A stretch of 47,889 nucleotides of DNA from Puniceicoccales bacterium. Its GTDB lineage: Bacteria; Verrucomicrobiota; Verrucomicrobiia; Opitutales; UBA953. Under the pieces are notes generated by a model. That model ran no database searches and was not told where the DNA came from. It saw only the letters and a program-made list of their open reading frames with translations. A program made the position numbers and the translations under genes. Location of the stretch: the NCBI GenBank assembly GCA_031285745.1, contig JAITVQ010000286.1:1-47889 (forward strand). Direction: 5' to 3'. Every line of letters begins with the position of its first letter. Positions within the stretch are counted from its first letter, which is position 1. Below, piece by piece: positions 1 through 47,889 of this stretch.

Positions 1-242
1 CTGTCGGCGGCATTCTCATGACCATGTACGATGTGCGCACCAACCTCTCCCGCCAGGTGGTGCAGGAGGTAAAACAGCACTTCCCTGAAATGGTTTTCAA
101 TGCGATGATCCCCCGCAGCATTCGCCTCGGCGAAGCCCCCAGCCATGGCAAAACCATTTTCGACTACGACCCCATCTCTCCCGGTGCCGTCGCCTACGAC
201 ACCCTCGCCAAGGAAGTAATCAAACGGTTCGGGTTGAAATAG
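1..242 (+). CDS. parA: ParA/Soj chromosome-partitioning ATPase, C-terminal end (partial)
   Basis: The window opens inside this gene; the reading frame starts at base 3 and ends with TAG at 240-242. About 79 C-terminal residues are visible. They carry the block typical of ParA/Soj ATPases: 'LMTMYDVRTNLSRQVVQEV', then 'IPRSIRLGEAPSHGKTI' and 'YDPISPGAVAYDTLAKEV'. ParA is a deviant Walker-type ATPase that works with ParB bound at parS sites to segregate the origin region. The P-loop half lies outside the window, so an intact gene cannot be confirmed. No parB follows in this window; the next gene is a small DUF2007-like protein. Family assignment is firm; a chromosomal role is inferred from two parS-like sites at 41.2 and 42.4 kb. 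Confidence 0.9.
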   Translation, partial: VGGILMTMYDVRTNLSRQVVQEVKQHFPEMVFNAMIPRSIRLGEAPSHGKTIFDYDPISPGAVAYDTLAKEVIKRFGLK

Positions 243-257
243 AAACCTCCCATTTTT

Positions 258-515
258 ATGAGCAGCGACGAGGAAGAAATTCTTCATGAGCTATGCTCGC
301 TCGAGCCCATGCTGGCCAAGCGGGTGATTGAAAAATTGGAGAACGAGAAAATTCCGTTTGAAGTCGAAGCCGATCACTCGGCACTCAACGATCCTGTCCG
401 CGCTCTAAAACTTTATTTCTTCATGAGCCCCGAAGGATCCAAGGCCGTAATCTTTGTTCCCGAATCATACTTGGACCAGGCAACGGCTTTACTCAAAACA
501 GTCATCCCCGAATAA
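258..515 (+). CDS. Small DUF2007-like protein
   Basis: An 85-residue acidic cytoplasmic protein starting 15 bases after parA, probably in the same transcript. The pattern of an N-terminal helix, a middle segment ('KIPFEVEADHSAL') and a C-terminal 'VFVPESYLDQATALLKTV' resembles the DUF2007 'putative signal transducing protein' fold, where the tail helix packs on a small sheet. No catalytic residues are visible. The DUF2007 assignment is by pattern only and is tentative; that this is a real gene is likely from its spacing and codon use. Confidence 0.65.
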   Translation: MSSDEEEILHELCSLEPMLAKRVIEKLENEKIPFEVEADHSALNDPVRALKLYFFMSPEGSKAVIFVPESYLDQATALLKTVIPE

Positions 516-533
516 AGGATTACTCGTTTTTTT

Positions 534-622
534 ATAACACAAAGACCACGAAGGTCTGCACCAAGCTCACAAAAATTCCTTTGTGACCTCTGTGTATTCT
601 TTGTGCTCCTTGTGTTAAGTTA
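534..622. repeat. CACAAAG-type imperfect inverted repeat
   Basis: The 3' flank of the DUF2007-like gene holds two arms rich in CACAAAG/CACGAAG words: the left arm begins AACACAAAGACCACGAAGG at 536, and the right arm ends TCCTTGTGTTAAGTTA near 622. The right arm reversed reads AACACAAGGAGCACAAAG, so the arms pair imperfectly. Sequences of this phrase type occur dispersed in many Gram-negative genomes. A related pair of arms occurs at 29622-29762. It may act as a transcript end or be a mobile palindromic remnant. Confidence 0.5.
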
Positions 623-632
623 AATGGTCGTC

Positions 633-962
633 CTATTTCTTATTTCGCGACCCAAACAACAAATATTTCACTGCATCAAAAATTCCCGCGAATTTCTTTT
701 CCCGTCCCAAATATCGCTCCAGCACATAAAACAGATAATAATAAAACCGGCAAAAAGCCCAGACCATTACCCCCAGCAAAACAGCCGTTGTTAAACTCGG
801 TATTTGGATAAAAACCGCCACTGCCGCAGCAATTCCTGCCAACACGAACAACGCTCCCTTCAAATGAATCAACCACGGACTCTTCAGGTCGCTGTTCAAT
901 TTTGCCCAGATTCCTGGTTTTGAACCTTGGCTGCATTTGTTTTGGGGAGTCGAAGGGGTCAT
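633..962 (-). CDS. Small two-helix membrane protein, unknown function
   Basis: A 109-residue protein. The N-terminal 30 residues are polar. Then come two hydrophobic segments, about residues 33-53 (LKGALFVLAGIAAAVAVFI) and 56-78 (LTTAVLLGVMVWAFCRFYYYLF), followed by a basic tail with ERYLGREKKFAG and SRNKK. It is convergent with the parA pair. I do not recognise the family. The overlapping frame at 676-936 on the same strand has no such organisation and is a shadow. The start at 962 is the only upstream ATG. Confidence 0.6.
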   Translation of the reverse strand: MTPSTPQNKCSQGSKPGIWAKLNSDLKSPWLIHLKGALFVLAGIAAAVAVFIQIPSLTTAVLLGVMVWAFCRFYYYLFYVLERYLGREKKFAGIFDAVKYLLFGSRNKK

Positions 963-1071
963 CGGATAAATAAAAATCTTATGAACCCCTTGGACAATTC
1001 CAGAGTCCGGAGATCACCACGTCCTTTCAGTCACACTTGACCCAATAATTCATCTGCAATAATCTTTCCCC

Positions 1072-1251
1072 ATGAAACCCAAGAAATACTTACGCAGTCG
1101 GTTAACTTCAGGAGAACTTATAATGGATGGTTTGGGATGGGGAATTCTGATACTCATAACGGCTGGAATCGCGCTACCAGTGTGCCTTTTCTTTGTTGGT
1201 CGCCGTCTGATAAATTCCATTGAAATTTCCGATGGCCCACCTGAATTTTAA
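1072..1251 (+). CDS. Very small membrane protein (59 aa)
   Basis: ATG at 1072, TAA at 1249-1251, 59 residues, below the usual gene-calling length. A basic N-terminus (MKPKKYLRSRL) precedes one hydrophobic segment (residues about 22-43, GWGILILITAGIALPVCLFF), then RRLINSIEISDGPPEF. The positive-inside pattern and a single clean helix support a real membrane peptide. No family recognised. No strong ribosome binding site is visible. Confidence 0.5.
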   Translation: MKPKKYLRSRLTSGELIMDGLGWGILILITAGIALPVCLFFVGRRLINSIEISDGPPEF

Positions 1252-1322
1252 GTGAAGAGCGGTCAGAGTTGACGAATCAAGCTTGCCTGCCAACCGCGAG
1301 AAAGAAAGTTATCGGCACTCAC

Positions 1323-1610
1323 ATGGCCAAAGGGCGAGCAGGCAACCATTCCAGTGTCATCGACGCAGCAAAAACACTTGTTGCGTTGCTGGAGGAACAT
1401 GGCCGGGTCTCGCGGGGCATGATTGAGGCCCGGGTTGGCGCCGGCGGGCACACCATCAAAATCCTGCCATTGGATGGCGCGCTCCGGGTCACCGTGGTCG
1501 CCAAGGGGGCCAAACAGGAATTTCACGTCTATGGAATTCCCTTGGACAAGATGAAGGTGCTTCTGGCGGATAAATCGCTAAAAAACTTTTTGGTCAGAAT
1601 TGCCGAGTAA
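1323..1610 (+). CDS. Hypothetical protein (95 aa)
   Basis: I start at ATG 1323 (MAKGRAGNHSSVIDAAKTL); an in-frame TTG at 1269 would add 18 residues of low quality. The protein is mixed alpha/beta, with 'EEHGRVSRGMIEARVGAGGHTIKILPLDG' and a C-terminal 'YGIPLDKMKVLLADKSLKNFLVRIAE'. No transmembrane segment or signal peptide. I do not recognise the family. GC-rich codon use matches neighbouring housekeeping genes, unlike the following 1.1 kb, which favours a genuine gene. Confidence 0.6.
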   Translation: MAKGRAGNHSSVIDAAKTLVALLEEHGRVSRGMIEARVGAGGHTIKILPLDGALRVTVVAKGAKQEFHVYGIPLDKMKVLLADKSLKNFLVRIAE

Positions 1611-1640
1611 TCGCTGGTCCCCCAGTTCTTCGATTGAGAC

Positions 1641-1677
1641 CACTGGGATCGCCGGCGGGACGTCGGCGATCCCAGTG
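1641..1677. repeat. Perfect 14-bp inverted repeat
   Basis: CACTGGGATCGCCG at 1641-1654 is followed after 9 bases by its exact reverse complement at 1664-1677. It lies 30 bases after the stop of the 95-aa gene. There is no T-run, so it is not a classic intrinsic terminator. The GCCGGCGGGACGTCGGCG phrase has the look of dispersed GC-rich palindromes seen in Verrucomicrobia and Planctomycetes. Confidence 0.7.
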
Positions 1678-1814
1678 AAGAATTGCGAGGTTTTGACTAT
1701 GACATCCCCATGGCAAATTTTCCCCTTATTTAAACATTTCATAGACCCATTATCCTGTCAGTCATCTTTGTGTTTCAAATCGGCAAAGCTCCGATCCACC
1801 CAAAAGCTGGAGTG

Positions 1815-2067
1815 ATCTTCAGTGAAAACCTCCCCAGCAACAAAATTTCTTGTCTCACTTCCGTTACAAACCATCCCAGAAATTTGATTTCTCGAGTCAT
1901 TCACACTGGAGATCACTCCAGAAATTAAATTTCTCGACCCATCTCCGGTGAAGATCATCCCAGAAGTAAAACTTCTGGGGCCATCCACGGTTGAAATCAC
2001 TCTGGAAATTTAGATTCTGGGGGCATCTCCGATGGAAATGGCATGGGAATTTCAGCAATTTGGCAGC
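1815..2067. repeat. 42-bp tandem repeat array with dyad core, locus 1 (6 units)
   Basis: Six degenerate units start at 1815, 1857, 1899, 1941, 1983 and 2025; the first five are exactly 42 bp. A weak seventh may precede at 1773. The consensus is roughly ATCYACGGTGAAGATC, then a dyad of the form CCAGAAAT-N3-ATTTCTGG. In unit four the dyad is perfect: CCCAGAAGT at 1960-1968 and ACTTCTGGG at 1972-1980. A second array of the same unit lies at 30054-30306. Short reading frames through it on the minus strand are products of the repeat, since 42 is divisible by 3. Confidence 0.85.
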
Positions 2068-2574
2068 AGTAATGCGTATTTTCACCACAGATCAGGCAAG
2101 GACAAGAGCCTAGATAGACCTGAATATGATTAAGATAGATAAAACAAAGATTATCCTGGCAAACATAGGAGTGAGGAGGTATCGCAGAAATCGGCTATCC
2201 ATCATTTGTCCCTGTCACATTTGGGCCTTTTTGTCCTAAATATGGGTAAAATACTAGATACCATAAACTTTCTATTCTGTATGAAGAGTATTCGAACCTT
2301 TGGCTAATTCAATGCTTTATGTAATCGCATAAATGGAGGGCCGAGCTCCTGCGAGGCCGTGGGCAAAGTAATAATAATGGGAAAATAGACATGCTCAACG
2401 TCGAGTCCCCATTCCAGAAAATTGCCTGATCCTGATATTCCCTTTTGGCCTCACTATCCTCATTTGGTTACAGTTTCCCAGACGCTCGCCCCTCTATCTG
2501 ATCTCTTGCTTCAGGGTAACAACGGGAATCATAGGCCGAATTTCTGGAAAAATGGGTTCTGAGTTATTATCAGC
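2068..2574. other. Gene-free stretch
   Basis: No convincing coding frame on either strand. The only feature I can name is a GC-rich phrase at 2333-2363 (GGAGGGCCGAGCTCCTGCGA and onward), which differs in composition from its AT-rich surroundings and resembles a dispersed repeat remnant. Composition is otherwise AT-rich, unlike flanking genes. Confidence 0.5.
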
Positions 2575-2630
2575 TTGTCCACATTCATTCACATTCCATA
2601 TTTTGTTAGATTAAACTGAATTGTGGATTA
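2575..2630. other. Cluster of three DnaA-box-like 9-mers
   Basis: TTGTCCACA at 2575-2583, TCATTCACA at 2585-2593 and TGTGGATTA (reverse TAATCCACA) at 2622-2630 each differ by one base from TTWTNCACA. A strongly AT-rich stretch follows (2600-2680). ParA is 2.3 kb to the left. This is compatible with a replication origin or a DnaA-regulated promoter, but one-mismatch boxes are common, so confidence is low. Confidence 0.25.
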
Positions 2631-2639
2631 TTTATCTTT

Positions 2640-2669
2640 AATTATTAACTTCGTTAAAAATTAATAATT
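2640..2669. promoter_or_regulatory. Inverted repeat upstream of fic
   Basis: AATTATTAA at 2640-2648 and TTAATAATT at 2661-2669 form a perfect 9-bp dyad with a 12-base spacer, ending 41 bases before the fic start codon. It could be an operator or part of an AT-rich unwinding region belonging to the adjacent DnaA-box-like cluster. Confidence 0.35.
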
Positions 2670-2710
2670 GCTTTAAATGGAAACGTAACTTACCCTCAAC
2701 GAACAAAATT

Positions 2711-4063
2711 ATGAAACTCCCGCTACAGCCACCGACGTTGGAAGCAATTCTTGGGAATGAGGCAACCCCGGTGGCAGGTTTATTGCAGAAATTCGGACAT
2801 TTGCCCCCGGAAAAATCCCTTTTTTGGCATTGGGACGAATTGTTTTCGCAGGAGGCCCCGGAGAATTTTTCCATCGAGGAATGGTGGGGAGTCTTGAAGT
2901 TGAAACGGTATTTTCAACAGGAACAATTGCCGCTGATCGGGATCGATAAAAAACCAGTCGTATTTGGGCAGCCTGGCACTGTTTTAGAATTTTTATACAA
3001 ATTGGATAGAAAACTCGGCAGCGAAACCACCCTCAGTCCGGGGGCATTATTTTCGTCCCGCGAAGAACGAAAAATCCACGCCCTTCACACATCTTTTGAA
3101 GAAGCCATCGCCTCGACGCAGCTTGAAGGTGCTACTGGAGACCTAGAGGAAGCCAAGATGATGCTGGCCACAGGGAGGCCGCCCAAAGACCCTTTCGAGC
3201 AAACGGTCACCAATAATCACGAGGCTTTCCTGTTTTTAAAGCAACGGATCGAGGAACCGTTTACCCCGGAAATCCTACTGGAAACACATCGTTTGGTCAT
3301 GAACAACCTGCTGCCCGAAAATGCCGATGGCGGAGGTCGGTTCCGGCGTGAGGATGAAAATATCCAATTGGAATCCTATGACAGGCAGGTGCTGTTTACC
3401 CCGCCCCCGACAGCCGAATTGCCTGAACGGATTCAAATACTCTGTGACTTTCTCAATGAGGACAGCCCTTACGGCAAATTCATTCACCCGTTGATTCGCG
3501 CCATCCTGGCCCATTTTTGGCTTTCTTATGAACATCCTTTTGTCGACGGGAATGGCCGGGTGGCGCGACTACTGTTTTACTGGTCGCTATTGAGGCAGGA
3601 TTATCCGCTTGCGGAACATATTTCCCTGTCGGGGGCCATTTTTAAAAACCCCTCTCCCTACTATCAGGCCTTTCTTCATGCGGAAACCGATGAGAATGAT
3701 GCGACTTATTTTGTGATTAACCAGCTGGAGATGATAGATGATGCGCTGGAAACATTTGTGACAACGGCCCGGGAGAAATTAGCCCAATCCGAAGAGATTT
3801 TTTCTCAATTTGATCATTTTACCTGGATTAATCACCGGCAGGAGCAGGTCCTGATCCATGCCCTGAAGCACCCCGGGGCCATTTACACCATTGAGTCGCA
3901 ACAGGGATTCCACCGGGTAAGTTTCGCCACGGCGCGCAGCGATCTGTTGGAGTTGGCCAAAAACGGGTTGCTATTGCTCCGCAAAACACGTCCTCACCGG
4001 TTTATTGCCCCGGCGGATTTGCCCGAACGGTTGAAAAAAGCAGCTTCCACGCAGACTCTTTAG
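2711..4063 (+). CDS. Fic-domain protein (AMP-transferase-like), self-inhibited class
   Basis: A 450-residue protein with an N-terminal DUF4172/Fic_N-like helical region, a Fic domain and a C-terminal winged-helix-like region. The Fic motif is complete: H275-P-F-V-D-G-N-G-R-V-A-R286; the histidine is the general base and the GNGR loop holds ATP phosphates. The inhibitory helix motif S/T-x3-E-G/N is present upstream as S135-T-Q-L-E139-G, placing it in the class with N-terminal autoinhibition in cis. Known members AMPylate target proteins on Ser/Thr/Tyr; the target here is unknown. The C-terminus ('HRQEQVLIHALKHPGAIYTIESQQGFHRVSFATARSDL', cut here for description) is consistent with a DNA-binding helix-turn-helix. 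Its stop is 3 bases before pabB, so the two are probably co-transcribed. Confidence 0.92.
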   Translation: MKLPLQPPTLEAILGNEATPVAGLLQKFGHLPPEKSLFWHWDELFSQEAPENFSIEEWWGVLKLKRYFQQEQLPLIGIDKKPVVFGQPGTVLEFLYKLDRKLGSETTLSPGALFSSREERKIHALHTSFEEAIASTQLEGATGDLEEAKMMLATGRPPKDPFEQTVTNNHEAFLFLKQRIEEPFTPEILLETHRLVMNNLLPENADGGGRFRREDENIQLESYDRQVLFTPPPTAELPERIQILCDFLNEDSPYGKFIHPLIRAILAHFWLSYEHPFVDGNGRVARLLFYWSLLRQDYPLAEHISLSGAIFKNPSPYYQAFLHAETDENDATYFVINQLEMIDDALETFVTTAREKLAQSEEIFSQFDHFTWINHRQEQVLIHALKHPGAIYTIESQQGFHRVSFATARSDLLELAKNGLLLLRKTRPHRFIAPADLPERLKKAASTQTL

Positions 4064-4066
4064 TTC

Positions 4067-5530
4067 GTGGCTGTCCCTTATCTAAAAGAAACCTCCGTTC
4101 AGGAATGGTTGGCAGTGCCGGAATCCGTGCGCTGGCTACCCGCCATGGCGACGGCATCGGCAGCCGGGTTGCCCAAGGATTGGTCGTCTTTTTGGACAAC
4201 TCACGCTTCGGCGTTATTCGAGTCAGGTCGATCCGGAAGGTGGACAGTGTTGATCCCTGATTTGGAAATGACCACGGGAATAAATGCTGCTCAACCCCAA
4301 CAGGCACTGGCGGAGCTCGCCCACTGGCAACAACAGAATCCGGGAGCACGGCTGGCTGGTTGGCCGGAATTCCAAGGCGGCCTGATATTGTTGATTTCCT
4401 ATGATCTGGTGCGGGCCTACGAACCGATCTCGGCACAGGCCAAGGATGACTTGGGAACATTGCCTATTATCGCGGGATTTGCGCGGGAGGTGCTGGTCTA
4501 TGATCATCAGGAAAAATCCGTGACAGCCATTGTGCTGGGAGATCGGCTGGTTGCGCCTTCTCTGGAAGAATTGCATGAAGCCTGCCTGGGGCGTGCCCGG
4601 AAATTACTGGCGAAATGGTTGGCTTGTCCCAGGCAATCGGAAAAAGCCCCTGTTCACCCACAGGCCAGCCAGCCCGCTCTGTCGCGTTTGGCTCCCGTTG
4701 CCACATTTGACGAGGTTTCCTTCTGCTCGGCAGTGCGCCGAGTTCAGGAATATATCGCCGCTGGAGACACCTATCAGGTGAATCTCTCCCTGCGGCAGAG
4801 TTTCCCGCTCACGGTCGATCCCGAACAAATTTACGAGACCCTGCGACGGATCAATCCCTCGCCCTACATGGGCTTATTGCGCACGCCCGGTTTAACATTG
4901 GTCAGCGGATCTCCCGAATTACTCGTTCGCACCTGTGGAGATCGACTGGAATCGCGCCCCATCGCCGGAACCCGGCCCCGGGGCAATGATCCTGCCGCCG
5001 ACCTGGCCCTTCTGCAGGAATTGCTGGCCAATGAAAAGGAGCGCGCGGAACACTTAATGCTGGTGGATCTGTTGCGCAATGATCTGGGCCGCGTCGCCCG
5101 GCGCGGTTCCGTTGGGGTGGATGAGTTCATGACTGTCGAGAGTTACTCTCACGTCATGCACCTCGTTTCCCATATTTCGGGCCACTTGGAAACCATGCCT
5201 GCAATAGACGATGTGTTGCGAGCGGTCTTTCCCGGAGGCACCATCACCGGCGCCCCCAAGGTGCGCACCATGCAAATTATCGAGGAGTTGGAACCTGTCC
5301 GGCGTGGTTATTATACCGGCGCTTTCGGCTGGCTTGGTCTCGATGGTTCGCTTAACTTAAACATTATCATCCGCTCGCTGATAGCCCAAAACGGTGTCGG
5401 CCATATCCAGGCGGGAGCAGGCATCGTCGCCGATTCCGACCCCGCCCGGGAATACCGTGAGTCCCTGAACAAGGCACTGGCGTTGGTGCGGGCACTGGAG
5501 GAAACCAAATATGAACGCCGCTTGGCTTGA
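4067..5530 (+). CDS. pabB: Aminodeoxychorismate synthase component I (chorismate-binding enzyme)
   Basis: A 487-residue chorismate-utilising enzyme, full length for PabB. The C-terminal catalytic domain shows SGSPELLVR (280-288), PIAGT (298-302), the NEKERAEHLMLVDLLRNDLGR block and PGGTITGAPKVRTMQII. It adds the amino group (from a glutamine amidotransferase partner, PabA/TrpG) to chorismate for p-aminobenzoate and folate. PIAGT instead of PIKGT is the anthranilate-synthase form of the loop, but it also occurs in a PabB subgroup; the downstream pabC favours PabB over TrpE. The GTG start at 4067 is 3 bases after the fic stop; an ATG at 4145 is an alternative. The 3' end overlaps pabC by 20 bases. 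Confidence 0.88.
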   Translation: MAVPYLKETSVQEWLAVPESVRWLPAMATASAAGLPKDWSSFWTTHASALFESGRSGRWTVLIPDLEMTTGINAAQPQQALAELAHWQQQNPGARLAGWPEFQGGLILLISYDLVRAYEPISAQAKDDLGTLPIIAGFAREVLVYDHQEKSVTAIVLGDRLVAPSLEELHEACLGRARKLLAKWLACPRQSEKAPVHPQASQPALSRLAPVATFDEVSFCSAVRRVQEYIAAGDTYQVNLSLRQSFPLTVDPEQIYETLRRINPSPYMGLLRTPGLTLVSGSPELLVRTCGDRLESRPIAGTRPRGNDPAADLALLQELLANEKERAEHLMLVDLLRNDLGRVARRGSVGVDEFMTVESYSHVMHLVSHISGHLETMPAIDDVLRAVFPGGTITGAPKVRTMQIIEELEPVRRGYYTGAFGWLGLDGSLNLNIIIRSLIAQNGVGHIQAGAGIVADSDPAREYRESLNKALALVRALEETKYERRLA

Positions 5531-6383
5531 TGGAAAAATTGTCGAAGCAAACGCACCGGGAATAGCCCTGACTGATCACGGACTTCTTTTCGGGGCTTCT
5601 TTCTTTGAGACATTCAGAACCACGCAACGAAAGCCCGGTTTCATATTGCGGCATCTGCGGCGGCTGGAAAACAGTTGCAACACCATCGGCATTCATCTCG
5701 CGGACACGCTGCTGGGGCATGGCGCCCGGTATGCCTGGGATGGCGTGCTGGGGCCCTTGCTGGATGCCAACGGGCTGGATGACGCAGTCATCCGTTATAC
5801 GGTAACAGCCGGCCCTGCCGAAGGCGGACCCGGCAGCGCCCACTACCTTCAGCCCCACGAATTTTTGCTGGTTCGGCCCCTGCCGCCCCCGGCTGACCGG
5901 ATCACCCTGCACCTGCTGGAAGGGCGGCGGACCGGCGGCGAATGGCATCCCCGACCCAAAAGCGGAAACTATTTGAACAGCCTCATACGAGCCCAGGAAT
6001 TTGCCAAACGCGGTGACGTCACTAGCGGAGACGAAGCACTGGTCTTGAATTCGCACGGAGAAATCACCGAAGGCGTTTTCTCCAGTGTATTCTGGTTGCG
6101 TGACGGGGTTTGGTCCACGCCCCGGCTGGAGACAGGCGCTTTGCCCGGAGTCGGACGAGAGGTAACCATTGAGGCAGCCAAGCGGCTCGGCTTTGCCGTC
6201 CACGAAGTGGCCCAAGGCTTCGAGGCCATCTGTCAGGCCACGGCCGTATTCATCACCAGCAGCGTTCGCGGCATCGTTCCGGTCAGTCGGATTATCGATA
6301 CTGCCGGGATTATCGTTTGGAATGCCGGGAAGCCAATATCTGCGCTTACCGAGCTGATTGAGGAGTTCGAGAAATTGAGGTAA
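5511..6383 (+). CDS. pabC: Aminotransferase class IV, probable 4-amino-4-deoxychorismate lyase
   Basis: A 290-residue fold-type IV PLP enzyme. N-terminal 'LTDHGLLFGASFFETFRT' is the family's opening signature; the PLP lysine is K150 in 'RPKSGNYLNSLIRAQE'; 'GDEALVLNSHGEITEGVFSSVFW' is the cofactor-binding block; 'LETGALPGVGREV' and 'AVFITSSVRGIVPV' follow. The overlap with pabB and its lyase-like length support PabC, which releases pyruvate from aminodeoxychorismate to give p-aminobenzoate. Branched-chain or D-amino-acid aminotransferases share the fold, so context carries part of the call. Confidence 0.85.
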   Translation: MNAAWLDGKIVEANAPGIALTDHGLLFGASFFETFRTTQRKPGFILRHLRRLENSCNTIGIHLADTLLGHGARYAWDGVLGPLLDANGLDDAVIRYTVTAGPAEGGPGSAHYLQPHEFLLVRPLPPPADRITLHLLEGRRTGGEWHPRPKSGNYLNSLIRAQEFAKRGDVTSGDEALVLNSHGEITEGVFSSVFWLRDGVWSTPRLETGALPGVGREVTIEAAKRLGFAVHEVAQGFEAICQATAVFITSSVRGIVPVSRIIDTAGIIVWNAGKPISALTELIEEFEKLR

Positions 6384-6399
6384 GGCACATGGAAAAACT

Positions 6400-6427
6400 G
6401 GAGAGACGAACTCCCGCGAGTCCCTCC
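6400..6427. terminator. Possible terminator between convergent pabC and HAF gene
   Basis: GGAGAGAC at 6400-6407 pairs with GTCCCTCC at 6420-6427 (one mismatch) across a 12-base loop, followed by ATTCATTTTT on the plus strand. It sits 17 bases after the pabC stop and just before the 3' end of the convergent HAF gene. Confidence 0.4.
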
Positions 6428-6429
6428 AT

Positions 6430-7599
6430 TCATTTTTCCGGAACCAGGGCAGTCCAAAGCACTGCGCGCTGGTGCCGGGAAGTGCTGGGACGATATTTTT
6501 CGGAAAGGTCGAGTTTCTCGCCAGCCCATTCCCATGCTATGCTCCACCATGGGATATCGTATTCAACACGTCCTACGATCTGGCCAGTATTGTTAATATC
6601 GAACGCGTAACTGTGATCGCCACTCAAGGCACCCAAGTCCATCATGCCGGTTTCCTGACTCCAAAAGAAAGCGTGGGTTTTTCCATTCTTGAGAGACGAC
6701 CAGCCGACCACTTGGTTCAAGTCGTTAATCGCGCTGGCGCGGCTATGGTTACCACCAAGCGTACCCAAATCAATCATCCCATCTTTATCAGTCCAAAGAA
6801 AAGCATGCGGTTCTCCCGTATCTGTGTTGGATTCCCCGACAACACAACCATCATTGTTGATAGCCCAGGCTTCGCTATTTATCCCGCCAAGAGTCCCCAA
6901 ATCGACCATGCCGGTTTTTTCCGTCCAAAGAAAGGCATGATCTTCCTCGGTTTTGGTTTCTGCGGAGCCAACCACCGTACCAGCGTTGTTGATATCAGCC
7001 GCCATACTTTTACGGCCGCCCAGCGTGCCTAAAATCTGCATGCCCCGTTCCCGGGTCCAAAGGAAAGCATCTTGTTCAACGAAGATTTTCCCCCGCCACC
7101 CCACCACGTCACCCAGATCATTGACGGCACAAGCCATACTTTCTTTTTCCTCCAAGGGTACCAGATCTTCCGCGCCATCTTCCCGGGTCCAGAGAAAGGC
7201 GCGAACATTGAGGTCGTCTGCCTCCATCCCTCCCACAATCACACCCGATTGATTGATCCTAATTGCCCAACTGACACCGTTGTTTCCCAAATCCATTGGT
7301 TGCATGCCTTGTTGCTTGGTCCACAGGAAGGCGAATTTTTTCTTATCCTTGGAGCGGACCCCCACGACGGTGCCCTGATCATTGATTGCCAGCGCATAAC
7401 TATATTCCTTGCCGCCTGCATCGAGAAAGAATGCTTTCTCCGGTGACAATAATGTCTGGCCTGCGATAATTAAAACTACCGCGAACAGAATCGCCACCCC
7501 GATAAAAAGCCCCCGACGCTTAAGAACCTTGCCGGAAGCCTTGGGTCTGGAAACAGAATGGCCTGTTGTGCTGTTCATTTTCGGCAAACGTAACTTCAT
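6430..7599 (-). CDS. HAF-repeat membrane-anchored protein (paralog 2)
   Basis: About 389 residues from ATG 7599; the stop of the upstream paralog overlaps as ATGA, suggesting translational coupling (ATG 7578 is an alternative). A basic N-terminus is followed by one transmembrane helix (LFIGVAILFAVVLIIAG), then about seven HAF repeats, each reading like 'HAFLWT..GM.DLGTLGG..S.A..IN..G.VVG'. HAF repeats (named for the His-Ala-Phe triplet) form extracytoplasmic beta structure in proteins of unknown role. With the neighbour it forms a duplicated pair, about half identical by eye. Confidence 0.85.
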   Translation of the reverse strand: MKLRLPKMNSTTGHSVSRPKASGKVLKRRGLFIGVAILFAVVLIIAGQTLLSPEKAFFLDAGGKEYSYALAINDQGTVVGVRSKDKKKFAFLWTKQQGMQPMDLGNNGVSWAIRINQSGVIVGGMEADDLNVRAFLWTREDGAEDLVPLEEKESMACAVNDLGDVVGWRGKIFVEQDAFLWTRERGMQILGTLGGRKSMAADINNAGTVVGSAETKTEEDHAFLWTEKTGMVDLGTLGGINSEAWAINNDGCVVGESNTDTGEPHAFLWTDKDGMIDLGTLGGNHSRASAINDLNQVVGWSSLKNGKTHAFFWSQETGMMDLGALSGDHSYAFDINNTGQIVGRVEYDIPWWSIAWEWAGEKLDLSEKYRPSTSRHQRAVLWTALVPEK

Positions 7600-8744
7600 T
7601 CGGATTTTGGGGCAGTCCAAAGCACCGCTTCATAATGGGGAGGCTTAGTGACAATATATTTGGAAGAAAGGCGAAGTTTTCGCCTGAGTTTATTCCATGC
7701 CTTAAGCCACCAGGGATCATCGTATCTAGCGTGTCCCACAATCTGCCCGGCATTGTTGATGTCCCGTGCATGGCTATGATCGGCCCCTGCTGTCCCCAAG
7801 TCGACCATGCCAGTTTCTTTGCTCCAAAAGAAAGCATGGGTACTTCCATTTTTGAGAGTCGAACTGCCGACCACCTGATTTGAGTCATTAATCGCCCTGG
7901 CGCAACTATAGTCACCACCCAAGGTTCCCAAATCCATCATCCCGTCTTTCTCGGTCCAGATGAACGCATGCGTTTCTCCCTGCTTTGTCAGCGACTCCCC
8001 AACGATGCAGCCAGCGTCGTTGATACCCCAGGCTTTGCTACGTGTTCCGCCCAGAGTTTCCAGATCGGCCATGCCAGTTTTTTCCGTCCAGAAAGAGGCA
8101 TGCTCTTCCCCGGTTTTCGTATTCGCGAAACCAACAACTGTGCCATCGTTATTAATGCCAGTAGCCTCGCTATCATCCCCGCCCAAAGTACCCAAGCTCC
8201 GCATACCTCGCTCCTGCGTGTAAAGAAACGCCTGCCGGCCAAAGGGGGAATATTCCACATATCCGACCACATCGCCGCGATCATTGATTGCCCAGGCGAA
8301 GCTACTATCCCTGCCCATGGTCCCCAGCTTGGTTGTTTCACCTTTTTGATTCCGAATAAATGCCCGGGAAGAGGTTCTTTCTGCATTTATCGTCCACCCG
8401 ACGATCCACCCGAAATTATTAATGTCTACCGCATGATCGAGACCTGTCTCTTTCGCATTCATTCTTTGCATCCCACTCAATTCGGTCCACACAAAGGCCA
8501 CCGTTCGCCCATCCTTGAAAGAATGGGATCCAACCGCCGTGCCCTTGTCATTAATAGCGGATCCCAAACTGTATTGCCCGCCCAGAGTGCCCAGAACGAT
8601 ACCTTGTTTGGGTTGCATGGAGTATATAACGACAATCGCCAGCAGCGCAATAATCAGGCCGACAATGGGTATCAGCTTCCGGGACCGGGACGTCTTTGGA
8701 GAAGTTCCAGCCGGCGAAACAGGGCTTGGGGTAGCACCACTCAT
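7596..8744 (-). CDS. HAF-repeat membrane-anchored protein (paralog 1)
   Basis: I start at ATG 8744 (MSGATPSPVSPAGTSP), 382 residues; an upstream in-frame ATG at 8849 would add a segment overlapping trmB and not resembling the paralog. A Pro/Ser-rich cytoplasmic tail, one transmembrane helix (LIPIVGLIIALLAIVVIYSM), then about seven HAF repeats such as 'THAFIWTEKDGMMDLGTLGG' and 'GINNDGTVVG'. First gene of a two-gene minus-strand unit. The function is unknown; repeated HAF units suggest a surface or periplasmic structural role (inference). Confidence 0.85.
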   Translation of the reverse strand: MSGATPSPVSPAGTSPKTSRSRKLIPIVGLIIALLAIVVIYSMQPKQGIVLGTLGGQYSLGSAINDKGTAVGSHSFKDGRTVAFVWTELSGMQRMNAKETGLDHAVDINNFGWIVGWTINAERTSSRAFIRNQKGETTKLGTMGRDSSFAWAINDRGDVVGYVEYSPFGRQAFLYTQERGMRSLGTLGGDDSEATGINNDGTVVGFANTKTGEEHASFWTEKTGMADLETLGGTRSKAWGINDAGCIVGESLTKQGETHAFIWTEKDGMMDLGTLGGDYSCARAINDSNQVVGSSTLKNGSTHAFFWSKETGMVDLGTAGADHSHARDINNAGQIVGHARYDDPWWLKAWNKLRRKLRLSSKYIVTKPPHYEAVLWTAPKSE

Positions 8745-8902
8745 GTTTACAGGGTGAACAAACAGAACATGTTTAAAATCCAAGGCAATACTGACTGTAA
8801 ATGGCCTGAATGGGCAGAAGCTTATTCCCGGTCGCTTTTCTTTGCCCATTGCCGGTGGTTTTTGCTTTTAAAAACCCCTTTCACCCCTTTCCTGCACGGG
8901 CC

Positions 8903-9499
8903 ATGTCTGAATCTGCCCGTGCCATGATCGAAGCCAGCCGCGTCGCGCGTATCGCCGCGTTGCGCGAACGTCTGACGGAGCAGCTTAAGGGCACCAACCA
9001 AATCACGTTGGAAATTGGCTGCGGCCACGGACATTTTCTTGCCGCCTACGCCGAGGCCTTTCCCGAAAAGTACTGCATCGGGGTCGATTTGCTGACAAAA
9101 CGGATTGAACGCGGCAATCGCAAGCGTGACCGGGGAGAATTCACCAACCTTGACTTCATCAAGGCCGAGGCAACGGAGCTTTTGGAGGCAATTCCCCCTC
9201 ATATTCACCTTGCCGAGATATTTTTCCTGTTTCCCGACCCTTGGCCAAAAAAGCGCCATCACAAGAACCGCCTGATCCAGGCCGCCATGCTTGACCGGCT
9301 GGCCGCTTTATCCCTCCCGGGGCAAACCAGATTGCATTTTCGCACGGACGATGCCGATTATTTTGCGTGGTCGATGAACTTGGTAAGCAAAAATCCCGCC
9401 TGGAAGCTCTTGCCGGAAGCCCCCTGGCCCTTTGAGCAGGAGACTTTTTTCTCCAAAATCCTGCCTGTCTATCAATCACTCATCGCACAACGGCAATAA
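8903..9499 (+). CDS. trmB: tRNA (guanine-N7)-methyltransferase
   Basis: 198 residues from ATG 8903; longer frames run upstream without family similarity. SAM-binding motif I is 'LEIGCGHGHFLAAYAE' (about 36-51), motif II 'CIGVDLLTKRI', and the TrmB signature 'FPDPWPKKRHHKNR' lies at 110-123. The enzyme methylates G46 in the variable loop of tRNAs. The frame ends 70 bases before pyk, and the two may share a transcript. Confidence 0.93.
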   Translation: MSESARAMIEASRVARIAALRERLTEQLKGTNQITLEIGCGHGHFLAAYAEAFPEKYCIGVDLLTKRIERGNRKRDRGEFTNLDFIKAEATELLEAIPPHIHLAEIFFLFPDPWPKKRHHKNRLIQAAMLDRLAALSLPGQTRLHFRTDDADYFAWSMNLVSKNPAWKLLPEAPWPFEQETFFSKILPVYQSLIAQRQ

Positions 9500-9569
9500 A
9501 TGCTGCTTATTATTTCTTTTTTCCGCTTCACACTGGAAACTCTCTTTTCCATTCTAGGAAATCTCTCTC

Positions 9570-11033
9570 ATGCGAACATCGTATCGACATACTAAAATCA
9601 CTTTCACGCTGGGGCCGGCGACTTGCGAACCGGCCATGTTGGAGGAAGTCATCCGCAGCGGAGCCGACGTTTGCCGCCTGAACATGGCTCATGCCGACCA
9701 CGATTGGGTACGCACAATGGTAGCCCGGGTACGGGCCGCCGGCGCCAAGGTGGGCCGCGATATTCCGATCATGATGGACGTGAAAGGTCCCGAAATCCGC
9801 ACGGGAGCCCGAACCGAGCCTCTCGAGCTAAAGACCGGCGACGTGGTGGACATGATTGTCGATCCGGATGCGCCCGCCAGCGAGGGCATTCCCGCCATCC
9901 CGGTAAATTACCCGCTGCTCGTCCGCGACGTTCCCGAAGGCGGCCTGGTCTTGGTGGACAACGGCCTGATCCAGTTGCGCGTTACGGAAAAAACCAAGGA
10001 ACGGCTTCGTTGTCGTGTGGAGCAACCCGGGCGCCTGGGGAGCCGCCGCCACGTCAATCTCCCGGGTATTCACGTCGAGTTGCCGTCACTGACAGAGAAG
10101 GACCGCAATGACGTCCGCTGTGGCGTGGAATGCGGAATCGACTTTTTCGCGCTATCCTTTGTCCGGAGCAGTTCCGATATCGATACGCTCCGTTCTTTTC
10201 TCAGCGAGCTTGGCTCACGCGCCCGCATCATCGCCAAGATCGAAGACCAGTCCGCCATCAATAACCTGATGGATATCATCGATGCCGCTGATGCGTTGAT
10301 GGTGGCCCGCGGTGACCTCGGCATCGAAGTGCCATATGAGTCTCTGCCGCTTATCCAGAAAAATGCCATCAAGCTGGCCATGACGGCGTGGAAGCCCGTC
10401 ATTGTCGCCACCCACATGCTGGAGTCGATGATTGAAAACCCCGTACCCACCCGCGCAGAAGTGACCGATGTGTCCAATGCCGTGTTGGAATTGACGGACA
10501 GCATCATGCTTTCGGGAGAAACCACCACGGGCAAACATCCGCTGAAGTGTATCGAGGTGATGACACGCATCGCCAAGAAAATGGAAGGCTCCCTGCCGGT
10601 AGGTTTCATCGGACATGCGCGCGCCAAACTGGATGCCAATCGCGGTGCGATGGCGCACACGGTTTTTGACGTGGCGAAAATCCAGATTCTGCATGCCGCC
10701 GCAAATCTGGCGCTGACCCTCGACAACGCTGCGGTGATAGTCTTTACCCGCAACGGTGACTTGCCCCGGGTGCTGGCCTCGTCACGTCCCCATGGGGCTC
10801 CGGTGTTCGCTTTCACGGAAGACCCGGTCATCTTGCGCCGCATGCGCCTGTCCTGGGGAGTAATCCCGTTCCTGCTGCCCTTCCAGGAAAAACAGGTTGA
10901 TACCATCCACGCTGCCATTGAATGCCTGAAGAAAGAAGGCTGGGCTGGATACGGTGATCATCTCGTGATCATGACCAACGCCATCCTCGACGGTCAGATC
11001 ATCGATAGCGTCCATCTCCACCGCGTGGAATAA
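9570..11033 (+). CDS. pyk: Pyruvate kinase
   Basis: 487 residues, near the family's usual length. 'TKITFTLGPAT' opens the barrel; 'RLNMAHADHDW' replaces the usual RLNFSHG; 'MMDVKGPEIRTG' follows; 'IIAKIEDQSAINNL' replaces AKIENxEG at the catalytic lysine/metal region; 'MVARGDLGIEVP', 'ATHMLESMIENPVPTRAEV' and 'TDSIMLSGETTTGKHP' are standard except for His in place of Gln in ATQ. The C-terminal alpha/beta domain is present ('VIVFTRNGDLPRVLASSRP'). It transfers phosphate from PEP to ADP in glycolysis. Slightly divergent but catalytic positions look intact. A strong terminator follows. Confidence 0.93.
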   Translation: MRTSYRHTKITFTLGPATCEPAMLEEVIRSGADVCRLNMAHADHDWVRTMVARVRAAGAKVGRDIPIMMDVKGPEIRTGARTEPLELKTGDVVDMIVDPDAPASEGIPAIPVNYPLLVRDVPEGGLVLVDNGLIQLRVTEKTKERLRCRVEQPGRLGSRRHVNLPGIHVELPSLTEKDRNDVRCGVECGIDFFALSFVRSSSDIDTLRSFLSELGSRARIIAKIEDQSAINNLMDIIDAADALMVARGDLGIEVPYESLPLIQKNAIKLAMTAWKPVIVATHMLESMIENPVPTRAEVTDVSNAVLELTDSIMLSGETTTGKHPLKCIEVMTRIAKKMEGSLPVGFIGHARAKLDANRGAMAHTVFDVAKIQILHAAANLALTLDNAAVIVFTRNGDLPRVLASSRPHGAPVFAFTEDPVILRRMRLSWGVIPFLLPFQEKQVDTIHAAIECLKKEGWAGYGDHLVIMTNAILDGQIIDSVHLHRVE

Positions 11034-11048
11034 GAAGCTGTTTTTTTT

Positions 11049-11080
11049 AAAAGGCGCTGAGTTACTTCAGCGCCTTTTTT
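11049..11080. terminator. Bidirectional intrinsic terminator
   Basis: GGCGCTGA at 11053-11060 and TCAGCGCC at 11067-11074 form a perfect stem with A-rich and T-rich flanks. It ends pyk on the plus strand and the paralog array on the minus strand. Confidence 0.9.
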
Positions 11081-11085
11081 GTGGA

Positions 11086-12651
11086 CTACTTTTTGGTTTT
11101 ATCTTCCGGCGATTCCAATACCGAACGGCGCATTTCGTCAGAGGGCAATATATGGAATTCGAAAGGCATGGCCTCTGCATAACCTAATTGCATCGATTGC
11201 GGCCCATCCGTCGCTTTCCAGTCGAGCGGCATTACACTCCATCGGCCACTTGAGAAATTTTCTTCATGAAAATTCCATTTTAAGGTCGGGTTGACAACCC
11301 ACAGGACACTGTGTTCGGGATTTTCCGGAACTGCCCGAAGCAACAAGGCGGGCTTGTCTGTCAGCAAAATCATATAAGGAGTGGTTTTTCCAAAAATCAT
11401 CTGATCCCAGTAAAATGATTTTCCTTTTTCCCCACCCCAATAACTACCAGAATAGAAACTCTTGGTGTAGTTAGGTCGTTTAGAACTAGCTTGTCCGTAA
11501 ATTTCCCTTAGTCGCTCAAAACCTTTCACATCTTCTACAGTAATATTATCCGCGTCTAACATATAAGCACCTGGGCCCACCAAATACCCTGTCTGAATAT
11601 ACTTTTTTGCCCCGTCAGGCAGAATAATCGGAGAGGATTCCCCAGTGGAAGGAAGGTGTAATTTTTCCAGTAAAACACGGGCTTCAGCGTTAATCGTTTT
11701 CAAGTAACTAAACCGTGCGATTCCTTTAAATAACCATTCGGCAGCCTGCCCACAAACAGACCCTCCAGCGCCTCCTTGCGAATCCTCCAGGGAATATTTC
11801 ATTATTGTGTAATCCTTGTCTACGCAAACGCCCTCCCGTTCGAAATGAAATTTTGGAATCCAAGGAAAATAATATTCATCGTTTCTCCTGACCAGCCCAT
11901 CAAGAACCATTGAAACGCCCTGCAAAGGCTGACGAATAGGAAGCGAGGCAGCCGATGAAGCGGCAGGAGACCGTTTTTGAGGACTGGGATTTTTCAGAAA
12001 AAAAGTAACTGGCTGAGTCTCCCCTGGGAAATTAATGACGAGCTTTTGCTTCTTGGCACTGTTGTTAAAGCCCTCGAAAGAAATGCTGTGAGCCACCTCC
12101 ACGGTTGATCCATCACGCCAATAATGGGTAATTAAATTTCCGCTTGAATATACACATCCATCTTCATCAACAAGACAGGCTTGCTTACGGGTAATGGCAT
12201 ATCCACCCGAACCACCCAAACCACTTCCGTTTTGGCCAAGTATGTCTTCTGTCATTTCCGGACAGAATCCTCGTTTTGGATTGGAGAGTGTATACCAAAT
12301 GCAAAAATTTTCTTTTCCTTCGGACATTACCTTAAAATCCCCCATGCCATTGGGCGGGTTTACTTGCAAGGTTTCAAAAATAAATTGACCCCACTTTTCT
12401 TTATGTATCCAGATTTTCATTCGCTGCAAAATATTTTTGAAATCATAAGTCGGGTCTTTGGCTACCTCCACTTTTACGATTTTGACAATGGTGCCATCGG
12501 ACAATGTGGCTCGCAGTTTATTCTCCTGGATGATCGCAACCAGAGCCAACGTCAGCAACACTGCTAGAACGAAGGCGATGCCCGCTAATCTACGCTTGGG
12601 TGAGGGTTTCGTTGAGGTGCGATCTGTAGTCTTCTCAGGCTGGAGTTCCAT
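11086..12651 (-). CDS. Membrane-anchored protein of unknown family, paralog A
   Basis: 521 residues; last gene of a four-copy minus-strand array. N-terminal Lys/Thr/Ser-rich tail (1-24), one transmembrane helix (about 25-45, LAGIAFVLAVLLTLALVAII), then about 475 extracytoplasmic residues. Shared landmarks: 'LSDGTIVKIVKVEVAKDPTYD', 'WYTLSNPKRGF', 'LVDEDGCVYSSGN', 'FEGFNNSAKKQKLVINFPGE', 'FFLKNPSP', 'DSQGGAGGSVCGQAAEW', 'LVGPGAYMLDADNI', 'LLTDKPALLLRAVPEN' and 'QLGYAEAMPFEFHILP'. The DGC and VC cysteines are conserved and could form a disulfide. The 'DxDGC...F.GFN...K.L.I.FPG...F.L.NP' stretch looks like a beta-sandwich. I do not recognise the family. Confidence 0.8.
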   Translation of the reverse strand: MELQPEKTTDRTSTKPSPKRRLAGIAFVLAVLLTLALVAIIQENKLRATLSDGTIVKIVKVEVAKDPTYDFKNILQRMKIWIHKEKWGQFIFETLQVNPPNGMGDFKVMSEGKENFCIWYTLSNPKRGFCPEMTEDILGQNGSGLGGSGGYAITRKQACLVDEDGCVYSSGNLITHYWRDGSTVEVAHSISFEGFNNSAKKQKLVINFPGETQPVTFFLKNPSPQKRSPAASSAASLPIRQPLQGVSMVLDGLVRRNDEYYFPWIPKFHFEREGVCVDKDYTIMKYSLEDSQGGAGGSVCGQAAEWLFKGIARFSYLKTINAEARVLLEKLHLPSTGESSPIILPDGAKKYIQTGYLVGPGAYMLDADNITVEDVKGFERLREIYGQASSKRPNYTKSFYSGSYWGGEKGKSFYWDQMIFGKTTPYMILLTDKPALLLRAVPENPEHSVLWVVNPTLKWNFHEENFSSGRWSVMPLDWKATDGPQSMQLGYAEAMPFEFHILPSDEMRRSVLESPEDKTKK

Positions 12652-12660
12652 TTTTCGGCG

Positions 12661-14229
12661 CTATTGATTGGGCTTGGTCTTGGGAGATACTAATAGGGCC
12701 TGGCGCATTTCGTCCGTCGGCAGGATGTGAAACTCAAACGGGATGGCTTCCGCATAGCCTATTTTTATCGATTGTGGGCCATCCGTTTCTTTCCAGTCGA
12801 GCGGTATCACGTCCCATTTATTATCGGAGAAATCGCCTCGCATGGAATTCCATTTGGCTGATGCGCCTGAGATCAATAAAATGGCATGCTCGGTATTTTC
12901 CGGTGCAGCACGGAATAACAAGGTGGGTTTATCCGTTAATAAGAGTAACTTGGACGTGGTTTTTCCAAAGATCTCTTGCTCCCAATAAAAGGATTTTTGA
13001 TCCCGCATTCTTCTTCCATATTGTCCGGAATATAGACTTGAGACTGTCCTGACATTTCGTGGGTGAGGGATTTTTGCGAAAATACTCTTTTGTTTTTCCA
13101 GTTCATCAACACCTCCGACAGACACAATCTCGGTGGAATCCAATACATAGGTACCAGCTCCCACCAAGTAGGCTCTGAGCACAAATTTTTTCGCATCAAC
13201 CGTGAGGTCGATGGGGCGCCATTCTTGCGGCTGTGGCCAAACAAGATTTTCCAATTGAATTCGTTTGCGCGACTCAATCACGTCCACTCGGGCCTTTCGG
13301 GCAACTCCCTTGAGTATCCATTCACCAGCCCTGGCACAGACATCGTCTTTGTCTCCTCCTTGGGAATCACTCAGCGTATATTCCACCGTCGTGTAATCCT
13401 TATCCGCATTAGCATTGTTACGTTCAAAATGAATTTCTGGCTTCCATGGATTATACGCGTTTTTTGTTTTGGTCAGTTTGCTGAGGAGAATGGAGGCATC
13501 GCCCAAGGATTGCTTTATGGGGATTGATGAAGCCATTGCTGACGCAGGGACCCATTTTCGCGGACTGGGATTTTTCAAAATGAAGATAACAGGTTGTTTT
13601 TCTCCAGGAAAATTAATGACAAGTTTTTGTTTTTCAGAGGCATTATTAAAGCCCTCAAATGAAAAACCATGGATACGTTGTATGGTTTCCCCAAATTTCT
13701 GGTATTCTGCGGTCATCCACCCTTTTGAAGACGAGCATCCATCTTCGTCGACAAGGGCTACCTCTGCCGAGGAAAAACTCCGCATGGATGAGCCACTGGT
13801 CCCTCTTTCGACCAAATCATCATCCGCCATATCAGAAAAGAATCCGCATCGGGGATCACTAAGTGAATACCACACATGAAATATTTCATTTTTATCTCTA
13901 CCACGAACAGTAAAAACTCCAGCGTCACTGGGTAGATCTATTTTTATCACTTTAAGAATAGATCGCTCCCATCCTCGCGCTTGGAGCCATCCGCCCATCC
14001 GTTGCAAAAAATTGCGCGAATCGTATCTTGGTTCTTTGGATACTTCTACTTTTTCGATTTTAACAATGGTGCCATCGGATAACGTGGCTTGCAGTTTGTT
14101 TTCCTGCACACTCCCAACCAGAATGAGCACCAGCAACACCGCTAGAACGAGGGCGAAGCCCGCGAACTTACGTTTGACCGATGGTTTCGTTGAGGTGCGG
14201 GCTGTGGTTTTCTCAGGGTGCGGTTCCAT
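12661..14229 (-). CDS. Membrane-anchored protein of unknown family, paralog B
   Basis: 522 residues, closest to paralog A: the N-termini match almost word for word (MEPHPEKTTARTSTKPS against MELQPEKTTDRTSTKPS). Transmembrane helix at about 25-45. It keeps every array landmark: 'LSDGTIVKIEKVEV', 'WYSLSDPRCGFF', 'LVDEDGCSSSKG', 'LVINFPGEKQPVIFILKNPSP', 'DSQGGDKDDVCARAGEWILKG', 'YLVGAGTYVLDS', 'LLTDKPTLLFRAAPEN', 'IKIGYAEAIPFEFHILPTDE'. Separated from A by 9 bases, so co-transcribed. Recent tandem duplication of A/B is likely from their similarity. Confidence 0.8.
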   Translation of the reverse strand: MEPHPEKTTARTSTKPSVKRKFAGFALVLAVLLVLILVGSVQENKLQATLSDGTIVKIEKVEVSKEPRYDSRNFLQRMGGWLQARGWERSILKVIKIDLPSDAGVFTVRGRDKNEIFHVWYSLSDPRCGFFSDMADDDLVERGTSGSSMRSFSSAEVALVDEDGCSSSKGWMTAEYQKFGETIQRIHGFSFEGFNNASEKQKLVINFPGEKQPVIFILKNPSPRKWVPASAMASSIPIKQSLGDASILLSKLTKTKNAYNPWKPEIHFERNNANADKDYTTVEYTLSDSQGGDKDDVCARAGEWILKGVARKARVDVIESRKRIQLENLVWPQPQEWRPIDLTVDAKKFVLRAYLVGAGTYVLDSTEIVSVGGVDELEKQKSIFAKIPHPRNVRTVSSLYSGQYGRRMRDQKSFYWEQEIFGKTTSKLLLLTDKPTLLFRAAPENTEHAILLISGASAKWNSMRGDFSDNKWDVIPLDWKETDGPQSIKIGYAEAIPFEFHILPTDEMRQALLVSPKTKPNQ

Positions 14230-14238
14230 TTTTCGAAG

Positions 14239-15562
14239 TCATTCCTTGGATTTGGTTTCAGGGGATACTAATAGAGGTTGGCGCATTTCTTCCGTCGGCA
14301 GGATATGAAACTCAAACGGGATGGCCTCCGCATAGCCTATTTTTATTGATTGCGGACCATCCGACTCTTTCCAATCCAGTGGCACCACATTCCACTTATC
14401 GGTTGAAAAATCTTTTTCGACCAAGTTCCATTTCAAGGTCGGATTGGAAACCAGCAAAGCACTGGATTCGGTATTCTTCAGCGCAGATCGTAGTACAAGC
14501 GCAGGTTTATCCGTCAACAAAAGCAACCGGGGTATCGTCTCCCCGAATATTCTTTGCTCCCAGTAAAAGGACTTTTTTTTCTCCTCATCCCAGTAGCTAT
14601 TGGAATAAAAAATACGGGAGGAATTCACCCCTGATGGCCGCGACATTTTTTGAAAAACGTCTTTCTGGTTTTCCAAATCATTGATTCCTCCAGCTGAGAT
14701 GACATCGTTTTCATCAAGCACATAAGTCCCAGCTCCGACCAAATACGCTTTCGTAATATATTTCCGGGTTTCACCGGGGATATCAACTGGACGATATTCC
14801 TGCGGTTGGGGAAAAAGCGAGTTTTCCAATGGAATACATTTTTCGGAATCAAGAATCTCTTGTTTTTTGGCCCGCATCACCCCCTTGAGCACCCATTCCC
14901 TAGCATGAACACAAATTTGCCCCTGGCCTCCGTTCTGCGTGTCACCCAGGTCGGAATTTATCACCATATAATCCTTGTTCGCATCAACACCATTGCACTC
15001 AAAGTGAAGCGTGGAGGCATAATAAGTAAGGAAGCGGGTTTTATACAATTTAAGGTCGCTCAAAGTGATTGAGACATCCCCCAAGGATTGTTTCACAGGG
15101 ATTGGCGAAGCCAGAGGAGATAAGGGAGGCCTTGTCCCTGAGATTGCCAGATCCCCATCTGCTGGAGCTACGGTTGCCTGCAAGAACCCTATCAACCTCT
15201 TCTGGAAAAAATCCCTTTTTCGGATCGCTGAGTGTATACCATACGAAAAATACCGGATGATCTTGGTCAGACATTTCAAAAATGCCTGATTTTCGAGGTG
15301 GTTTTATTCCAAATACTTTTAAAATGGAGCGCCCCCATTTGTATTCATTGAGCCATTCTCCCGTTTTTTGCAAAGGACTACGCGGATCGTAACGCGGGGT
15401 CTTGGTTACTTCTACCTTTACGATTTTGACAATGGTACCATCAGGCAATGTGACCTGCATTTTGTCATCATACAAACTTCCCCAAATAACCAGTATGGCT
15501 AAAATCAATACTGCCACACCGATCCCTGCGAATTTGCGTTTGATGGCTTGTTTCATCGGCAT
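14239..15562 (-). pseudogene. Paralog C, broken by an internal deletion and frameshift
   Basis: The N-terminal part reads from ATG 15562 (MPMKQAIKRKFAGIG, transmembrane helix, 'LPDGTIVKIVKVEVTKTPRYD', 'WYTLSDPKKGFF') up to 'NLRDKASL' near 15120-15140, where intact paralogs continue 'LVDEDGC'. The C-terminal part resumes in another frame at 'SPLASPIPVKQSLGDVSITL' and runs to 14239 with all later landmarks. The locus is about 240 bp shorter than A, B or D, so roughly 80 codons holding the DEDGC and FPGE blocks are gone and the frame is shifted. Both halves are otherwise well kept, so the loss looks recent. A single base error plus real in-frame loss cannot be excluded. Confidence 0.8.
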
Positions 15563-15574
15563 GGCTAATGCAGG

Positions 15575-17125
15575 TTATTTTTCCGGTCCGGATGGCGAAA
15601 CTGAGCGACGCATTTCTTCCGTCGGCAAAATGCGAAACTCAAAGGGCATTGCCTCCGTATAGCCTATTTCCAACGATTGTGGGCCATCTGTTTCTTTCCA
15701 GTCAAGCGACACTATACTCCATTTGCCGGCAGAAAAATCTTTTTCAACCAAGTCCCATTTCAAGGCTGGATTGGAAACCAACAAGGCACTCTGTTCTTTA
15801 TTAGTAGGCTCAGACCTTAACAAGAGGGCAGGCTTATCCGTCAGTAAAAGCAATCGGGGTATTGTTGTATCGAGCACTTTTTGCTGCCAGAAAAATGACT
15901 TTCTTTTTTCCTCATCCCAGTAACTTTCAGAATAAATGCTCCCGGAATAATTCGTTCCGTCTACTTGCGGCATTTTCTCCAAAAGCTCTTTCTGTCTTTC
16001 CAGCGCATCCAACCCCCCGGTCGAGACAACATCGTTGGCAGCGTCAAAGACATAAGTTCCAGCTCCCACCAAATAGATCTTCGACACAAATTTTTTCGTC
16101 GCATCCGGTACATCAACCAGATGATATTTTTCCGGTTGGATAAATGGGAGATTCTGCAATTCAGCCCGGTTTTCCGGTTTTACTGCCACCGTGCGTTTGG
16201 CACAAAAGAACCCTTTCAAAATCCACTCACTGGCCTTTGCGCAAACTGCCCAACTATCCCCACCTTGCGAGTCGCTTAACTTATATTCAAACGCCATGTA
16301 ATCCTTGTCCGCATCCGCTTCTTTGTTTTTGAACCGGAATTTTGTTTCCCAATCATGGACTGCATCAAGACTGATGGTTTCCAGAGCGGTTTTTTTCTTT
16401 TTGAAAAATTTTTCCAAAACAATCGATACCTCACCCGAAGTTTGCTCAATGGGAAGAGATGATGCCATGGGTGATGCGGCCTGAGCTTTACGCGGACTGG
16501 GGTTTTCCAAAATAAAGGTGACCGGTTGTTTTTCCCCAGGAAATGTAACGCTGAGTTTTTGCCTTTTTGCAGTGCGATTAAACGCTGTGAACGAAAAAGC
16601 ATACATGGTTACTACGCTACTATCCTCGAATTTCAGAAGTTGGCCCCACATATCTCCCTCCGAGTATATGCAACCATCCTCATCTATAAGATGTGCTTCG
16701 CCTGGAGAAATGCCTGACATCGATGATAGCATTGCTGTGTCTCTTTCCGAACTGGCCTCTAGGAACATTGGAGAAAAAAACCCACGTTGAAGATTGCTGA
16801 CTGAATACCAGATATGGAATGCTTCCTGCTCCGTGTCTTCACCAACGAAATAGAGGCCATCATCAGTTAGAGTTATTCCCAATTTCCAGAGAATGGATTG
16901 GCCCCATTCCCTCTTATTCAGCCATTCATTCAGCCGATACATACGACCGCGTGTATCGTAAACCGGAGTCTTGGTTACCTCCACCTTTTCGATTTTAACG
17001 ATAGTGCCGTCCGATAATCGCGCCTGTAGTTTGCCGTCTGCTAGACTCTTGATTATCGCCAATATTCCAATGACCAACAGGGCAACACCGATCCATGCAA
17101 GTTTCCACTGGGTAGTTTTTTTCAT
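15575..17125 (-). CDS. Membrane-anchored protein of unknown family, paralog D
   Basis: 516 residues; first gene of the array and 12 bases from C. A short basic N-terminus (MKKTTQWK), one transmembrane helix (about 9-27), then the extracytoplasmic part with the shared landmarks 'LSDGTIVKIEKVEVTKTPVYD', 'WYSVSNLQRGFF', 'LIDEDGCIYSEGD', 'FPGEKQPVTFILENPSPRK', 'DSQGGDSWAVCAKASEWILKG', 'YLVGAGTYVFDA', 'LLTDKPALLLRSEP', 'LEIGYTEAMPFEFRILPTEEMRR'. It is the most divergent intact copy. It is divergent from cmk; the 162-bp gap between them holds a dyad that could act on either promoter. Confidence 0.8.
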   Translation of the reverse strand: MKKTTQWKLAWIGVALLVIGILAIIKSLADGKLQARLSDGTIVKIEKVEVTKTPVYDTRGRMYRLNEWLNKREWGQSILWKLGITLTDDGLYFVGEDTEQEAFHIWYSVSNLQRGFFSPMFLEASSERDTAMLSSMSGISPGEAHLIDEDGCIYSEGDMWGQLLKFEDSSVVTMYAFSFTAFNRTAKRQKLSVTFPGEKQPVTFILENPSPRKAQAASPMASSLPIEQTSGEVSIVLEKFFKKKKTALETISLDAVHDWETKFRFKNKEADADKDYMAFEYKLSDSQGGDSWAVCAKASEWILKGFFCAKRTVAVKPENRAELQNLPFIQPEKYHLVDVPDATKKFVSKIYLVGAGTYVFDAANDVVSTGGLDALERQKELLEKMPQVDGTNYSGSIYSESYWDEEKRKSFFWQQKVLDTTIPRLLLLTDKPALLLRSEPTNKEQSALLVSNPALKWDLVEKDFSAGKWSIVSLDWKETDGPQSLEIGYTEAMPFEFRILPTEEMRRSVSPSGPEK

Positions 17126-17255
17126 CGAGGTAGGAAGGTTGTATAAACCTTGAAGATTTTGCGCGTTCGTCGAGCAGCAAATACAATTCTAACGGTTTCA
17201 AAGCCTATGGATTACTACCCTATTTTTTGCATTATTGTCTCTCATTTCTTGCCTG

Positions 17256-17274
17256 TGTAGTACGATGTACTACA
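17256..17274. promoter_or_regulatory. Operator-like dyad upstream of cmk
   Basis: TGTAGTAC, a 3-base centre (GAT), then GTACTACA: a perfect 8-bp inverted repeat ending 13 bases before the cmk ATG and 130 bases upstream of paralog D. The position fits a repressor site over the cmk start region or a small RNA hairpin in its leader. The half-site GTAGTA/TACTAC resembles words in BlaI-type operators, but the arms are in the opposite order. Confidence 0.45.
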
Positions 17275-17287
17275 AAAAGAATACTGC

Positions 17288-17959
17288 ATGGGTTCTTCTT
17301 CTTTCATCACCATTGCCATTGATGGCGGCGCGGCTTCGGGCAAGTCGTCCACGAGCCGGGCGCTGTCGTCTCGTTTTGGACTAATGCATGTCGATACCGG
17401 CGCGCATTACCGCACAGTATCCCTGGCCTTGGTTCGGGCTGGAGTAACTCCCGATGATGCCGAGAAAGCGGCGCAGGAATTGAAGTCCATTCCATTGGAT
17501 ACTGTAGTATCGGGAAATAACGCACGATTGGCCATCAATGGTGAAGTTCCCGACGATGCGGATCTAAGGACTCCCGAGATCAATGCCGTGGTGGCCCAGT
17601 TTGCGACGCTGCCCTGTGTACGCCGGTTTCTTTACGATTATCAGCGCGGACAAGTGGCCGTAGCAAAACAACGCGACTTTGCCGGGTTGATCATGGAAGG
17701 TCGCGATATTGGCTCAGTTATTTTGCCGGAGGCTGATCTGCGGTTATTTCTTGAGGCCGATCCAGTGGCACGGGCTGCTCGCCGTGCTGCAGAAGGACGG
17801 GTGGATGCAGTCGCCCAACGGGACAAGATAGATGCCTCTCGGGCGACGGCTCCCTTGGTTTGCCCCGAAGGAGCGACAAAAATAGACAGTACATATCTCA
17901 CGTTGGAAGAAGTCGTGGAGAAAATAGCCGGGATGATTTCGGCATTGTTGAATAAATAG
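17288..17959 (+). CDS. cmk: Cytidylate kinase
   Basis: 223 residues, standard length. P-loop 'GGAASGKSS' (13-21), 'HVDTGAHYRTVSLAL' (the usual DTGAMYR with His for Met), 'LIMEGRDIGSVILPEADLRLFLEAD', the lid 'RAARRAAEG', and 'KIDASRATAPLVCPEGATKIDST' which binds CMP/dCMP. It phosphorylates CMP and dCMP with ATP. It starts at ATG 17288 and is 20 bases before plsC. Confidence 0.95.
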   Translation: MGSSSFITIAIDGGAASGKSSTSRALSSRFGLMHVDTGAHYRTVSLALVRAGVTPDDAEKAAQELKSIPLDTVVSGNNARLAINGEVPDDADLRTPEINAVVAQFATLPCVRRFLYDYQRGQVAVAKQRDFAGLIMEGRDIGSVILPEADLRLFLEADPVARAARRAAEGRVDAVAQRDKIDASRATAPLVCPEGATKIDSTYLTLEEVVEKIAGMISALLNK

Positions 17960-17979
17960 TTTTCAGGTTTTATTTCGCC

Positions 17980-18627
17980 ATGCCTCTCGTTTCGGAGAAT
18001 CCTACCTACACTGTCGTTTACCATGCTGCGCGGTGGTTTGCCGATTTGTTTGGCCGTGTGGATATAAGTGGGCTGGAAAATGTCCCCAATACCGGTTGTA
18101 TCATCGCATGTAATCACCAGAGTTTTATGGATCCACCCCTTGTGGGATGCATAATACCCAAGGAAATATTTTTCTTCGCCCGCAAGACACTCTTTAACAA
18201 TCCTCTGCTCGGGCATATCTTGACAACGTGCAATACGATTCCCGTGGATCGCGATGGTGGTTCGGATGTGGCTGCCTTTAAAAAAGTGTTTTCAGTATTA
18301 AAGTCAGGACATAGTTTATTAATGTTCCCCGAGGGTACGCGAAGCAAGGATGGCAACTTGCAGGAAGCCAAGGCCGGTGTCGGGTTGATTGCCTGTAAAA
18401 CCCAAGTCCCGATACTCCCAGTCCGGGTATTTGGCGCAGAGAAACTACTCCCCCGGGGAAGTTCATTGCCAAGACCAAGCGCACGCGTGTCGGTCATCTT
18501 CAGAAAACCTCTGTTTCCGGCAGAATTTGACCCGGGCGCCAAGCACCCCGAGCGTTTTCTGGAAGCATCCCGGAGGGTCATGGAGAAAATAGCTTCCGCG
18601 GAAGAACTACCCGATGTGATTTTGTAG
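17980..18627 (+). CDS. plsC: 1-acyl-sn-glycerol-3-phosphate acyltransferase
   Basis: 215 residues. The acyltransferase motif HX4D is H46-Q-S-F-M-D51 in 'ACNHQSFMDPPLVG'; the substrate-binding motif 'FPEGTRSKDG' begins at 116; 'PVDRDGG' and 'VPILPVRVFGAEKLLP' are the remaining family blocks. It makes phosphatidic acid at the membrane. Following cmk is a common gene order. A terminator stands 22 bases after the stop. Confidence 0.93.
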   Translation: MPLVSENPTYTVVYHAARWFADLFGRVDISGLENVPNTGCIIACNHQSFMDPPLVGCIIPKEIFFFARKTLFNNPLLGHILTTCNTIPVDRDGGSDVAAFKKVFSVLKSGHSLLMFPEGTRSKDGNLQEAKAGVGLIACKTQVPILPVRVFGAEKLLPRGSSLPRPSARVSVIFRKPLFPAEFDPGAKHPERFLEASRRVMEKIASAEELPDVIL

Positions 18628-18648
18628 AAATCACAGTATGACATAATA

Positions 18649-18680
18649 AAAAAAGCATCCCTAAACAGGGATGCTTTTTT
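18649..18680. terminator. Bidirectional intrinsic terminator
   Basis: AAAAAAGCATCCCT, loop AAAC, AGGGATGCTTTTTT: perfect stem with T-runs on both strands, ending plsC (plus) and dnaN (minus). Confidence 0.93.
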
Positions 18681-18701
18681 GTTATCTTCTTTAAGGAAAG
18701 A

Positions 18702-19826
18702 TCAGTTTAACCGCTGAGGCATGACCACGCAGAGAAAGTCTTCCTTGTTTTTGAAAACACCGGGTGACATGTCGTCCTTGAATTCAAAGTGAACTGTGTC
18801 ATCAGCCAGAGCCTGAAGCGGATCGCTGAGGTACTGCGGATTGAAAGCAATCTGAACCGAAGGACCTTCGTATTTGACGGTCATTTTTTCGTGTGCTTCA
18901 CCAAATTCGGTGCTGGAAGCCGTGATCTCGATTTCGTTGTCCCCCACGATAAGCTTAACAGAGCTGCTCTTGTCGCTGGTCATAATGGCTGCACGCCTGA
19001 CACATTCGAGGAAGAGTTCGCGCTCAATATCCACACGATGGACGGTTTCCTTGGGGATCACCTGACGGTAATTGGGATAGTTACCCTCAACCACTTTGGA
19101 AACAAGGTGAATGTTGTCCACAAGACCGGTGTCATTCTTGGTGACCTGGGTCACAAATGAAACCTGACGATCATTGAAGGAAATTTTTACTTCACCGGCA
19201 TCACCCAGTAAACGCTGCAGTTCGGCAACAGTCTTGGCCGGAAGGATAAGGTTACCCGCTTGGTCTTCACCGATTGTCATCGACTTCGCCGAAGTGGCCA
19301 AACGGCGTCCATCAGTGGCCACCAGCGTCAATTTTTCCTCAGCAAAATTGAAAAATACCCCATTGAGAATGTAGCGATTTTCATCGGTGGACTGGGCATA
19401 AGCCACCTTTTTGAGGAGTCCGAGAAGATCTCCCTGAGCAAGTGTGAAATCGTGCTGATTGGCGAAAGTGGGAAGCGCAGGGAATTGGTCTGCAGCCAAG
19501 CCCATGATTTGAAATACCGAGCCTCCCGAGGTAATTTTTACCCGATTTTGTCCACTGAGTTCAACCGTGGTATCGTTGCTGGGGAGAGCCCGGACGATTG
19601 TCGCAAGCTTTTTGACCGGGAGCGTGATGCTTCCGGTTGTGCTAACCTCAGCCTTGATGCGGGCTCGAATACCGAGATCAAGATTGGTGGTGGTCAGGGA
19701 AACCGTATCACCTTCGGCCTGGATGAGAACGTTGCCCAAAATCGGCATGGATGCACGGGTTCCCACAACATTGGTGACCTGTGAGAGTCCGTTGACAAAA
19801 TGGTCGCGGTTGATTTTGAACTTCAT
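18702..19826 (-). CDS. dnaN: DNA polymerase III beta subunit (sliding clamp)
   Basis: 374 residues with three clamp domains. '[40 protein letters not shown]' region is the N-terminal signature; 'ILNGVFF' and '[10 protein letters not shown]' mark domain 2; '[24 protein letters not shown]' and the terminal 'VVMPQRLN' (family ending MPMRL/MPMR) mark domain 3. It tethers the replicase to DNA as a dimeric ring. dnaA is not next to it, so it is not in the classic dnaA-dnaN arrangement here. Confidence 0.95.
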
Positions 19827-20115
19827 GGTGCGCTGAACTTGAGGGGTCGTTTATTGGGAAGCAAACTTTTTGGTGTTCTTAGGTCGATGAACAATGATGT
19901 CATCCTTATTTTTGAAAAGCTAATAAAGAAGGTATTATTTTAAAAAGAGAAGTAGTCTTTATTAGGTGTTGTGAGTAGTGAGAAGAAGTACCTAAGCGGT
20001 TAATTTTTTGATTCTTAAAAGGGATGATTATCGTGAAGAACTTGGTTTGTTTATTTGTGAGGCGAATTGTGAATGAGTTGTTCGCGATGTAATCCAGAGG
20101 TTGTTAACAGGATTT
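19827..20115. other. dnaN upstream gap, no gene
   Basis: 289 bases between dnaN and the downstream end of pssA. AT-rich, with G/T-rich phrases (GTGTTGTGAGTAGTGAGAAG). I see no good DnaA box, tRNA or coding frame. It must hold the dnaN promoter. Confidence 0.5.
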
Positions 20116-21030
20116 TCAGAAAACATCCTCAGAGTTATCCTCATCGACAAGGGTTCCTTCAGCGGTCTTTTTGGGAAACCATTTCTTACGGGCAGTGTAA
20201 ACTATCCCATTGAGTATGAATGCCAAAAATAAACAAGGGATGACATAGGTAAAGTAGTTTATACTGAGGATAAGAATGATAAATATGAGAATGAATGCCT
20301 GTGCTTTTGAACGAGTACTCCAATTGATGTGTTTGAAACTGGGGTAGCGAATATTGCTCACCATGAGATAAGAAATGAGCAAGGTAAGGGGAAGCAGCAG
20401 GGGTGCTATTTTGGATAGATTGGAAGTGGAAATATCGGCTGTGGTAAGCAGAAGAACAAGCGAGGCAATCATGCCTGCAGCAGTCGGGGATGGGAGCCCG
20501 ACAAATTCACCGAGGTTTTTCTTTTTTTCGTTACCGGGAGGAAGAAGCGGGTTGGTAAGGACATTAAAACGTGCCAACCGAATACCCACACAAAGGAGGT
20601 AAATAAAAGCGAAGACCCACCCGAATTCCTTTCCTATGTTTCCCACCCAGCCGAGATTGGCTTCAGGATTGGGGTTAAGGATGAGGAAAAAGACCATGAG
20701 CGCGGGAGCGACACCAAAGGATACGGTATCGGCTATACTGTCGAATTCCGCCCCAAACAATGATTCACGCTTAAAAGTTCGGGCAATACGTCCGTCAAAC
20801 AAGTCAAAGATACATGCGCCCAAGATAAAATAAACGGCGCGTTGGTAATAGAGATTGGAATCAGCGATGTTGACGTATTTAGCCAGAATACAGGAATGAA
20901 TGGAAAGGAATCCACAGAGCATATTTCCCGCAGTAAATAGGTTGGGGAAAAGATAAATACGACTGGCTTCCTCCGCTGTGCGATATTTGGGAGGGTTTCG
21001 GGTAGGCTCGGTTAGGTTGTGCTCGCTCAT
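20116..21030 (-). CDS. pssA: CDP-diacylglycerol-serine O-phosphatidyltransferase
   Basis: 304 residues, integral membrane. The CDP-alcohol phosphotransferase motif is exact: D76-x2-D79-G-x2-A-R84-x8-G93-x3-D97-x3-D101 in 'DLFDGRIARTF' and 'GAEFDSIAD'. 'LFPNLFTAGNMLCGFLSI' precedes it, as in PssA, and at least six more hydrophobic segments follow. It makes phosphatidylserine, precursor of phosphatidylethanolamine. The acidic C-terminal tail (VDEDNSEDVF) is cytoplasmic. PssA rather than PgsA because of the N-terminal block; no psd in the window. Confidence 0.88.
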   Translation of the reverse strand: MSEHNLTEPTRNPPKYRTAEEASRIYLFPNLFTAGNMLCGFLSIHSCILAKYVNIADSNLYYQRAVYFILGACIFDLFDGRIARTFKRESLFGAEFDSIADTVSFGVAPALMVFFLILNPNPEANLGWVGNIGKEFGWVFAFIYLLCVGIRLARFNVLTNPLLPPGNEKKKNLGEFVGLPSPTAAGMIASLVLLLTTADISTSNLSKIAPLLLPLTLLISYLMVSNIRYPSFKHINWSTRSKAQAFILIFIILILSINYFTYVIPCLFLAFILNGIVYTARKKWFPKKTAEGTLVDEDNSEDVF

Positions 21031-21054
21031 GGATGGGTGCAGATACTGGAAGTG

Positions 21055-21402
21055 CTATTTTTTGAGACTGTCCAAGTATTTCCAAAAGGATTGATCCTGC
21101 TCGATTTGTTGTTCTTCGGTAAGGGGAAGTTTCATCCGGAAAACAAAATCGGCCAGACTGTGTTTATGGAGGATAAAGTCGCAGTGAAGAATCTCGTCCT
21201 GAATTTCAAAATAAATACGAAAGTCATTAAAACGGATGCGGTAAAAGGTTTTACCCTCGCGTTGGAAAATACCGATCACACGGTCATTTTTAATGCGTTC
21301 GGGGGTGATGGAGCTGATGATTTCAATCAATTCCATTTGCTCAAGGGTACCGAGTTTATTCATCTCGGCCATGCTTTGGTTGCTAAAGGTTAACTGATAC
21401 AT
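21055..21402 (-). CDS. RelE/ParE-like protein without a visible antitoxin
   Basis: 115 residues from ATG 21402 (MYQLTFSNQSMAEMNKLG); a longer start at 21453 adds 17 residues of weak quality. The middle 'FYRIRFNDFRIYFEIQDEILHCDFIL' has the RelE/ParE toxin pattern (Y-R-x-R-x-x-D-x-R-x-x-Y-E-I). The C-terminus continues with a helix (EEQQIEQDQSFWKYLDSLKK) unusual for small toxins. Upstream lies the terminator of the DUF5069 gene and no antitoxin-sized gene; downstream, 24 bases away, is pssA. It may be a domesticated fold member. Fold likely, toxicity unproven. Confidence 0.7.
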   Translation of the reverse strand: MYQLTFSNQSMAEMNKLGTLEQMELIEIISSITPERIKNDRVIGIFQREGKTFYRIRFNDFRIYFEIQDEILHCDFILHKHSLADFVFRMKLPLTEEQQIEQDQSFWKYLDSLKK

Positions 21403-21478
21403 CCAAGGTGTTTGTTTCTGGAGACAGGACAACCTATCAGGCGAGACAGGCAACAGCTAAAAACGGGTCGAATACAGA

Positions 21479-21523
21479 TAAAAAAATCCGCCATAACAAT
21501 TATGCCATGGCGGATTTTTTAAT
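21479..21523 (-). terminator. Intrinsic terminator of the DUF5069 gene
   Basis: AAAAAATCCGCCA at 21481-21493 pairs with TGGCGGATTTTTT ending near 21520. It lies downstream of the DUF5069 stop on the minus strand and insulates the RelE-like gene from it. Confidence 0.85.
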
Positions 21524-21543
21524 AGGAAAGCAGGGTTTATAAG

Positions 21544-21993
21544 TTACGCCTTGCCGCCAAAGGTGACGAAATCGTCGAGATCGAGGAGATCAAACCAGAC
21601 GCCAATGTCTTCGCGCTTGGGGGCCAGCTCTTTGTGCACACTATGGAAGAACTCGCGGCTGTCGATGGTGTTCGTGGGGCGGGTGTCCTGATAAGAGGAC
21701 CAGCAAGCTACTTCATGAGGAAGGCGCTTGAACTTGGCATTGGCTTCAATCCAAGCAAGGAGTTCTCCGTCGCCTTTTCCGGCAGCAACTTCGGCTTTAA
21801 ACTTTTCAGCATCAAGGCCGACAAACTGGATGAATTGCTGGTCGAGGGGACAGGCATAATGGTATTCACCTTGGGTTCCGGCGATAACGGCCCGGCATTT
21901 GTCGATCATGCGAGGAAGAATAACGTAACCGCCCAAGCGCGCGCGGGCGCTACGGGGAGGACGTTTGGTGAGGTCGGTAGGAGGAGTAACCAT
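21544..21993 (-). CDS. DUF5069 protein
   Basis: 149 residues, soluble. 'DLTKRPPRSARARLGGYVILPRMIDKCRAVIAGTQGEYHY' region matches the opening of DUF5069, a family common in Verrucomicrobia and Planctomycetes and of unknown function. Later 'QQFIQFVGLDAEKFKAEVAAG' and 'EVACWSSYQDTRPTNTIDSREFF' follow the family layout. Divergently transcribed from ccsA across about 150 bases. Confidence 0.82.
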   Translation of the reverse strand: MVTPPTDLTKRPPRSARARLGGYVILPRMIDKCRAVIAGTQGEYHYACPLDQQFIQFVGLDAEKFKAEVAAGKGDGELLAWIEANAKFKRLPHEVACWSSYQDTRPTNTIDSREFFHSVHKELAPKREDIGVWFDLLDLDDFVTFGGKA

Positions 21994-22139
21994 GATGTTA
22001 TGATGTTTGTTTTGTTATAGTTTGGAAAGATGTCAGGATATACCGGAAATGGGAAAGGCCAAGCGATTAGGCAAAAATTATGGAAGTTTTTCCCAAGAGC
22101 AGTTGCCAAAATGTCACAGTCGGACCATTGAGTATAAGC

Positions 22140-22997
22140 ATGGATATTTCCGCGAGGGAACTATTGATAGGTGGGACGTTGTGCTACGGGGTGGCCTTTG
22201 GTGCAGCGATCATTTGTCAGCGTTTCGAGTCCAAACCGGCTCGGTGGGTTCCGATGGCATTATTGTGGGTTGGTTTTTTGGTTCAATTTGGCGGACTTTT
22301 TCAGCGAGGGGAAGAGACCCATGTGTTTCCCTTGGGAAATACCTTTGAGCTATTGCAGATGTTTGCCTGGGGAGTTGTTGCGCTCAGCGGATTTTTGCGA
22401 CTGACGTTCTCATTGCGGTTGCCAGTGTCGTTTATTGCCGCCCTAGCCGCCTTGATCGGAGCATGTTCTTTTGCCAATCCAAACTGGGATCATGCGGCTT
22501 CCACGATATACCGGGGCAATCCTTGGGTGGAGTTCCATGTCGTAATGATTATTCTGGGATACTGTTTCTTTGCCGCCCAAGCGTTGAACAGTGTCGTGTT
22601 TCTTTTGCAGGATTATAGCTTGAAGCACCGGCGGTTCACCGGAGTTTTTCGTCTTTTGCCGTCACTGCGCCAGGTAGATCAGGTAGGCGTCCAGCTGCTG
22701 GCAGCAGGCGTGTGCCTTCTCACGCTCGGGATGATTGTCGGAGTGGCTAATTTTTCCGTGACGGCGCCGAGTTCCAGTACCGTGATCAAGCTTTTATGCG
22801 CGATTGTGGTTTGGATCGGCTATGGGGTCGTGTTGTTCCTGCGGCAGAAAAAGAGTCTAAGAGGGCCTCGTTTTGCCTTGGCATCACTGCTGATGTTTTT
22901 GATTGCCCTCATCACGCTTTGGCCGGCGAATGCCGCCCGCCCTTCGGGACTTGCGGAAACAACGCCGGTCTCCTCCACCTCGACAGTTGCGCCGTGA
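22140..22997 (+). CDS. Cytochrome c assembly (CcsA/HemX-type) membrane protein
   Basis: 285 residues from ATG 22140 (MDISARELLIGGTLCYG); an ATG at 22080 is in frame but less likely. About eight transmembrane helices. It holds the family's tryptophan-rich haem-handling region in reduced form and conserved histidines ('NPWVEFHVVMIILGYCFFAAQALNS'). HemX/CcsA-like proteins are often encoded just before hemA, as here; the stop overlaps the hemA GTG start as GTGA. A role in haem handling or GluTR control is the family's suggested function, not shown by the sequence. Confidence 0.8.
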   Translation: MDISARELLIGGTLCYGVAFGAAIICQRFESKPARWVPMALLWVGFLVQFGGLFQRGEETHVFPLGNTFELLQMFAWGVVALSGFLRLTFSLRLPVSFIAALAALIGACSFANPNWDHAASTIYRGNPWVEFHVVMIILGYCFFAAQALNSVVFLLQDYSLKHRRFTGVFRLLPSLRQVDQVGVQLLAAGVCLLTLGMIVGVANFSVTAPSSSTVIKLLCAIVVWIGYGVVLFLRQKKSLRGPRFALASLLMFLIALITLWPANAARPSGLAETTPVSSTSTVAP

Positions 22998-24055
22998 ACC
23001 AGACGGAACATACATTGTCCGTGCTTTCCTGCACGCATGAGACTGCTCCCATGGAGGTGCGGGAAAGGTTCGCGATTCCTGCCGAGCGGGTCGGAGATTT
23101 TTACATCCAACTAAACAGACTGCCGGATGTCGCAGAGTCGGTGGTGATCAATACCTGCAACCGGGTGGAGATCTACACGGTGACAAACAAAGGCGACTCA
23201 ACGAAAGAGGTGGTCGACCTGCTGGTCGAGCACAACGGCCTGGATCCCCAATTGGTCGACAAGCATACCCGCCACCTGCAAGGGTTGTCTGCAGTGGAGC
23301 ATCTTTTCCACGTCGCGGCGGGTATTGATTCGCAGATGGTGGGCGAGACGGAAATACTGGGGCAGATCAAGGATGCCTACGCGGACGCGCTGGCCCGCCA
23401 GGCTACGGGGAATGTGCTTAACCGGACTTTTCAGAAAAGTTTTCAGGCTGCGGCCTGGGCCCATACGCATACCGGTATCGGGCATGGACAGGTCAGCGTG
23501 GGGAATATCGCGGTGGAGTTGGCGATGCGGATTTTTGGTGATCTGGCTGACAGCCGGGTCTTGGTGCTTGGGACAGGCGAGGTGGGGCGCAAGACAGCCC
23601 AGGCTTTTGCCTCGCGGGGTGCCCGGAATCTGACCGTGGCCAGCCGGACTTTCGAAAACGCCCGTGCCTTGGCCAAAGAGATCGGTGGCGGTGCGGTGGA
23701 GATGTCGGCAGCCCTGGCAACCTTGGGTCGGCATGATATCATCATCGGGTCATCCGCAGTGACAGTACCGTTGGTGAATGAGTCGGAATTGCGAACTGCT
23801 GCGGAAGAGCGCCAGGGCGATCCATTGTTTCTTATTGATCTTGGGTTGCCGCGAAATTTTCCACCGGCAAATACGGGGTTGCGAGGAGTCTATCTCTACA
23901 ATCTCGACGATCTTTCGGCCATTGCGAACGAGAATCTGCGCTCGCGTCTGGCCGAGGTGGAAAAAGCGAAAACAGCCATGTCTTCACGGGCTGCCCGATT
24001 GTGGGAAAAAATCTGCAACAGCCTGTCTTCTGCTTCAAAAGAGAACCGTGTTTAA
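22994..24055 (+). CDS. hemA: Glutamyl-tRNA reductase (short form)
   Basis: 353 residues from GTG 22994, which overlaps the ccsA stop; a longer upstream frame would run inside ccsA. 'SCTHETAPMEVRERFAIP' and the catalytic cysteine C55 in 'VINTCNRVEIYT' form the catalytic domain; 'HLFHVAAGIDSQMVGETEILGQIKDAY' is the strongest signature; 'VLVLGTGEVGRKTAQAFASRG' is the NADPH site. It reduces glutamyl-tRNA(Glu) to glutamate-1-semialdehyde, the start of C5 tetrapyrrole synthesis. The C-terminal dimerisation domain is only about 40 residues, shorter than in most bacteria (about 420 total); short forms are known in Chlamydiae. Confidence 0.92.
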   Translation: MNQTEHTLSVLSCTHETAPMEVRERFAIPAERVGDFYIQLNRLPDVAESVVINTCNRVEIYTVTNKGDSTKEVVDLLVEHNGLDPQLVDKHTRHLQGLSAVEHLFHVAAGIDSQMVGETEILGQIKDAYADALARQATGNVLNRTFQKSFQAAAWAHTHTGIGHGQVSVGNIAVELAMRIFGDLADSRVLVLGTGEVGRKTAQAFASRGARNLTVASRTFENARALAKEIGGGAVEMSAALATLGRHDIIIGSSAVTVPLVNESELRTAAEERQGDPLFLIDLGLPRNFPPANTGLRGVYLYNLDDLSAIANENLRSRLAEVEKAKTAMSSRAARLWEKICNSLSSASKENRV

Positions 24056-24114
24056 GGGGATTTTTACATTAAAAAGTTGGATATAAAAAGGAGACCCCGA
24101 TACACTACATCCGT

Positions 24115-24444
24115 ATGAAATATGTTCTCCTGGCCATCGCGATCCTTGCCGAAGTCATCGGAACCTCAGCGCTCAAGACTTCCGAAAGTTTTACTAAATT
24201 ATGGCCCTCCCTGATGGTGATAATTTGCTATGGGGTTGCCTTTTACTGTCTTTCCCGGGTGCTGGACTCAATTCCTGTCGGGATTGCCTATGCGATCTGG
24301 TCGGGAGCCGGGATAGCTGCAATTACCGCCATCGGGTGGTTTTTCTTTAAACAAAGTCTGGACGCCCCTGCCCTGTTGGGCATTGGGCTTATCATTGCCG
24401 GAGTCGTTATCCTGAATGTCTTTTCGAAGTCGGCAGTCCACTAA
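24115..24444 (+). CDS. EmrE-type small multidrug resistance transporter
   Basis: 109 residues, four transmembrane helices, very close in pattern to EmrE. The substrate/proton glutamate is E13 in '[13 protein letters not shown]'; '[20 protein letters not shown]' is the conserved helix-3 block. It exchanges protons for lipophilic cations such as quaternary ammonium compounds. It stands alone after hemA with 59 bases between. Confidence 0.92.
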
Positions 24445-24459
24445 TCACACAATTTCATC

Positions 24460-24885
24460 ATGGAATCCCGCATCAGCATTATCACTCTTGGCGTGGCCGA
24501 TCTCGCCCGGGCCATTGTTTTTTATCGTGACGGATTAGGTTTTCCGACCGTTTCCAAAGTGGAGGACGGCATCGCCTTTTTCACCACGGGAGGAACCCGT
24601 CTGGCGCTCTATCCGTTGGATAAATTGGCGGAGGATGCCGGGTGCCCCGGGTGCTCCAAGGGGAGTTTTGGCGGCGTTACCCTGGCTCATAATGTTCGGA
24701 AAAAAGAAGAAGTGGATGAGGTGTTGAAATTGGCGGAAAATGCGGGAGCGAAAATCATCAAACCGGCCCAAGATGCGTTTTGGGGCGGATACCACGGCTA
24801 TTTTTCCGATCCCGACGGACATTACTGGGAAGTTGCCTGGGGCCCAATGTTCACTTTTGACGAAACAGGTGCTTTGATCTTTTAA
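24460..24885 (+). CDS. VOC-family (glyoxalase/dioxygenase fold) protein
   Basis: 141 residues with two paired beta-alpha-beta modules: 'ISIITLGVADLARAIVFYRDGLGF' and 'GVTLAHNVRKKEEVDEVLKLAENAGAKIIKPAQDAFWGGYHGYFSDPDGHYWEVAWGP' region. The DPDGHYWEV tail carries the usual metal-ligand Glu. Substrate cannot be read from the sequence. It lies 15 bases after the EmrE-like gene, so they may form an operon. Confidence 0.85.
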   Translation: MESRISIITLGVADLARAIVFYRDGLGFPTVSKVEDGIAFFTTGGTRLALYPLDKLAEDAGCPGCSKGSFGGVTLAHNVRKKEEVDEVLKLAENAGAKIIKPAQDAFWGGYHGYFSDPDGHYWEVAWGPMFTFDETGALIF

Positions 24886-24913
24886 CCTGTGCGATTCGGG
24901 TACAACTTCACTC

Positions 24914-26278
24914 ATGGCCATGCAGACTATTCTCATAGTAGATGACGAAAAAAACACCCGCGAAGGGCTTCGTGCCGCGCTGGAGGGAAACTATGAGCTA
25001 TTCATGGCGCGTGATGCCGATGAAGCCATTCGTCTCCTGGATGCGGAGAAGTTCGACATTGTGCTGACGGATTTGCGCATGGCCGGGAAATCGGGCCTGA
25101 GTGTGATCGATAAAACACTGTCTTTGCCGAACAAACCCGTCTGCATCATGATGACGGCCTATGGCAATGTGGAGACGGCAGTGGAAGCCATGCGTCGCGG
25201 CGCCTACGATTTTCTCACCAAGCCGCTCAATTTGGAGAAGTTGGAATTGGTTATCCAGCGGGCGCTCAAGAGCCGCCGCGTGGAGGAGGAGAACAAGGAA
25301 CTTCATCAACGTCTCGACAAGAAATTCAACCTGGCCGGGATAGTTGGAAACAGCGCCGCGTTGACCCGTGTGGTTGAGCAGGTCCGGCAGGTTGCCCAAT
25401 CGAAAGCCACCGTGCTCTTGCTGGGAGAAACTGGCACCGGCAAGGAGCTGTTTGCCCAGATGATCCACCAGAACAGCCAGCGTGTGTCGGGGCCGTTTGT
25501 GCCTGTGCATTGCGCTGCCTTGCCTGCGAATCTTTTGGAAAGCGAACTGTTCGGTTACGAGAAAGGGGCGTTTACCGGGGCTGTCGAACGTCGGATCGGA
25601 CGTTTTGAGGCTGCCGATGGAGGCACACTGTTTTTGGATGAAATCGGAGAAATCGACGCAACCACACAGGTCAAGTTGCTCCGCTTTTTGGAAACGCGCG
25701 CGGTGGAGCGACTCGGCTCGCATAAGCAGATTCAACTGGATGTGCGCCTGGTTTGCGCGACCAACAAGAACCTGACGGAGATGGTGCAAAAAGGGACTTT
25801 CCGCGAGGATCTCTTTTACCGTCTGGGCGTGGTCCAGATCACGTTGCCTTCCCTGCGCGAAAGACCGGACGATGTTCCGTTACTGTTGAATCATTATCTC
25901 CAGTATTTCTCCAAGGAAAACAGTCTGCCCGCGCCCAAGCTCAAGCCCGATGCGCAAAAGTTGCTCTCGGCTTACGCCTGGCCGGGGAATATTCGCGAGT
26001 TGCGCAATCTATGTGAAAACCTCGTGGTCATGCGCAATGGTGGCGAAGTTGGCGAGTACGACCTCGACCAGCGTTTTCACAATGCCAGTGTTAGCCCTGA
26101 GGCGGCGGCAGTGCCGTCACCCAAGAGCCCGCTTTCCCGCGAGGAGAACGAAAAACGTCTGCTTCGCCAGGCTCTTCTCGAAGCCAAGGGGAACCGGACC
26201 AAGGCTGCCGAGTTGATGGGCATTTCCCGGCGAACCTTGCACCGCAAATTGCTCCAGTGGCCGGACTTGGATGTGTAG
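24914..26278 (+). CDS. NtrC-type sigma-54-dependent response regulator
   Basis: 454 residues in three parts. Receiver (1-118): acidic pair D10-D11, phosphoacceptor D53 in 'IVLTDLRM', K103 in 'FLTKPL'. AAA+ domain: Walker A GETGTGKE (171-178), sigma-54 contact GAFTGA (218-223), Walker B '[12 protein letters not shown]', and '[12 protein letters not shown]'. C-terminal Fis-type helix-turn-helix: '[17 protein letters not shown]'. It activates sigma-54 promoters when phosphorylated. No histidine kinase is adjacent, so it is an orphan here. I found no convincing -24/-12 promoter in front of the next gene. Confidence 0.95.
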
Positions 26279-26344
26279 ACTGGCCTATGGTCGTAGGCTT
26301 CCAACACGCTTGCCCTTGTTGGCATAACCCTTTTCCTCTTGTTC

Positions 26345-27220
26345 ATGCGCCTTCGCTTTTCTGCCATCGTTCTGGCATCATTATCACTGCTGTCCCCTGC
26401 CCTTTCCGCTGCAAACCTAGCCGGGTCGGATTTGTTGCAAGGTGAACCAGCCAAGGTGCTGGCGCCGTTGAACGATAGTGTTCCCGGCGGAGTCAAATTG
26501 ATACTCGACGGAAGCCTGATGGGGGAAAAGCATCTGCGTTCCGGGGCGGCTGATGGCGCGCTGCTTATTCTCCCCGACAAGAACAAGATTGCCGAGATCC
26601 AGAAAGGCGAATGGGAAGCGATACCGGTCGGATACCAAGCCATTGTCGTGGCGGTCAATAAACTTAATAAGCTGGACCAGATAGATATTCCCACCTTGGC
26701 GGGAATTTACGGCAAGTTGCAGTCCGCGGACATCCAGCACTGGAGCGCGGTGAAAGGCAGCGGGGTGGATATGCCGATTTACCCTGCCTCCACCCGGTAT
26801 GATCTAGGTGTTATTTCGCCATTGTTCCGCAATCGGGTCCTGCGCGACGGGGAATATAAATCCACAGTGACTTTTTTGACAGGTGACGGCGCTGCTGCTG
26901 ATTATGCGATATCCAATACGAATGCGATCGTGATCCTGTCAGTGCCGCCAAGTGAAGACCGGGTGAAGCTACTGGCGGTCAAGGGGCCGGGACAGGAAAA
27001 CGCGTATCAGCCCACCGCCAGCAATCTATACAATGGAGATTACCCGCTGGGTATCCCGATGTATTTTGTTTTCCCCAAAAACAAGCAGGCAACGATTCGC
27101 CCGCTGGCAGGGGCGATTTTTGGTGATGCAATGGCAGAAGCGCTGAAAAAGGCCGGATTTATTTCCGTGCCAAAAAATCTTCGAACAAGCTTTGTTCAAA
27201 AGCTTGACAAGGCCTCCTGA
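26345..27220 (+). CDS. PstS-like periplasmic binding protein
   Basis: 291 residues from ATG 26345. A signal peptide (MRLRFSAIVLASLSLLSPALSAANLA) is cut near residue 23-24. The rest is a two-lobe PBP-like protein: 'YQAIVVAVNKLNKLDQI', 'LAGIYGKLQSADIQHWSAVKGSG' (compare 'IF.G....W' in PstS), 'YNGDYPLGIPMYFVFPK' is a typical PstS-family phrase. No ABC transporter permease is near. It may bind phosphate or another oxyanion, or be an orphan sensor subunit. Directly after the NtrC-type gene, a possible target of it (inference). Confidence 0.75.
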   Translation: MRLRFSAIVLASLSLLSPALSAANLAGSDLLQGEPAKVLAPLNDSVPGGVKLILDGSLMGEKHLRSGAADGALLILPDKNKIAEIQKGEWEAIPVGYQAIVVAVNKLNKLDQIDIPTLAGIYGKLQSADIQHWSAVKGSGVDMPIYPASTRYDLGVISPLFRNRVLRDGEYKSTVTFLTGDGAAADYAISNTNAIVILSVPPSEDRVKLLAVKGPGQENAYQPTASNLYNGDYPLGIPMYFVFPKNKQATIRPLAGAIFGDAMAEALKKAGFISVPKNLRTSFVQKLDKAS

Positions 27221-27246
27221 CCCGGCAGTGTCGCGACCCTCTTTCC

Positions 27247-27322
27247 GCGGGCGTAGCTCAATTGGTAGAGTACCACCTTGCCAAGGTGGATGTTGACGGT
27301 TCGAGCCCGTTCGCCCGCTCCA
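27247..27322 (+). tRNA. tRNA-Gly (anticodon GCC)
   Basis: Acceptor GCGGGCG pairs with CGCCCGC at 27312-27318; D arm GCTC AATTGGTA GAGT; anticodon stem CCACC/GGTGG around TTGCCAA giving anticodon GCC; T arm GACGG TTCGAGC CCGTT; discriminator T and encoded CCA at 27320-27322. A terminator follows directly. Confidence 0.97.
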
Positions 27323-27325
27323 TTT

Positions 27326-27359
27326 AAAAACCCGCTCAGATATCTGAGCGGGTTTTTTT
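27326..27359. terminator. Bidirectional intrinsic terminator
   Basis: AAAAACCCGCTCAGATA is followed by its reverse complement TATCTGAGCGGGTTTTT, a fully palindromic stem with T-runs both ways, ending tRNA-Gly (plus) and the sulfatase (minus). Confidence 0.93.
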
Positions 27360-27379
27360 GTGCGATGCTTCGGAGCGTT

Positions 27380-28762
27380 CTATTTCTTCCCTTTCCGCTC
27401 TTTCATGGGCGTGTGGGATGCTTCGATAATAGCTTCCAGTTTCTTGACGATCTCAGGATTTGATTTGGCCAGATTCGTTTTTTCACCGGGGTCACGCTCT
27501 ATGTCGTATAGGGACATTGGCGCCTCCTTTTTCTCATAGACACCTTTCCATTTTCCATCGCGAACGGCCTGCTGTTTCCAGCCGCGTTCGTAGAATTCCC
27601 AATACAGCGGAGGATGCTCGGGTTGTTTTTGTCCCTTGAAGGTCGGCGCTAGCGAAACACCGTCCAGTCCTTTGGGAACCGGCAAACCGGCCAGATCTGC
27701 GACAGTGGGCAACAGATCCCAGTGGGCCCAGAAGTTATCGGTCTTGGTACCGGCTTTTATGGTATTGGGCCAACGGGCAATAAAGGGGACATGGACACCA
27801 CCGTCGGTCAGGTCGCGCTTGATGCCGCGGAAAGGGCCGCTGCCATTAAAGAACTTGGGATCGGCTCCGCCTTCTTGGTGAGGGCCGTTGTCGCTTGTGA
27901 AGACAATGATGGTGTCCTTGGCCAGGCCCAGCTCGTCAATGAGGCTGGTGATCTTGCCGACATCCTTGTCCAGCCGGGTGACCATGGCGGCGAAGGCGGC
28001 ATGAGGCGTGGCTTGGTAGCGGTAATGTTGCCCGTCAGGCTTGCCCCAGGGTTTTTCGGGAAACTTTCCCTTGAAAGGTGCCATGTCCTCATCGGTTGCT
28101 TCCAGGCTGGCATGTGGAATTGTGGGAGCGAGGTAGATAAAGAAAGGTTTGTCCTTGTTTCGTTTGATGAAATCGGCGGCAGAATCGAAAAATACCTTCT
28201 GGCTATATACCTGTTCGGAGTGGGAGCGTTTTTCGTCCCCGTACCAGATATTATTTACGAAATGAAAATGCCCTTCCATGTGGGTCATGAAGCCGACAAA
28301 TTCGTCAAAACCCTGGCGACTGGGAGAACCGGCATTGGCAGGGAGCCCCATGCCCCATTTGCCAAAACAGCCGGTGGCATAACCACCGTTTTTCAGCAAG
28401 CGGGCCACGCTGGGATTATCATCCGGCAGGAAGTTGGATGACTCGGGAGCGTTGCCCCGGATGACGGCGTGGCCGGTGTGCAACCCGGTGAGCAAGGCAC
28501 AACGCGAAGGCCCGCAAATGGTGCTGCCGGCGTAGGCATTGGCAAAGGTGAGTCCTTCCTTGGCGAGATTGTCGATATTGGGAGTCTTGAATTTTTTCTG
28601 TCCATCCATGCTCAAGTCGCCATAGCCAAGATCGTCGGCCATGATGAAGATGATATTGGGCTTGCGCGGATTTTTGGCAGCAGTCGTGTCTGCAGCGTGA
28701 ATGTGGCCAATGAGAGGGCCTGTGGCAAACAGGGTGAAAGTGGCGAGCAGGGAGGTTTTCAT
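27380..28762 (-). CDS. Secreted arylsulfatase
   Basis: 460 residues with a signal peptide (MKTSLLATFTLFATGPLIGHIHA, cleavage near 23). 'PNIIFIMADDLGYGDL' gives the metal aspartates; the formylglycine motif C-x-P-S-R is C83-G-P-S-R followed by CALLTG; 'FIYLAPTIPHASL' and 'IIVFTSDNGPHQEGG' complete the active site; the C-terminal subdomain ends 'YDIERDPGEKTNLA'. It should hydrolyse sulfate esters, probably of polysaccharides or small sulfated compounds, after Cys-to-formylglycine conversion by a maturase not in the window. Large sulfatase sets are typical of Verrucomicrobia and Planctomycetes. Confidence 0.94.
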   Translation of the reverse strand: MKTSLLATFTLFATGPLIGHIHAADTTAAKNPRKPNIIFIMADDLGYGDLSMDGQKKFKTPNIDNLAKEGLTFANAYAGSTICGPSRCALLTGLHTGHAVIRGNAPESSNFLPDDNPSVARLLKNGGYATGCFGKWGMGLPANAGSPSRQGFDEFVGFMTHMEGHFHFVNNIWYGDEKRSHSEQVYSQKVFFDSAADFIKRNKDKPFFIYLAPTIPHASLEATDEDMAPFKGKFPEKPWGKPDGQHYRYQATPHAAFAAMVTRLDKDVGKITSLIDELGLAKDTIIVFTSDNGPHQEGGADPKFFNGSGPFRGIKRDLTDGGVHVPFIARWPNTIKAGTKTDNFWAHWDLLPTVADLAGLPVPKGLDGVSLAPTFKGQKQPEHPPLYWEFYERGWKQQAVRDGKWKGVYEKKEAPMSLYDIERDPGEKTNLAKSNPEIVKKLEAIIEASHTPMKERKGKK

Positions 28763-28828
28763 AGAGAAGGTTCGTTAACCTATTTATGCAACAAAGAGGG
28801 TTTACATTAGCCAAAACGGGAAAAAATA

Positions 28829-28856
28829 AAACACCAACCGGATGGTTGGTGTTTTA
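28829..28856 (-). terminator. Terminator after tRNA-Glu
   Basis: AAACACCAACC, loop GGAT, GGTTGGTGTTT: perfect 11-bp stem with A/T flanks, immediately 3' of the minus-strand tRNA-Glu and upstream of the sulfatase. Confidence 0.88.
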
Positions 28857-28859
28857 AAT

Positions 28860-28937
28860 TGGCGCCCCCTTGGGGATTCGAACCCCAGTTACCTCAGTGA
28901 AAGCGAGGTGTCCTGGACCGGGCTAGACGAAGGGGAC
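28860..28937 (-). tRNA. tRNA-Glu (anticodon TTC)
   Basis: Minus-strand sequence begins GTCCCCTTCGTCTAG and ends AAGGGGGCGCCA, with acceptor GTCCCCT pairing with AGGGGGC, discriminator G and encoded CCA. Anticodon arm CCTCG CTTTCAC TGAGG gives anticodon TTC. The T arm is CTGGG GTTCGAAT CCCCA. The layout closely follows E. coli tRNA-Glu, the substrate of the HemA encoded 5 kb away. Confidence 0.96.
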
Positions 28938-29000
28938 CCGGAAAGAAGAGTGACGCAAAGTAGAAAGCGAACGGGTGTCGTCAAGAGCTTTTTCGCAAAA

Positions 29001-29429
29001 TCATTCCCATGTGAATTCTGCGCGATAAACAACTCTTTTGGCGTCGCGGGTAACTTTGACAACGGGAGTTTTGCCTTTTTCCAGCCCCTCTCCCTTCATT
29101 CGGAAGACGCGGGTCTCGTTGGCCAGAAGAAGTCCGACGCTGCCGTTCCAGGTTTGGCCGGGTTTTTCGTAGGTACGCATGACCCGGTTGAGCGTGGAGC
29201 TATCAACGCCGATAAACTCTTCCTTCATGCACTTCCACTGCGACATTTCCGCAGACTGGCTGGTGGAAGAAGTTCGCCAGAAATGGGTACCAAATCCCGC
29301 CTTGGTGCCGACACTATCGGTGGCCTTGCCGTAACGCTTGAAAAGCTCCTCCTGGGTTTCACCAAGATTGGCATGAAGGTTTAGGGAGAAAGCCAATGCG
29401 GCTAGGATGATAAAGGGGGTTCTTTTCAT
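29001..29429 (-). CDS. Secreted protein of unknown function (142 aa)
   Basis: I start at ATG 29429, which opens a clean signal peptide (MKRTPFIILAALAFSLNLHANLG, cleavage near residue 20); a longer frame to 29552 is not credible. The mature part begins 'GETQEELFKRYGKATDSVG', a phrase seen in small secreted Verrucomicrobial proteins, and has two halves with 'FIGVDSSTLNRVMRTYEKPGQTW' and 'RVVYRAEFTWE'. Function unknown. Confidence 0.7.
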   Translation of the reverse strand: MKRTPFIILAALAFSLNLHANLGETQEELFKRYGKATDSVGTKAGFGTHFWRTSSTSQSAEMSQWKCMKEEFIGVDSSTLNRVMRTYEKPGQTWNGSVGLLLANETRVFRMKGEGLEKGKTPVVKVTRDAKRVVYRAEFTWE

Positions 29430-29575
29430 GACGAGGGTTAGGAACAAACGTAGCGGCACTATCGAGCAAGTCACTCTTTTTCGCCCTGCTGGACGGGAAT
29501 AAGATGACACCGAACAGGAGAAAATAAGATCAAAAGGGTATGCCAGGAGCAAAAAGGCTATTTAAGTGTACCCGA
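29430..29575. other. Start of a 1-kb gene-free stretch
   Basis: No coding frame of quality from 29430 to about 30440. This first part holds only the promoter region of the secreted protein. The rest is a nested inverted repeat (29576-29811), an unassigned segment (29812-30053) and a 42-bp repeat array (30054-30306). Confidence 0.5.
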
Positions 29576-29811
29576 TGTTATGTAGCGCAGGCTGCCAAGT
29601 CTGCATAATAATAAAAGTTGGTTTGCCGCAAAAGATCACAAAAAACGCAAAGAGATTCTATCAATGGCCTTCGTCATCACAACCTTGATTAACGACAAAG
29701 ATAGCATCGAAATTGGTTTATAAATTTTCCTCTTTGTGCTTCTCTGCGTTCTTTTGCGGCTACCTCTTCAAAGTTTTTAAGAGGCAGGCTGGCAGCCTGC
29801 ACTACATAACA
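29576..29811. repeat. 236-bp nested inverted-repeat element
   Basis: Outer arms: TGTTATGTAGCGCAGGCTGCC at 29576 onward against GGCAGCCTGCACTACATAACA ending at 29811, imperfect over about 28 bp. Inner arms: GCCGCAAAAGATCACAAAAA from 29625 against TTCTCTGCGTTCTTTTGCGGC ending near 29760, again imperfect. The middle (29660-29727) is AT-rich with no coding frame. The inner arms belong to the same CACAAAG/CGCAAAG word family as the element at 534-622. Terminal inverted repeats without a transposase suggest a MITE-like remnant. Confidence 0.75.
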
Positions 29812-30053
29812 TTGCTGGATTTTTGAGAGACAGTCGCGCCTTTCATATAGCGGGTATTTTTGTCTCAAAATGCATTAGTGGATGGATACCCTCGCCGTCA
29901 GCGGCGGAAGCGCCAATGTCGTTGGAGATCATGCGGCCATCACTGACGGAAGAGCCATCTCCATTGAACCTCCTTGAGAAACAGAGATTTGCCCATTTGG
30001 GAATGGGTCATGTAAAAAGCAAGGGAGACTTGGGATAGCACTCAACTTCTACC

Positions 30054-30306
30054 ATGATTTACAATGAAGATGCCCCTAGAATTTTTATTTCCAGCATGGT
30101 TTACATTGAAGATGGCTCCAGAAGTTGGTGAAGCTGTCATAATCCACAGTGAAGATGAGGCCAGAAATAAAAATTCTCGGATGATCTACGATGGAGATGG
30201 CCCTGGAATTTTTACTTCCAGCATGGTTTACACTGAAGATGGCTCCGGAAGTTGGTGAAGCTGTCATAATCCACGGTGAGGATTAAGCCAGAAATTGAAC
30301 TTCTTC
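30054..30306. repeat. 42-bp tandem repeat array with dyad core, locus 2 (6 units)
   Basis: Units start at 30054, 30096, 30139, 30181, 30223 and 30266. The first three (42+43+42 = 127 bp) are duplicated as a block in the last three: ATGATTTACAATGAAGATG recurs as ATGATCTACGATGGAGATG 127 bases on, and GTTGGTGAAGCTGTCATAAT occurs twice, 127 bases apart. The unit consensus (ATNATCYACAGTGAAGATG ... CCAGAAAT ... ATTTC) is the same as at 1815-2067, same orientation. Confidence 0.88.
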
Positions 30307-30420
30307 ATGGAGTATGTGGGACAATTCGCCCCATTGGAGTTGGTGTTGCCTACTCTTGCGAAGCTGACGCTGCTGTTGTGGCTGTTACCACTGCTGGGTA
30401 TGAAAAGGACTCTTTGGGAG
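30307..30420 (+). pseudogene. Possible N-terminal fragment of an M56/BlaR1-like membrane peptidase
   Basis: A short plus-strand frame reads MEYVGQFAPLELVLPTLAKL then TLLLWLLPLLGMKRTLW before running into sequence antisense to the HAD gene. A polar start, a first hydrophobic helix and a basic stop-transfer resemble the opening of BlaR1-type M56 peptidases of Planctomycetes/Verrucomicrobia. No peptidase motif (HEXXH) follows. It could be a decayed remnant or chance. Confidence 0.22.
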
Positions 30421-30440
30421 AAAAATCGGGAGGATTTTCC

Positions 30441-31052
30441 CTATTTGGGATCAATGAGCAAACAGGTCATGCCGGCGGCATCTGCCGCGTCACGTCCCTT
30501 GGGGCTATCTTCAATTACCAGGCATTTTTCGGGAGGAACCCCCATTTTTTGGGCAGCCAGCAAGAACAGGTCGGGAGCTGGCTTGACCCGGGGGACATCC
30601 TCGTTTGCGACGACAATGGGAAAAAGATCCATGACCCCGATGGATTTCAGGGTGCGTTCGACATATTTACGGAAACCACCAGAAGCCACGGACAGGGGGA
30701 TTCCTTTTTTGGCAACCTCCCGGGCCAAGGCAATAACCTCGCGGCGCGGCAATGCCGTCTCTAGGCGATCGTCCAGGAAATCTTCGACATCCTGGAGCAA
30801 TTTTTCCTGATTCAGGGAAAATCCGTGCAGCTTATTCAACACAGCGATGGTGTCTCCCGTGGACATGCCTCCCATGGAGCAGAAAAAGTCCCACTCCATA
30901 TCGAACTGACCGACCTGCAGGCGAACGGCGTGTACCCATGATTGATAGTGCAGGTGCATGGTTTCGGCCAGGGTGCCGTCGCAATCAAAAATGTATCCGG
31001 CAAAATCTCCCGGTGGAGGCTGGAGTGGTATAATGTTGTCGTCGGTGGACAT
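30441..31052 (-). CDS. HAD-superfamily phosphatase/phosphomutase (beta-PGM-like)
   Basis: 203 residues from ATG 31052 (MSTDDNIIPLQPPPGD); a longer frame to 31190 is unsupported. HAD motif I 'FDCDGTLAETMHLHYQSW' (nucleophile in DCDGT), motif II 'SVASGGFRKYVE', motif III 'KPAPDLFLLAAQKMG', motif IV 'VIEDSPKGRDAA'. The cap helix between motifs I and II is the beta-phosphoglucomutase/GS1 type. It should dephosphorylate or isomerise a sugar phosphate; substrate unknown. Confidence 0.88.
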   Translation of the reverse strand: MSTDDNIIPLQPPPGDFAGYIFDCDGTLAETMHLHYQSWVHAVRLQVGQFDMEWDFFCSMGGMSTGDTIAVLNKLHGFSLNQEKLLQDVEDFLDDRLETALPRREVIALAREVAKKGIPLSVASGGFRKYVERTLKSIGVMDLFPIVVANEDVPRVKPAPDLFLLAAQKMGVPPEKCLVIEDSPKGRDAADAAGMTCLLIDPK

Positions 31053-31270
31053 GTCTCTGTGAGAAGAAAGAAGCGGGAATAAAGAATCGGGCGGAAGGGA
31101 CAAGGCGCAATGCAGGGATGAGTCTGAAACGCAATAGATCACCATTGCAGGACGAGGGTTTTTCCGAAAAAGCCGCCGATGGTTTTCCATATACGAGTAT
31201 TTATGGAATCAATAATCGTCTTTGATTTTATCAATTACCCCTAGCGGAGCGGAATTGATATAATTCCTGC

Positions 31271-32041
31271 ATGGATACTCTCAACCATTTGCATTCCCAG
31301 GGGTGTTCATTGGTTGAAACCTCCTCCCCTAGCCTGACCGCGACGCGCATCCTTTGCGGAGTGTTGCTGATTGCCTTGGCAACAATGGCCTCGGGATGCA
31401 TGACGGTGGCGGGTGCCGGACTGGCCGCATTGACAGGTGACAGTCATATGATTACCCATGGCATGACGGCTGACACAGTTTTCGCAGGAGCATTGGTGGG
31501 GGACCGTTTCGCTCTCCATTTCGAGCCGGGAAAAAATTCTCCAGATGATTATTCCGGGGCATGGCCCGCGAGGCAGGATTGGCTAAAGGGGCTGACTGAT
31601 GAGCAGAGGGGTTTGATGGGTATCTTGGAAAAGGACCCGGCTACGGCCCTGAATGAACGATGGGATGAAAAGGGTGAGGATTATTGCACGGTTTTTCTCC
31701 GCTCCTTTACCAACCCCAATGTCCATTACAGCGCGGCATTGCTGGAAAAGATTTACGAGGAGGTTCCGGCTGTTAAAACGGCTGTTTTTAAAAGCAGGGC
31801 GTGTTCTGCCGGATTTTTGGAGGCAAATTTCCCGGAAACATATGATCTAGCCTTGGCTGGCGATTATGAGCCTTTGATTAACATCGTTTCCAATGCCAAT
31901 GCGCCCGCCTTCCTGGTCAGGAATGTGGCGAATTCGGACGCGCTGCCATCAGAAGTGACTCAATGCGCACGGACAAAACTTGTCGGAAGAATGGTCCGTG
32001 AGTCTGCCACTTCTGAAGGACTGGACAACTTGTGGCTCTGA
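31271..32041 (+). CDS. Predicted lipoprotein, unknown function
   Basis: 256 residues. A 29-residue polar lead precedes a hydrophobic stretch ending in 'LIALATMASGC43MTVAGAG', a plausible though not perfect lipobox (A-S-G-C). The mature domain has 'DRFALHFEPGKN', 'GLTDEQRGLMGILEKDPATALNE', 'SFTNPNVHYSAALLEKIYEEVP' and no motif I recognise. An internal ATG (residue 39, MASGC) would remove the signal, so the long start is kept. Confidence 0.65.
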   Translation: MDTLNHLHSQGCSLVETSSPSLTATRILCGVLLIALATMASGCMTVAGAGLAALTGDSHMITHGMTADTVFAGALVGDRFALHFEPGKNSPDDYSGAWPARQDWLKGLTDEQRGLMGILEKDPATALNERWDEKGEDYCTVFLRSFTNPNVHYSAALLEKIYEEVPAVKTAVFKSRACSAGFLEANFPETYDLALAGDYEPLINIVSNANAPAFLVRNVANSDALPSEVTQCARTKLVGRMVRESATSEGLDNLWL

Positions 32042-32101
32042 TTGGCCAGAAGGAGTATTTTCGCAGTGGTAACGGCATCAATTATCTGCCAAAACATTCA
32101 C

Positions 32102-32995
32102 ATGTCTCTTCCTAAAGTTGGATTCATCGGTATCGGGGTCATGGGTCGCAGCATGGCTGGTCATCTGTTGGCTGCCGGGTATCCATTGACTGTATACACC
32201 CGTACCGCAGCAAAGGCAAAACCGTTGGTTGACTCAGGGGCGACCTGGGCCGCGACACCGGAGGAGGCAGCCAAGGATGCGGAGGTAGTCATCACCATGG
32301 TTGGCTATCCCGCAGACGTTGATGAAGTTTACCGGGGGCCGAAGGGCATCTTTAAAACGGTAAAAACAGGCGCGCTGCTGATAGATATGACAACCTCGAG
32401 CCCGAAGTTGGCTCGCGAGCTGGCAACTGAAGGCGCGGCACAGGGATTGTCAGTGCTGGATGCGCCGGTTTCCGGTGGTGACATTGGCGCGCGCGAGGCG
32501 CGCCTGGCCATCATGGTCGGTGGGGAGAAGAAGGATTTTGAACGCGCGTTGCCGTTGTTTCAATTAATGGGAAAGAATATTGTTCATCAAGGCCCGGCAG
32601 GAAGCGGGCAGCTAACCAAGCTGTGTAACCAAATCGCTATCGCGGGGGGAATGCTCGCGGTCTGCGAGTCACTGGCGTTCGCCAAGAGTGCCGGTCTTGA
32701 TCCGGCCAGCGTCTTGAAAAGTATCGAAAGCGGGGCGGCTGGCAGTTGGGGATTAAGCAATCTCGGGCCGCGCATTCTGCGTGAGGATTGGTCGCCGGGT
32801 TTTTTTGTTAAGCATTTTCTGAAAGACATGCGCCTTGCGCTGGAGGCGGCCAAGGAACAGAACATTGCCTTGCCGGGGTTGGCCTTGGCGGAAAAACTGT
32901 ATGCCCGGCTTGTTGAAGAGGGAGGGGCTGATTATGGTACGCAAGCCCTGTTCCAGCTCTACATGCGGCATCCGCAAAATCCGGACAACCGATGA
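32102..32995 (+). CDS. 3-hydroxyisobutyrate-dehydrogenase-family reductase
   Basis: 297 residues from ATG 32102. Rossmann 'GFIGIGVMGRSMAGHLLAAG' (7-26), substrate motif 'DAPVSGGDIGAREARLAIMVGG' (120-141), catalytic lysine K173 in 'GSGQLTKLCNQI', C-terminal helical domain 'LKDMRLALEAAKEQNIALPGLALAEKLY'. NAD(P)-dependent oxidation of beta-hydroxy acids such as 3-hydroxyisobutyrate, tartronate semialdehyde or glyoxylate/succinic semialdehyde reduction. Which one cannot be told here. Its stop overlaps the next small gene as ATGA. Confidence 0.9.
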   Translation: MSLPKVGFIGIGVMGRSMAGHLLAAGYPLTVYTRTAAKAKPLVDSGATWAATPEEAAKDAEVVITMVGYPADVDEVYRGPKGIFKTVKTGALLIDMTTSSPKLARELATEGAAQGLSVLDAPVSGGDIGAREARLAIMVGGEKKDFERALPLFQLMGKNIVHQGPAGSGQLTKLCNQIAIAGGMLAVCESLAFAKSAGLDPASVLKSIESGAAGSWGLSNLGPRILREDWSPGFFVKHFLKDMRLALEAAKEQNIALPGLALAEKLYARLVEEGGADYGTQALFQLYMRHPQNPDNR

Positions 32996-33144
32996 AAAGA
33001 ATGAATATGCCAGTAACCAAGAAACCGGTGATCAGGGGATTCCGACCGCTTGCGCCTGATATTCTGGGCAACTGGGTCTATGCGGTGGTTATCGCGCTGT
33101 TGGTTCTGCAGTTTGTCGCGCTGATTGCCTTGGAAATTCTGTGA
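32992..33144 (+). CDS. Small membrane protein (50 aa) coupled to the dehydrogenase
   Basis: ATG 32992 overlaps the TGA of the dehydrogenase (ATGA), a strong sign of translational coupling. The product is MKRMNMPVTKKPVIRGFRP then a transmembrane helix of about 22 residues (NWVYAVVIALLVLQFVALIAL). Below the usual length cut-off. Unknown family; could anchor or modulate a membrane complex. Confidence 0.65.
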   Translation: MKRMNMPVTKKPVIRGFRPLAPDILGNWVYAVVIALLVLQFVALIALEIL

Positions 33145-33172
33145 ACAGCGAGCAGTCGGCGCAGTTGGCCGT

Positions 33173-33940
33173 TTAGCGTTTTTGCTCAAACAGCCATTCC
33201 CAGGTTTCGGGATTATTGAGCGCCGGTGTCCAGGCATCGTGGGCGACGTTGGGGAACAGGGTCAGCTTGGGCTTGCTGCCGACCGCCTTCAGGGCTTCTG
33301 CCATTTTCTTTGAGTTTTCCGGCGAAACGACGGGGTCCTTCTCTCCGTGGAATATCCAAAGGGGAACGCGCTTGTATTCCTTTACCTGTTGAGGATAGCC
33401 TCCGCCACAAATGGGAATTGCTGCGGCAAAGAACTTGGGGCGGGCTTCCAGGGATCTGAAAGTCGCATAGCCTCCCATCGAAAGACCAATTAAATAAACA
33501 CGGTGTTTATCCACAGGATTTTCTTTGATGACTTGGTCAAGCAGGCTTAACGCAGCATTCAGTGGTTGGTCAGGAATATCCTTGGAATTTTGCGGAGAAG
33601 TGTATCCCCAAAACGAATTGGCTGGGCACTGGGGAACAACCACAAAGCAGGGATACTTTTTCCGATAAGTCTCATTGATAAAAAGCTCCGCGCCATTTTT
33701 GACTTGGGAGGTATTGTTACTGCCGCGTTCGCCTGCGCCATGCAGGAATAAAACTACCGGATATGTTTTGCCCGGTTCAATTTTCTCCGGTTTCAACAAG
33801 CGGTAGGGCAGTTTATATCCCGATTTGAGGGCAAAGGCTTGCGCCTCGAATTTCTCTGCGGGAGTTTGCCCAATAAGAACCACTGGGCACAAAAGAAGAA
33901 ACAGCAGTTGGAAAAGTATACGCATAAGCAAGGAGGACAT
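33173..33940 (-). CDS. Secreted alpha/beta-hydrolase (esterase/PHB-depolymerase-like)
   Basis: 255 residues. Signal peptide with ATG 33940 or 33925 (MRILFQLLFLLLCPVVLIGQ). Nucleophile elbow 'YLIGLSMGGYATF' (G-x-S-x-G), oxyanion strand 'PVVLFLHGAGERGSNN', acid in 'IFHGEKDPVVSPEN', base in 'FPNVAHDAWTPAL'. The layout fits the Esterase_phd/dienelactone-hydrolase group of secreted esterases. Substrate unknown. Minus strand, downstream of the PLP/lysA pair and separated from it by 55 bases. Confidence 0.88.
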   Translation of the reverse strand: MSSLLMRILFQLLFLLLCPVVLIGQTPAEKFEAQAFALKSGYKLPYRLLKPEKIEPGKTYPVVLFLHGAGERGSNNTSQVKNGAELFINETYRKKYPCFVVVPQCPANSFWGYTSPQNSKDIPDQPLNAALSLLDQVIKENPVDKHRVYLIGLSMGGYATFRSLEARPKFFAAAIPICGGGYPQQVKEYKRVPLWIFHGEKDPVVSPENSKKMAEALKAVGSKPKLTLFPNVAHDAWTPALNNPETWEWLFEQKR

Positions 33941-33995
33941 GGAATAAGACCCTGCCTACCAGATGTTGTTTCAATCAAACCTGTGAAACCAAAAA

Positions 33996-35501
33996 TCAGG
34001 CCAATACTTCTGCGAAAACAGATTCGATTTTCTCGTAAGGCTCTGCGCCAACACTGATACGGATGAGTTCGGGATCGATGCCGCAGGAGAGCAAGTTCCC
34101 TCTCCCCTCTCGGCAGGAAACCTTGTCGTAATGCGCCAGATAAATGTAAGGTGACACCAAGGTAAATTCTGTGCCAAAGCTTGGGCCTTTTGGTGTTTGT
34201 AATCGGTCGTAAAAGGTGGCAACCGGTTTCTTAAGCTCAATGGAAATCATGCACCCCGGCATTTCCGGCCCTCGGGCAATGGTTGAGTAATTTTTTGCCG
34301 AGGCAGAACTGTAAGCCCAAGAGATACGCCTTACTCCAGAGTGTCCTTCCAGCCAGGAAGCCAGACGCATGGTATTCTTGTTAATTTGCGCTGATACCGT
34401 TGGCATGTTTCCGATCTGTGCGGCAAGTCGGGCAATGTCACGCGAGTAGGCAGGAGAATGAGCGGCAGTTGCTGCAGCTTTCAGATCACTGTAATAAGGC
34501 GAATCAGGGTTGAGGGCTACGGCCCCGGCCAATACATCGCCCTTGTGTGCCGCGTATTTTGTCAGGCTATTGACCAGGATGTCACAATGGGGCAGCAAAT
34601 CCACATTGGTCAGCCCACAGATGGAAGGATCAAAGATACGCACAGCTCCGTAGCGTTGAGCAATTTCAGAGAGTCGGACAATATCTGCGGTGCGGACAAG
34701 AGGGTTGGTTGGTGCCTCGGTGATGACTCCTGCAATACGTGAACCGTTTTCAGCAAAGAATTTTTCGATGGCTGACTGGTCGAGCACGTTGCTCAAGACA
34801 ACAAAACTCTCATCAGGGCGAAGACATTTTTGCAGAATGGATGTCGTATCCGCGTAAAGCCAGCCGAGCTGAAGCCAAAGATTGCGCCCCCGCGGACGTT
34901 GGATGGCCAATGTGGCTTCGAAGGCGGCGTAAAACGCGTTCATTCCTGCCCGGCAAAGTAGAATGTCGTCTGACTTGGCTGGAGAAAGCAAGGGCGCCAA
35001 TGTTGCTGCAACGGCGTTGGCGGGGTTTTCATCCGACAGCAATTCCGATTCTACGGCATCACGATATCCATGGGCGACGAGCCAATCCTCGGCCTGGCGC
35101 GACGAAATGGAAACACCCATGTGCTGGATGAGTTTTGCCGCATTATAGGCTATCTGTGGATCGTTGGGAGTAAGATGGAGCAATACCCAACCGTCGGTTT
35201 CGATAATCCCATAATCATTTTGCTGGCCGGATAATTCCACAATCCGTTGCGCTGTTGCCACAGAAGGCAATGGATACAAGGCGCGGGCCCCCAGCTTGGC
35301 ATGTTCCGCTAGTTTTATGACCGCTTCCGCGATAAACGGATGGCGAACAAATCGCGGATAGCCCGTGTGTACCTTATCCATGGTCTCCGGTGCGCGCTCC
35401 TCATACCCGATGACATCCGCCATGGTCGGAAGACTGACGATAACAGAATGCTCGCAACCGGGGATGCGTGCACCCACGGGGAATTGGCAGGGAATGGACA
35501 T
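33996..35501 (-). CDS. Cystathionine gamma-synthase, long two-domain (fungal-type) form
   Basis: 501 residues, about 120 longer than ordinary CGS. The N-terminal part ('PVGARIPGCEHSVIVSLPTMADVIGYEER' and 'TGYPRFVRHPFIAE') is the domain found in fungal/long cystathionine gamma-synthases. The C-terminal Cys/Met-metabolism PLP fold has the PLP lysine in 'VNSLTKYAAHKGDVLAGAV', 'ITEAPTNPLVRTADI' and a final 'GIDPELIRISVGAEPYEKI'. It should join an activated homoserine with cysteine in methionine synthesis. It starts 4 bases after the lysA-like stop, so they are co-transcribed. Confidence 0.8.
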   Translation of the reverse strand: MSIPCQFPVGARIPGCEHSVIVSLPTMADVIGYEERAPETMDKVHTGYPRFVRHPFIAEAVIKLAEHAKLGARALYPLPSVATAQRIVELSGQQNDYGIIETDGWVLLHLTPNDPQIAYNAAKLIQHMGVSISSRQAEDWLVAHGYRDAVESELLSDENPANAVAATLAPLLSPAKSDDILLCRAGMNAFYAAFEATLAIQRPRGRNLWLQLGWLYADTTSILQKCLRPDESFVVLSNVLDQSAIEKFFAENGSRIAGVITEAPTNPLVRTADIVRLSEIAQRYGAVRIFDPSICGLTNVDLLPHCDILVNSLTKYAAHKGDVLAGAVALNPDSPYYSDLKAAATAAHSPAYSRDIARLAAQIGNMPTVSAQINKNTMRLASWLEGHSGVRRISWAYSSASAKNYSTIARGPEMPGCMISIELKKPVATFYDRLQTPKGPSFGTEFTLVSPYIYLAHYDKVSCREGRGNLLSCGIDPELIRISVGAEPYEKIESVFAEVLA

Positions 35502-35505
35502 GTAA

Positions 35506-36768
35506 TCAAAGCCCTTCTGGCAGTATCTCGTTTTGGATAATTTGCTCCAACATTTGGCGGCGACGAATCAAAGTGGGCTTGCCGTTGGCATCGATAAGCA
35601 CCTCGGCGGATTCTGGAAAACTATTATAGTTTTTTGAACTCATGGCCGAGCAATAGGCTCCGGCTCCGCCAATGACACAAATGTCGTCAATTTGAACTTC
35701 AGGCAATGAGCGGGAACTGAGTGCTTCCGGGTCACCGGGTGCGCAAGTGACCAAGTCTCCGGATTCACAGCAGTGGCCGACGACAACATAATCGTGTTTC
35801 TTTCCGGTATCACGGGCTGGCACGGTGAAAACCGGATGTTGGGCGCCATAAAGAGAGGGGCGCAAAATGTCTGTCATTCCGGTATCAAGTTTGAGAAAGC
35901 GGTGTCCGGCTGTCCCTGTGTCCACGATATCCTGTATCCGAGAAATCACTACTCCGCAATTGGCGACAAGAAAGGTTCCCGGTTCAATTTCCAGATGCAG
36001 CTGGCGGTCGGTCTCCTTGGCAAGTTTTTCTATGGCTTCCTTGATGGGAATGCCGACAGTCTGCATATCAGTACCTTTCTCACTGCTGACTCGAGCGACT
36101 TTAAATCCACCTCCAAGATTGAGGACTGTGGCATCGGGGAATTTTTTTACCAACTCTAGGCTCATTTGCGATACCTGTTGCCAGATCACAGGATCACTTC
36201 CCGATCCGATATGGGTATGAACCCGGACAATTTTCAACCGATGTTGCCGGGCGAGATCAAGTACGTTGTCGACATATTCATGCCATATCCCAAATGATGA
36301 ATCAGGGCCGCCGACATTGGTTTTTCCAGTTCCCCCTGACCCTTTTCCGGGGTTAAGGCGGACTCCTATTTCAGCGCCTGGAAACTGTCTTCCAATTCGG
36401 TCGATCTGACTAAGCGAGCAGGCGTTAACCTTGATACCAGTTTTCCAGAGGTCGGCAAAATCATCCGGAAACTCCTGGGTACTTAAGGAAATTTTCTGCG
36501 GAGCTATGCCTGCGCGAATAGCCCGCCATGCCTCATATCCTGAACTGGCGTCAAAATGCAGCCCCTTGCGATCAAAGATTCGCAATACGGCAGCATTGGG
36601 TAATGCCTTCATCGCAAAACGAACCGTTAGGCCAAAAGCATTGGGAAAAGCCAGGGCTACGTCAGCTTGTTTTTCAAGAGCGGCCTTATCATAAACATAA
36701 ATCGGGGTGCCAAAATTGACGGCGATTTGTTTGGCAAGCTTGGGAGAAAGTAGGCTCAACGTTTCCAT
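35506..36768 (-). CDS. lysA: Diaminopimelate decarboxylase-like PLP enzyme
   Basis: 420 residues, fold-type III. PLP lysine K54 in 'VRFAMKALPNAAVL'; 'IVRVHTHIGSGSDP' and 'VLNLGGGFKVA' bind phosphate; 'HLEIEPGTFLVANCG', the catalytic cysteine in 'VVGHCCESGDLVTC' and 'GAGAYCSAMSSKNYNSFP' complete the DAPDC signatures. It makes lysine from meso-diaminopimelate. DAPDC-like enzymes also act on carboxynorspermidine or D-ornithine/arginine; HIGSGSD and CCESGD fit DAPDC best. First gene of a two-gene unit with the long CGS. Confidence 0.85.
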   Translation of the reverse strand: METLSLLSPKLAKQIAVNFGTPIYVYDKAALEKQADVALAFPNAFGLTVRFAMKALPNAAVLRIFDRKGLHFDASSGYEAWRAIRAGIAPQKISLSTQEFPDDFADLWKTGIKVNACSLSQIDRIGRQFPGAEIGVRLNPGKGSGGTGKTNVGGPDSSFGIWHEYVDNVLDLARQHRLKIVRVHTHIGSGSDPVIWQQVSQMSLELVKKFPDATVLNLGGGFKVARVSSEKGTDMQTVGIPIKEAIEKLAKETDRQLHLEIEPGTFLVANCGVVISRIQDIVDTGTAGHRFLKLDTGMTDILRPSLYGAQHPVFTVPARDTGKKHDYVVVGHCCESGDLVTCAPGDPEALSSRSLPEVQIDDICVIGGAGAYCSAMSSKNYNSFPESAEVLIDANGKPTLIRRRQMLEQIIQNEILPEGL

Positions 36769-36794
36769 TTACAAAAGATGAGCGATACACCTTG

Positions 36795-36815
36795 GGCAAC
36801 AATGAGATTGTTGCC
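36795..36815. promoter_or_regulatory. Perfect dyad upstream of lysA
   Basis: GGCAACAAT at 36795-36803, GAG, ATTGTTGCC at 36807-36815: a 9-bp perfect inverted repeat with a 3-base centre, 27 bases upstream of the lysA start codon. Position fits an operator or an early-leader hairpin. Confidence 0.5.
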
Positions 36816-36929
36816 AATAGATTTTGCAATTTTCGACCAAACTTAACCAAGACGCTGTGACATGATGGTTATAAAATAAGTTTATTATTCACCAGAACAG
36901 ACTGCCATTAACTCTGTGAACCCCTCAAG

Positions 36930-36956
36930 TGAGCTATATTTTCTACATATAGCTCA
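36930..36956. repeat. 10-bp inverted repeat with 7-base spacer
   Basis: TGAGCTATAT at 36930-36939, TTTCTAC, ATATAGCTCA at 36947-36956; perfect arms. It lies 51 bases beyond the 3' end of the HTH gene and has no T-run. The geometry (10-7-10) resembles tyrosine-recombinase core sites, though an operator is also possible. Confidence 0.5.
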
Positions 36957-37007
36957 TTCGGGGTACATGAAATTAACAACCAGAGGAGTTGTTGAAAGAG
37001 CTAGGTA

Positions 37008-37421
37008 TTATTTGGGAATATTACCTTTAAGCAGGCGCTCAAGGTCCAAAATAAGATCTGCGACATTCCTTTCGGTGCAACGGGCGCCGATGTATCGAAG
37101 CGCATTTTTTATCGAGTCGGGAAGGTACTCCAACCCATCCGATTCAGGTTCTGCCGCAGCTTCGAGCCTTTCATGAATATCAACCAATTTTTCCTGACCT
37201 CTAGGAATACAGTCCAAAAGGTAAGCTCTCAAGAGATGAGCCTGGGTTTCAGGCGGGAATCTCTTGGAAATTTTTACAAAAACGGCCCCTCCTACAGTAG
37301 CCCTGCCATTGCAGTACTGGTTGAACTGGGAGATATCCATTTTCAGTTCTTTGGCGAGTGCTGCTTGAGACAAGGTCCCGGATTCGACGATAGCGCGGAG
37401 GGCAGTTGAGAAACGGCTCAT
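37008..37421 (-). CDS. Helix-turn-helix (phage-repressor-like) protein
   Basis: 137 residues. N-terminal HTH: 'GTLSQAALAKELKMDISQFNQYCNGRATVGGAVFVKISKRF' region has the lambda-repressor/XRE fold pattern, with recognition helix around MDISQFNQY. The C-terminal half is acidic and helical ('EAAAEPESDGLEYLPDSIKNALRYIGARC') and may dimerise. It is divergent from a 64-residue gene across 80 AT-rich bases. It may repress both. No integrase nearby, so a phage or plasmid origin is only a suggestion. Confidence 0.75.
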   Translation of the reverse strand: MSRFSTALRAIVESGTLSQAALAKELKMDISQFNQYCNGRATVGGAVFVKISKRFPPETQAHLLRAYLLDCIPRGQEKLVDIHERLEAAAEPESDGLEYLPDSIKNALRYIGARCTERNVADLILDLERLLKGNIPK

Positions 37422-37501
37422 ATTTAAGTCTCTTTACGAATTATAAAAAAGTTCAAGATTTTGTTACATCTATAAATTTTATCTTATTTAAGATTTTATT
37501 C

Positions 37502-37696
37502 ATGAAAACAAGTGATCAAAAAGCCGTGCTGAAATTTGAACTGAAGGCACTTCGTTCGTTGAGAATATCATCATCGGCTGGCATTGTTATGGCGGCTAAG
37601 CAACGTGAAGATGTTATTTCTAGGGAAATAGCACGGTTGTCAAAGAAATGTTCTCAGAAAAAGCATCTAAAGCCTAATATTAAAATAGATATGTAA
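37502..37696 (+). CDS. Small basic protein (64 aa), unknown
   Basis: From ATG 37502: 'MKTSDQKAVLKFELKALRSL' then 'RISSSAGIVMAAKQREDVI' and a Lys-rich tail (KKCSQKKHLKPNIKIDM). Basic, helical, soluble. Divergent from the HTH gene. Short, AT-rich and of unknown family; could be the regulated partner of the HTH protein. Confidence 0.5.
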   Translation: MKTSDQKAVLKFELKALRSLRISSSAGIVMAAKQREDVISREIARLSKKCSQKKHLKPNIKIDM

Positions 37697-37982
37697 GAAG
37701 TTAGTTTAGATAGTTTCAGTTAATTGAACGATGAACTGTGTTTTCGAAACTTCGATCCCAAGAGAGTTAATCTCATGGAAGCCATAATGATGCCGAGTAA
37801 AAGTATTGAGTGATACATTTCTTCCTCATTCTCGGGGAAACTGCTTTGTCTAGTCTGTCAATATACCCTTTTCGGTGATATTGAAAAGTGGATACGGGTT
37901 GCCAATTCATGGTTGTTTTAAAGGTGATTTTTAAGGTGGTATTGGGCATTTTTGTTTTCGAGTGTAACTGAATTAACAACAC
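37697..37982. other. Gap before mnmE, no gene seen
   Basis: 286 AT-rich bases. A minus-strand frame through here into mnmE has no family features. I see no hairpin or known motif; it should contain the mnmE promoter. Confidence 0.45.
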
Positions 37983-39344
37983 ATGAGGAATGTAGAAACC
38001 ATCGTCGCATTGGCAACAGCGCCTGTGGAGAGTGCAATTGCACTTATCCGCATGAGTGGACCATTGTGTCCTGAGATTGCTGAAAGCGCATTTAAACGCA
38101 GGTCGCCGACTCCAGCCCGCAAGGCTTGTGTGGGAATATATAATGGTCTGGATGAGGTTCATATTGATGAGTGCGTATACACGCTTTTTGGAGGAACCTC
38201 TTCCTATACAGGCGAACCAGTGCTGGAGATTTCCTGCCATGGAAATCCACTTATTGTGCAACGAATTTTGGAAGATTGTCTATTGCGAGGGTGTCGTGGC
38301 GCAGAGCCCGGAGAGTTTACACGGCGAGCATTTCTGAATGGTCGACTTGATCTTACGCAGGCAGAAGCGGTGGCGGATACTATCCGGGCACGTTCGGATA
38401 AAGCATTGTCAGTGGCGCAACGTCAGTTGGCTGGTGATTTAGGAAGGAGAATCGCCAGTTGGACGGATGAGGTTTTGCAAGTTCTGGCAGAATTGGAGGC
38501 ATATATCGACTTTCCCGAGGAGGATTTGCCTGTGGCGGATGCGTCTGCGCCCCCTGCCCGATTACGGAATTTGGCAGAGGCGTTTCTACGGGTAGCTGAT
38601 ACGGCACGATATGCCGCAGTGTTGCGGGATGGCGTGCGCACGGTGATTGCAGGGGCTCCCAATGCGGGGAAGTCTTCCTTGTTGAATGCATTGTTGGGTG
38701 AAGAGCGTGCGTTGGTGAGTGATGAGCCAGGGACGACGCGGGACTTTATCCGGGAACGTTTGGAAGTCGGGCCTTATTGCATCCAAATTGTGGATACTGC
38801 CGGTTTGAGAAATTTGGTGTCATCGGACATTGAGCGACAGGGCATCCGGCGGACTCATGATCAGGTGGCTGAAGCCGATTTTTGTTTACTGGTTGTTGAT
38901 GTTTCGACCCCCCCGCCTGATTTGCCGGCAGAATTATTAGCCAAGATTTCTCCCAAGAGATCCTTGTTGGTGCTGAATAAGGCTGATTTACCGATGAATG
39001 CTGAGACAAAACAAATCTTTCCTGATTTGCCGCGTATATTGGTCTCGTCGAAGACGTGTGCGGGAATCGTTGAATTCAAACAGCAATTGGTCGAAATATT
39101 GGAGCGAGATGATATTGTCCCGGGTGAAGAGTCGCTGATTGTTGGAACCCGGCATGCAGAGGTCCTGCAGCGAGCTGCCAGTCATTTGCAGAAGTCTGCT
39201 GAGGCTTTAGTAGCAGGTGTTGCTACAGAGCTGGCAGTAAGTGATGTTCGATTAGCCCTTGCGGCCTTGGGAGAGGTTGTGGGACGAATAGATAATGAGC
39301 AGATGCTGGATAAGCTTTTTGCGACTTTTTGTATTGGGAAGTGA
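37983..39344 (+). CDS. mnmE: tRNA modification GTPase MnmE
   Basis: 453 residues, full length. N-terminal tetrahydrofolate domain 'ETIVALATAPVESAIALIRMSG' and 'GEFTRRAFLNGRLDLTQAEAVADTI'; G domain: P-loop 'GAPNAGKSSLL', 'DEPGTTRDFI', 'DTAGLR', 'NKADL'; terminal CIGK, the Cys being required for modification. With MnmG it makes 5-carboxymethylaminomethyl-uridine at the tRNA wobble position. mnmG follows, but only after an intervening Abi gene. Confidence 0.96.
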   Translation: MRNVETIVALATAPVESAIALIRMSGPLCPEIAESAFKRRSPTPARKACVGIYNGLDEVHIDECVYTLFGGTSSYTGEPVLEISCHGNPLIVQRILEDCLLRGCRGAEPGEFTRRAFLNGRLDLTQAEAVADTIRARSDKALSVAQRQLAGDLGRRIASWTDEVLQVLAELEAYIDFPEEDLPVADASAPPARLRNLAEAFLRVADTARYAAVLRDGVRTVIAGAPNAGKSSLLNALLGEERALVSDEPGTTRDFIRERLEVGPYCIQIVDTAGLRNLVSSDIERQGIRRTHDQVAEADFCLLVVDVSTPPPDLPAELLAKISPKRSLLVLNKADLPMNAETKQIFPDLPRILVSSKTCAGIVEFKQQLVEILERDDIVPGEESLIVGTRHAEVLQRAASHLQKSAEALVAGVATELAVSDVRLALAALGEVVGRIDNEQMLDKLFATFCIGK

Positions 39345-39385
39345 TGAAGGTAGCGTGATTGGAATCTGCGGGTTTCTGCTTGACC

Positions 39386-39436
39386 GGACGAAGACGTTTG
39401 AAAGTTTACTACTTCGCCAAGTTGAAAGAGACTTGG
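39386..39436 (+). ncRNA. Candidate structured RNA leader of the Abi gene
   Basis: Between mnmE and the Abi gene: CGAAG at 39389-39393 pairs with CTTCG at 39412-39416, and CCAAGT at 39417-39422 pairs with ACTTGG at 39431-39436 around an 8-base loop. A terminator follows 13 bases on. Two stems plus terminator, then the Abi gene, resembles RNA elements described in front of some abiF and type III toxin genes. No direct evidence of expression. Confidence 0.3.
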
Positions 39437-39448
39437 TCCATAAAAATG

Positions 39449-39495
39449 ACCCGCTCCGCTGTTGCTTTTAGCACAAGGGCGGGTTTTCTTTTTAT
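39449..39495 (+). terminator. Terminator-like hairpin 6 bases before the Abi start
   Basis: ACCCGC at 39449-39454 pairs with GCGGGT at 39479-39484, with a structured 24-base loop (TGTTGC..GCACAA partial pairing) and the tail TTTTCTTTTTAT. It can end mnmE transcripts, and because it lies between mnmE and the Abi-mnmG pair it can limit their read-through expression. Confidence 0.75.
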
Positions 39496-39500
39496 CCATC

Positions 39501-40469
39501 ATGGTTGCCGACTATAATAAACCGTTTCTTTCCATCGCCGAGCAGCGGGAGCTATTGGAAAAACGTGGCATGCAGGTGGATGATCGAGCGGAGGTGGAAC
39601 ATTATCTGCGACACGAGGGGTATTATCGGCTTAGTTCGTATTTTTACTCATTTCGATCGGTAGATAAACATGGAAAGCGGCTGGATGCTTTTGTTTCCGA
39701 CGCTAATTTCAGCGACGTAATCCAATTATATGAATTTGATAAGTGGCTGAGAACGAGCTTGTTATCGGGATTGAGGGCAATAGAAATTTCTGTCCGTGTT
39801 GCTATTGCCCACCATATGGGCCAAAAGGATATCTTTGCCCATGAGAATCCATACTGCCTGAATAGTAGTTTTGTTTCCAGGGAGAGTTCACGCAGAGGCA
39901 AGACGTGGTATCAAGTCTGGCTGGAGAAGTATCATCACCTGCTTTCGCGAGGAGACCAGGAAGACGTTGTGTTGAAGTTTATCGAAACCTATGGGCAGAA
40001 AATTCCAATTTGGGTTGCGATAGAAATATGGGATTTTGGATTACTTTCCCGTTTTTTTGGGGGAATGAAGTTTAATGACCAACAGGCAGTCTCTCGCCTC
40101 TACGGTGTGGACGATCCCCATTTTTTTTCCAGCTGGCTACGGGCATTTAATTATGTCCGCAACGTATGCGCGCATCATAGTCGGTTGTGGAATCGGAGTA
40201 TTGTGGAGCAACCCCGGTTACCCCGGAGAAATGAGATCCCAGAATTGAAACATCTGACAGAACGAGGAGTAAGTTCCCCCGGAGCGAGGACTTATGCGAC
40301 TTTGGCGTTGGCAACCTTCGTTCTGAAAAACATGGAGCATCAAGGGCCGTGGGTTGAAACGATAGTGAATTTGTTGAAGAAGTTTCCTGCATGTTCCAGC
40401 GTTTCGCTGAAGATGATGGGAGTCCCGGACGATTGGGAGGATCAACCGCTTTGGATACAGGAAGTATGA
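39501..40469 (+). CDS. Abi_2 (AbiD/AbiF-type) HEPN protein between mnmE and mnmG
   Basis: 322 residues from ATG 39501; the upstream frame to 39462 is inside the hairpin. Opening '[22 protein letters not shown]' and '[19 protein letters not shown]' are Abi_2 signatures, as is '[19 protein letters not shown]'. The HEPN catalytic motif R-x4-H is R220-N-V-C-A-H225 in '[15 protein letters not shown]', so it is predicted to be a metal-independent RNase. Lactococcal relatives abort phage infection. The stop overlaps the mnmG start (ATGA). Its codon use is similar to its neighbours, and it is oriented with mnmE and mnmG, so it behaves as part of the operon. Confidence 0.9.
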
Positions 40470-42352
40470 TGCGCTCCAAGGAGATACGTTTGGCTGCAGG
40501 GCAACCTTACGATGTGATTGTTTGCGGGGCCGGGCATGCCGGCGTTGAGGCGGCATTGGCTGCTGCTCGCATGGGCGCAGATGTGCTGTTGCTGACGGGC
40601 AATATTGATACCATTGCCCAGATGAGCTGTAATCCCGCCATTGGTGGGCAGGCAAAGGGGCACATCGTTCGGGAGATTGATGCCCTAGGTGGAGAGATGG
40701 GTATTTGCACGGACACAACGGGAATTCAGTTTCGAGTCTTGAATGCCTCGAAGGGGCCGGCAGTGCAGGCGCCTCGTGTTCAATGTGACAAGAAGGCTTA
40801 TCAGTTTCGTATGAAACATGTGGTGGAGCTGACGCCAGGGTTGACCCTCTTTCAGGCGATGGTCACAGGGCTGATTTTTCAAGGTGGTTCTGTAAAGGGG
40901 GTGCGAACAAATCTGGATGTGGATTTTTATGGAAAAACGGTGGTAGTCACGACCGGCACTTTCTTGCGAGGCTTGATGCACATCGGTGCAAATAAAACGG
41001 AGGGTGGCCGACTGGGGGATTTCTCCGCAAAGACGCTGTCGACGAGTTTTCTGGAGGCAGGGATTGAGTTGGCCCGGTTGAAGACGGGTACCCCTCCTCG
41101 TATCTTGGGAGCTAGTATTGATTTTTCCAAGTGTACGGAGCAAAAGGGTGACGAGGCCCCTACTCTTTTCGGTTTTTACGATACGCGGGATAAGGTTGAT
41201 TTGTTCTACGTGGAACATCCTTGGGGGCAGCGAAAACCGGGTTGGCTGCCCGGTTCAGATCAAGTTTCGTGCTGGATGACGGATGCCGGAGGGGCTACGG
41301 GAAAGATTGTTGCCGAGAACTTGCATCGGTCTCCTCTTTTTAGCGGGGATATTGTAGGCACGGGGCCGCGCTATTGTCCTTCAATTGAGGATAAGTTCGT
41401 GAAATTCTCCACAAAGGAGTCGCATCGACTCTTTTTGGAGCCGGAAGGTCGAAATACCGATGAATGGTATATCAATGGATTGTCTTCCTCCCTGCCCTTC
41501 GATGTGCAATTGGCTATGTTGCGAAGTGTCCCCGGATTGGAGTATGCGGTAATGTTGCGTCCTGCCTATGCTGTTGAGTACGACTTTGCGCCACCTACTC
41601 AGCTCTTTCCATCCCTTGAGTCCAAAAAGGTTGAGAATCTATTTTTTGCCGGACAAATCAATGGGACATCAGGCTATGAAGAGGCCGCCTGTCAGGGGCT
41701 GGTGGCTGGGGTTAACGCGGTCGCCAAGGTTCGCGGTGAAGATCCGTTGGTTTTGGGGCGACATGAAGGCTATATCGGTGTTTTGATTGATGATTTAGTG
41801 ACCAAGGGCACCCAGGAGCCTTATCGCATGTTTACCAGCCGGGCCGAGTATCGGCTATTATTCAATCATGGGAGCGCTGAATTGCGGTTATGGCCTTATG
41901 CTGAAAAATATGGATTAGTTTCGACTAGCAGATTGGAGCGAATTCGTGAAAAAGTCCGGCAAGTGGCGCATTGGTGCGAATGGTTGGAGAAGGTTCGCAT
42001 TCTAGGCGGGATTGCCGGTGATGTTTTACGCAAAAATCCTACAGGAATGCCAGAAGGGCTGTCGCAGGAATTTCTTAGCCTGCCCTGCCCTGTCCAAGAC
42101 GAAGTTCTTTATCGGGTGCGCTATCGAGGTTATTTGGATAGGGAGATGCGGGCAATTGAGCGGCAGATTGACTTTGAGTACATCAAAATGCCGGTAGATC
42201 TGGATTATTGCCAGATTCGAGGGTTGCGGATTGAGGCTCAACAGAAACTGGAGGAGATCCGGCCTACGACATTAGCGCAAGCCAGTCGGATTAGCGGAGT
42301 TAGCCCGGCAGATGTATCTGTTCTGCAAGTCGCATTAAAGGCGCGATCATGA
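40466..42352 (+). CDS. mnmG: tRNA uridine-5-carboxymethylaminomethyl(34) synthesis enzyme MnmG
   Basis: 628 residues, full length. FAD site '[23 protein letters not shown]', the GidA blocks '[24 protein letters not shown]' and '[11 protein letters not shown]', '[11 protein letters not shown]', and '[20 protein letters not shown]' plus '[20 protein letters not shown]', and a C-terminal helical domain. It partners MnmE. Start at ATG 40466, which overlaps the Abi stop; ATG 40469 is the only other choice. A parS-like 16-mer lies inside at 41202. Confidence 0.96.
41202..41217. other. parS: parS-like site inside mnmG
   Basis: TGTTCTACGTGGAACA. It differs at one position from TGTTCCACGTGGAACA, a Pseudomonas-like form of the ParB-binding site whose general consensus is TGTTNCACGTGRAACA. 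It encodes Leu-Phe-Tyr-Val-Glu-His in mnmG, so it is kept in a coding context. parS sites near mnmG/parAB are common close to origins. Confidence 0.65.
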
Positions 42353-42444
42353 GACCAAGCAACCGTCACGACTTCTGTCGGATGCCATCATGAAACAGTA
42401 ACGAAGGGCAAGTAGTGCGAATAAAAGAGTCCTGATGGCAATAA

Positions 42445-42460
42445 TGTTCTATGTGGAACA
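42445..42460. other. parS: Second parS-like site, 93 bp after mnmG
   Basis: TGTTCTATGTGGAACA, one base from the site at 41202-41217 and centred on a 7-bp dyad (AATGTTC/GAACATT). Intergenic, at the edge of an IS630 remnant. Two near-identical 16-mers 1.2 kb apart support a real ParB-site pair. Confidence 0.6.
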
Positions 42461-42461
42461 T

Positions 42462-42628
42462 TAGACCTCTTCGGGAAATGGAGAAGAAAATGATGCATAA
42501 CCAGCGTGTATATGGTAAGTTGAGAAGAGGTATTATCGAAATCTAAGAACGATTTGAACTTCGCCCACAGATGCTCTATCGGGTTTAAATCAGGCGAATA
42601 GACAAGTAGGCTTTTATTGAAAACAATT
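42462..42628 (-). pseudogene. IS630-family transposase remnant (C-terminal)
   Basis: Minus strand reads 'NKSLLVYSPDLNPIEHLWAKF' then 'KSFLDFDNTSSQLTIYTLV'. SPDLNPIEHLWA is the third-acidic-residue block of IS630/Tc1-type DDE transposases. Upstream residues are decayed and the N-terminal two thirds are missing. TAGACCTCTTCGGGAAA at 42462 has the look of an IS630-type terminal repeat. Inactive fragment. Confidence 0.8.
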
Positions 42629-42687
42629 CTCTCTTCTATTGTCCCAATGCCTATGGGAATTACTATAGATAAACAAAAACCTTGGTT

Positions 42688-42787
42688 GGGAGCGACGGGC
42701 TCCAGTTCGTCGTGGAGGGACCTTGCTGGTTCTCGAGGCGATTATGTCTGGCGCCAACCTGGCGACGATGTGGATGCTGGCGCTCCC
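42688..42787. repeat. 100-bp GC-rich element with GGGAGCG/CGCTCCC ends
   Basis: GGGAGCG at 42688-42694 and CGCTCCC at 42781-42787 bound a GC-rich segment with internal partial palindromes (GGCGCCAACCTGGCG). It stands out against the AT-rich surroundings. No protein family fits any frame. Possibly a dispersed palindromic repeat. Confidence 0.45.
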
Positions 42788-42859
42788 GGCGGCGTTTATT
42801 CTCTTGTTGAATATATTTCCCATGTGGAAAGCGAAACCTTGCAAGCACTGGATGAGCCG

Positions 42860-43187
42860 TTTTCGCATGAGATGGAAACGGAAAAACATTTGCAGAGTCC
42901 TTTCCGTCGCGTGCAGAAGAGCCGTGTCATTTGATTTGGTCTTTCCGCCGTCGGCGGAAAGACTTCGTCATTCGGCACAGCATTTCCGACGACGACGACG
43001 AAGCGGTGTCATTTGGCAACTTATTTCCCCCGACGGCGGAAGTACCAAATCTTTTGGCAAATGATTTCCGTCGTCTGCAGAGATACTGTGTCATTGGGCA
43101 AAGTGTTTCCGTCACGTGCAGAAACACCAAATCATTTGACGACATACTTCCGTCGTCGACGGAAATAGCTCGTCAAATGACACAGTC
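42860..43187. repeat. Exact 41-bp palindromic tandem repeat (7 clear units)
   Basis: Units begin at 42901, 42942, 42983, 43024, 43065, 43106 and 43147, each exactly 41 bp; a decayed unit precedes at 42860. Consensus: TTTCCGTCGTCGGCGGAAA, then TACCGTGTCATTTGGCAAA and two bases. Each unit is centred on a dyad; centres fall at 42910 plus multiples of 41. At 42939-42963 the arms are 12 bp and perfect (GTCTTTCCGCCG / CGGCGGAAAGAC). At 43133-43179 the dyad is framed by a second pair, CATTTGACGA/TCGTCAAATG. As 41 is not a multiple of 3, reading frames through it are artefacts. No CRISPR-like spacers. Confidence 0.92.
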
Positions 43188-43413
43188 TCACCGCCATTTG
43201 CAGGATAGACTCTCCAAACATTTCCCCAATTGATTTAAAATCAGGCACAAGCTCCACGAGTGACTTAATGGTCCATGCAGAGACGCCTTGGGCGTATCTT
43301 CAAAAAAACATGAGAACGAACACACACAGAGTGTCATGTTATACAGTTGTTAAGACCAGAAAGACAGAGGGTGGACGAGAAGTCACTGTGGCAGTGCTAA
43401 AAATTAACGTAAT
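43188..43413. other. Gene-free stretch
   Basis: No supported gene. A short plus-strand frame (43268-43480) runs into the IS5 remnant in the wrong frame and carries no family pattern. Part of this may be the lost left end of that IS. Confidence 0.5.
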
Positions 43414-43646
43414 CCGGCGCTGGGACCGTCTGAGACTGGGTCTAGTAAGCGAGGGCACCCGTCCAAGGATGACCGGCTAATGTTTGAGGGGATGTATTAT
43501 GTGCTGTGCACCGCGGGTTGCCTTGGCGGGATCTGCCGAGTGAGTTTGGTTCCTGGCAATCAGTCTACACGCGTTATAGGCGCTGGTGCCGATGTGGCTT
43601 ATGCCGAACAGTTCCCCTCAATTGCTCATGTCGACTGAAAGAGTAG
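43414..43646 (+). pseudogene. IS5-family transposase N-terminal remnant, frameshifted
   Basis: Frame one from 43414 reads 'PALGPSETGSSKRGHPSKDD' then 'RLMFEGMYYVLCTAG'. One base is missing near 43516; frame two goes on from 43518 with 'LPWRDLPSEFGSWQSVYTRY' and 'RRWCRCGL', ending at TAG 43644-43646. GRPSKDDR..EGMLYVLRTG.PWRDLP..FG.W.SVY.RY.RW is the opening of IS5-group transposases. The catalytic domain is absent. Confidence 0.88.
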
Positions 43647-43882
43647 AAGATAGCATATTGCTTGTATCTGAATGCTAATTAATACGAAAAGAAACCGCTT
43701 AGGAAGGGTGTTTTATGAGAAGCAAAATGTTTATGGCATTCGGGTTACAACAATATGACGTCGCTGCATAATGCTTTTATTGTCAAAGAATTGCTATTGG
43801 CTATTTAGGTTAGGGAGAAATTTTTGCCTTTTTGTTTCCCGCTCGCCTTGATTAAGCGGGTGAATACAAGAATCTTCTCACA
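43647..43882. other. Leader region of the two-component genes
   Basis: AT-rich, 236 bases. CCCGCT at 43838-43843 and AGCGGG at 43855-43860 form a hairpin 22 bases before the regulator start. A mini-frame at 43714-43770 (MRSKMFMAFGLQQYDVAA) follows an AGGAAGG; I do not count it as a gene. Confidence 0.45.
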
Positions 43883-44578
43883 ATGTCTGAACTTGTTCCA
43901 AAAAAAGTCCTTGTTGTAGATGATGAATCGGATGTCACAGAGCTGCTGGATTACAAGTTTCGTCAGGCCGGGTATGCGATCAGATCGACCAATGATCCTT
44001 TACGGGCACTGGGCCTGGCGCGGGATTTTCGCCCAGATGTGATAATTCTTGATGTGATGATGCCGGAGCTAAATGGATTGCAACTGCTGCGAATGTTGCG
44101 GTCCGATTCTTTATTGCGGGATGTACCAGTGATTTTGTTGACAGCCCGCGTGGAGACTGCGGATCGCGTGCGGGGGCTCGAGGTAGGCGCCGACGATTAT
44201 GTGCCAAAGCCTTTTGATACGCGGGAGTTGATGTTAAGGATACAGGCGCTTTTGAAACGTGCCGGGACCAGCCAAGCCAGTGATCCAACCCGTCTGAGTG
44301 CCGGCCAGATTATTCTCGATGTGGAACGTCACGAGGTTTTGGTGAGAGGGCAGGCGGTTGATTTGACGGCAACAGAATTCAATTTGCTGAGATTATTGCT
44401 GGAACGAAAAGGGCGGGTTCAAACCAGGGATCGGTTGTTGGCCGATGTGTGGAATTACTCCGCTGATTTGGAGACACGGACTGTGGATACACACGTCCGC
44501 CGTCTTCGGGAAAAATTGGGCACTGCTGCCGATGAGATTGAGACAATCCGTGGGGTAGGGTATAAAATCGGAGGCTAG
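43883..44578 (+). CDS. PhoB/OmpR-type response regulator
   Basis: 231 residues. Receiver: D13-D14, phosphoacceptor D57 in 'IILDVMMPELNG', T/S in 'ILLTAR' and K109 in 'YVPKPFDTREL'. C-terminal winged helix: 'EFNLLRLLLERKGRVQTRDRLL' and 'VDTHVRRLREKLG', ending 'IETIRGVGYKIGG'. It binds DNA as a dimer when phosphorylated. The partner kinase starts 1 base after its stop. It looks like a PhoB relative; a Pho role is not established. Confidence 0.93.
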   Translation: MSELVPKKVLVVDDESDVTELLDYKFRQAGYAIRSTNDPLRALGLARDFRPDVIILDVMMPELNGLQLLRMLRSDSLLRDVPVILLTARVETADRVRGLEVGADDYVPKPFDTRELMLRIQALLKRAGTSQASDPTRLSAGQIILDVERHEVLVRGQAVDLTATEFNLLRLLLERKGRVQTRDRLLADVWNYSADLETRTVDTHVRRLREKLGTAADEIETIRGVGYKIGG

Positions 44579-44579
44579 G

Positions 44580-45746
44580 GTGGAGGAGCACTTGCAGCAC
44601 AGACGGTCGGTCCCAAAAGGCTTTTTTGCCCGGATGTTCGGGAGGAAGTCTCCGCAACAACACGACGGCAGAAGTATGGGTGCAATGTTGGCGGCGGTGC
44701 ATGACCCTGCCTTTGTCCTGGATGAATCGGATCGTATCCAGAATATGAATGCAGCCGCGAAACGATTTTTGGGCAAAGATACGGAAGGGCGCACATTGTC
44801 ATCATTACTGGGAAGCGCGGATATGATTTCTTTTTTGAAACGATCTCGGGAAAGAGAAACAGGAAAAGATATTGTTCCTGAGGAGATTTTTATGCGCCGT
44901 ACCCCTTCCCGGGATGTCTGGGTGGAGGCCACGGCAGCGTCAGTTGGTGGAGTAGGAGAAATTGAAGGCCAGGAACTGCTGCTGGTCATCCTTCGTGATG
45001 TGACGCGGCGAAAGCAACTGGAGGCGTTGCGTCGTGATTTTGTGGCAAATGTCTCGCATGACATGCGGACGCCCGTGACCATTCTAAAAGGGTATGCGGA
45101 GATGTTGAACGAGGATTTCGACCGGCTTGATGACACTGAAAAAAAAAGATTTGTAGAGCGTATCCACCGAAATACCGGCCGGTTGAATCGTCTATTGGAA
45201 GATATGCTGCAATTGGCTATTTTGGAAAACGGGGTTGTGCCGGTAAATTTGCAGAAGGGAGTATTGCATGAAGCATTGCGGGAGTCTGTCGATACGATGT
45301 CTGATCGCATTGCCCAGGCAAAGGTATCCGTTCAACTGGGTTTGGACGCAAATGATTCCGAACTAGCGGTCGATCCCCAGAAAATCATGCGGATCATGTT
45401 GAACCTGATTGAAAACGCACTGCGGCACGCAGAAGGGATCACATGTATCCGAATTTCAACAACGAATGGGCAGGGTGATAAAATTGTCGTTTCCGTGACG
45501 GATGATGGCGCCGGTATGGCCCAAACTGACATGGTGCGGATGTTTGAAAGATTTTTCCGGGCAGATAAGAGTCGGACTGGGGAAAAAGGAACCGGACTGG
45601 GATTAAGTATCGTGAAGCATTTGATGGGATTGCACGGCGGTACTGTTACCGCGGCGCCAAATAAACCCAAAGGGTTGATAATCCGGTTGGAATTTCCAGT
45701 GGCGCCGACTTTGCCGGGACTGTTGAATGATATAGATGAAGTTTGA
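44580..45746 (+). CDS. Soluble PAS-containing histidine kinase (PhoR-like)
   Basis: 388 residues from GTG 44580, the only start in the open frame. Basic N-terminus without any membrane helix, PAS domain (about 35-142, 'VHDPAFVLDESDRIQNMNAAAKRFLG'), HisKA with H160 in 'FVANVSHDMRTPVTILKGYAEML' (Asp in place of the usual Glu), HATPase boxes 'LNLIENALRHA', 'VTDDGAGM' and 'GTGLGLSIVKHL'. Members of this group usually have one or two transmembrane helices; here the signal must be internal or relayed. Its end overlaps a possible upstream start of the outer-membrane protein gene. Confidence 0.92.
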   Translation: MEEHLQHRRSVPKGFFARMFGRKSPQQHDGRSMGAMLAAVHDPAFVLDESDRIQNMNAAAKRFLGKDTEGRTLSSLLGSADMISFLKRSRERETGKDIVPEEIFMRRTPSRDVWVEATAASVGGVGEIEGQELLLVILRDVTRRKQLEALRRDFVANVSHDMRTPVTILKGYAEMLNEDFDRLDDTEKKRFVERIHRNTGRLNRLLEDMLQLAILENGVVPVNLQKGVLHEALRESVDTMSDRIAQAKVSVQLGLDANDSELAVDPQKIMRIMLNLIENALRHAEGITCIRISTTNGQGDKIVVSVTDDGAGMAQTDMVRMFERFFRADKSRTGEKGTGLGLSIVKHLMGLHGGTVTAAPNKPKGLIIRLEFPVAPTLPGLLNDIDEV

Positions 45747-45786
45747 AGCTTGGCGTCTTGCTGCAAATCCTTTTTGCACTAGGGTA

Positions 45787-46935
45787 ATGAAGTTTCGCAG
45801 TCTTTGTCCGTTGGTTGTTGGTGCTACTTTGTCTGCTTTGGCGACAACACCTCTGGTTGCTCGTCCGCATAACGGGCTTTGGCAACACGAATGGCTGATG
45901 AATCAGCTTATCAATTTTTCAAATGTTCCTGATTCTATTTATAGTAATGTAATTAATAATACATCGGCATTGTCCTATGTTGCGACAGGTACCTTGCCGG
46001 TGATGACATCTGTAAATGAAGTTTCTGCGATTATCAGGCAGCTAGATATGCCGTATACAAACACCATGCTCGGCGAAAATCGTCCTGCGTGGCAGACTTA
46101 CGCAATAGGCCAATGGAGTACCGGTGACTTTGACAATGACCCTACTCGTCCCATTTATAACCCCGAGTCTTGGGGCGGGCTTGTAGGGGCACAATACTGG
46201 GCCGATGAAGAGCGTCTTGTAGGTGGAACGCTTTCCTATAATTTTTCCCGGGCGAATATTCATCATAATGGTGGTCGTATTGATAACGATAATATTAGAG
46301 CGCGCCTATACGCTGCTTTAGTTCCCGAGGAGCAACCTTGGTGGGCTATTATAGGTGTCTCAGGGGCGTACAATTATTATGATGCCAGAAGAAACCTCCC
46401 TTTATCTTCCGAAGAGGTTACCACTTCAAATCCTGAGGGGTACGAAGTAGGTGTTTTTGCAGCAGTCAATGCCCGGTTGAGAATTACAGAGGGATTACAG
46501 TTAACACCTTTCGCGAGAATCGACTATAATTATGTGCATACCAATAAATTCACAGAAAAAAGTAATGTGGCGGATCCCGACTCGTTTCGTTTGAGGGTAA
46601 AGCGCTTTAATACGGAATCTATTCAAACAAGACTTGGTTCAGGGCTAGAGTACACCAAAAATTTTGGTGCGGCGACACTCCAATGCGCGATATCTGCGGC
46701 TTGGGTGAGCGAGCTCGGCGGAAATGATATCGAAATTCGTAGCGAATTGGTGAATGTCCCGTTTTACACCAAAATAGACGGGGACCAGATGTTTGGTGAT
46801 GGTGTGGAGTTTATTCCAACGGTGGCATTGGTTTTCGACAATGGGTTAATGCTGCAAGCTTCTTATACGGTATTCATGACATTCGAGGCACAGTTTACCC
46901 AGAATGTTTCAGTGGGGGTAGGCTATCGATTCTGA
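45787..46935 (+). CDS. Autotransporter-like outer-membrane beta-barrel protein
   Basis: 382 residues from ATG 45787, which opens a signal peptide (MKFRSLCPLVVGATLSALATTPLVARP, cleavage near residue 24-26); ATG 45736 is in frame but overlaps the kinase. After about 100 residues a beta-rich domain shows alternating aromatic/hydrophobic strands ('AQYWADEERLVGGTLSYNFS', 'VFAAVNARLRITEGLQLTPFARIDYNY', 'LGSGLEYTK') and ends with 'NVSVGVGYRF', the terminal aromatic required for Bam recognition. Likely the autotransporter barrel without a large passenger. Next to a two-component pair that may control it. Confidence 0.82.
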   Translation: MKFRSLCPLVVGATLSALATTPLVARPHNGLWQHEWLMNQLINFSNVPDSIYSNVINNTSALSYVATGTLPVMTSVNEVSAIIRQLDMPYTNTMLGENRPAWQTYAIGQWSTGDFDNDPTRPIYNPESWGGLVGAQYWADEERLVGGTLSYNFSRANIHHNGGRIDNDNIRARLYAALVPEEQPWWAIIGVSGAYNYYDARRNLPLSSEEVTTSNPEGYEVGVFAAVNARLRITEGLQLTPFARIDYNYVHTNKFTEKSNVADPDSFRLRVKRFNTESIQTRLGSGLEYTKNFGAATLQCAISAAWVSELGGNDIEIRSELVNVPFYTKIDGDQMFGDGVEFIPTVALVFDNGLMLQASYTVFMTFEAQFTQNVSVGVGYRF

Positions 46936-46955
46936 AGCATAAACTAACCTGTATG

Positions 46956-46976
46956 GTTCTACCAGAAAGGTAGAAC
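46956..46976 (+). repeat. Hairpin after the barrel gene
   Basis: GTTCTACC, loop AGAAA, GGTAGAAC: perfect 8-bp stem 20 bases after the stop. No T-run, so more likely an RNA 3' stabiliser or protein site. Confidence 0.5.
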
Positions 46977-46989
46977 TCACTGTACTTTT

Positions 46990-47024
46990 CCAAGGCACAA
47001 TAAAGTGCTTTGGTTTTTCTTTTT
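46990..47024 (+). terminator. Intrinsic terminator
   Basis: CCAAGGCAC, AATAAA, GTGCTTTGG with a T-rich tail (TTTTTCTTTTTC). Single mismatch in the stem. It ends the kinase/barrel unit 9 bases before the MFS gene. Confidence 0.85.
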
Positions 47025-47032
47025 CTATTATA

Positions 47033-47782
47033 ATGGCCGACGACGTTAATCAGCCGACGAGAACAAATTCCTCGGAATCCACCGCGATGACAGTGCTCTT
47101 TGCGTTGAGTTTTTCGCATATGCTTAACGATACGCTGCAGTCCTTGATTCCTGCGATTTATCCGGTAATCAAGGAGAGTTATCATTTGAGCTATGCCCAG
47201 ATAGGGATGATTACATTGGTTTCTCAATTATCAGGCTCAATTCTACAGCCCGTGGTGGGAATTGTCACTGATCGCCATCCCATGCCTTGGTCACTGGCCG
47301 TGGGGATGGGCGCGTCTCTCATTGGAGTCATTATGCTGGGATTGGCATCGAACTATGGCATGATACTTTTAGCTGTAGGTATCACGGGTATTGGTTCTTC
47401 AATATTTCATCCAGAATCCTCGCGCATTGCTAGGCTTGCTTCCGGCGGGAAACACGGATTAGCCCAGTCGCTGTTTCAAGTGGGCGGTAATTTTGGTACA
47501 TCACTTGGTCCGGTGTTGGCGGCAGTGATTATTGCCCCCTATGGTCAAAAGCATGTGCTATGGTTTACGCTAATTGCCGCTGTTGGCATTGTTGTATTGG
47601 CGAGGGCAGGGGGGTGGTACCATCGGCGGTTGATCCAAATCAAGGCCCAATTGCGTGGTCGGCTGGTGACTCCTCCGGCCAAATCATTGCCCAGACGCCG
47701 AATTGCAGGGGCCGTCGCGGTGTTGGTGATGCTGATTTTTTCGAAGCAAGTCTATTTGGCAAGCATGACGAATTATAGTTAA
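47033..47782 (+). pseudogene. FsrA-type MFS transporter, truncated by an IS element
   Basis: 249 residues of a normally about 400-residue protein. Six or seven helices are visible: 'FALSFSHMLNDTLQSLIPAIYPVIKE', 'LVSQLSGSILQPVVGIVTDRHPMPWSLAVGMG', 'GIGSSIFHPESSRIARLASGGKHGLAQSLFQVGGNFG', all typical of the fosmidomycin-resistance (FsrA) MFS group. It ends abruptly at 'KQVYLASMTNYS', where relatives continue 'TSYYTFYLI'. The last codons and stop are IS sequence. The second six-helix bundle is therefore lost and the product should be inactive. Confidence 0.85.
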
Positions 47783-47889
47783 TCCTGTAAATAATTGGAC
47801 GTGATAATGGCGTCGCTAAGAGAGAGGTAAGCATGGTTTCGCCAGAAGCGTTTCAGGTTGGCCCAGAGTTGTTCGATCGGGTTGAGGTG
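47779..47889 (-). mobile_element. IS630-type transposase end, inserted into the MFS gene (partial)
   Basis: Minus strand reads 'HLNPIEQLWANLKRFWRNH' then 'AYLSLSDAIITSNYLQD' and stops at 47779-47781. LNPIEQLWANLKRF is the IS630 DDE end block, and it differs from the remnant at 42.5 kb. The element continues beyond the window. The junction with MFS sequence lies at a TA (47774-47777), the target of this transposase class. This copy looks fresher than the one at 42.5 kb. Confidence 0.85.

Follow-up and report, generated by a model that had tools for sequence, protein, structure and literature searches.

A dispersed family of predicted membrane-anchored beta proteins behind a four-copy tandem array in a Puniceicoccales bacterium

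Four similar genes stand head-to-tail on the minus strand of a 47,889-nucleotide stretch of Puniceicoccales bacterium DNA (contig JAITVQ010000286.1; here called the window), which raises the question of what kind of protein is kept in so many copies, where else it occurs and what the copies might do.

The array and its neighbourhood

The array occupies positions 11086-17125 and, as an earlier sequence-only reading had described, consists of four tandem paralogues, three of them intact with 516-522 residues. In transcription order, copy 1 (15575-17125; 516 aa) is an intact open reading frame (ORF) homologous to the other copies, copy 2 (14239-15562) is broken, and copies 3 (12661-14229; 522 aa) and 4 (11086-12651; 521 aa) are again intact. 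Copy 2 carries a frameshift and is split into two ORFs in different frames (15050-15562 and 14239-15279); furthermore, DNA alignment reveals that approximately 240 bp inside domain 1, which hold the DEDGC...NP segment in the neighbouring copies, are absent. The break may be genuine, making copy 2 a pseudogene, or may reflect misassembly of a draft that is rich in repeats. Pairwise identity among the intact copies is 43-51%, and protein comparisons between array copies give E-values of 6e-124 to 2e-143, far beyond chance. The genes are spaced only 9-12 bases apart, and copy 4 is followed by a strong hairpin (11049-11078, minus strand; -19.5 kcal/mol, z -4.9) that lies between the array and a convergent pyruvate kinase gene and is likely to act as a two-way terminator. 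Its position is consistent with a single transcript for the array, without proving it.

From their sequence and general knowledge, we take the genes on either side to encode pyruvate kinase (pyk; 9570-11033, plus strand) and a cytidylate kinase-like protein (cmk; 17288-17959, plus strand). A 17-bp palindrome with perfect 7-bp arms (GTAGTAC-ATC-GTACTAC, 17257-17273) is located in the spacer from which copy 1 and the cmk-like gene diverge, around 15 bases before the start of the latter, and is a possible operator for either gene. Further out in the window, two adjacent minus-strand genes with DUF3466 matches (6430-7620 and 7596-8849) form a second tandem pair upstream of the pyruvate kinase gene, and a Fic/DOC-domain protein is encoded at 2711-4063 (plus strand), before an anthranilate-synthase-type gene. 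The arrangement pyk-array-cmk was considered as an ancestral site and rejected: in the closest congener that has both genes, the order cmk-plsC-dnaN is kept with a different upstream neighbour, and pyk is found on another contig with other neighbours. A clean empty site is therefore not demonstrable.

A family dispersed through one genome

The array is only part of its family, as at least 10 more members are encoded elsewhere in the same genome. When the assembly (2.96 Mb in 299 contigs, 92% complete) was searched with one copy as the query and then with growing profiles, at least 14 members were recovered at eight loci, including the four of the array. The remaining members are found on contigs C248, C171, C38, C195 (three in tandem), C4, C10 and C178 (two in tandem), those on C171 and C10 being cut by the contig edge, and 13 of the 14 copies have an uninterrupted frame over whatever length is available. 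Each begins with a short tail and one hydrophobic helix, followed in nearly all by a strand of the type [L/F]xDGTxxxxEKVE, and most branches end in a strand pair of the type xIGxxxxxPFxFxxxP. In a maximum-likelihood tree the array (C265; support 100/100), the C195 cluster (100/99) and C248 with C171 (100/100) each form a clade of their own, while the C178 pair has long branches and support of only 85/86, and the deeper branching is uncertain. The larger clusters thus group separately, so that tandem duplication came after dispersal.

No mobile element, toxin or nuclease was recognised by eye beside the loci that were read, where the flanking genes look like ordinary chromosomal or housekeeping genes; there is no recurrent partner gene at the family loci, and a search for a shared upstream motif gave nothing better than shuffled sequence. 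Within the C195 cluster (L032), the second (7473-9296, plus strand) and third (9154-10674, plus strand) members overlap by approximately 140 bases in different frames, and the second has a C-terminal extension that is missing from the others. At another locus (L011), where genes were named by eye, an AraC-type regulator precedes a lone member (4808-6214), and an ECF-sigma-like gene and one for a small one-helix protein lie further upstream; the coordinates of the upstream features are 2071-3236 and 3867-4718 (plus strand).

The copies are diverged and show signs of constraint. For the intact array copies dN is 0.41-0.50 and dS exceeds 2, so that any dN/dS ratio is rough because dS is saturated, although dN well below a saturated dS indicates that the duplicates are old and constrained. 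Divergence is uneven along the genes: copies 3 and 4 reach 80% identity in the first 180 columns of their alignment and mostly 42-68% beyond, the 3' ends of copies 2 and 3 agree at approximately 80%, and block-wise identity rises to 80% at some array ends versus approximately 55% elsewhere. Gene conversion is the simplest reading that this mosaic suggests. The members on C248 (L009:3357-4922, minus strand) and C171 (L010:3-1565, plus strand) go further, being identical in their last 43 residues with only synonymous changes in the DNA, while identity over the whole of their aligned coding DNA is 55%; this tail is likely to be a gene-conversion tract kept by strong selection.

Searches beyond this genome returned little. 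The sequence-only reading had called the protein unrecognised, and it remains so: no family in Pfam, NCBIfam, PHROGs or PADLOC reached its curated cut-off or a significant E-value, the PDB sequences gave no match, and no confident match to a well-described family emerged. No homologue was detected in phages and plasmids (tblastn), in viral contigs or in pattern-scanned genome and viral collections. Eight congeners (75-94% complete), for which nearly all candidates were scored, contained no relative, and none was found in further genomes of the same taxonomic family and a sample of the order, nor, apart from the distant homologues described below, by direct profile search of broad samples of the phylum. 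The large scans used draft genomes, and their negatives are weaker than they look because the prefilter passed no more than a few candidates from each genome to scoring. Among the titles listed by a literature search for such an expansion in Verrucomicrobia, none concerned this family. Among the genomes searched it was found only in this bacterium, and on these comparisons it appears to be undescribed and lineage-restricted.

Distant homology does extend to single-copy proteins of other Verrucomicrobiota. Among the weak profile hits from other genomes (L060-L073, L114 and L117), those that were read were judged to be chance, save one, L067, which was chosen by eye: a single-pass protein of the family's length in Verrucomicrobiota bacterium JB023 (JAUTCR010000031.1), the best direct hit of the profile at E 0.31. 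It has relatives in Roseibacillus persicicus (NZ_BMXI01000004.1) and two further genomes of the same class. The shared class places the genome of the array in Verrucomicrobiota, and its kinship with other genomes suggests that the order is probably Opitutales. Profile alignment (hhalign) of 13 own-genome members with these four distant homologues gave 96.7% probability, E 3.2e-10 and a score of 85.7, versus at most 22.2 for 200 column shuffles, 22.8 for a reversed profile and at most 25.0 for 16 unrelated window proteins. The array copies alone matched at E 5.5e-7, in an alignment that covers 218 columns and begins in the membrane helix. As the controls score low and the match is long, a chance match is unlikely. 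The distant proteins share a length of approximately 470-540 aa, one hydrophobic helix at the N-terminus with a DG-type beta strand after it, the order of core motifs up to F.LPNP...LP and, at the close, the xIGxxxxxPxxxF pair of strands, but they were found as one copy per genome, lack the DEDGC cysteine, share only 13-17% aligned identity with the family and were not picked up by ordinary sequence search. Queries from these homologues found nothing in the genome that carries the array, no Pfam family matched L067 and no NCBIfam family matched any of the four.

Predicted architecture

An AlphaFold2 model of copy 3 built from 11 own-genome sequences (pLDDT 72.9, pTM 0.64) places a helix at residues 18-45 (14095-14178, minus strand), after a short tail containing Lys and Arg, and then mostly strands, with poor prediction near residues 386-425. 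The single transmembrane helix that had been proposed is thus predicted in the 522-aa copy, and the structure prediction that had been called for yields an N-terminal helix and an all-beta ectodomain. The best-modelled part is domain 2 (residues 229-376; 13102-13545, minus strand), which is all-beta with pLDDT 85 when modelled alone. The beta-sandwich that had also been proposed holds as far as an all-beta ectodomain in the model; a sandwich of any known type is not supported, as Foldseek returned no match below E 0.001 for the full model (PDB and viral structures) or for domain 2 (PDB), the model confidence being moderate. Similar-looking half motifs were considered as an internal duplication, but hhalign between domains gave E 0.1-0.7, with off-diagonal matches that were correctly placed and not significant.

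A short basic tail before the helix points, by the positive-inside rule, to an N-in/C-out topology, and the helix would then be of the signal-anchor type. Copy 1 has a putative signal-peptidase site (SLA-DG) after its hydrophobic stretch, so that this copy may be a cleaved, secreted protein and not an anchored one. Two cysteines had been described as conserved, and this is true of the array and of its nearest branch (C248/C171) but not of the other branches; the pair thus does not define the family. In copy 3 they are C165, within the DEDGC motif (residues 161-165; 13735-13749, minus strand), and C298, within the second shared motif VC (residues 297-298; 13336-13341, minus strand), and a C165-C298 disulfide is possible. 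DEDGC is conserved in the array, reads DEHGC in the C248/C171 branch and is found in no other branch. Across 13 members only G359 is invariant.

Possible role and alternative explanations

We favour, with roughly even confidence, a lineage-restricted expanded family of beta proteins that are anchored in the inner membrane, face the periplasm and have a binding or structural role, with paralogues specialised by partner; topology, location and role are all inferred. A single-copy ancestral gene, still seen as the distant homologue in other Verrucomicrobiota, would have spread to at least eight places in the chromosome, with tandem duplication at three of these. Gene conversion would then have homogenised the ends of the copies in part, and purifying selection would have held the copies, save one that was broken by deletion. 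Each member would present a short cytoplasmic tail, one signal-anchor helix and a mostly beta periplasmic ectodomain of approximately 450 residues from the inner membrane. The role would be non-catalytic, either structural or in binding an envelope ligand or partner: the family shows no conserved catalytic motif, and the absence of invariants that look catalytic, together with the all-beta model, argues for binding, while no fold or function match that would back such a role was found. The suggestion that the paralogues differ in partner or ligand is plausible and compatible with the data. FecR-type regulators are likewise single-pass proteins with a periplasmic beta-rich part, but they have an N-terminal cytoplasmic anti-sigma domain, whereas the tail before the helix in the array family is only 10-25 residues or so, with no such domain and no Pfam match. 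Lineage-specific expanded envelope families, as a general class, share the dispersed and tandem copies, patchy distribution and mosaic copies, but the array family fits no described family and carries no known surface-anchoring signal.

Alternatively, the helix could be a cleaved signal peptide and the products secreted or outer-envelope beta proteins, serving as adhesins or surface binders in a diversifying repertoire. The multi-copy, lineage-restricted and all-beta nature of the family and the SLA-DG site of copy 1 fit this explanation, but in the C195 branch the helix is not followed by a small-X-small site, no repeats, outer-membrane anchor, lipobox or sorting signal were seen, and dN and dS reveal constrained copies with no measured sign of accelerated protein change, so that we regard it as rather unlikely. 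A horizontally acquired conflict set, in which diverged copies act in immunity or as defence accessories against different partners, would account for the patchy distribution, the many diverged copies and the one broken copy, as well as for the G+C content of the array (0.45), which is lower than in the neighbouring pyk (0.585) and cmk (0.545). Other family members span 0.37 to 0.51, however, so recent transfer is unproven by composition alone, and the lack of PADLOC or PHROG matches and of phage, plasmid or viral contig homologues, together with the housekeeping surroundings, where no toxin, nuclease or mobile gene was seen by eye, makes a conflict set improbable. Neutral or selfish expansion, in which copies with no dedicated function are kept by duplication, could explain the one broken array copy but is disfavoured as very improbable, since 13 of the 14 copies are open despite saturated synonymous sites and dN is well below dS.

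A broader version of the preferred explanation can be put forward tentatively: the array and its distant homologues could define a new Verrucomicrobiota superfamily, from which a single lineage would have built up an envelope repertoire comprising at least 14 diverged, tethered beta receptors or binders with gene conversion between copies. If the preferred explanation is right, approximately 21 kb, or 0.7%, of the 2.96 Mb genome is given to a family that has had no name, structure or function and was not detected in the congeners searched. The members assembled here could seed a new family model with a defined set of sequences. Furthermore, the single-copy relatives, dispersed copies and tandem arrays form a natural series in which to ask why a bacterium expands an envelope protein.
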